Assembly: GCA_947507965.1 (NCBI GenBank) | Contig: CANNQU010000037.1 | Location: 1-33,520, forward strand | DNA from: Bacteroidota bacterium | GTDB taxonomy: Bacteria; Bacteroidota; Bacteroidia; UKL13-3 | DNA: 33,520 nucleotides | Direction of reading: 5' to 3' | Shown here: positions 1 through 33,520 of the stretch, one piece after another | Position numbering within the stretch: the first letter of the stretch is position 1 | Layout of the letters: each line of letters starts with the position of its first letter | Made by a program: the position numbers and the translations under genes | The notes under the pieces: generated by a model | Seen by the model: only the letters and a program-made list of their open reading frames with translations | Databases searched by the model: none | Told to the model about the DNA's origin: nothing

Positions 1-181
1 TCATATACATAAACCCTTTGGCCATTGGAATGTAGGTTATATCAGTGCTCCAGACTTGATTGGCATGAGTGATTTCAAGATTACGCAACAAGTATGGTTT
101 GATAAATTCCCTTAATCCAAGCTTCGTTAAATTCTTTCGGCGGTAAATGTGTACTAACTCCCTAATTCTTGGACATATTTT
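1..181 (-). pseudogene. IS3-family transposase (OrfB) fragment, runs off left edge
   Basis: The minus frame from 181 down to 1 is open and reads through YRRKNLTKLGL, then PYLLRNLEITHANQVWS and TDITYIPMAKGFMY. This is the start of the integrase core (rve, DDE) of IS3-family OrfB; the D of WSTDITYI is the usual first catalytic Asp. A stop lies in frame at 182-184 and no start precedes the conserved part, so the N-terminal DNA-binding half is missing and the copy is 5'-truncated. The rest lies beyond base 1, so I cannot say whether the catalytic half is intact. Family assignment rests on this motif only but is distinctive. Confidence 0.8.
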
Positions 182-221
182 TTAAAACGGTTGTGTAATG
201 TTTCTTTATACAAGGCCCTAT

Positions 222-377
222 TCAATCCTTCATCGGTTCTCCAAATTCCTCATATATGATTTTTATTTCCTTCGGGTTATTAGTACACTTATTTCGATTT
301 TTCTCCGCTCTCATTCTCGGTATTCCCTTTTTTCGTAAATGATACCAATGAGCAAAAGCATTATGCAGCCAACGCAT
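222..377 (-). CDS. 51-residue hypothetical protein (short ORF, second decayed copy nearby)
   Basis: An ATG at 377 opens a 51-codon frame ending in TGA at 222-224. The product is basic and aromatic at its N-terminus (MRWLHNAFAHWYHLRKKG) and ends NPKEIKIIYEEFGEPMKD. I do not recognise the family. Support for coding comes from a second copy of its last 25 codons at 1134-1213. The shared 77-nt DNA block differs at 11 positions, yet only 3 of 25 residues change. It starts 6 nt after the stop of the DUF1566 gene on the same strand and ends about 40 nt before the transposase fragment. It may be a remnant of a larger mobile-element or cassette protein. Confidence 0.4.
   Translation of the reverse strand: MRWLHNAFAHWYHLRKKGIPRMRAEKNRNKCTNNPKEIKIIYEEFGEPMKD
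225..301 (-). repeat. Direct repeat copy A (about 77 nt)
   Basis: Positions 225-301 match 1137-1213 at a constant offset of 912 with 66 of 77 identical bases and no gaps. The repeat encodes the C-terminal 25 residues of the 51-residue ORF. The two copies flank the DUF1566 lipoprotein gene. Confidence 0.75.
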
Positions 378-382
378 AATTG

Positions 383-955
383 CTAAAAAGCCCTTACTGC
401 CCTAACGCAGTACCTGCCGCCCTCGTTGGGGTTGCCCTGGGCACCGCCATTGAACCCCTGGACCCATGCGCCGTCGTTATCGACCTCGCTGGAACTCCAA
501 TAGTATCCAGTAGCAAAACCACCCACCACGCTCTTGTTTTCGTACAGATGATTTAGCTCATCTTTACTTGGCAAATACCAATCCTTATATCCCCCTAAAT
601 CCAAATCGGCACATAATTGAGCTGCATAACTGCCGGCTCCTTGTTTAGCAACTATAGCGATGGTGTTGGCATTGCCAGTACCTACTGCGGTTGCGGTTGC
701 CCCGGTTACGATATAATTGCCATCAGACCATTGTATGCCGTCACTTTGGTCGAAGGAAGCCGCGATGATGCCATGCTTTAATTTGGCATCGTACCCCGTT
801 TCACCCGGTCGCAAAATATAGGCAACAATACCGCCGTTGTAGCTATCGCCAATAACTAAATCGTTGGCTTTGTTGTTTATATTACAACTAAAGTTAAAGA
901 TTGAAAAGCTTAGAATGAGGAAATGCATAAGAAAGAAATGTGGTTTTTTTTTCAT
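383..955 (-). CDS. DUF1566 (Lcl C-terminal) domain lipoprotein
   Basis: A 190-residue exported protein. The N-terminus is basic then hydrophobic (about residues 6-22) and runs into NFSC, a likely lipobox with Cys24, so a lipid-anchored envelope protein is expected. The remainder has features of the DUF1566/Lcl C-terminal fold: GGIVAYIL near the start, the DWYLPSKDEL motif, GYYWSSSE, and the terminal YCVRAVRAF. These domains are common in Bacteroidota surface proteins, some related to major-fimbria and tail-spike modules, but no enzymatic role is established. The gene stands alone between two copies of a 77-nt repeat and next to transposase debris, so it may be part of an acquired cassette. 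The ATG at 955 is the only start placing the signal peptide correctly. Confidence 0.85.
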   Translation of the reverse strand: MKKKPHFFLMHFLILSFSIFNFSCNINNKANDLVIGDSYNGGIVAYILRPGETGYDAKLKHGIIAASFDQSDGIQWSDGNYIVTGATATAVGTGNANTIAIVAKQGAGSYAAQLCADLDLGGYKDWYLPSKDELNHLYENKSVVGGFATGYYWSSSEVDNDGAWVQGFNGGAQGNPNEGGRYCVRAVRAF

Positions 956-1133
956 GATGAAAAGTTTTTTTTAGAGAAATGAAATTGGATTATTTTTAAC
1001 AGATATAATAGTTTTTCAAATATGAGTGAAAAATGAAATTAGTCTCACAAAAAAAGGGTTATTCTATTTGTTGTTCTCTTTCTCTTTAACGAATTATGAG
1101 GTTCATGTCATTTTTTAATAAGTGCTACGAATA

Positions 1134-1213
1134 TTAGTCCTTCATCGGCTCGCCAAACTCCTCATGTATCATTTTTATTTCCTTTGGATTATAAGTACAC
1201 TTATTTCTGTTTT
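1134..1213 (-). pseudogene. Decayed second copy of the 51-residue ORF (direct repeat copy B)
   Basis: The minus strand reads NRNKCTYNPKEIKMIHEEF and then GEPMKD followed by TAA at 1134-1136. This matches the end of the ORF at 222-377 with three substitutions. Upstream in the same frame a TAG interrupts the sequence and similarity to the first copy is lost, so only the C-terminal third survives. Confidence 0.6.
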
Positions 1214-1242
1214 TTGTTGCTTTTCCCTATTTCTGTAACCCC

Positions 1243-1269
1243 TTGCAAATAATGCTTTAACTAATTTTG
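1243..1269 (+). promoter_or_regulatory. Possible Bacteroidota-type promoter for the DUF3108 gene
   Basis: TTG at 1243-1245 is followed after 16 nt by TAATTTTG at 1262-1269, close to the TTG/TAnnTTTG pattern known for Bacteroidota sigma-ABfr. The spacing is at the short edge of the usual range. A second -7-like element, TACATTTG at 1321-1328, lies nearer to the gene but lacks a -33 TTG. Short motifs of this kind arise by chance in AT-rich DNA. Confidence 0.25.
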
Positions 1270-1406
1270 TTACAAAACCGGAGATTCAATGAACCCCTAC
1301 TTAATTAAACGGTAAAGTACTACATTTGAATCAATAAGTTTGTTATTGTAACTGAAATAAATATTTAAACCCGTACTAATAAATTTCAAACAATTCTTGT
1401 TCTGTT

Positions 1407-2198
1407 ATGAGTGCAATAATGAAAAATATGTTCCAGTGGGTACTAATACTCATCCTTTTTAGCTTCCAATCGCATAATTTCGGGTTTCGAGTACTACATA
1501 ATGCGGCTTTTGGTGTGGGTGAAAGTATTGAATTTAAAGTGCATTATGGCTTTGTTACCGCCGGCTACGGCTCGGCAAGGGTATTGCCCTATATTGAAAT
1601 GATAAAAGGTAGAGCAGTTTATCATGTCATCGGACGAGGTAAGTCGGCCAGTGGTTTCGACTGGTTTTTTAAGGTGCGTGATGAGTTTCATTCGTATATT
1701 GATGTAGAGGCCATTGCGCCTTTGAAATACACCAAAGACCAGCAAGAAGGTGATTATAATAAAAAGGATATCGCGATTTTCGATCATGAGAAAAAAATAA
1801 TCGAAACGCCCAAAGGCAACCTTGCGATGGAAGAATACACCCAGGATTTGCTTAGTATGATGTATTATGCACGGTGCTTGGATTTCAAGAATGCACCTGT
1901 AGGTCAATCCTTCCCAATCTCCTTTTACCTTGATGACGAAATTACCTCGATTTCTTTTTTGGTGGTGGCACGGGAAATAATCTCAACTGAATTAGGAAAG
2001 TTCAGGGCGATAAAAATTCACCCTCAGGTAGTTGCCGATCGTGTGTTTAAAGATAAAGATGCGGTGACTTTATGGGTAACCGATGATAATAATTTATTGC
2101 CATTGCGCATTCAGGCCGACCTCGTGGTAGGCTCAATAAAAGCCGATATCACCAAGGTAAGTAACTTGAAAAATACGATGGAGGCGGCTATTAAATAA
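1407..2198 (+). CDS. DUF3108 domain-containing exported protein
   Basis: A 263-residue protein with an N-terminal hydrophobic segment (FQWVLILILFSFQSH) that looks like a signal peptide. The mature part begins GVGESIEFKVHYGFVTAGYG, then has HVIGRGKSASGFDWFFKVRD and later APLKYTKDQQEGDY, the layout of DUF3108 proteins of Bacteroidota. These are envelope proteins of unknown function, predicted to be beta-rich. The track start at 1407 and a second ATG at 1419 both give a plausible signal peptide; I keep the first. It converges with the TPR gene, the two stops being 2 nt apart, so it is not part of the operon on the other strand. Function is not known. Confidence 0.85.
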   Translation: MSAIMKNMFQWVLILILFSFQSHNFGFRVLHNAAFGVGESIEFKVHYGFVTAGYGSARVLPYIEMIKGRAVYHVIGRGKSASGFDWFFKVRDEFHSYIDVEAIAPLKYTKDQQEGDYNKKDIAIFDHEKKIIETPKGNLAMEEYTQDLLSMMYYARCLDFKNAPVGQSFPISFYLDDEITSISFLVVAREIISTELGKFRAIKIHPQVVADRVFKDKDAVTLWVTDDNNLLPLRIQADLVVGSIKADITKVSNLKNTMEAAIK

Positions 2199-2200
2199 AC

Positions 2201-2824
2201 TTATTTACACTTACCGAGGCCTTCGGTAGCAGAGGCGTCACCAGGCTTATTACATAAAGCCAAGTTAAACAAGGCTTTAGCGTCGGCTGTTCTGCCTAAA
2301 CTTAAGTAAGTCCAGCCAAGTAAATGATTGGCATCATAATCGAAGGGATACATATTTACCACAAGCTCCAAATATTTTGCCGCAATATCATATTTCTTCG
2401 CATTATAATAGTACACTCCAACCCAATAATTTGCGGAGCTATTATACGGGTCAATTTTTAATATTTCTTCATACATGTCGTATGCTTTATCATACTTTTT
2501 TGCTTCGTTAGCCGGCTTTATATATCCGAAACGAGCCTCAACACTATATTTTTTTAAATTGATGGCCTTCTGATAGTAATCCATCGAAAGCTCGTATTGT
2601 TTTGCCAAATACTGTAACCAACCAAGCCTCAAATTACATTCGTAGTTATCGGCCTTATAAACTTTTTGCAAATCGGCGATGGCATTGGTATAATTTGCTT
2701 TGTATTCGTTCAAATAACTTGCCTTAAAGGCTTTTTGTATCTCATCTGTGGTTTGAGCTGAAGCATTAACAACGAAGCATACGATTGCACTGATAGCAAT
2801 AAATGATTTTTTTAAAATTTCCAT
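2201..2824 (-). CDS. Secreted tetratricopeptide-repeat protein, last gene of the six-gene operon
   Basis: A 207-residue protein with a cleavable signal peptide (MEILKKSFIAISAIVCFVV, cleavage likely after NASA). The remainder is a run of TPR units: LRLGWLQYLAKQYELSMDYY, then ARFGYI with KYDKAYDMYEEILKIDPYN, ANYWVGVYYYNAKKYDIAAK, and HLLGWTYLSLGRTADAKALF. TPRs mediate protein-protein contacts, here in the periplasm. Its ATG at 2824 lies inside the end of the preceding barrel gene (13-nt overlap, ATGGAAATTTTAA), which points to translational coupling. With the TPR of that barrel protein it probably forms a periplasmic scaffold for the system. No catalytic motif is visible. Confidence 0.85.
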   Translation of the reverse strand: MEILKKSFIAISAIVCFVVNASAQTTDEIQKAFKASYLNEYKANYTNAIADLQKVYKADNYECNLRLGWLQYLAKQYELSMDYYQKAINLKKYSVEARFGYIKPANEAKKYDKAYDMYEEILKIDPYNSSANYWVGVYYYNAKKYDIAAKYLELVVNMYPFDYDANHLLGWTYLSLGRTADAKALFNLALCNKPGDASATEGLGKCK

Positions 2825-3981
2825 GATAATCCTGTAGTAATTGAGTGCTGATAAAAATAATTGTTGGTTGTTTGATATTTTAATTTTTGTTCAAAAGTGT
2901 AATTTACAGTAAGGGTCAGTTTTTTATATAGGGAGGCATACATACTTCCCCCCATTTTAAACTCTTTGGTGTCGATATCATTAAATACAAATAGGGCATC
3001 GTTTTCGAGGGAGGTATGGTAACTGCCGAAGGTTATATTCCCTTCCAACCAAATATTTTTTGTAACCCCAATGCCTGCAATTTGTGAAAAGATTAGGCTT
3101 TTGCTATACGTTGCTCGGCTAATTCCATAGTATTTCGTATTGCCCAAAGGGAAATACGAAATGGTTACATCGTACTGATGATAGGTGCTGTCGGAGAGGT
3201 TTGCCAAATTAGCGATGGCTTTAATATGAACAAAGGGGGATGCATAATTTACCCCTCCAAAGATAATGGTATTATTGAAGGTGTAATTATTAAAGGGTGA
3301 ATTCAGGTAATGAAAGCCACCAAGAATAGAGGTTTTTCCGGAGGCGGTGAAGATTAATTTACCATAATATTCCTTGAGATTTAGATCGATATTGGTATTA
3401 TTGGTTACACTGGTCATCGACGGCTCACTAATACGTTGCTTATACCAAGCAATGCTCTGCTGAAATTCAAGTTTATAACCCAGTTGTAGGCTCAGCCCTA
3501 TTCTTGCATATTGTGCGTTTTTGCGGAAGGTATCCGTAGTCATTTTGTAGCTGTATTCTGTTTCTACAGAATAGCATTTTATTTTTGAGATTTTCTCCGA
3601 CGACTTTGTTTCTGTTGAAAGTCTAGATGCATAATAGCGGGCTCCGGAGCTGTTATTTAAATAGATATTATTTAAATAAACGTAATATAATGCGAGGTTG
3701 TTATCCGGTTCTTGTTGTAATACCTGATGATACCATCGTAAACTCTGACTATAGTTGCCTAGCATCAGGGCGGCATATCCTACACGCATTCTTAGTAGGG
3801 GGAGTTCTTTACCGGCCAACTTGTTTTCTCTGCCATAAAGTATTAATGATCTCCATTGGGCGTTATTGTAAAGATTCAGAGAATGAAAATCAATTTCTTC
3901 CACTGACGCTGTTGTTTGTGCTTGTACCTTAATTAACAGCAAGCAGCAAAGTACGATCATTAATATTCTCTTGGAGTACAT
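2812..3981 (-). CDS. Exported TPR plus outer-membrane beta-barrel protein (YaiO-like)
   Basis: A 389-residue protein. It has a signal peptide (MYSKRILMIVLCCLLLIKVQA, then QTT), a short TPR-like region to about residue 120 (GYAALMLGNYSQSLRWYHQV, ALYYVYLNNIYLN), and a C-terminal part of alternating polar and aromatic strands ending in a terminal Phe (TGLSWKF), as expected for an outer-membrane barrel. TPR followed by a barrel is the architecture of YaiO-family proteins; assignment to YaiO itself is by layout, not by a diagnostic motif. It overlaps the end of the transporter-peptidase gene by 22 nt and the start of the next TPR gene by 13 nt, so it belongs firmly to the operon. It would provide the outer-membrane step of the system. 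Confidence 0.75.
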   Translation of the reverse strand: MYSKRILMIVLCCLLLIKVQAQTTASVEEIDFHSLNLYNNAQWRSLILYGRENKLAGKELPLLRMRVGYAALMLGNYSQSLRWYHQVLQQEPDNNLALYYVYLNNIYLNNSSGARYYASRLSTETKSSEKISKIKCYSVETEYSYKMTTDTFRKNAQYARIGLSLQLGYKLEFQQSIAWYKQRISEPSMTSVTNNTNIDLNLKEYYGKLIFTASGKTSILGGFHYLNSPFNNYTFNNTIIFGGVNYASPFVHIKAIANLANLSDSTYHQYDVTISYFPLGNTKYYGISRATYSKSLIFSQIAGIGVTKNIWLEGNITFGSYHTSLENDALFVFNDIDTKEFKMGGSMYASLYKKLTLTVNYTFEQKLKYQTTNNYFYQHSITTGLSWKF

Positions 3982-6110
3982 ACTGCTTTTATTCGTTTTT
4001 TGTTTTTATAAAAAGTAAAGGACTTTATTTGATCCTCATTGATTTCAATGGTAAATTGATTTACTGTTTTTTTTGTCGAAGGCAAGTGCAGAATCTGCTT
4101 GCTTGAAATCGTGATACCGGAGTTAAAGAAATCTTTCGAATCGGCCTCGTTAAAGGATTCGTAATGTAACCGATTAAAAATAATAAATGGAGAAACGAAA
4201 TCCTGAACCCATTTGGCAATCGTATTTTTGGTGAGCTGTAATGGAAATTTGTCGATGGCAGCAACTGCCGGTTCTGTTGATAGATATATTTTATAGCAGG
4301 CTAAATAAAAGTAATACAACAAACTGTTTTTATCTCCCTCAAAGGCCGTGAAATAAAACATAATTTCATTTTGCTTAAAGTATGCCACTGATTTCGAATG
4401 ATGACAGTAAATATAAGAAAGGTTGTAGGCATCGGTAAACACTTCCCATTTTCCTTCTTCCATTGATTCGGCAGCGACAGAAAGGTTAAATCCGGGTAAA
4501 AATTCAAACGCTTTTTTAATGGTGGTATTAGCCGTAGCATTATAAACGATCTCGGTTTCCTTAGGAGTCGAAAATTCTTTGACTTCAACTTTCGCTGCTG
4601 TTTTGGCAATATAGTGAGCTATAGGGTAGGCGAAGGTTTTACTGCCAATATGTGGTGTCGTTTGTACCTGAAAATGCAGATGGGGTTCTGGCGATCTTCC
4701 CGAGTTTCCACAAGCGGCAACAATTTCGCCTTGTTTTACATAATCGCCTGTTTTCACTTTAAAAGAGTTTTGGCGTAAATGACTCATCTTGGTGTAAAGG
4801 CCTTCTGCATGTTTTATGACAATACTGTTGCCCCAGTTTTGTTGCTGATTTATTTTTCCAATTTCATTGTCCTCAATACGATCCTCGATTACTTGAACAT
4901 AACCATCGGCAGGCGCTAAGACAGGAATATTATAGCAATAAAAATTTTCGGGTGTTGCAGGGTAAGGGTGGTAGGTTTTGAGCTCATGATCGACAATAAT
5001 AAAGTCAAGTGCCTTGCCCCAATCTCCTTTATGGGTTATATTCCCATCATAACCCTGCGACACCATCCATTGACCAATAAAGGGCAAATGGAGCCGTATA
5101 TGATTGGCATTGAGTAATCGTTCCTTTGCATTCAAATAATTATAAAGGTTTTTTTCGGGGGAGTAAAACTGTAATGGAGTAAGCACCATTTTTCCTTTCG
5201 GTGCTTTTAATGCTATAAAATTTAATAATGATAAAACCGTGATACAAAAAGGCATGGAATACACGGGCAAGTTCCATTGTGCCATTATGGTACCTAAAGC
5301 CATCACAATGATAAAGGTAATTGGAACGCTAAGAATGGCCCATAGATAAGAATGGCCAGAAGGAACAACAAAAAAGCCACCGATGGCAACACTGACAAGA
5401 ATAAAATTACCTCCATAGAGATAATAATTCATGCCCTCGGGATGCGCCATCACAATATTATTAAAACCATACGCCGACAAGAAACCAATAACAATCAAAG
5501 AGAATATGATGCGGCTATGAATTAAAATTCCGGCAGCGATTAGAATCCCTGCGAAGATGTTGTTTTGGAAATATAAGGAGCTTAAGGCTCTGAAAAAAGT
5601 CGAAACTAATGCCGGGAGTTCTAGTTTCTCCATAAACATAAGGAAGCTTACCAGCTCTTGATTACCGATCGCATAGGCATCATTGAGCCAATAGATATTT
5701 CGGAAAGAAAAATTGATTGCTTCAAAATCTTTTGCAACGAGTAAAACAGCCCAGAAGCACAGCACAAAAGGAAGGGTTAAAAAGGGGAGCCCATATGGAC
5801 GCAAGCGGCTTTGAAAAATAACCGATAAGATCACAGAAAGAATGATGACAATGGAGAGTACCAGCCAAAATGCGATGCAGAAATTGAACATCGAGCCCAT
5901 ACCAATACCAATAATTAAGGCATTAAAGCTATAGGTTCCATTTTCGATGGAGGTTTTATTTAGTCCGGTATTATGCGATAAAAAAATGGCCAGCATCACC
6001 GCAACCAAACCAGTGAAACCGGCATACGGATTGAAAAATGACACGATCATTAAAAGCGATGCAAAAAGTTTGTTATTGGAGAAAAATAACACCGAATAGC
6101 TGTTAAGCAA
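3960..6110 (-). CDS. Urea-transporter-like channel fused to M23 peptidase domain
   Basis: A 716-residue fusion. Residues 1-300 are membrane-spanning (about ten hydrophobic segments) with the two-fold repeat of the urea transporter family (PF03253): SVLFFSNNKLFASLL near residue 6 mirrors SSLYFQNNIFAGILI near 177, and TYSFNALIIGIGMG mirrors AYGFNNIVMAHPEG. Residues about 355-490 form an M23 (LytM-type) metallopeptidase with ligand candidates His360 and Asp369 (HKGDWGKALDF), His444 (KMSHL), and His477/His479 in PHLHFQ; all positions expected for zinc binding and catalysis are kept. Residues 500-716 are an extra domain I do not recognise. There is no ATG before the first transporter motif; TTG at 6110 is the best visible start, and the frame stays open upstream. 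The first ATG (codon 21) would delete the first repeat motif. Substrates are unproven: the transporter half could carry urea or another small amide. Confidence 0.85.
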   Translation of the reverse strand: MLNSYSVLFFSNNKLFASLLMIVSFFNPYAGFTGLVAVMLAIFLSHNTGLNKTSIENGTYSFNALIIGIGMGSMFNFCIAFWLVLSIVIILSVILSVIFQSRLRPYGLPFLTLPFVLCFWAVLLVAKDFEAINFSFRNIYWLNDAYAIGNQELVSFLMFMEKLELPALVSTFFRALSSLYFQNNIFAGILIAAGILIHSRIIFSLIVIGFLSAYGFNNIVMAHPEGMNYYLYGGNFILVSVAIGGFFVVPSGHSYLWAILSVPITFIIVMALGTIMAQWNLPVYSMPFCITVLSLLNFIALKAPKGKMVLTPLQFYSPEKNLYNYLNAKERLLNANHIRLHLPFIGQWMVSQGYDGNITHKGDWGKALDFIIVDHELKTYHPYPATPENFYCYNIPVLAPADGYVQVIEDRIEDNEIGKINQQQNWGNSIVIKHAEGLYTKMSHLRQNSFKVKTGDYVKQGEIVAACGNSGRSPEPHLHFQVQTTPHIGSKTFAYPIAHYIAKTAAKVEVKEFSTPKETEIVYNATANTTIKKAFEFLPGFNLSVAAESMEEGKWEVFTDAYNLSYIYCHHSKSVAYFKQNEIMFYFTAFEGDKNSLLYYFYLACYKIYLSTEPAVAAIDKFPLQLTKNTIAKWVQDFVSPFIIFNRLHYESFNEADSKDFFNSGITISSKQILHLPSTKKTVNQFTIEINEDQIKSFTFYKNKKRIKAVCTPREY

Positions 6111-6157
6111 AGCGTTCCCGTAGGGAAGAGTAGTATGGATTATTTTTTTAATTAGGT

Positions 6158-7507
6158 TTATTTGTTTTGTTGCAAATGGGTAGGAATAACCTCGAGTTGT
6201 TCCAGGTAATCAAGTGTCTCTGCCTTTCTAATGACATGCGTTTGATTATTGGTGTCGATCAATACAATATTTGGACGCATGGCAATAAATTGCATCCATT
6301 GTGTCATATTATAAGCACCTACTTTATGCACCACCACATGATCGCCACGATTAAGCAAGGGTAGATTGACGGTTTCTCTTACAATATCGATATTCATACA
6401 CAAGGGGCCATAAAGAACGGTGTCTTCACTAAATTGACTCACTTCTTGTGCCGGGCTAATTTGATGGTCGAACCAAAAGGAGGTGAACATGATATTAACG
6501 CCAAAATCCATAATGGTAGCCTTGCGGCCGTCGCTTAGTGTTTTATTGGCAAGCACCGAGCCGAGTAGGTACCCAGCATCATCAATCATCACACGGCCAC
6601 TTTCTAAAATTAACAGAGGTAAGTCTTCTGTTTTAAAGCCATAGTTTAAAATGGTAGCGGTGATAACCTCTGCAAACTCATCAACGGATGGTGTTTTTAC
6701 TAAGCCGATGGCACCTTTTAACGTATTGGCGCTTGGGAAACCACCACCTAAATCTAAATATTTTACTACGGTATTGAGTTGGCTCTTGCAATTCACAGCC
6801 AAATCGCAAAGCTTGGAAGCGGCAATGCCATAGGCAGCGGTACTTAACATGTAGGTGCCGATATGGGAGTGAAGGCCTACCAGTTGCAATTTACCGGAGG
6901 CAATAATTTTATTGATGGCTTGCCATGCTTGTCCATTTTCATAGTTAAATCCAAATCGATCCCACATGGGATAAATGCCGGTATCCATATTTACCCGAAT
7001 GGCTACTCTGGCCTTTTTGTTAAGTTGTGCGCAAGTATCAATGAGCAGATATAATTCTTCGAAGTGGTCGATATGAATTAAGGAATCATTTTCGATCGCC
7101 AATTTAAGCTCATCGATATGTTTGTCGGGGCCATTAAAAATAATATGGGTTCCAGCTACTCCATTTCCCAGTGCCTTTTTGTATTCAAAACCACTCACTA
7201 CTTCAGCCCAGCTTCCCTCTTGGTGGAACACATTACACACCGCATTATTATAATGTGTTTTATAGCTCCAGGCAAATTGTACTTTTGGATATCGAGTGCT
7301 AAAAGCCCTCACCGCAGTTTGATAGTTTTGACGCATCTTCTGCTCCGATAAAACAAATACCGGGCTGCCATATTTCTCTATTATCGATTTTACCGATACC
7401 CCATCAATATGAGTTACAGGAGTGTTTTCACGCTGTGCTCCAAATTTGTTCATCATACCCGCATTCATTTTTTTTATGAGCGGTCTCTCGTATTTTAATT
7501 TTGTCAT
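6158..7507 (-). CDS. Fold-III PLP-dependent amino acid decarboxylase (DAPDC/ODC-like)
   Basis: A 449-residue enzyme of the alanine-racemase-fold decarboxylases (PF02784/PF00278). Visible marks: the Schiff-base lysine K83 in WSYKTHYN, GLHSHIG (His215), the phosphate-binding GGGFP at 254-258, ESGR at 302-305 (usually EPGR), GPLCMNID at 367-374, and GAYN with Tyr399. The reaction would be PLP-dependent decarboxylation of an amino acid to an amine. Diaminopimelate and ornithine decarboxylases carry Glu or Asp right after the active-site Cys (CE, CD) to bind the distal amino group; here it is Met371, so a diamino substrate is doubtful and I do not call it lysA. It sits between the ATP-grasp gene (24-nt gap) and the transporter-peptidase, which fits a biosynthetic role rather than housekeeping lysine synthesis. 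Confidence 0.85.
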   Translation of the reverse strand: MTKLKYERPLIKKMNAGMMNKFGAQRENTPVTHIDGVSVKSIIEKYGSPVFVLSEQKMRQNYQTAVRAFSTRYPKVQFAWSYKTHYNNAVCNVFHQEGSWAEVVSGFEYKKALGNGVAGTHIIFNGPDKHIDELKLAIENDSLIHIDHFEELYLLIDTCAQLNKKARVAIRVNMDTGIYPMWDRFGFNYENGQAWQAINKIIASGKLQLVGLHSHIGTYMLSTAAYGIAASKLCDLAVNCKSQLNTVVKYLDLGGGFPSANTLKGAIGLVKTPSVDEFAEVITATILNYGFKTEDLPLLILESGRVMIDDAGYLLGSVLANKTLSDGRKATIMDFGVNIMFTSFWFDHQISPAQEVSQFSEDTVLYGPLCMNIDIVRETVNLPLLNRGDHVVVHKVGAYNMTQWMQFIAMRPNIVLIDTNNQTHVIRKAETLDYLEQLEVIPTHLQQNK

Positions 7508-7531
7508 TTTTTGTTTTTTAAATAATCTTTC

Positions 7532-8584
7532 TTATAATTTTCCAAAGGCACTAAATTGTTGAAATTCAGATAAATTCACAATTAAGTCCCAGCTGTATCT
7601 AATAAATAGTTTGCCAATATCATAGGTGGTGAAGGGCTCAATTTTTTCCCCTAAAGCCATTTTAACTAAAGAAGCAGGCTGGTTTTGTCCGGCTCCTGCC
7701 GACAGATAAATCCACGCTGGAAATCTTGGATTAATTTCCATGATATACAATTCGTCATTTACTGTTTTCATCACTTCAACTTCAAAACCACCACGCCATC
7801 GGGTGGCTACCACGATTTTTTTAGCCAGGTCAATCAACGCATCATCTTCGAGTGTTATGCCCGCCCATGCTTTTCCCTTGTCGGTGATATATGTTTTCCG
7901 CATGGGTATGACACTAATGGTATTTCCCTCACCATCGCCTAATGCAGCGATATTAACTTCGGTGCCACTAATATATTGTTGTATTATGATTGGGAAACCC
8001 CATTTAGCACTAATTTTATAAAAAGCTTTTTGGGCTTGCTCTAAGGTATAAGCTACCACGGCATCATAATATTTCCCTTTTACAACCAATGGATATCCAA
8101 ACTCTTCTCCGATAAGGTATAAATCATTTACATTATAAATAACGCGGTCTTTGGGTACCAGTAAACCATGTTTCTGCCCGAAAGCAAAAAGGTTTAATTT
8201 ATCACGGGCATCAAACATTTCAAAGCTAGGCAAGAACGACTTAATCCCTATCGCTTTTAAGCGTGGTGCAAGGGTAATAAAATTGGATAGCTCTGCATCG
8301 AAGTTGGGGATGATGACATCAATTTGTTCGAGATCGTGAATGTGTTTTAGTGTATTATAGAGCACCTCTGCCCCAGCTGCAGGATATGATATTTGATATG
8401 TTTTATCGCAAATATTATCCATGTAAATGCCGGGTTCTAAGCTCTCGTAAGCCAATCCGATGATACGAACAGGCTGTTTTAATCCATCCCGTATGGCTCG
8501 TATTACCGCTACACCGGGTCCAGGGCTGTCAATAGCGTTAAGACCCGTAACGGCAATCACTAGTGGTTTTGTATTTTCACTCAT
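7532..8584 (-). CDS. ATP-grasp ligase (carbamoyl-phosphate-synthase-like)
   Basis: A 350-residue soluble enzyme. The N-terminal preATP-grasp fold starts VIAVTGLNAIDSPGPGVAVI. The ATP-grasp part has YPLVVKGKYYDA (about 164-175), QQYISGTEVNI (202-212), GGFEVEVM (265-272) and the Mg-ATP motif MEINPRFPAW (282-291). Such enzymes join a carboxylate, activated as acylphosphate, to an amine or other nucleophile. Genes of this subtype occur in peptide- and amino-acid-ligating pathways; the substrate cannot be read here. It starts 17 nt after the PqqD-like gene, suggesting that the PqqD-like protein presents its substrate or partner. It lacks the second half of true CarB, so carbamoyl phosphate synthesis is excluded. 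Confidence 0.85.
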   Translation of the reverse strand: MSENTKPLVIAVTGLNAIDSPGPGVAVIRAIRDGLKQPVRIIGLAYESLEPGIYMDNICDKTYQISYPAAGAEVLYNTLKHIHDLEQIDVIIPNFDAELSNFITLAPRLKAIGIKSFLPSFEMFDARDKLNLFAFGQKHGLLVPKDRVIYNVNDLYLIGEEFGYPLVVKGKYYDAVVAYTLEQAQKAFYKISAKWGFPIIIQQYISGTEVNIAALGDGEGNTISVIPMRKTYITDKGKAWAGITLEDDALIDLAKKIVVATRWRGGFEVEVMKTVNDELYIMEINPRFPAWIYLSAGAGQNQPASLVKMALGEKIEPFTTYDIGKLFIRYSWDLIVNLSEFQQFSAFGKL

Positions 8585-8601
8585 AGTAACTTTGATAAGC
8601 G

Positions 8602-8841
8602 TTAATTATTTAATAAATGGTTTTCTTTTAGCATCCCAATAAATTCATCGAGATCTTTTTCGATCGTCATTTTTTCTACCTCATATTTCTCGAGGATAAG
8701 GTTTTTTATTTCATTCAACGATTTGTTTTCTTTCATCCATTGAATGATTTCAGCTGCAACCGGGTTGCTACTATAGGAGTCGCCGGTAGCAGGATTAAAT
8801 ACGAAGCCAAACTCATTGGTGGCAATATTTTTTTTGATCAT
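8602..8841 (-). CDS. PqqD-like small protein (recognition or carrier protein)
   Basis: A 79-residue protein matching the PqqD pattern (PF05402): FVFNPATGDSYSSNPVAAEI, then IQWMKENKSLNEIKNLIL, then KYEVEKMTIEKDLDEFIGML and LKENHLL. PqqD domains are the recognition elements that bind precursor peptides for ribosomally made, modified peptides; a number of stand-alone relatives act as chaperones for ATP-grasp or radical-SAM enzymes. It is the first gene of the operon, 17 nt before the ATP-grasp ligase. No convincing precursor-peptide ORF is visible nearby, so it may recognise a non-peptide or remote substrate, or itself be the modified carrier. Start ATG at 8839-8841 is unambiguous. Confidence 0.8.
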   Translation of the reverse strand: MIKKNIATNEFGFVFNPATGDSYSSNPVAAEIIQWMKENKSLNEIKNLILEKYEVEKMTIEKDLDEFIGMLKENHLLNN

Positions 8842-8953
8842 GATATGTTCTTTATGGGGCTGTAGTTGTTAGATTTAAAATTTCTTTATTTTTTTAAGGC
8901 GAATCTCCATGTTAGAAGTTTTAAATTATAAGATGTAAATCATGGGAATTAGT

Positions 8954-9457
8954 TTAATATACTCTTTGTTTAATCCAAACAAAATCATCTGACAAACACT
9001 CGTTTTTTAGTATTCCTTTGCGTCGCACACACTCCAGGTAGTACCCATTTTTTTCTAATACCCGCATACTTGCCTTATTGGGTTCAAACACTTCGGCAAC
9101 GATACGATTGATGGCGAAGGTGTCGAGTGTGTATTGCGTCATCAATCCTACGGCAATGCTTGCAATGCCTGCGCCCCAGAAGGGTTCGGCCACCCAATAG
9201 CCTAATTCAGCATTCATCTTGTAAACATCATCTTGTAAAATGATGCCAATTCCACCCACAATTTCTTCCTCGTTAAGGATAGCGAAATTTTGAGTAGGAG
9301 CGAGTTCAAGTTGGGTGGTAATAAACTCTTCCGCATCCTTTAATAGATAGGGGTGCGGTATGTAATCACGTAGTTTATTCCAGATATGAATATTATTGAA
9401 ATAGGCAGCTAAAGTAGGAGCATCTTCAATTGTCCAAGGGCGTAATGAAATATACAT
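8954..9457 (-). CDS. GNAT-family N-acetyltransferase (RimJ/RimL-like)
   Basis: About 167 residues from ATG at 9457. The frame is open to a TTG at 9550, but family members begin as here, MYISLRPWTIEDAPTLAAYF, and the upstream stretch is basic and unlike the family, so I use 9457. Visible GNAT features: VGGIGIILQDDV, AELGYWVAEPFWGAGIAS (the acetyl-CoA pyrophosphate loop region), FAINRIVAEVFEPNKASMRV and LEKNGYYLECVRR. The family acetylates amino groups of proteins (N-termini of ribosomal proteins) or small molecules; the substrate is unknown. It lies just upstream of the PqqD operon, with 112 nt between, and could be transcribed with plsC above it. Confidence 0.85.
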   Translation of the reverse strand: MYISLRPWTIEDAPTLAAYFNNIHIWNKLRDYIPHPYLLKDAEEFITTQLELAPTQNFAILNEEEIVGGIGIILQDDVYKMNAELGYWVAEPFWGAGIASIAVGLMTQYTLDTFAINRIVAEVFEPNKASMRVLEKNGYYLECVRRKGILKNECLSDDFVWIKQRVY

Positions 9458-9609
9458 CGTACTTTTTCGGGTTCTTAGGTTTTTTTGTGTTGAAAATTTT
9501 CTTTTTTGCTTTACTTGACGATAGTCGAATGATTTGCATTTAGGTTGCAAAAATAGAATAAACTTTTCAGTTTGATAACATTGGTAATGATTCTGGATAA
9601 TGGCCTCCT

Positions 9610-10359
9610 TTATTTAAGAGCATTAAGTAAGGTGTTATTCATGATGGTTTGCACCTGAGTTTGGAGTTGTTCAATGTCTTTCTTGCTTAATCCAGCGGTA
9701 ATAATAGGTTTGTTTACAATGATATGGGCTATACCAGGTCCCGCTTTACCACTCCAAAAGCCACCTCGTTGAAGTCGCCTCCAATTCGATACAAACGTGA
9801 TGGGAAGAATGGGTATTTGTTTTTGAATGGCGATGGCAAAAGCACCCGGTTTAAAAGGCTCTAATAATGGAGCCTGCTTGGAAATGGTACCTTCCGGAAA
9901 TATAGCAACGGCATTTCCTTTGTCAATTTCCTGAACCATCCTTTTTAGTGCTGTAATAGAACCGGTTTGGCTTTGACGGTCAACAAGAATATTCATTCCA
10001 GAGGTATAATAAATATGGAATAAAGGCCATTTCTCAATTTCTTTTTTTCCGGTGAACACAAAATATTTATCGATGATGGCATAAACACAAAAGATATCCA
10101 GATAAGAGGTATGATTCGGACAGATGATATACGCTCCCTCTTTCGGTATGTTTTCTATCCCTTCTACTCGCAAACGTGCCCCTGCCAATAAAAGCAGGGC
10201 ATAGGAATGCCACCTCATTAAAATGAATGCTTTTGGAAAGCGCTTGGGGTTGGAGAGTAAATAGTATATGAAAGGGTAAACAATGATTACCGATAGCACA
10301 AAAACAAAAAGGAAGTAGATTTTATAAATTGCCCGAAAAGGGTATAACATATACTGCAT
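9610..10359 (-). CDS. plsC: 1-acyl-sn-glycerol-3-phosphate acyltransferase
   Basis: About 249 residues from ATG at 10359 (a TTG at 10380 only extends it). It has an N-terminal membrane anchor (LFVFVLSVIIVYPFIYYLL) and the two acyltransferase signatures: NHTSYLD with His83 and Asp88 (HX4D), and FPEGT at 154-158. PlsC transfers an acyl chain to the sn-2 position of lysophosphatidic acid at the inner membrane, giving phosphatidic acid. PITFVSNWRRLQRGGFW and IIVNKPI near the C-terminus are also typical. A remaining 150-nt spacer separates it from the formate dehydrogenase upstream. Confidence 0.9.
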   Translation of the reverse strand: MQYMLYPFRAIYKIYFLFVFVLSVIIVYPFIYYLLSNPKRFPKAFILMRWHSYALLLLAGARLRVEGIENIPKEGAYIICPNHTSYLDIFCVYAIIDKYFVFTGKKEIEKWPLFHIYYTSGMNILVDRQSQTGSITALKRMVQEIDKGNAVAIFPEGTISKQAPLLEPFKPGAFAIAIQKQIPILPITFVSNWRRLQRGGFWSGKAGPGIAHIIVNKPIITAGLSKKDIEQLQTQVQTIMNNTLLNALK

Positions 10360-10508
10360 TATTTTGTTGCGTGATTTCAAGACTTTGGGTCGGTTGGATG
10401 AGCTCAGTGAGAGGCGAAATTAGGAAAAGTTTTATTAGAAAAGCAAAACAAAATAAGAGTGTCCAGCAACACGTACTAGAATTAAAATGCTAAAACTCGT
10501 GGATGCTA

Positions 10509-13238
10509 TTATTTTAGGATGCCTTTCGAGGATCTTCCTCGGCTTTTTCTGATGTTTACAGCTACGATTTTATATTCAGGGCACAACGCTTCACTATCAT
10601 GCTCGTCGCTGGTAATTAAATTTAGCATCACCTCCGGAAAATGAAATGTGGTGCTTAAAATACCCGGTTTTACTTCGGTCGTTAAACGAGCTTTTATATC
10701 CACTTTTCCACGTGGCGATTCAACACAAACCATATCGCCCTCGTGAATGAGATTTTTCTCAGCATCCAGGGGGTTTATCATCAACACATCTTCGGTAAGA
10801 ATTTCAACATTCCCGGTTCTTCGGGTCATGGTACCCGAGTTATAATGCTCCAACTCTCTGTTGGTGGTGATGATATAAGGGTATTCTTTTCCGTTTTTAA
10901 TGGTTTCCTGGCTTTCCTTAAAATCGAAATAATGAAATTTTCCTCTCCCTCGGTGAAATTTATGATGATGCAAAATCTCGGTATCGGTACCATTTTTTCG
11001 CACCGGCCATTGCTTCCCCTGCTCACCGAGTTCATCCCACTTCACGCCTTCAAAGAAAGGAACAATTTTTGAGATTTCTTCCAACATGGTATCGGCTTGA
11101 TACTCCGGTTGAGCATAGCCCATTTTATTCATGATGTCAACCATAATTTCTCCATCGCTCTTGGTGCCTGATAAGGGTTCAACTACTTTTTGAACCCGTT
11201 GTATTCTTCGCTCCGCATTGGTATAGGTTCCACTTTTTTCAAGGAAGGATGCGCCTGGCAATATCACCGTGGCATATTTGGCCGTCTCTGTTAAAAATAA
11301 CTCCTGCAACACCAAAAGCTCCAGGTTCTCCATGGCGGCGATAACTTTATTGGTGTTTGGATCGGTTTGCACCACATCCTCGCCCATCAACCACAGCGCT
11401 TTCAACTTACCATCAATAGATGCTTCAAACATCTCTGGAATTTTAAGGCCTTTGCTAAAAGGTATTTTTGTTTTATAAAAGTCTTCATATTGTTTATTCA
11501 CCTCAGGGTCGTAGGCATTCATATAACCTGCTCCCAGATGGGGTTGACAGCCCATATCGGCTGCTCCTTGTACATTGTTTTGCCCGCGTAGAGGATTCAC
11601 ACCCACTCCTTTACGGCCAATATTACCGGTTATCATCGCCAAATCGGCTATGAGCATTACGGTAAAAGATCCTTGGGTATGTTCGGTGACACCTAAGCCG
11701 TGAAACGACATGGCATTGGGTGCACTGGCATACGCTATGGCAGCTTGTTTCACCAAATTTCTATCGACATCGGTGATTTTCTCCATCTCATCGAGGTCTA
11801 ACTTTAAAATCTGCTCACAAAAATCAGCATATCCTTCGGTACGATTTTCAATAAACTCCTTAGCTTCCAATCCTTCACTGATGATATAATACAACATCAT
11901 ATTTAGTAAGGCCACATTACTACCCGGTTTTAGTTGCAGATGGTACGTTGCATACCGTGCGATCTCGGTTCTTCGTGGGTCAATAACGATCGTGGTCTTG
12001 CCTTTCATGGCAAACTGCTTTAATTTAACTCCGGTTACCGGATGCGCATCGGTTGGATTGGCTCCGATAACCAGAATACAATCGGTATGCTTAATGTCCT
12101 CTACAGAGTTCGTGGCAGCACCTGTTCCAAATGCCTTTTGCATGCCGTGGGCGGTGGGCGAATGACATACACGAGCGCAACAATCAATATTATTGGTGCC
12201 GATTACCGCTCTGATAAATTTTTGCATCAAATAGTTTTCTTCATTCGTACAGCGTGCCGAAGAAATTCCTGCAATAGAATCGGGGCCATGCTTTTCTTTG
12301 ATGGCTGTTAAGCTATCGCTGATAAAGGTATATGCTTCATCCCAAGAGGCGGGTTCGAGCACTCCGTTTCTTCGTATTAAAGGAGTTCGCAGCCTATCGG
12401 GGTGGTTGTAAAAAGAAAAAGCAAACCGTCCTTTTAAACAGGTATGTCCTTGATTAACCTCCGCATTATAGGGTGCTTGGATTGATTTTACTTTTCCGTT
12501 TAAAACAGATACCTCTAAATTACATCCCACACCACAATAGGTGCAGATGGTACGAACTTTCTTATCGGCTACCACCGATTTTGATTCGAACACATCGGAG
12601 ATAGCCGAAGTAGGGCAGGCTTGTGCACAAGCCCCACAGCTCACACAATCGGAATCAAAAAAAGAATCGTTATAACTCTTTACGATATGACTGTCAAAAC
12701 CTCTGCCGGCCATACTTAAAACAAATTCTCCCTGCACCTCATCGCAGGCTCTAACACATCGAAAACAATTAATACATTTCGACAAATCGGAAGTCATATA
12801 AGGATGACTTAAGTCTTTTGTTCTGTTTAGATGATTTTTACCTTCCGGGTATCGTACATCGCGCACGCCCACTTTAGCGGCAACGCTTTGCAATTCGCAA
12901 TTATTATTTACTTCGCATGTTAAACAATCCAGCGGATGGTCGGTGAGTACAAGCTCAATAATATTCTTACGTAATTTAACAATCCTGTCGCTATGGGTAT
13001 AGATGTATGAGTTTGGAATCACAGGGGTATGACAAGAAGCTTGCGATTTGGCTGGTCCCTGCGCTGTAAAAGCAACGTCGACACTGCACACCCGACAGGA
13101 ACCGAAAGGCTCTAAATTGGGTGCATCACACAGCGTAGGCACCAGCTCCTTTCCAAGATTTCTGCGTACGAAACTGAGAATCGTTTCCCCTTCGAAAATG
13201 GGATAAATGGTATCGTTGATATAGGCTGATAAACTCAT
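10509..13238 (-). CDS. fdhA: Formate dehydrogenase catalytic subunit, Cys type (module 1)
   Basis: 909 residues with a NuoG-like N-terminus. Cluster ligands in order: 2Fe-2S C37/C48/C51/C69; His-Cys3 4Fe-4S H101/C105/C108/C114; two ferredoxin-type clusters C155-C165 and C198-C208; then the molybdopterin part with 4Fe-4S C232/C235/C239/C267 and Lys269 in CLKGR. ARVCHSPTA carries Cys358 and His359 at the place of the active-site Cys/Sec and His, so it uses Cys rather than selenocysteine. It oxidises formate to CO2 (or reverses) at a Mo/W bis-MGD centre. It starts 3 nt after the NuoE-NuoF fusion gene, which is its NAD-reducing partner. Length equals that of the second copy at 15748-18477, but the two are clearly diverged. 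Confidence 0.92.
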   Translation of the reverse strand: MSLSAYINDTIYPIFEGETILSFVRRNLGKELVPTLCDAPNLEPFGSCRVCSVDVAFTAQGPAKSQASCHTPVIPNSYIYTHSDRIVKLRKNIIELVLTDHPLDCLTCEVNNNCELQSVAAKVGVRDVRYPEGKNHLNRTKDLSHPYMTSDLSKCINCFRCVRACDEVQGEFVLSMAGRGFDSHIVKSYNDSFFDSDCVSCGACAQACPTSAISDVFESKSVVADKKVRTICTYCGVGCNLEVSVLNGKVKSIQAPYNAEVNQGHTCLKGRFAFSFYNHPDRLRTPLIRRNGVLEPASWDEAYTFISDSLTAIKEKHGPDSIAGISSARCTNEENYLMQKFIRAVIGTNNIDCCARVCHSPTAHGMQKAFGTGAATNSVEDIKHTDCILVIGANPTDAHPVTGVKLKQFAMKGKTTIVIDPRRTEIARYATYHLQLKPGSNVALLNMMLYYIISEGLEAKEFIENRTEGYADFCEQILKLDLDEMEKITDVDRNLVKQAAIAYASAPNAMSFHGLGVTEHTQGSFTVMLIADLAMITGNIGRKGVGVNPLRGQNNVQGAADMGCQPHLGAGYMNAYDPEVNKQYEDFYKTKIPFSKGLKIPEMFEASIDGKLKALWLMGEDVVQTDPNTNKVIAAMENLELLVLQELFLTETAKYATVILPGASFLEKSGTYTNAERRIQRVQKVVEPLSGTKSDGEIMVDIMNKMGYAQPEYQADTMLEEISKIVPFFEGVKWDELGEQGKQWPVRKNGTDTEILHHHKFHRGRGKFHYFDFKESQETIKNGKEYPYIITTNRELEHYNSGTMTRRTGNVEILTEDVLMINPLDAEKNLIHEGDMVCVESPRGKVDIKARLTTEVKPGILSTTFHFPEVMLNLITSDEHDSEALCPEYKIVAVNIRKSRGRSSKGILK

Positions 13239-13241
13239 TAA

Positions 13242-14894
13242 TTATTTTTTAAAATAGGGAGTTAATTCTTCTTCAAAATAGTTCATAGCGTTTTTTATCG
13301 GAAGCGGAAGCCCGCCGCCAAGGGCGCATAGGGAGCCTGTTTCCATCGTTTCAAGTAAATCGTGCATGAGGCTTATGTCTATTTTATAATCCTCTGTTTG
13401 CGCTTTCTCTACCATCTCATAACCGCGTGTTGAACCCAAACGACAAGGGAAGCATTTACCACAACTCTCGTGTGCCGTGAATTTAAACAGATGTTCAATA
13501 TATTTTATTAACGGATAGCTTTCGGGGATGCATACGATAGAAGCATGGCCGAGCAGAAACCCTTCTTTCGCAAAAGAATCAAAGTCGATGGTGAGGTTAT
13601 TTATTTTGCTTACCGGAACTAATCCGCCGAGTGGCCCTCCGATATGCATTGCTTTCACTGCACTTTTAAAGCCGCCACCCAACGCATCAATTACCACAGC
13701 TAATGGGGTACCCATGTCAACCTCATAAATTCCCGGGTTATTGAAGTAGCCATCGAGCGAAATTAATTTTGTTCCTGTTGATTTCGGAGTGCCTATCGAT
13801 GCAAAGGCATTCCCTCCATTTTTAAAAATAAAAGGAAGGTTGGCCAGAGTCTCCACATTATTCACTACAGTAGGTTCATTAAACAAACCCTGTTGTGTGG
13901 GGTAGGGTGGGCGAATTCTAACCTCGGGTCGTTGTCCTTCTATCGATGAGAGCAGGGCGGTTTCCTCTCCGCATATATAGGCGCCTTGTGCTTTTATAAC
14001 TTTAAAATCATAATTAAAGCCTGAGCCGTTGATGTTCTCCCCGATTAATTTTTCTTTTCTTAACGCCTCTATAGCATCGGAAATAATGGTAACCGACTCA
14101 GGATATTCGCCACGGATATACACTACGCCATACGCCGCACCGGCAATATAACCTGCCAGCATCATGCCCTGAAGCAAGGCATGGGGCCTGTTTTCCATGA
14201 TATAACGGTCGGAGTAGGCCCCTGGATCGCCTTCATCGGCATTACACACGATAAATTTAGTATCTGAATTCGAATTTTTACACGACTCTAATTTAAATGC
14301 CATAGAGAAACCGGCTCCGCCTCTACCCCGTAAACCGGCAATTTTTAGTTGTGCTAAAAGGTCAATAGGTGATATTTCGAGCGAGGATAGGAAGGTTTTA
14401 TAATATTCGGTAATGGAGCCGTATTCGCGGGTAAGGATCGGTGTTCCTTTACTGCCAACATGGTATTTTTCTGCTGTTAATTGCTTCCCTTTTTTAATCT
14501 CAAGGATATGCTCAATATCATTTCCTGAATAGTTTTCACCGTTAATTTGGAAGGCACTGTTTTCATGACATCGACCGAGGCAACACATCTCACCGGTTTC
14601 TTCAGAAGTATAATGTGCGCTCATCTTTTGGTGGAGAGCCTCTTGTGTGCCAGCCACCAGGCAGGCACTACCATTGCAGAGATAAACTTTTTTGCCTTTG
14701 TTCTCCGGCCTTAAAAAATCATAAAAAGATACCGTGCCATATACCGATGACTTTCCAATCAAAAACTCTTGTCGAATTTTTTCGAGTTGGTCCATCGTTG
14801 GTGTTCCTTTTTCTGAAGCGGCATTACCCAGCTCCTCAAATAAATTGTTGGTTAGCCCTTTTCGGCCCGACAGATAGCTTAAGTTCTTTGACAT
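13242..14894 (-). CDS. NuoE-NuoF fusion, diaphorase subunit of formate dehydrogenase module 1
   Basis: About 550 residues from ATG at 14894; the frame opens ten codons earlier with TTG at 14924. The N-terminal part is NuoE-like, with a thioredoxin-like 2Fe-2S site C73/C78 (LCNGSAC) and C105/C109 (CLGRC). The rest is NuoF-like: FMN-binding GLRGRGGAGFSMAF, NADEGDPGAYSDR, NADH-binding GAYICGEETALL, and the 4Fe-4S motif ESCGKCFPCRLGS with a later Cys in GSLCALGGG. It lacks the C-terminal ferredoxin domain of the other NuoF here. The role is electron transfer from FdhA through Fe-S and FMN to NAD+. Fusion of E and F makes a two-protein enzyme with the adjacent FdhA. Confidence 0.9.
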   Translation of the reverse strand: MSKNLSYLSGRKGLTNNLFEELGNAASEKGTPTMDQLEKIRQEFLIGKSSVYGTVSFYDFLRPENKGKKVYLCNGSACLVAGTQEALHQKMSAHYTSEETGEMCCLGRCHENSAFQINGENYSGNDIEHILEIKKGKQLTAEKYHVGSKGTPILTREYGSITEYYKTFLSSLEISPIDLLAQLKIAGLRGRGGAGFSMAFKLESCKNSNSDTKFIVCNADEGDPGAYSDRYIMENRPHALLQGMMLAGYIAGAAYGVVYIRGEYPESVTIISDAIEALRKEKLIGENINGSGFNYDFKVIKAQGAYICGEETALLSSIEGQRPEVRIRPPYPTQQGLFNEPTVVNNVETLANLPFIFKNGGNAFASIGTPKSTGTKLISLDGYFNNPGIYEVDMGTPLAVVIDALGGGFKSAVKAMHIGGPLGGLVPVSKINNLTIDFDSFAKEGFLLGHASIVCIPESYPLIKYIEHLFKFTAHESCGKCFPCRLGSTRGYEMVEKAQTEDYKIDISLMHDLLETMETGSLCALGGGLPLPIKNAMNYFEEELTPYFKK

Positions 14895-15238
14895 CGATTT
14901 TTTTACTTTTACTTCCCCCTTCAATGTCGTTGCTCAGTATAACGACACTGACGAGGATTTGTATTAACAGCAAATTGAATTGGTTACTTAAATTTCAATT
15001 AGTTTCAACTTCGTATAGGCAAAAATAACGAGGCCTTACGAAGTATGGATTTGCATATTGTTCAAAGATAGAAATATTTTTGCAACCTAACCATACCATT
15101 GTTTCCAAATTGGATTATTGGATGCCATATTGTTTAAAAAGAGTGCAATGATAGCTTTTTTCAACACCACGATGACCGCCAGAATGGCAGCCTTAACCGT
15201 CGGATCCTTCGCCGATGTATTTTACTATGCCATCGGGG
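14895..15238 (-). other. Intergenic region between rubrerythrin and the second FDH module
   Basis: About 340 nt with no convincing gene. It holds a TAnnTTTG-like element (TATCTTTG, 15070 to 15063) that could serve as promoter for the downstream nuoEF-fdhA pair, and a CCGATG/CATCGG inverted pair just after the rubrerythrin stop that is too weak to call a terminator. A minus frame lacking a start reads VVLKKAIIALFL, then NNMASNN, and may be chance. Confidence 0.4.
15063..15070 (-). promoter_or_regulatory. Possible -7 element for nuoEF-fdhA
   Basis: On the minus strand the sequence reads TATCTTTG, a match to TAnnTTTG. The only nearby TTG (15085-15083) is 12 nt away, shorter than the usual spacing. 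The site is about 170 nt upstream of the ATG at 14894. Confidence 0.2.
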
Positions 15239-15697
15239 CTAGAATACTTCTGGATAGCCAATATCCACAAAAGCATTTTCAAGTTTATGCTTGTGGCCTA
15301 ATTCCATATTCATCAAGTTTTCCAGCGCTTCTTTTACTTCGCTAGTGGTGGCGTTAGCGGCAAAGGCTGCATACAACTCTGCTGCCTGTTGTTCTTTTTT
15401 CATGGCGATGGCAATGGCTTCACTTGGAATCATGGTCAATGATAACGTAGGCATTTCATGGATCTCAGAAATTTTATAGTCGATGACTGCCGTCTTGAAG
15501 ATCTTTCCTAATTCTTTGTTCTCCCTATAGATCTCTAATAAATTAGCATGCCCATGCTCGTCTTCTGCCAGTTCCAAGAAGAGTTGTTTTACCCCGGGGT
15601 TCGAAACTTTTTCTGAAGCCGCTTTATAAAAAGCAAAAGCCTCGTGCTCTTGTTCAATAGCAAAATCGATGAGTTTATTGATGTCGGTTAAGTGCAT
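15239..15697 (-). CDS. Rubrerythrin-like diiron protein
   Basis: 152 residues forming one ferritin-like four-helix bundle. Iron-ligand candidates fall in the expected pattern: Glu17 in QEHEAFAFY, Glu47 with His50 in EDEHGHANLL, Glu in KKEQQAAELYAAF, and ExxH in MELGHKHKLE. No rubredoxin (CxxC...CxxC) domain is present. Rubrerythrins reduce peroxide and protect oxygen-sensitive enzymes. It lies between the two formate dehydrogenase modules on the same strand, 50 nt after the first, which suggests protection of their Fe-S and Mo/W centres. Electron donor is unknown without the rubredoxin domain. Confidence 0.85.
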   Translation of the reverse strand: MHLTDINKLIDFAIEQEHEAFAFYKAASEKVSNPGVKQLFLELAEDEHGHANLLEIYRENKELGKIFKTAVIDYKISEIHEMPTLSLTMIPSEAIAIAMKKEQQAAELYAAFAANATTSEVKEALENLMNMELGHKHKLENAFVDIGYPEVF

Positions 15698-15747
15698 TTT
15701 GTGATTTTATTAAATTGCTTATTTGTTCGTGCTTCGATATTTTTTTA

Positions 15748-18477
15748 CTATGGCCGGGCCTGCCTGAAACCTCGTTCCATCACTTTTACCCCATCACTCA
15801 CTTTTTCTATTTTTATGGCACAAGCCTTATATTCGGGGGTTTCGGTAACATTATCATATGCATCGTTGGTTAACACATTGGCATGTGCTTCTCTGAAATG
15901 GAAGGCACACCATACCACCCCTTCTGGCGAACGTTCGGTGACCCATGCCTTTACAGTAATGGTACCTCTTCGACTGGTAGCTTTCACCATGTCGCCAGTT
16001 TTTACATTCATCATTTTGGCATCTGCCGGACTAATCTCTAACAGCTCTTCAGGAAAAATATTTTCTAAGCCCACCGAGTTTCTTGTTTGTGTTCCGGTAT
16101 GATAGTGCCATAACCTCCTACCGGTGGAAAGCACAAATGGATATTCTGCATCGGGCAGCTCTGCTTGTGGGCGATAATTGGTTTGTGAAAATAATCCTTT
16201 TCCGCGAGTGAACTTGCCATTCAAATGCAGCACCGGAGTGCCCGGATGTTGCACTGTTGGGCATGGCCACTGGAGCCCTAAATTTTGAATTCGTTCATAG
16301 GTAATGCCGCCCATGATAGTCCCGGTTTTACGCATATCTTCCCAAGTGGCGTTGGTGGAAGTGAATTTTAAATCCACTCCGAATCTTTTTCCTAACTCTT
16401 GCATAATCCACCAAGTAGGCCTTGCCTCTCCGGGAGCGGTTACTGCCTTTCGCAGAAACTGTACCCTTCGATCCAAATTTGAGTAGGTTCCTTCATCTTC
16501 ATTGAAGCATACATCAGGCAAAATCACATCGGCATATTCGGTGGTCATGTTGGGAAATATATCAACCACCACCAGAAAATCCAGGGCCTCTATTTCTTTG
16601 ATTGTTTTGGCCGTATTCGGCTCTGTTTGAACGGTATTGTCGCCTACACAAAAAAGTATTTTTGTTTCCCCGGTGGTGGCTTTGTGCAGCATCGTTGGTA
16701 GCTTATATCCTTCTTTTCGTGAAAGCCCGCTTACGCCCCAGTCTTTTTCCATTTTTTCAATGATTTTCTCATTGGTTACCGACTGATAATTATGAAATAC
16801 GTTGGGTAATGCGCCCATATCGCAGGCTCCTTGTACATTGTTTTGGCCACGCAAAGGGTTTACCCCACCGCCGCGTTTGCCAAGATGTCCAAGTATCATT
16901 TGCAAGTTGGCGATGGTTTTTACATTGTCGGTTCCACTCACGTGTTCTGTAATTCCAAGACAATAAATAACGCTTACCTTTTTTGCCTCCCCCAACATTT
17001 TTGCTACCAGTAGCATCGTTTCTACGGGCACTCCGCAAATGGCGGAGGCTTTCTCTACCGTAAAATCCTTCACCCAGGCTTTCATGTCTTCAGGGTTCTC
17101 GGTATTATTATTCATGAATGTTTCATCCTGCCACCCATTCTTTAAAATCTCATTCATGAGTCCGTTTAAAAAGGGCACATCCGTTCCTACCTTTAGCTGT
17201 ACATAAAGATCCGACCAGTGGGCGATATCCACTCGGCGAGGGTCGCATACAATGAGTTTTGATCCTTTTTGGGCTGCTTGCTTCACATAATAGGATACCA
17301 CTGGGTGTGCTTCGGTCATATTTGAGCCGATCACAAAAATTACATCCGTCTCCAAAATTTCATCAATAGAGTTGGTGGCGGCTCCACTGCCAAAGGCATG
17401 CGCAAGACCGGCTACGGTAGGCGCGTGGCAGGTTCTGGCGCAGTGGTCGATATTGTTTGTTTTTATTACTGCACGAGTAAATTTCTGAATGGCATAATTA
17501 TTTTCGTTGGTGATACGCCCTGAACCCAGCGCCGAAAAAACATCAGGGCCATGTTTATCAACAGTAGTTTTGATTCGATCGGCGATAAAATCGAGCGCCT
17601 CATCCCAGGTTACACGTTCATGCTTTCCATTTCTTCGAATGGTAGGGTATTGCAGTCGTTTCGGACTAGCATGAAATTCATAGCCATAGCGGCCTTTAAC
17701 ACAAAGCATGCCGTTGTTGGGCCAAACTTCTCGTCCGGTAACGCGCACCACAGCGTTCTTTTCTCGATCGACATGCAAGGTTAATTGACAACCTACACCA
17801 CAATAAGGGCAGGTGGTATCCACTTTGTCTAGTTCGGCATAACGACCCTTGCCACGCGATTTTTTATCGGTAAGAGCACCGGTAGGGCAGAGTTGTACGC
17901 ATTCGCCACATTGCACACAGCTCGACTCCCCCATCGGTATTTGGTCATCACACATGATCGTGGTTTGCAATCCCCGAAAACCAAAGCCTAACACTTCGTT
18001 TACTACGGTATGATTACAGGCGGTCACACATCGGCCACATTGGATACATTTGTCGTAGTCGATCACAATAAATTCAGAGCTCTCATCTTTGATGCCGGTA
18101 GGATGATCAGAAAAAGTCGTTTTCTCAATTCCGAGATGATAACATGCATCTTGTAATTCGCAGGTTCCGCTGCGTTCGCAAGCCAAGCAGTTATGATGGC
18201 CCGAAGAGAGCATCAAATCGACTACCATACGCTGTGCGTCCGTCACCTCTTTGCTTTCGCTTGAGATCGTCATTCCTTCTCTCACTTTCAAGTTGCAAGA
18301 AGTTTGAAAACCACGCATACCATCAACGGCCACAATACAAGCTCTGCACTTGGCGGCTTGTCCGGTTTTTGCATGATAGCACAAGGTAGGAATATAGATT
18401 CCGTTACGTTTGGCTACATCGAGCACGGTCTCGCCTTCCTGCGCTTCGTATAATCGATTATTTAATTTTATTTGCAT
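15748..18477 (-). CDS. fdhA: Formate dehydrogenase catalytic subunit, Cys type (module 2)
   Basis: 909 residues with the same plan as the copy at 10509-13238. 2Fe-2S C33/C44/C47/C61; His-Cys3 site in HHNCLACERSGTC; two 4Fe-4S sets C144-C154 and C187-C197; then CPYCGVGC (C223/C226/C230) with C259 and Lys261. ARTCHAPTVAG gives Cys350 and His351 at the active site. NPLRGQNNVQGACDMG carries the conserved Arg region. The last third, with TGRRLWHYHTGTQTRNS and TSRRGTI, is the molybdopterin dinucleotide-binding domain. It is the third gene of the nuoE-nuoF-fdhA set (29-nt gap from nuoF) and is the catalytic subunit for that trio. Start ATG at 18477 fits the ferredoxin-fold N-terminus. Confidence 0.92.
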   Translation of the reverse strand: MQIKLNNRLYEAQEGETVLDVAKRNGIYIPTLCYHAKTGQAAKCRACIVAVDGMRGFQTSCNLKVREGMTISSESKEVTDAQRMVVDLMLSSGHHNCLACERSGTCELQDACYHLGIEKTTFSDHPTGIKDESSEFIVIDYDKCIQCGRCVTACNHTVVNEVLGFGFRGLQTTIMCDDQIPMGESSCVQCGECVQLCPTGALTDKKSRGKGRYAELDKVDTTCPYCGVGCQLTLHVDREKNAVVRVTGREVWPNNGMLCVKGRYGYEFHASPKRLQYPTIRRNGKHERVTWDEALDFIADRIKTTVDKHGPDVFSALGSGRITNENNYAIQKFTRAVIKTNNIDHCARTCHAPTVAGLAHAFGSGAATNSIDEILETDVIFVIGSNMTEAHPVVSYYVKQAAQKGSKLIVCDPRRVDIAHWSDLYVQLKVGTDVPFLNGLMNEILKNGWQDETFMNNNTENPEDMKAWVKDFTVEKASAICGVPVETMLLVAKMLGEAKKVSVIYCLGITEHVSGTDNVKTIANLQMILGHLGKRGGGVNPLRGQNNVQGACDMGALPNVFHNYQSVTNEKIIEKMEKDWGVSGLSRKEGYKLPTMLHKATTGETKILFCVGDNTVQTEPNTAKTIKEIEALDFLVVVDIFPNMTTEYADVILPDVCFNEDEGTYSNLDRRVQFLRKAVTAPGEARPTWWIMQELGKRFGVDLKFTSTNATWEDMRKTGTIMGGITYERIQNLGLQWPCPTVQHPGTPVLHLNGKFTRGKGLFSQTNYRPQAELPDAEYPFVLSTGRRLWHYHTGTQTRNSVGLENIFPEELLEISPADAKMMNVKTGDMVKATSRRGTITVKAWVTERSPEGVVWCAFHFREAHANVLTNDAYDNVTETPEYKACAIKIEKVSDGVKVMERGFRQARP

Positions 18478-18506
18478 GATGCAAAAATTAAGAATTCAAG
18501 GAAAAA

Positions 18507-20369
18507 TTAATATTTAATAATAGCTTCGAATTTGCAGGTACTTAGGCATAATCCACATCGAATACAAACTTCGTCATCAATATTGTGAAGCTTTTTCTTT
18601 TCACCACGAATGGCTTCTACCGGGCACACTTTTTTACAAGCCTGACAACCGTTACAGAGGTCGAGAATTTCAAAGACGATGAGCTCCTTACAAACGGCTG
18701 TTCTGCATTTTTTATCAACAATATGCTCTATATATTCCTCTCTGAAATGACGTAAGGTGCTCAACACTGGATTGGGAGCCGTTTGTCCGAGGCCACATAA
18801 CGATGCATTCGTTACGGTGCTGGCAAGTTTCTCCAGTTCATCAATATCTTTCATCTCCCCATTTCCCGAGCATATTTTCTCGACAATTTGCTTCATCCGT
18901 GCTGTGCCTTCTCTGCATGGCACACATTTGCCGCACGATTCGTCTTGAACAAATTCAAGGAAGAAACGGGCCACATCCACCATACAGCTACTTTCATCCA
19001 TCACGATTAAACCACCACTACCCATGATGGCGCCTAATTTATTTAACGATTCATAATCCAAAGGAACATCAAGATGTTCTGCCGGAATACAACCACCCGA
19101 CGGGCCTCCGATTTGGGCTGCCTTGTATTTTTTGTTGCTCGAAATTCCACCACCGATATCGTAAACTAATTTTCGTAATGGGGTACCAACGGGCACCTCC
19201 ACGAGTCCTGAAATTTTTACTGTTCCAGCCAGAGCGAATATTTTGGTGCCTTTACTTTTCTCTGTTCCGGTTTCGGCAAACTGCGCTCCACCCAGGTTAA
19301 TTAAAAGTGGAATATTAGAGAATGTCTCCACGTTATTGAGTACCGTTGGCTTGTTCCATAGCCCTTTCTCGGCAGGAAATGGAGGACGAGGGCGTGGCTC
19401 TCCTCTATTGCCTTCAATAGAAGTAATGAGGGCTGTTTCTTCGCCACATACAAAAGCGCCAGAACCTTTTCTTATTTCAAGGTCAAAATTAAACCCTGTT
19501 CCCAAAATATTTTCACCGAGTAACCCGTAAGTACGGGCTTGGTCAATGGCTATCTGCAATCGCTCTACGGCTAGAGGATATTCGGCACGAACGTAAACAT
19601 AGCCTTGTGTGCTGCCTATGGCAAAAGCACCAATAGCCATGCCTTCAATAATACTATGCGGATCGCCTTCTAAGATACTACGATCCATAAAAGCTCCTGG
19701 GTCTCCTTCATCGGCATTGCAAAGGATATACTTTGTGCTGTCCTTACTTTTCCGTGCAAAATTCCATTTGGTGCCTGTAGGAAAGCCTGCACCACCTCGT
19801 CCACGCAAACCCGAAATGGTAACTTCCTCCACCACTTGTTCTGCGGTGCTCGTGGTTAAAACCTTACTTAGGGCTTGATAGCCATCACAGGCAATATAGT
19901 CAGCAATTTTCGTAGGATTAATTTTACCACAGTTTCTTAAAACTTGTTTATCCTGATTTTTAAAAAAGGGTAGTTCCGATTTTCTTGAAATTTTCTGATC
20001 GTCTACCGAATGAAGGAGGCTTTCAACGACGTTGCCACCAACTAAATGCTTCTCAACGATTTCTTTTACGTCTTGTACCCGTACTTTCTGATAAAAGGTA
20101 TCATCTTTTCCAATCACTACCACGGGTCCGAGCGCGCAAGGGCCAAGGCATCCCGTTTCCATGACCTCAACAGAATCCATCAACGCCGTTGATCTCAAAT
20201 GCAATAGGAAGGCATCTTTGACCTTCATCGAGCCAGAGGTAATACAACTGCCACCAGCGCAAATGAAAACCTTTTCGGAGGTGTATTCCTTGCTCTGTTG
20301 GAGCGTTTTTTGCAAGTTGTTTAATGCGGCGGCATCGGTAACCAATTGCATATATTTATTGGTGTCCAT
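18507..20369 (-). CDS. NuoF-like diaphorase subunit with N- and C-terminal Fe-S domains (module 2)
   Basis: 620 residues in three parts. N-terminal thioredoxin-like 2Fe-2S domain (C37/C42 in ICAGGSC; C74/C78 in GCLGPC). NuoF core: GLRGRGGAGFPTGTKWNFAR, NADEGDPGAFMDRS, GAFVCGEETALI, and 4Fe-4S ESCGKCVPCREGT with Cys in ASLCGLGQ. C-terminal two-cluster ferredoxin: C572/C575/C578/C582 and C602/C605/C608/C612. This three-part layout is that of the beta subunits of HydABC-type hydrogenases and HylCBA-type formate dehydrogenases, several of which are electron-bifurcating between NAD and ferredoxin. That role is inferred here, not shown. Its ATG overlaps the nuoE stop (TAATG), so it is translationally coupled. 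Confidence 0.9.
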   Translation of the reverse strand: MDTNKYMQLVTDAAALNNLQKTLQQSKEYTSEKVFICAGGSCITSGSMKVKDAFLLHLRSTALMDSVEVMETGCLGPCALGPVVVIGKDDTFYQKVRVQDVKEIVEKHLVGGNVVESLLHSVDDQKISRKSELPFFKNQDKQVLRNCGKINPTKIADYIACDGYQALSKVLTTSTAEQVVEEVTISGLRGRGGAGFPTGTKWNFARKSKDSTKYILCNADEGDPGAFMDRSILEGDPHSIIEGMAIGAFAIGSTQGYVYVRAEYPLAVERLQIAIDQARTYGLLGENILGTGFNFDLEIRKGSGAFVCGEETALITSIEGNRGEPRPRPPFPAEKGLWNKPTVLNNVETFSNIPLLINLGGAQFAETGTEKSKGTKIFALAGTVKISGLVEVPVGTPLRKLVYDIGGGISSNKKYKAAQIGGPSGGCIPAEHLDVPLDYESLNKLGAIMGSGGLIVMDESSCMVDVARFFLEFVQDESCGKCVPCREGTARMKQIVEKICSGNGEMKDIDELEKLASTVTNASLCGLGQTAPNPVLSTLRHFREEYIEHIVDKKCRTAVCKELIVFEILDLCNGCQACKKVCPVEAIRGEKKKLHNIDDEVCIRCGLCLSTCKFEAIIKY

Positions 20370-20911
20370 TAGCTAATTTCTTCTTGGTTAATTTCTTCCT
20401 TAGTACTTGCCTTTTGTTTTTTGTAGGTGTTTAATATTTTCTTGACGTCCGACGGTTTAACCCATTGGTGCACCTCTTCATTCACCATGATAATAGGAGC
20501 TAAGCCACAGGCTCCGAAACAACGACCTACATCCAACGTAAAAAGTTTATCGGCAGAGGTTTCTCCAATATCAATGCTTAGCTGCTGTTTGAGTGCTGTG
20601 AGTACCTCATTTGCACCTTGCACATAGCAGGCGGTTCCTAAACAAACGCGAATTAGGAATTGGCCTCGTGGCTTTAGTGAGAAGAAGGAGTAAAAAGTGA
20701 TGACTCCATAAACTTTTGATAGAGGCTCATTTAGCATCTCCGATATTTTAAGTATGGCTTCTTCGGGTATAAAGCCAAAAAGACTTTGGGTAGCCTGAAG
20801 AACAGGAATTAGCGCACCCGGTTTATCCTTAAACGAAATAATAATTTCTTCTAATCGCTCGAGTAAGCCTTCTTCGTCGCTGCCACAAGAGCATTTTTGA
20901 ATTTTTTCCAT
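20369..20911 (-). CDS. NuoE-like 24-kDa 2Fe-2S subunit (module 2)
   Basis: 180 residues. Helical N-terminal part (PGALIPVLQATQSLFGFIPE, SKVYGVITFYSFFSL) and thioredoxin-like 2Fe-2S domain with C90/C95 (VCLGTAC) and C131/C135 (RCFGAC). It hands electrons between FMN and the Fe-S chain of the NuoF-like partner. A Cys-rich N-terminus (KCSCGSDEEG) and a charged C-terminal tail (KQKASTKEEINQEEIS) extend beyond the usual core. It overlaps the nuoF start by one base and is preceded by 162 nt of spacer after fdhD. Confidence 0.9.
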   Translation of the reverse strand: MEKIQKCSCGSDEEGLLERLEEIIISFKDKPGALIPVLQATQSLFGFIPEEAILKISEMLNEPLSKVYGVITFYSFFSLKPRGQFLIRVCLGTACYVQGANEVLTALKQQLSIDIGETSADKLFTLDVGRCFGACGLAPIIMVNEEVHQWVKPSDVKKILNTYKKQKASTKEEINQEEIS

Positions 20912-21043
20912 TGGAGGTTTTTTTACGTGTTCTTTGTTTTTAATGACAATGAATTGTTTTCTTTCTTCTATAGGTATAAATTATTCTCAAATTCATAGTA
21001 AGAGTGCTTTTTATCTTTTTAATTTTGCCTTCAACACAAAAAA

Positions 21044-21051
21044 CAAATTTA
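21044..21051 (-). promoter_or_regulatory. Possible -7 element upstream of nuoE
   Basis: The minus strand reads TAAATTTG, matching TAnnTTTG, about 130 nt before the nuoE ATG and just after the fdhD stop. No TTG at proper spacing is visible, so the call is weak. It would allow transcription of the nuoE-nuoF-fdhA set apart from fhs-fdhD. Confidence 0.2.
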
Positions 21052-21073
21052 TTGATGCTTGAAAATAGGATTT

Positions 21074-21925
21074 CTAAGCTTGTTTTGGCGGTGATTGATT
21101 TTCTTTTACTCGTGTGTCGTCAACCATCAATTCCACCCGTTCCATGCCACTATATGCTGTAAATTTATCCCCCCTACAAAAAGCCAACAGCGTAATTCCT
21201 ACTTTCTCAGCTAAATCAACAGCCCACGACGATGGCGCTGAAACTGCGGCCAGGAAAGGTATTCCGGCAGCGAAACATTTATTTACAATTTCGTATGATA
21301 TTCTTCCACTGACAACCATACATTTTGCTTTTTGCAATTGTCGTTGTAATAACAAGCTACCAATAACCTTGTCAACCGCATTATGTCGTCCGATGTCTTC
21401 TTGTAACGTTAAGAGTTCGCTATCAAGCGTAAACGCTGCAGCAGCATGCGACCCTCCCGATTGCTTAAAGGTTTTTTGAGCAGCATTCATTTTTTCAAAC
21501 ATCCTTCCTATTCGTTCAGGATTTAGTTTTTCGGTATGAACTATTTTCTTTTCGTTCATGGGCGTGGTATCCAACTCCGATTTCCCACAAATTCCACAAG
21601 AGGAAACAGAAATAATGTTCCGGGCAATTTCAATGCCTTTCCCAATTTTTTCTTTAGGGATGCTTACATCAATACCGGTGATAAAACCATTTTCGTTTTT
21701 CTCAATTACACTAAGAATTGGATCAGTAAGGCTATCGGAGTAAACATTTTCGGAGAATAGTAGCCCACGCACCAGCTCGTTTTCCGAGCCGGGAGTGCGC
21801 ATGGTAATTGTAAATGGAACCTTGTTAATCGTTATTTTCAAGGGTTCTTCAACCACCAAAACATCTTCCACCGGAAAGATTTTTCCTTCACTATATTTTC
21901 GACCGATATAGGAGGTGGTGCTCAT
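21074..21925 (-). CDS. fdhD: Formate dehydrogenase accessory sulfurtransferase FdhD
   Basis: 283 residues. Family marks: RTPGSENELVRGLLFSEN, the redox pair C110/C113 in SSCGICGKSELD, GGSHAAAAF, EDIGRHNAVDKVIG, and SGRISYEIVNKCFAAGIPFL. FdhD passes sulfur from the IscS desulfurase to the Mo/W cofactor of formate dehydrogenase, which is needed for activity. The context agrees: two FdhA genes follow downstream. It begins 1 nt after the stop of fhs, so the two are coupled, and 162 nt precede nuoE. Confidence 0.95.
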   Translation of the reverse strand: MSTTSYIGRKYSEGKIFPVEDVLVVEEPLKITINKVPFTITMRTPGSENELVRGLLFSENVYSDSLTDPILSVIEKNENGFITGIDVSIPKEKIGKGIEIARNIISVSSCGICGKSELDTTPMNEKKIVHTEKLNPERIGRMFEKMNAAQKTFKQSGGSHAAAAFTLDSELLTLQEDIGRHNAVDKVIGSLLLQRQLQKAKCMVVSGRISYEIVNKCFAAGIPFLAAVSAPSSWAVDLAEKVGITLLAFCRGDKFTAYSGMERVELMVDDTRVKENQSPPKQA

Positions 21926-21926
21926 C

Positions 21927-23609
21927 TTAAGAAAGTCCGGTTATTTTTCCATTTGCATCAATGTCCATTCCTTCGGAGGCTGGCGTTGCTGGTAATCCAG
22001 GCATACGCATCATATCGCCTAGGATTGGAATTACAAATCCCGCACCTGCAGCAAATTCAAATTCACGCACAGTAACATTAAAGTTTCGCGGCCTTCCTAT
22101 TTTAGCTTCGTTATCCGATAACGATTTTTGCGTTTTTGCCATGCAAATCGGCAGTTTGTCGTATCCTAATGCTTTGATCGTTTTGAGGCCTGAGCGTGCT
22201 TTAGCAGAGTATTCAACACTGTCGGCACCATAAATTTCGGTGGCTATTATTTTAATTTTTTCTTCGATCGATAAATTCCAGTCATACAAAGGCTTAAAAT
22301 TATTTTCGCCGCTTTCAATAACTTTTACTACCGCTTTTGCCAAATCGGTAGTGCCTGCTCCGCCTTTTGCCCAACACTCGGAAAGCACAGCATCAACGCC
22401 ATGTTTAGCACATTCTGTTTTTATAAATTCCACTTCTTCGGCCGAGTCGCTTATAAAGCTGTTTATTGCAACCACCGGCTTTATTCCAAATTTTAGAATG
22501 TTTTCAATATGTTTTTCCAGGTTTTCAAAACCTTTTTGAACGCGCTCCAAACTTGGGGTATTGTATTCGTCTTTTTTCGCTCCACCGTGATGACGTAAGG
22601 CTCTAATGGTAGCCACTAAAACTACGGCATTGGGTTTTAAACCGGCATAACCACATTTAATATTCATGAATTTTTCGGCTCCTAAATCGGCACCAAAGCC
22701 GGCTTCCGTAACTACATAATCGGCTAACGAGAGCCCCATCTTCGTGGCAATAATAGTATTGGTACCTTGCGCAATATTGGCAAATGGTCCACCATGAATA
22801 ATGGCCGGATTGCCCTCCAGTGTTTGTACCAGATTGGGTTTTATTGCATCTTTTAATAAAATGGCCATGGCTCCTTGGGCATTGAGATCGCGAGCAAAAA
22901 CAGGTTTGCCTTCAAAAGTATAGCCAACAAAAATATTTCCGAGTTTAGTTTTTAAATCTTCGATATTTTTCGACATGCATAATATGGCCATCACCTCGGA
23001 TGCCGGTGTAATATTAAATCCATCCTGACGAGGGGTGCCGTTGGTGGTGCCGCCTAAGCCAATAATAATATTACGCAGGGAACGGTCGTTCATATCCATC
23101 ACACGTTTCCAAACCACCGTTCTGGAGTCGATATTTAAATTACGCGTCTTGTTTTGAATATTATTATCGATGAGAGCCGCCAATAGATTATTTGCTTTTT
23201 CGATGGCCGAAAAGTCGCCGGTGAAATGCAGATTAATATCCTCCATAGGAATCACCTGAGAGTATCCACCTCCGGCGGCCCCTCCTTTAATTCCGAATAC
23301 AGGCCCGAGTGAAGGCTCGCGTAGAACAACTACTGTTTTTTTACCGATCAGGTTTAAGCCTTCGGTTAAGCCAATGGAGGTTGTTGTTTTTCCTTCGCCG
23401 GCGGGAGTAGGACTTATGGCCGTAACTAATACCAGTTTATGGTTTTTTATTTTATCCTCATCAATAAGTGAGAGTGGAAGTTTGGCTTTATACTTTCCAT
23501 AATGTTCCAGATCATCAACAGCGATGCCTAATTTACTCGCTATCTCATTGATGTGGATGATTTTAGCACTTTGTGCAATCTCAAGGTCTGTTAAAAAGGT
23601 AGTTGACAT
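21927..23609 (-). CDS. fhs: Formate-tetrahydrofolate ligase
   Basis: 560 residues, full family length. P-loop [10 protein letters not shown] (about 67-75), [20 protein letters not shown] with [16 protein letters not shown]-like [39 protein letters not shown], and the C-terminal [15 protein letters not shown]. The enzyme makes 10-formyl-THF from formate, THF and ATP, or runs in reverse to yield ATP and formate. It is first in the island, coupled to fdhD, which ties folate one-carbon units to formate oxidation to CO2. A TAAATTTG element lies upstream at 23717-23710. Confidence 0.95.
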
Positions 23610-23709
23610 AGTTGAATGTAACTTAGGATTGAGGCGTTATTTAAATTAGTTGAATTTTAAAATAGTAATGACATTCATTTCCTATGGGTTTGATTTTGAA
23701 TATCGTTTT

Positions 23710-23717
23710 CAAATTTA
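23710..23717 (-). promoter_or_regulatory. Possible -7 element for the fhs-fdhD operon
   Basis: The minus strand reads TAAATTTG, an exact match to TAnnTTTG, about 100 nt before the fhs ATG. No clear -33 TTG is present. The same octamer occurs upstream of nuoE, so the two could respond to the same sigma factor. Confidence 0.25.
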
Positions 23718-23785
23718 GAAATATATCTTGTATTAATAGTATGATTTGCATCATGAACTTTTTAAAAACAGAGAGAGGGTCGAAC

Positions 23786-24283
23786 TCATTGATAAGGCTG
23801 CGTCTGGCTTCCAACGACCTCTTCCAACAACTGCTGGTAGTCATATTGTAAATCTTCATGCATTTTAGATAATGCGGAATTTATTTTTTTTAGTTGTTGC
23901 TCATACATATTACCAAGGACGGTGCTTTTTGTAAGTGGAAGACCTGATGTTTTAAGTTTAAGGCAGAAATAAATTAATACTTCAACAGCGAACGTTGATG
24001 ACCCCGAGAATCGAATGTACTTCGTTGTTGTGCGTAATACCTTACGCAGGGTTTTCTTTGCCAAATAGACTTGAGAAGTGTTTAAGGCCGAGAATTGCTC
24101 ATCCATCAGCATTTTTATTTCTTCAATAAAAGTTGGTTCATCGTGGGCATCAAAAAGCAAATAGGTAAGCAGTTCTTTGTTCTCTTTTTTGTGCTTTGCT
24201 AAGCGCATACAAAGTTCTAATACCTGTTTTGTAGGGAGTTCTACTAATTCCTTTTTTAATTCACTCAGGGAGGTCGATTTCAT
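23786..24283 (-). CDS. Hypothetical protein, Bacteroidota-type, all-helical
   Basis: 165 residues, charged and helical throughout, without signal peptide or membrane segment. N-terminal SLSELKKELVELPTKQVLEL, then CMRLAKHKKENKELLTYLLF, YLAKKTLRKVLRTTTKYIRF and a C-terminal LHEDLQ-like helix. This layout resembles a conserved hypothetical family I recall from Bacteroidota genomes; no function is known. It lies alone between the terminator of the susCD operon (24354-24390) and fhs, on the same strand as both. Its ATG at 24283 is preceded by a weakly A-rich stretch. Confidence 0.7.
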   Translation of the reverse strand: MKSTSLSELKKELVELPTKQVLELCMRLAKHKKENKELLTYLLFDAHDEPTFIEEIKMLMDEQFSALNTSQVYLAKKTLRKVLRTTTKYIRFSGSSTFAVEVLIYFCLKLKTSGLPLTKSTVLGNMYEQQLKKINSALSKMHEDLQYDYQQLLEEVVGSQTQPYQ

Positions 24284-24353
24284 TGGGTATTCAAATTAGC
24301 ATAAAATAGTTCGGTTTTATGGCATAAGCGACCAAAGACGAAACGTGAGGGAT

Positions 24354-24390
24354 AAAAAAAACACCCCAACAATAAATGTTGAGGTGTTTT
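24354..24390 (-). terminator. Rho-independent terminator of the susCD operon
   Basis: A 14-bp stem (AAAACACCCCAACA at 24358-24371 with TGTTGAGGTGTTTT at 24377-24390, one mismatch) and a 5-nt loop. On the minus strand it is followed by a run of T (A-run 24354-24361 on plus). It lies 20 nt after the lipoprotein stop. The arms end in A and T runs on both sides, so it could also act on plus-strand transcripts. Confidence 0.85.
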
Positions 24391-24409
24391 TAAGGTGTTT
24401 ATACCATTA

Positions 24410-25090
24410 TTACTGATGGCTAAAGGTACGCAAAGCAGTACCAAAACTCGCGTTACGAACAATCCATTCGATGGTTGTATCGGTAGGCATTTTACGGAGT
24501 TTAGAACTTGAGCAATATAACTCACCTGCGATCCAAGGCTGAGCCGGAACCAATAAGGTAGAATCATCGATTTGCACAAAATAGGTATCAAAAAGGAAGG
24601 ACGGGTTGGCGGCAACAGGATTGGTTCCTGCAAGTGCTACTCCTCCTGCGTTATCGGTTTTGTAAATACCTCTGGTAACTAAACTCACATTCATCGGCCC
24701 ATTGGTACCCGTACGACGATACAAGCCACCAACATTTTCAGTAGCAAGTACATTCGTTACCGCCACAAAACGGGTGGTAATTGTTTCAAAGCCCTTATCG
24801 TTCTTTGCTTTGTAAACCACCGGATACAAACCGGGAGTGCTCGCATCAACACCACTGGCATCAAAGCTCACGGTGCCAACAATTTTATACTTCTTATCGG
24901 TTGCCGTAGCTCCTTGGTCGGTATAGGTTCCCCCAACGGCTATGGATACATATTGCGGTCCATTCAGCGTAATTATCGGGGCCGACACCTCGTCGGTTTC
25001 ACTGACTTTATCGGTCGTGATTTTCTTACACGCCGCTACAGAAATTAGAAGCAAGGCTACAATTCCTAAAATTAATTTATTATATTTCAT
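24410..25090 (-). CDS. Ig-like (DUF5012-type) lipoprotein
   Basis: 226 residues. Signal peptide with lipobox ISVAACKK (Cys about residue 21), then an Ig-like module: PIITLNGPQYVSIAVGGTYT, DQGATATDKKYKIVG, STPGLYPVVYKAKNDKGFET. This is the immunoglobulin-like domain (DUF5011/DUF5012 and BT_2262-like) found in outer-membrane lipoproteins that accompany SusD-type proteins. The second half has beta strands and TTIEWIVRNASFGTALRTF at the end. It lies 27 nt after susD and is the last gene before the terminator, so a surface partner of the SusCD complex is likely; its ligand is unknown. Confidence 0.8.
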   Translation of the reverse strand: MKYNKLILGIVALLLISVAACKKITTDKVSETDEVSAPIITLNGPQYVSIAVGGTYTDQGATATDKKYKIVGTVSFDASGVDASTPGLYPVVYKAKNDKGFETITTRFVAVTNVLATENVGGLYRRTGTNGPMNVSLVTRGIYKTDNAGGVALAGTNPVAANPSFLFDTYFVQIDDSTLLVPAQPWIAGELYCSSSKLRKMPTDTTIEWIVRNASFGTALRTFSHQ

Positions 25091-25117
25091 GATATTTTTT
25101 TAGTTTAAAAGGTTAAT

Positions 25118-26629
25118 TTATTTTGTATCCCACCATACTTTTGATAAGAGTGACTTTCCTGCTGGCATATTCGGGTTCCTTGTTGCTTCAACCGAAGGAT
25201 AAACGAAACGGGCCGGATAGTTACCTGCACCTAACTGAGAAGAAGCAGAAGGAGTAAGGAATGATGGATACTTCGTTCTGCGAAATTCTGTCCATGCCTC
25301 AAACCCTTGAGTGCCACACATTGAATACCATTTTTCAGTAGCAATTTTTTCAGCCTTTTGGGCGGTCGTACCGGTTGTTGGATAGGCACCAGGACCAGCG
25401 ATGTATGCGGTTGCATCGGCAGCGAGCAGCCCCCAACGAGCAAAGCCTGCTTTGATACCATCTTCATAATATGTTTTCGCATCAGCACCCAAAGCAAAAC
25501 GAAGATCAGCCTCTGCTTGTAATAAGAAGCTTTCTTCTGCACTCATTAAGATTACGGGAGCCGTTTTACCCGTGAGGGTTGTTGACTCGCCTCCTGTGCC
25601 ACCTACATTATAGCTTGGCAATGAATAGTTAGTATGGGTTAAGGTAGCCGGGTTAGCCAACGACTCGCCTGCACCTTGCTTCACCCCATTATGGGTACCT
25701 GCAGCACTACCAGTGGTAGCCTTCGCAAAGAATTTATCAATACGTTTGTCTGCACGGCCTCCTAGCGAATCTAAGATGGATTTGCTGGCAATAATGTTAG
25801 CTACCGACAAGGCTTTGATGGTTGTATTTAAAGGATTTGCGTTGAATTGCTTATCATAGAATTTAATCTGAACATCTTCGCCTTGTCCGATGAAATATCC
25901 ATTAGAGAAACAAGAATCGATTCCTGCTTGGCAGAAAGCCGAATAGGATGGTATATACGATAAACGTAAATAACATTTCAAACGTAAGGTATTCGCAAAC
26001 TCATACCACAAGGTCATATTTCCTCCAAAAATAAGGTCATCAGATCCAGGGTGTGTAACTAAAGTAGGAGCATCGATGGCGATGATAGCTTCGTTTAATG
26101 AAGCAATAATTCCTTTGTAAACATCTTCTTGGCTTGTGTACTTCGGAGTTAAATTAGCAACTCCTTTTAATGATTCAGCGTAAGGGATATCGCCATAGGC
26201 ATCGGTAAGAACCTGATAGGTATAGGATCTCAAAATTTTGGCTACCGCAACATAATCCTGACGGTCGTTACCGGTTGCATCTTTTTTAGAAGCACTAGCA
26301 ATGGTGTTATCCAAATCGGTTAACGCATCACTGTACATTTGTTGCCAAGGGCGATCCATTTCGGTAGACGATTGTACGTATCGGTCCCATGATTTGTACT
26401 GACCAGCAGTAGGGCCTTGGGTCCATGATTGACTCCAAATATTTCCCCATATCTGAAATTGGTCGCCCATGGTATAGCCAAGAGCTCCGATAGCAGAAGG
26501 TAGGGTGAGGTTATACGGAGCGCTCTCCGGATTGTTTGGATTCGTATTGATATCCAACCAGCTTTTCTTGCAAGCCGTAGCAAAAAGCACGGTTGCAAAT
26601 ATTAAGGTTAAAATTTTATATCGTTTCAT
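25118..26629 (-). CDS. SusD/RagB-like outer-membrane lipoprotein (SusD-like_2 type)
   Basis: 503 residues. Lipobox LFATACKK (Cys20) followed by SWLDINTNPNNPESAPYNLT, the opening of the SusD-like_2 family. Later YKGIIASLNEAI, ILMSAEESFLLQAEADLRFA and WTEFRRTKYPSFLTP are typical helices. The protein caps the SusC barrel at the cell surface and binds the substrate. It lies 39 nt after susC. Members of this subfamily occur often outside polysaccharide loci, for peptides, glycans or metals; the substrate cannot be told here. No sugar-binding residues can be read out with confidence. Confidence 0.9.
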   Translation of the reverse strand: MKRYKILTLIFATVLFATACKKSWLDINTNPNNPESAPYNLTLPSAIGALGYTMGDQFQIWGNIWSQSWTQGPTAGQYKSWDRYVQSSTEMDRPWQQMYSDALTDLDNTIASASKKDATGNDRQDYVAVAKILRSYTYQVLTDAYGDIPYAESLKGVANLTPKYTSQEDVYKGIIASLNEAIIAIDAPTLVTHPGSDDLIFGGNMTLWYEFANTLRLKCYLRLSYIPSYSAFCQAGIDSCFSNGYFIGQGEDVQIKFYDKQFNANPLNTTIKALSVANIIASKSILDSLGGRADKRIDKFFAKATTGSAAGTHNGVKQGAGESLANPATLTHTNYSLPSYNVGGTGGESTTLTGKTAPVILMSAEESFLLQAEADLRFALGADAKTYYEDGIKAGFARWGLLAADATAYIAGPGAYPTTGTTAQKAEKIATEKWYSMCGTQGFEAWTEFRRTKYPSFLTPSASSQLGAGNYPARFVYPSVEATRNPNMPAGKSLLSKVWWDTK

Positions 26630-26668
26630 TGTATATTTTAATTTAAAGATTAAACAAGGTTTATATTA

Positions 26669-29600
26669 TTAGAATGTAACGTTTAGATTAAATCCGTAGC
26701 TGCGCAATGATGGAATTGTAGTGAATTCAAATCCTTGGTCATTACCGGTACCGAACGAACTTGTTTCAGGGTCAACAAAAGCGTTGTCTTTATGTGTTTT
26801 CAACCAAAGATTTCGGCCACTGAATCCTATGGTTGCATTGCCTAAAGGCGTTTTGCTTAACCATTTTGCAGGGAGTTGGTATGATAATGATAATTCACGA
26901 AGCTTGGTGAATGTAGCATCTAACATACTTGTACCAAAATTCTTCTGGTCGGTCCATAAGTCCTGTGGATGTACCTTCTGTGTGGTATTTGCATGATAGC
27001 TGCCATCTCCACCTAAATATACTGTATTTGGAATAACATAATCTTCGCGATTATGATCTAATGTATTCGCAGAAGTACCAACAAACTCCATGATATCTTT
27101 TGTTCTAGAGTAGAACATACCGCCTTGGCGATGTTCAATATTCATATTTAAAGTAAACCCTTTATAGGTAACCGTGTTAATAATACTACCGGTCCAGTCG
27201 GGCTGATATGACCCCATGAAACCAGGCTCTGTATTTACTACAGGCAATCCCGTTGATGAATCAACCACCACCTTTCCATCTTGAGTTTTTGTTCCAATGA
27301 CATAAAAGCTACCGAATGGTTGACCTACTGCAGCCACTACAGATGCAGAAGAAAGACCACCGAAGCTCAATTGAGTGGCTCCGTCATTAAGGGCGGTTAC
27401 CGTGGTTTTGTATTTAGAATACAGTACGGTAAGATTCCAGGTAATATCTTTGGTTTGAACAGGTGTACCTCTCAATTTTAATCCGTAGCCGTTAAACTTT
27501 AGTTCTCCAGCGTTGGTAGTATAAGCAGTATAACCCGATGAAGGAGCGATTGCTGCATCTAAAATCAGATTGGTAGTTTTTCCGGTTGAATAACTAAAAT
27601 CAGCAAAGATTCTGTTTTTAAGGAATGAAAGTTCCGTTCCAATTTCTGTTGATGTAGTGAACTCTGGAGTTAACGCAGGGTTTCCAATACGGTTACCTCT
27701 TGTGAAGCCGGCAACACTATTAACAGGGAAATCAACGCGTGAATCTTTGTAACCATCACCTACAGAGTAAGGGCTATAAGTGGTAGCTAAGCGATAAGGA
27801 AGAGGATCTTTACCCACTTTTGCAAAAGCTACACGAACTTTTCCATAATTTAAAATGTCTTTATTAATTTTTAATGCATCGGTAAACACACACGATAAAT
27901 TCACACTTGGATAGAAGAAACTGCGGCTGTCGGCAGAAAGCGTAGAAGAATGGTCGTTACGGCCCGTTACCGTAAGGAATGCATAGTTTTTGTAGCTTAA
28001 TGTCGCATCAGCCCATACAGCCCAAAGGCGGCGCATGCTTGAACTTGTTGAAGCGTCTTTTGAATCCTTAGAATTAGAGGTAGAATAGAATTCAGGAATC
28101 ACCAATCCACCAGCGGTAGATACACTGTTAAATTGAGCTGAACGTTGATTCACGTTATGGCCAATATCGCCCATTAACTTGAAATCTTTGTTGATGTCCT
28201 TATGCATTCCAATAATTAAGTCGGAGTTAATCTCGGTGTTATTGGTTAATGCTTCCAGGTAAAGTCCTTTATTATTAGCATCGGTGTTTCCAGCATTCTG
28301 GCCTGTTAATACCGAGGTTACCGGTTCGTGGAATTTACGCGTATCAAGAACAAAGTTCGTTCCTAAACGCAATTTAACATCCATCCATTCGGTTGCTTTG
28401 TAACCCACGGTGAAGGCGGCTATAAAGTTATCGATTTTGCTATTGGTTCCGCTTGTGGTTAAAATTTGATATGGATTTAAAGTATAGGCACCATAATAAT
28501 TATCCAAGCTGTTGAATTTGTTGGTGAGGTCTTCTAATTCCTTCAAAGGAATATCGCGAGGGGTTTGTAATACCTGGTCATAAACAGAATAACCTTGTCC
28601 TTGTGTAGAAAGGTTAGATTGTGATTGAGCATACATTAAGGTCATATCGCTATAGAAGTTATTGGCAAACTCCGAGCTTGAGGTTACGGTGAAGGTATTA
28701 CGTTTGTAGTCGGTACCCGGAATAACACCATTATTTTTTAGGTTACTGAAGGATAAGTTGTAACCGGTATGCGCTGTACCACCGCTGATACCAATATTGT
28801 TGGTAAGCGTATGGCCAAGATCAAAGAAATCTTTCACGTTATTGGGTAACGGAGCATAAGGCTTAACACGCTGGGTTGAAACACCGTTTGCATCGGTAAT
28901 AGCTTGTCCCCAAGGTGTTAATGGATAATTACCGTCGGTGCCTTTCTCAAATTTCGGTCCCCAGCTAAAGTTCTCACGGCTATCCGGAGCACCCTCGCCA
29001 CCTTGTCCGAATTCATTTTGATAATCGGGTAATTTTAGCACGTCTTCCCAAGTATAGCCGGTAGAATAACGAATGGTGTTTTTACCTGATCCGCCATTGG
29101 CACGAGAAACGCCTTTTTTAGTTGTTATTACAATAACACCATTGGAAGCGCGGCTACCATAAAGCGCTGCTGCTTGCGGGCCTTCCAATACGTTAATGCT
29201 TTCTATATCATCGGGGTTGATATCGTTTACACGATTACCGGCATCTACTTGATAGTTTAAGTTGTCGGAATTTTGACTTGATGAGTTATTAATAGGAATA
29301 CCATCAATAACAATTAAAGCCTGGTTATCGCCCGTAATGTTCACTGGTGAGCGAAGGGTAACACGAGTTGAAGAGCCCGGGCTACCACTATTATTTACGA
29401 TCGTTAAGCCGGCTACTTTTCCAGAAAGCAGGTTCAGTGCCGAACGGTCGGAAGTGGTGTTTAGTTCTTTAGCCGTTACTTGAGTCGTAGCATAACCCAA
29501 ACTACGTTTCTCCCGCTTAATGGCGTTGGCCGTAACCACCACCTCGTCCAAATCTTTTAAGTCTTCCTCTAAGGCCACGTTTATAACATTCTCTGCGCCA

Positions 29601-29857
29601 AGGGCTACTTCTTTAGTTCGCAGGCCAAGCAAACTAAATACGATTGTTTTTGCTGTTGAAGGAACCGTCAAAGCATAATTACCAGATGCGTCTGTATTTG
29701 TTCCAATGTTTGTTCCCTTGACGCCAACAATTACGCCAATCAGTTTTTCGCCAGTTTTGGCGTCGGATACCGTGCCTGTGACGGCTCGTTGTGAAAATGC
29801 CGTTGCACCCAGCAAGAGCAAAATCAAGAAAAGTGATTTAGTAAATAACTTCTTCAT
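26669..29857 (-). CDS. SusC/RagA-type TonB-dependent outer-membrane transporter
   Basis: 1062 residues. Signal peptide (to about residue 22), carboxypeptidase-regulatory-like domain (RAVTGTVSDAKTGEKLIGV), then the plug: DLDEVVVTANAIKREKRSLG, SGKVAGLTIVNNSGSPGSST, VIDGIPINNSSSQN, VLEGPQAAALYGSRASNGV and ITTKKG. The remainder is the barrel, ending with aromatic FNLNVTF. It imports a ligand captured by the SusD-like lipoprotein, powered by TonB. It is the first gene of the operon with susD and the Ig-like lipoprotein. Two ATTCCGAATATTT repeats lie 50-85 nt upstream of the start. No anti-sigma or ECF sigma gene sits nearby. Confidence 0.95.
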   Translation of the reverse strand: MKKLFTKSLFLILLLLGATAFSQRAVTGTVSDAKTGEKLIGVIVGVKGTNIGTNTDASGNYALTVPSTAKTIVFSLLGLRTKEVALGAENVINVALEEDLKDLDEVVVTANAIKREKRSLGYATTQVTAKELNTTSDRSALNLLSGKVAGLTIVNNSGSPGSSTRVTLRSPVNITGDNQALIVIDGIPINNSSSQNSDNLNYQVDAGNRVNDINPDDIESINVLEGPQAAALYGSRASNGVIVITTKKGVSRANGGSGKNTIRYSTGYTWEDVLKLPDYQNEFGQGGEGAPDSRENFSWGPKFEKGTDGNYPLTPWGQAITDANGVSTQRVKPYAPLPNNVKDFFDLGHTLTNNIGISGGTAHTGYNLSFSNLKNNGVIPGTDYKRNTFTVTSSSEFANNFYSDMTLMYAQSQSNLSTQGQGYSVYDQVLQTPRDIPLKELEDLTNKFNSLDNYYGAYTLNPYQILTTSGTNSKIDNFIAAFTVGYKATEWMDVKLRLGTNFVLDTRKFHEPVTSVLTGQNAGNTDANNKGLYLEALTNNTEINSDLIIGMHKDINKDFKLMGDIGHNVNQRSAQFNSVSTAGGLVIPEFYSTSNSKDSKDASTSSSMRRLWAVWADATLSYKNYAFLTVTGRNDHSSTLSADSRSFFYPSVNLSCVFTDALKINKDILNYGKVRVAFAKVGKDPLPYRLATTYSPYSVGDGYKDSRVDFPVNSVAGFTRGNRIGNPALTPEFTTSTEIGTELSFLKNRIFADFSYSTGKTTNLILDAAIAPSSGYTAYTTNAGELKFNGYGLKLRGTPVQTKDITWNLTVLYSKYKTTVTALNDGATQLSFGGLSSASVVAAVGQPFGSFYVIGTKTQDGKVVVDSSTGLPVVNTEPGFMGSYQPDWTGSIINTVTYKGFTLNMNIEHRQGGMFYSRTKDIMEFVGTSANTLDHNREDYVIPNTVYLGGDGSYHANTTQKVHPQDLWTDQKNFGTSMLDATFTKLRELSLSYQLPAKWLSKTPLGNATIGFSGRNLWLKTHKDNAFVDPETSSFGTGNDQGFEFTTIPSLRSYGFNLNVTF

Positions 29858-29908
29858 ATATAAATTGATAAATTAATTTGAATTGCAAGTAATGAAACTT
29901 TTTCGACA

Positions 29909-29942
29909 ATTCCGAATATTTTGTATTTTATTCCGAATATTT
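29909..29942. promoter_or_regulatory. Paired ATTCCGAATATTT repeats between susC and cinA (candidate operator)
   Basis: ATTCCGAATATTT occurs at 29909-29921 and again at 29930-29942, 21 nt apart start to start, two helical turns. Each contains the near-palindrome ATTC-C-GAAT. The pair lies 52 nt from the susC start, in the spacer shared with cinA. No obvious -7 element overlaps. Confidence 0.4.
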
Positions 29943-30047
29943 AGTTTTCAACAAAAGAAAAATAAGAAAGATAAAAATCGTATTTGCAAACGTTAATGAA
30001 AGAAGAATCAAATACAATGTTATTTTCATTTCATTTATTTTAAAATT

Positions 30048-31295
30048 ATGTTAGCAGAAATAATTACCATCGGCGATGAAATTTTAATTGGACAAATTGT
30101 TGACACCAATTCGGCCTGGATTGCAAAAGAGTTTAATCTTTTAGGGATTAGCATTCATCAAATTACTTCTGTAAGTGATGATCGTGAGCATATTAAAGAG
30201 GCTGTTACCAAGGCATTGGCAACACATGATTTGGTTTTAATTACCGGTGGTTTAGGGCCCACCAAGGATGATATCACCAAGCAGGTGCTAACGGAATTAT
30301 TTAAAACTACTTTGGTATTAGATGAGATTGCCTTTCAAAATATTAAAAGTATTTTTGTTAAAAGAGGCTTCGAAATATTGGAGAGTAATATAGCGCAGGC
30401 TATGCTGCCAGAGAATTGCACCCCACTATATAATACCTGTGGCACAGCACCCGGAATGTGGTTTGATATAAACCATAAGGTAGTGGTGAGTATGCCCGGA
30501 GTACCCTACGAGATGAAGGCAATGATGCAATTGGATGTGTTGCCACGATTAAAGAACATGTTTACCTTTCCCGTTATCAACCATTGTACACTTCAAACTT
30601 CAGGGGTGGGAGAGAGCTTTTTGGCGGAGAAGATAAAGGCCGTCGAAGCTCGATTACCGTCACATATAAAACTGGCCTATCTGCCTTCCATTGGTATGGT
30701 GCGCCTGCGCCTCACGGGTAAAGGCAGCGATGAGCAACAGCTCGCCCAAGAAATAGAGGACTTTAAAAATGAATTAAAAGATGAATTGGGTAGCATCATT
30801 TTTGCAGAAGGGGATATCAGCTTGGCGGAGCATGTTTGTGAGCTATTGAAAGCGAAAAAGAAAACCTTGGCCTTAGCCGAGAGCTGTACCGGTGGATTTG
30901 TTTCGAGCCTTATTGTACAAATACCGGGATGTTCTGAGTGCTTTATGGGTAGTACGGTTACCTATAGTTATGATGCAAAAGAAAAAGAGTTGGGGGTGAA
31001 GCATGAAACACTGAGTAAATTTGGTGCGGTAAGCGAAGAATGTGTAGATGAAATGTTGCAAGGTGTAATACGAAAATACCATACCGATTGTGCCATCGCA
31101 ATATCAGGTATTGCAGGCCCCGATGGTGGAACTCAAGATAAACCGGTGGGCACTATTTATATTGGAATTATGGTGAATGGCAAAAAAATAATTAAGAGGT
31201 ATCAATTTGAAAAGCACCGGGTTAGAAACATAGAACGTGCTGCCATGGCTGCTTTGAATATGCTTCGGATGGCATTAGAGCAGAGCGGCATCTAA
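30048..31295 (+). CDS. cinA: CinA-type nicotinamide-nucleotide amidohydrolase
   Basis: 415 residues, the full two-domain form. N-terminal COG1058/MoCF-like domain: GDEILIGQIVDTNSAWIAK and ITGGLGPTKDDITK, then SMPGVPYEMKAM. C-terminal amidase domain (from about 255): ALAESCTGGFVSSL, STVTYSYDAKEKELGV, AISGIAGPDGGTQDKPVGT. The C-terminal part deamidates nicotinamide mononucleotide in pyridine-nucleotide recycling; the N-terminal part is an ADP-ribose pyrophosphatase in studied members. It is divergent from susC and 190 nt away. The following spacer to the transglycosylase is 223 nt. Confidence 0.93.
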   Translation: MLAEIITIGDEILIGQIVDTNSAWIAKEFNLLGISIHQITSVSDDREHIKEAVTKALATHDLVLITGGLGPTKDDITKQVLTELFKTTLVLDEIAFQNIKSIFVKRGFEILESNIAQAMLPENCTPLYNTCGTAPGMWFDINHKVVVSMPGVPYEMKAMMQLDVLPRLKNMFTFPVINHCTLQTSGVGESFLAEKIKAVEARLPSHIKLAYLPSIGMVRLRLTGKGSDEQQLAQEIEDFKNELKDELGSIIFAEGDISLAEHVCELLKAKKKTLALAESCTGGFVSSLIVQIPGCSECFMGSTVTYSYDAKEKELGVKHETLSKFGAVSEECVDEMLQGVIRKYHTDCAIAISGIAGPDGGTQDKPVGTIYIGIMVNGKKIIKRYQFEKHRVRNIERAAMAALNMLRMALEQSGI

Positions 31296-31518
31296 GCAAG
31301 TGTTCCATCATGTAGATGCTGCAACGCGACGGGGCATGCCATACGATGTTATGCTTCCTGATGCGATTGTACTTTTATAGAGTAGCCTAAAAACTACATA
31401 ATAAATTGTTTGCACAATTGATTTAATAAGATTTTTTAACGTTATTACTTAATTAAATTAATTAACATTGCATAAAATAAAACGTTTAACTTTTCGTTTG
31501 AAGTGTAAAGAAACCATA

Positions 31519-32865
31519 ATGCATAAATTTAGTGTTGCCTTTTTTGTTTTATTCCTTGGTGTGAAATTGCTTGCCCAGCCTTATCCTACCGGGTCGTTGG
31601 GGCCATCCTGCGATAAAATATTGAATGGTGTGGACACCCTGTTAAATGAGGTGAAGTTAGAGTATAAATCTTCGATGAATTATAATCGTGCATCCCTTAA
31701 CGTATATAATTTTCAATTGAATGATATTCCAACGTATAGCGATAGTGTAATTTCCTATCGGATGAAATTGATTGAGAGCCCGATTCCCATGGAATATAAT
31801 AGTTACGTAAAGGGTTATATCGATTTATACTCACAGCGTCGCCGGGAAAGTGTAAGCAAAATGCTGGGAGCATCCGACTATTATTTTCCCCTCTTTGAAG
31901 AAATTCTAGATCAATATAATTTACCGCATGAATTCAAATATTTGTCGATTGTAGAGTCGGCTCTTAACCCCAATGCACAATCGTGGTGTGGCGCTACGGG
32001 TTTGTGGCAATTTATGTACAATACCGGTTTAAGCTATAACCTGGCTATCAATGCAAAGGTGGATGAACGCAAAGACCCGGTGCGCGCCACAGAGGCCATG
32101 TGTCGATACATAACAAGTAGTTATAATCAGTTTGGCGATTGGCTCTTGGCGATTGCGTCATACAACTGTGGACCGGGCTGGGTTGCCTCTGCCGTTCGGA
32201 AGGGGGGAAGTAATAATTTCTGGGATATTCAGCAGTATTTACCGGCTGAAACTCGCGGTTATGTACCCGCGTTTTTAGCTGCCTGCTATGTGTTTAATTA
32301 CGCACCCGAACACAATATTTTTCCAGCGGAGCCCGAAATTAATTATCCGGTGGAGCGTGTGGAAATTGAGCAATCTGTTTCGTTTTATCAGCTGTCGCAT
32401 ACCTTAGATGTGAATTTGAGCGAATTGAGGATGCTTAACCCTTCTTTCAAAAAAGATTATGTGTATAAAGGAGTGAATGCAGAATATATTTTTCTGCCAC
32501 AGCATGCAGCCATTAAGTTTTCCGGGAACAAGCAGAAAGTATATGATGCGCCCGATATTAGTTATACGGAAAGTGCCGTGGAAACTAAGGCCACAGGGTA
32601 TTTAGGGAATCCGGTTCCCCCTTCCGAAAAAGAAAAGGAAGATCGTATTTCGGCTAACACCCAAAATGAGGTGACGGATATCCCGGTTAAAGGAGATTTT
32701 CAAAAATTTCTTTATAAGGTTCAAGTTGGCGACGACCTAAACTATATCTGTCAACGATACAACTGCGATAAGTGGATCATCATGCAATGGAACAATATGA
32801 TGAGCGATAATTTAAACACCGGAGAAGAACTAAAAATTTACGTTCCGAAAGGAATCGCAAACTAG
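31519..32865 (+). CDS. Lytic murein transglycosylase with C-terminal LysM (MltD-like)
   Basis: 448 residues from ATG at 31519; the frame opens at TTG 31468, but the second start gives a clean signal peptide (MHKFSVAFFVLFLGVKLLAQ). The SLT domain shows YLSIVESALNP with catalytic Glu146, GATGLWQFM, DPVRATEAMCRYI and AIASYNCGPGWV. A single LysM domain lies at about 397-445 (YKVQVGDDLNYICQRYNCDK). The enzyme cleaves peptidoglycan glycan strands to 1,6-anhydro-MurNAc ends in the periplasm. Middle residues 250-395 have low complexity linkers. It is convergent with the last hypothetical gene, 6 nt apart. Confidence 0.9.
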   Translation: MHKFSVAFFVLFLGVKLLAQPYPTGSLGPSCDKILNGVDTLLNEVKLEYKSSMNYNRASLNVYNFQLNDIPTYSDSVISYRMKLIESPIPMEYNSYVKGYIDLYSQRRRESVSKMLGASDYYFPLFEEILDQYNLPHEFKYLSIVESALNPNAQSWCGATGLWQFMYNTGLSYNLAINAKVDERKDPVRATEAMCRYITSSYNQFGDWLLAIASYNCGPGWVASAVRKGGSNNFWDIQQYLPAETRGYVPAFLAACYVFNYAPEHNIFPAEPEINYPVERVEIEQSVSFYQLSHTLDVNLSELRMLNPSFKKDYVYKGVNAEYIFLPQHAAIKFSGNKQKVYDAPDISYTESAVETKATGYLGNPVPPSEKEKEDRISANTQNEVTDIPVKGDFQKFLYKVQVGDDLNYICQRYNCDKWIIMQWNNMMSDNLNTGEELKIYVPKGIAN

Positions 32866-32871
32866 TATATT

Positions 32872-33354
32872 TTACAGGTATTTCCGAAGCCAACTGTCAC
32901 GAAGAGGAATCAGAAATTGGGTTTCTAATTCCTTTTTATTTTGTACTAACGTATTCACCATTGGGGTTTCAGCGTTAAATTCTTTTAAACGTAATCGGTT
33001 TACAAATTCAACAACCGAACAATTCTCCATAAGGCCTTCATGGATATAACTCACTCTCATCCTATCCAAGAGTTCAATATCATATTTTTTACCAATATCT
33101 TTTATGAATTTTACCGAAACATCGATGCTGCAGCCACCGGGCTGCTCAAAATCTTCATCTACCATAATTACAATGAAATAATCGTGTAGTAAATGTATCT
33201 CTGCTTTTAATTGATGGTTATGTGCTGTCCAATGTTTTGCAAAGGCATCAAATTCTGGTTGCAGATCGATGGCAGCACTTACTGGGAAGGCCTTGTTGGC
33301 CTGATAAATCCATACTCTTGAATGAGGTGGGAAATCATTGAAAATATTTTGCAT
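32872..33354 (-). CDS. Conserved hypothetical protein of Bacteroidota
   Basis: About 160 residues from ATG at 33354 (a TTG at 33378 would add eight codons). It starts MQNIFNDFPPHSRVWIYQAN, the usual start of a Bacteroidota family often labelled in databases as 'ABC transporter ATPase', though no Walker motif is present, so that label is wrong. Other marks: IDLQPEFDAFAKHWTAHNHQ, HDYFIVIMVDEDFEQPGGCS, DVSVKFIKDIGKKY, VNTLVQNKKELE and ending IPLRDSWLRKYL. No signal peptide. It is cytoplasmic, convergent with the transglycosylase gene, and of unknown function. Confidence 0.8.
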   Translation of the reverse strand: MQNIFNDFPPHSRVWIYQANKAFPVSAAIDLQPEFDAFAKHWTAHNHQLKAEIHLLHDYFIVIMVDEDFEQPGGCSIDVSVKFIKDIGKKYDIELLDRMRVSYIHEGLMENCSVVEFVNRLRLKEFNAETPMVNTLVQNKKELETQFLIPLRDSWLRKYL

Positions 33355-33402
33355 ACGAGTTTCAATATTACGAATCAATAGCGTCCTAAACGTTTAAAAA
33401 AA

Positions 33403-33439
33403 GGAAAGGGAAGTCTTTTCCTCAGAGTTACCTTTGAGG
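33403..33439 (+). other. Two overlapping short hairpins before the IS4 transposase start
   Basis: GGAAA at 33403-33407 can pair with TTTCC at 33417-33421, and CCTCA at 33420-33424 with TGAGG at 33435-33439. They lie 23 nt before the transposase ATG and may belong to the left end of the element, which I cannot delimit without the other end. Confidence 0.3.
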
Positions 33440-33461
33440 TTCTTCAAAAGCCCCCCTTCCT

Positions 33462-33520
33462 ATGGCAAATCTAACATTGTTTTCTCAAATAATTTCTAAA
33501 TTAGATCGATCTAGATTTAA
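33462..33520 (+). mobile_element. IS4-family transposase (DUF4372 type), 5' end only, runs off right edge
   Basis: From ATG at 33462 the frame reads MANLTLFSQIISKLDRSRF and leaves the window. This is the start I know from Bacteroidota IS4-family transposases with an N-terminal DUF4372 domain (MxxxTLFSQIISKLDR). Only 19 codons are visible, so intactness and the terminal inverted repeats cannot be judged. It is the second insertion element at a window edge. Confidence 0.75.

Follow-up and report, generated by a model that had tools for sequence, protein, structure and literature searches.

Background

Several described systems use parts like those of the locus reported here. The LysW/LysX/LysK pathways combine a small carrier, an ATP-grasp ligase, a modification and release by a metallopeptidase. 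In export porins such as PgaA and AlgK/AlgE, a TPR part adjoins an outer-membrane barrel or is fused with it. In the butirosin pathway the carrier BtrI is loaded by the ATP-grasp ligase BtrJ. BtrK, an enzyme of the alanine-racemase fold, decarboxylates the amino acid on BtrI, which is 87 aa long (PMC7857480).

The cassette described in this work consists of six genes and was noticed in a stretch of 33,520 nucleotides from a Bacteroidota bacterium, which is referred to below as the window. Both in BtrI/J/K and in the cassette an ATP-grasp gene is followed by the gene of an alanine-racemase-fold decarboxylase. However, BtrI/J/K has an acyl carrier protein, whereas the cassette has a PqqD-like protein (by profile), and the cassette adds a channel-peptidase, a TPR protein and a barrel. 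In comparison with LysW/LysX/LysK, the carrier fold, the peptidase family and the modification are all different, and the C-terminus of the PqqD-like protein is unconserved, which also counts against a carrier role for this protein. The barrel differs from PgaA/AlgE in having 14 strands in its model, and no polysaccharide synthase is encoded among the six genes. By analogy, we propose that the cassette may go through the same succession of ligation, modification and release as the synthesis of the butirosin side chain or LysW-type lysine synthesis, but with an export step included.

No published account of the six-gene combination was found among titles and abstract openings, in a search with incomplete literature coverage; the author of the sequence-only reading of the window likewise knew of no named system that fits. 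Our main reading is that the cassette could be dedicated to the synthesis and export of one small amino-acid-derived compound, to which we give a probability of about 0.42.

Loci and counts

The counts are based either on 139 rows (the window plus 138 loci, without removal of duplicates) or on 132 other distinct loci (duplicates removed). Duplicates were removed for the gene-order, gap and upstream counts and kept for the residue and identity-correlation counts. Rows with a UT-M23 protein of at most 650 aa or a decarboxylase of at most 430 aa were left out before counting. Ordinary urea channels were taken for comparison from ten genomes, in which nine loci gave eight unbroken frames.

Layout of the locus

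The six ORFs are open on the minus strand between 8841 and 2201. They are separated by gaps of 17, 24 and 47 nt and then joined by overlaps of 22 and 13 nt, exactly as the sequence-only reading had described. The six ORFs it named are all present, but a GNAT gene upstream of them was missed, so that there are seven genes in the window's lineage. The features are as follows.

8954-9550, minus strand: GNAT acetyltransferase, 198 aa from a TTG start; Pfam Acetyltransf_3, 1.1e-25
8602-8841, minus strand: PqqD-like small protein, 79 aa; Pfam PqqD, 4.6e-13
7532-8584, minus strand: ATP-grasp ligase, 350 aa; Pfam ATPgrasp_Ter, 3.4e-11, and ATP-grasp_3, 4.7e-8
6158-7507, minus strand: alanine-racemase-fold PLP decarboxylase, 449 aa; Orn_Arg_deC_N, 9.3e-29, C-terminal domain, 3.3e-11
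3960-6110, minus strand: UT-M23 fusion, 716 aa, TTG start; Pfam UT, 1.3e-50, and Peptidase_M23, 2.8e-17
2812-3981, minus strand: probable outer-membrane protein, 389 aa; signal sequence (by inspection), TPR-like helices, 14-strand barrel
2201-2824, minus strand: TPR protein, 207 aa; TPR families (Pfam), signal sequence (by inspection); overlaps the barrel gene by 13 nt

The names proposed earlier for the proteins agree with Pfam, which gave only weak, sub-cut-off TPR matches for the 389-aa barrel protein. The Bacteroidetes-type promoter pattern matched the window once, away from the operon and no more often than by chance. The six proteins had zero matches to PADLOC defence models up to an E-value of 0.001.

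Conservation and distribution of the unit

The ATP-grasp gene was found in 34 of 395 Bacteroidota genomes with the UT-M23 gene near it in the same 34, and the other 361 had neither marker gene at the thresholds used. Within the limits of the contigs, all 132 other distinct loci have the first four genes in the same order, and the TPR and barrel genes have exchanged positions in 16 loci. The decarboxylase gene follows the ATP-grasp gene in each of the 132, four of which have an ORF called between them. Since the two markers occur in the same genomes and the gene order is kept, the six genes are a single co-inherited unit, far beyond chance. The sequence-only reading had named co-occurrence across Bacteroidota as the comparison that could refute the unit; this comparison was run, and the homologues are found together.

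The median junctions within the cassette are -4, 22.5, 9, -16 and -13 nt, where the last value, the 13-nt overlap, is the median over 87 barrel-TPR junctions. Every internal gap is at most 75 nt in 61 of the 81 complete cassettes. Pairwise identities covary for all 15 protein pairs (r from 0.65 to 0.89; 94 of the 139 rows, with no non-cassette gene as a control).

The unit thus occurs in about one twelfth of the Bacteroidota genomes drawn and includes two strongly conserved enzymes without a named product, which makes it a promising place to look for a new metabolite. For 80 of at least 555 ATP-grasp relatives, the record titles read Bacteroidota or "uncultured bacterium". Among the matches listed, cultured Pedobacter, Mucilaginibacter and Hymenobacter have ATP-grasp relatives with the surrounding cassette, so that it is feasible to delete the cassette and compare the metabolites. 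In 72,556 plasmid records the ATP-grasp protein had no match (E-value 1e-20). LysA proved to be a weak yardstick for horizontal transfer because long branches set its copies in the two groups apart, and the decarboxylase itself gave no contrast between genomes G006 and G220 (68% each).

The decarboxylase

The PLP lysine K83, H215, the catalytic C370 and the E302 and R305 of the E-x-x-R motif are present in 132 of 132 decarboxylase rows. The fold-III decarboxylase recognized from the window alone thus has its PLP site in place; the pocket is unlike that of LysA, and specificity for a conjugated amino acid seems likely. LysA binds diaminopimelate (DAP) by an Arg of the specificity helix and by an acid after the catalytic Cys (PMC7857480). 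The Arg, present in 12 of 12 LysA sequences, is replaced by T342 in 131 of 132 cassette rows and by Ser once, and the Glu after the catalytic Cys (again 12 of 12 LysA) is M371 in all 132. The same Met and Thr are found in the N-citrylornithine decarboxylase FslC/FigC of rhizoferrin synthesis, the closest solved relative of the cassette enzyme. Since every one of the 132 rows has lost the residues that hold the distal end of diaminopimelate, and N-citrylornithine decarboxylase shows the same exchange, the cassette decarboxylase is, as judged by its pocket residues, not LysA.

Profile scores were also compared. The window decarboxylase obtains 209.8 bits with the NCBIfam LysA model TIGR01048, under its cut-off of 297.9. 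The cassette decarboxylases of all 28 genomes examined stay under this cut-off, and another gene exceeds it in 26 of the 28. The score with the NCBIfam FslC model is 216 bits, where the curated cut-off is 500, and the near equality of the two scores (FslC 216, LysA 210) counts against our main reading. With the profile of the cassette decarboxylase, the solved N-citrylornithine decarboxylase scores 243 bits, the best LysA 185 and BtrK 116.

The citrate contacts of N-citrylornithine decarboxylase are His357 and Arg387 (by docking, PMC7857480). In contrast, Ile373 and Gln403 are aligned to them in the cassette enzyme (132 of 132 rows each), and unlike rhizoferrin synthesis the cassette has no NIS synthetase among its six genes. 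The absence of any variation at W345, M371, I373 and Q403 suggests a single type of substrate. Taken together, the residues indicate that the substrate is probably a conjugated amino acid.

The channel-peptidase fusion

The UT domain of the UT-M23 protein aligns with 3k3f over 297 residues (Z 31.6, rmsd 2.4); it has two inverted halves and a complete fold. The whole fold is common to the urea transporters dvUT and UT-B (Z of about 32). Most of the coverage by Foldseek and VIA rows falls on residues 1-514, and approximately 515-716 form the C-terminal region. We take Gln24 (dvUT numbering) to be the fourth residue of the urea filter. The other three are Thr130, Glu187 and Thr294 (PMC4357013). 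None of 121 UT-M23 rows has the full filter (Gln24, Thr130, Glu/Gln187, Thr294), whereas all 8 ordinary channels aligned have it. Single positions are retained to different degrees in the 121 rows (Gln24 in 63, Thr130 in 4, Glu/Gln187 in 0, Thr294 in 15), and the exchange of Thr for Ser in the filter is a conservative one, which counts against a repurposed channel. Among the 35 cassette genomes examined, one has urease; among ten genomes that have an ordinary urea channel, six do. The channel of the sequence-only reading is thus supported by a complete UT fold, but it differs from dvUT and UT-B in the incomplete filter, the fused peptidase and the small overlap with urease.

Automatic annotation would probably read these genes as ordinary metabolism, i.e., a decarboxylase of lysine synthesis beside a urea-uptake gene for nitrogen supply. 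This is already contradicted by the counts of LysA residues, separate LysA genes, filter residues and urease, and we regard it as extremely improbable. The cassette genes call for caution against two likely misannotations, LysA and urea transporter.

H360, D369, H444, H477 and H479, which we take to have the zinc and catalytic roles of M23 peptidases, are present in 121 of 121 UT-M23 rows. Mean net charges are +1.8 for the N-terminus and +2.2 for the segment behind the last helix, while those of the loops assigned to the outside range from -1.1 to +0.4. The complete UT fold and this charge distribution put both UT ends inside, which predicts a cytoplasmic location for M23. A direct action of M23 on the cell wall, as suggested earlier from the window, is therefore less likely. 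Nevertheless, all nine stand-alone M23 relatives examined have a signal sequence or an N-terminal membrane segment (inspection and hydropathy), which suggests that this M23 branch is normally exported.

These relatives would fit an envelope system, in which a periplasmic M23 domain trims peptidoglycan and the enzymes make an amine or amino acid for the wall or a surface polymer. The best matches of the M23 part are peptidoglycan hydrolases of the LytM type; an ECF sigma factor with a Spy-like sensor, found upstream in 7 of 127 loci, is compatible with envelope stress, and RodA- and PBP2-like ORFs (by inspection) precede one cassette. The predicted inside position of both UT ends speaks against such a system, and we consider it unlikely.

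Two irregular loci were noted. The UT-M23 gene of genome G309 encodes only 535 aa. In locus L135 UT and M23 are in two overlapping ORFs, of which the second has no signal sequence. This split was dropped as proof of a cytoplasmic M23 domain because the shift of frame coincides with a run of T and may be an error or a mutation; the sole other family member compared did not match it.

The PqqD-like protein and the ATP-grasp ligase

The PqqD-like protein of the window scores 49.7 bits with Pfam PqqD (gathering score 23.4). The profile matches 138 of 139 rows, and the exception starts inside the ATP-grasp gene. A7, G12, F15, G20, S22 and N26 are conserved in at least 98% of 94 rows. We know of no case of PqqD acting as a carrier, which counts against the export proposal. 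The ATP-grasp ligase is below the cut-off of every NCBIfam model matched, and its nearest models are PRK12767/CarB-like. Its residues K169, E209, E283, N285, P286 and R287 are conserved at the same level (at least 98%, 94 rows) and are compatible with a working active site.

PqqD-like proteins serve RiPP systems, and the weak NCBIfam matches include PqqD chaperones of lasso and other types. The cassette might accordingly be a RiPP pathway: PqqD would bind a leader, the ATP-grasp enzyme and the decarboxylase would modify a peptide encoded elsewhere, and M23 would cut off the leader. Graspetides are made by ATP-grasp enzymes (PMC8939145). However, the nearest ATP-grasp models are of another kind, and a peptide gene adjacent to the cassette is not obligatory, as follows from the junction medians, from the 61 complete cassettes without larger internal gaps and from 20 of the 106 loci with an upstream same-strand ORF, in which this ORF ends at most 20 nt before the PqqD gene or overlaps it. 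A RiPP pathway therefore seems rather improbable to us.

Probable outer-membrane components

The AlphaFold2 model of the 389-aa protein has an N-terminal helix, TPR-like helices and 14 strands (pLDDT 88). Its best Foldseek rows are the FadL and OmpG barrels with a TM-score of about 0.5, and these matches may reflect mere barrel shape. The barrel protein is the fastest-evolving member of the cassette (mean pairwise identity 23%). Both this protein and the TPR protein have signal sequences (by inspection), in agreement with the periplasmic TPR and outer-membrane barrel assumed before.

The same parts would fit the reverse direction: a small amide- or peptide-like compound would enter through the barrel and the channel, be cut by M23 once in the cytoplasm, and have its fragments processed by the enzymes. 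FadL, which heads the Foldseek rows for the barrel, is an importer. The pairing of a PqqD protein with a ligase that consumes ATP points to synthesis instead, and the urea-channel fold is narrow and passes only very small solutes, which counts against uptake and against our export proposal alike. We judge uptake to be quite unlikely.

Proposed mechanism

In the preferred reading, synthesis and export, the ATP-grasp enzyme would put an amino acid on a carrier or a partner carboxylate via an amide (or similar) bond, with the PqqD-like protein as a chaperone or carrier in this ligation. The decarboxylase, whose pocket is without charged anchors for a free diamino acid, would then strip the carboxylate from the conjugated amino acid. 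M23, on the cytoplasmic face of the modified UT fold, would hydrolyse the conjugate and free the product at the channel mouth. The product would exit via the channel, and the TPR protein and the TPR/14-strand barrel would give it passage across the outer membrane. For the window's lineage, acetylation of an amine by GNAT is a possible further step. The cytoplasmic small-molecule chemistry of the sequence-only reading is plausible.

The compact assembly line as a whole, with a PqqD-fold carrier or presenter, a new-pocket decarboxylase, M23 releasing the product cytoplasmically into its own channel and a TPR/barrel exit, is put forward tentatively and is open to doubt. If true, it would be a hitherto undescribed machine of small-molecule synthesis, release and export with one conserved product type, spread in Bacteroidota partly by transfer. 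The channel-fused peptidase, predicted to face the cytoplasm, and the decarboxylase with its new invariant pocket are both open to direct test.

Upstream genes

Any upstream gene is held by 127 of the 132 other distinct loci, and a GNAT homologue lies upstream of PqqD in 25 of the 132. GNAT is therefore only a lineage-specific member; from its position it is probably the first gene of the unit in the window's lineage. An internal ATG of the GNAT gene gives a 167-aa form, like that of the orthologues.

The first 20 loci hinted at metal-responsive regulation, which is no more than a lead: upstream regulators in the 127 loci of the wider set are mixed (LytTR in 25, AraC in 17, and the ECF type mentioned above in 7). 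A CusRS-like reading of two genes upstream in locus L032 was found to be wrong. The RodA- and PBP2-like ORFs seen by inspection lie upstream in locus L205.

Gene content and order

The sequence-only reading described six packed minus-strand ORFs running from 8841 to 2201; these were confirmed, with gaps of 17, 24 and 47 nt followed by overlaps of 22 and 13 nt. The features of the window are as follows.

8841 to 2201, minus strand: the cassette, encoding PqqD, ATP-grasp, decarboxylase, UT-M23, barrel and TPR proteins
8954-9550: GNAT gene, the next gene upstream of PqqD
1407-2198, plus strand: gene for a DUF3108 protein (Pfam 3.6e-41) that converges on the TPR gene, 2 nt between
25118-29857, minus strand: two large adjoining ORFs of 1062 and 503 aa

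Pfam and NCBIfam models recognise PqqD, ATP-grasp, an ornithine/DAP/arginine-type decarboxylase, a urea-transporter (UT) domain joined in one protein to an M23 peptidase, and TPR among the cassette proteins. TPR matches of the 389-aa barrel protein in Pfam are only weak; in its model (mean pLDDT 88) the N-terminus is helical, residues 27-128 form TPR-like helices, and there are 14 strands. Signal sequences were found by inspection in both the barrel and the TPR proteins.

We fetched 138 neighbourhoods, which gave 132 distinct loci after removal of six duplicates. The ATP-grasp gene is followed by the decarboxylase gene in all 132. PqqD is absent from only one locus, which begins inside the ATP-grasp gene, and UT-M23 from only eight, which end 0-445 nt past the decarboxylase. 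All six genes occur uninterrupted in the order of the window in 79 loci; a few others contain extra ORFs within the cassette (e.g., L139, L187, L191, L197, L208). The TPR gene directly follows UT-M23 in 16 loci, all from families f38, f41, f52 and f56. For 14 of them an ORF of 269-309 aa comes next; the barrel profile matches only two such ORFs, and the five that were read are barrel-like in appearance. Despite spare contig, no TPR or barrel was recognised in L136 and L139 (L136 has a barrel-like ORF by eye), and no TPR follows the barrel in L190 and L206. Median junctions along the cassette are -4, 22.5, 9, -16 and -13 nt.

Co-occurrence across Bacteroidota

The cassette genes are one unit and are inherited together. 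The ATP-grasp gene is present in 26 of 58 near relatives (own genome counted), and 20 of these 26 neighbourhoods were mapped first. PqqD, ATP-grasp, decarboxylase and UT-M23 stand in order in all 20, and the barrel slot after them always holds an ORF; four such ORFs are too divergent for BLAST, yet resemble one another. The TPR gene is found in 19, the twentieth locus (L039) being cut by a contig end.

The sequence-only reading had proposed comparing ATP-grasp and UT-M23 neighbourhoods across the phylum. In a draw of 395 genomes, the ATP-grasp gene was found in 34 (E 1e-30), and the UT-M23 search (E 1e-20) matched 39, five of them by the M23 part alone; additional M23-only matches in G173 and G204 were left out of the count. 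The remaining 34 are the same 34 genomes, where the two genes share a contig at a distance of no more than about 4 kb; 361 genomes have neither the ATP-grasp gene nor the UT part at these thresholds. The UT-M23 gene is split over two ORFs in G062, and its product is 535 aa long in G309. A named scan turned up at least 555 ATP-grasp relatives, 80 of which were retained.

In the 94 of 139 rows holding all six proteins, their pairwise identities correlate at r 0.65-0.89, a comparison made among cassette genes alone. Mean identity is 23% for the barrel, the fastest-evolving protein, 40% for UT-M23, 46% for TPR, 47% for PqqD, 60% for ATP-grasp and 66% for the decarboxylase.

The decarboxylase

The best solved relative by the cassette profile is N-citrylornithine decarboxylase (243 bits), with lower scores for archaeal DAP decarboxylase (185 bits) and BtrK (116 bits); the window protein scores 216 against the NCBIfam model FslC and 210 against LysA. 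Its catalytic residues are kept in 132/132 rows, and specificity residues are changed. According to a passage in PMC7857480, LysA binds DAP by an Arg and an acid residue. All 12 LysA proteins compared from cassette genomes have Arg and Glu at these positions; cassette rows have Thr (131 rows; Ser once) and Met (all 132). Trp345, Ile373 and Gln403 are invariant in the 132 rows, which lack the citrate contacts proposed for FigC. A fully supported branch separates 47 cassette rows from the 12 LysA. A separate LysA scored above the cut-off in 26 of 28 cassette genomes, the exceptions being G419 and G178. In our reading, the substrate would be an amino acid left without charge at its far end by conjugation, and all cassettes would share one substrate type.

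The channel-peptidase

The urea-transporter fold is covered in full by the UT part of UT-M23 (297 residues matched to 3k3f, Z 31.6, rmsd 2.4); PMC4357013 describes this fold as two six-helix halves, Pa, T1a-5a and Pb, T1b-5b. Mean net charge is +1.8 ahead of the first helices (the window's own stretch is short) and +2.2 after the last; loops assigned outside carry -1.1 to +0.4 and those assigned inside 0 to +0.8. Because the fold is complete and charges are so distributed, both UT ends are predicted to lie inside, and the M23 domain is therefore predicted to be cytoplasmic. The termini of UT-B are intracellular. Against a cytoplasmic M23 counts the fact that nine of nine stand-alone M23 relatives from the 395-genome search look exported or membrane-anchored. 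The C-terminal region of UT-M23, residues about 515-716 (3960-4568, minus strand), carries no assigned fold, although confidence in its model is fair (pLDDT means of 74-93 over 10-residue stretches).

The M23 catalytic set is intact in 121/121 rows. At the urea filter, 63 of 121 rows retain Gln24, none Glu/Gln187, four Thr130 and 15 Thr294, with Ser mostly in place of Thr, a mild change. All four are kept in 0/121 rows versus 8/8 aligned ordinary channels. Urease occurs in one of 35 cassette genomes versus six of ten with an ordinary urea channel. At L135:9944-12198, in a single-contig genome, the UT and M23 parts lie in two overlapping ORFs, and the frame shifts at a T run.

Proposed mechanism and novelty

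The sequences show co-inheritance, intact active sites and changed specificity residues; the ligation partner, the role of PqqD, the release by M23, the direction of transport and the product are our inference. ATP-grasp ligation would come first, the cassette decarboxylase would act on the ligated product, M23 would release it at the channel, and it would then be exported. The logic is similar to that of BtrI/J/K and LysW pathways, but the cassette is a member of neither. It also lacks at least one membership feature of each of LysA, FslC, urea transport and defence systems, and ATP-grasp, decarboxylase and UT-M23 fall under the cut-off of every matching NCBIfam model. In 61 of 81 complete cassettes every internal gap is 75 nt or shorter, so a precursor peptide gene within the cassette, as a RiPP pathway might have, is not obligatory. 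Every domain is already known; the earlier reading knew of no named system that fits, and the combination matches none found in the literature searches made.

Spread between lineages

The cassette is patchily distributed: within the window's genus, one genome out of five, 89% complete, is without it. ATP-grasp identity to the window is 62% in G220, from another family, and 54% in G006, from the window's family f1, whereas LysA identity is 32% and 72%, respectively; decarboxylase identity is 68% in both. The decarboxylase rows of f1 are dispersed across the tree. We read this as some transfer of the cassette between families, LysA being a weak yardstick.

Surroundings of the cassette

A GNAT homologue lies upstream in 25 of 132 other distinct loci, and GNAT is probably part of the unit in the window's lineage. 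Upstream regulators vary by lineage: among 127 loci with an upstream gene, BLAST to representatives, on which Pfam was run, counted 17 AraC-type regulators, 25 LytTR response regulators and seven ECF sigma factors with a Spy-like sensor. The ECF factor and Metal_resist/Spy-like periplasmic sensor precede the cassette in L037, L044, L047, L141, L142, L144 and L180, pointing to control by stress or metal in this lineage.

Among the first 20 mapped loci, a DUF3108 homologue was seen in L029 only. The 1062-aa and 503-aa ORFs look like a SusC/SusD-type pair, judging from the N-termini of similar-sized L029 neighbours, and have no relation to the cassette operon. In one lineage (L119-L134, e.g., L131:6111-6947), upstream of PqqD lies the gene for a secreted FG-GAP-like protein, about 280 aa long, that bears a type IX secretion sorting tail. 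Represented by 11 full-length rows (reference counted), it is the next gene in ten, with a gap as small as 8-17 nt, and is possibly a partner or target of the cassette system.
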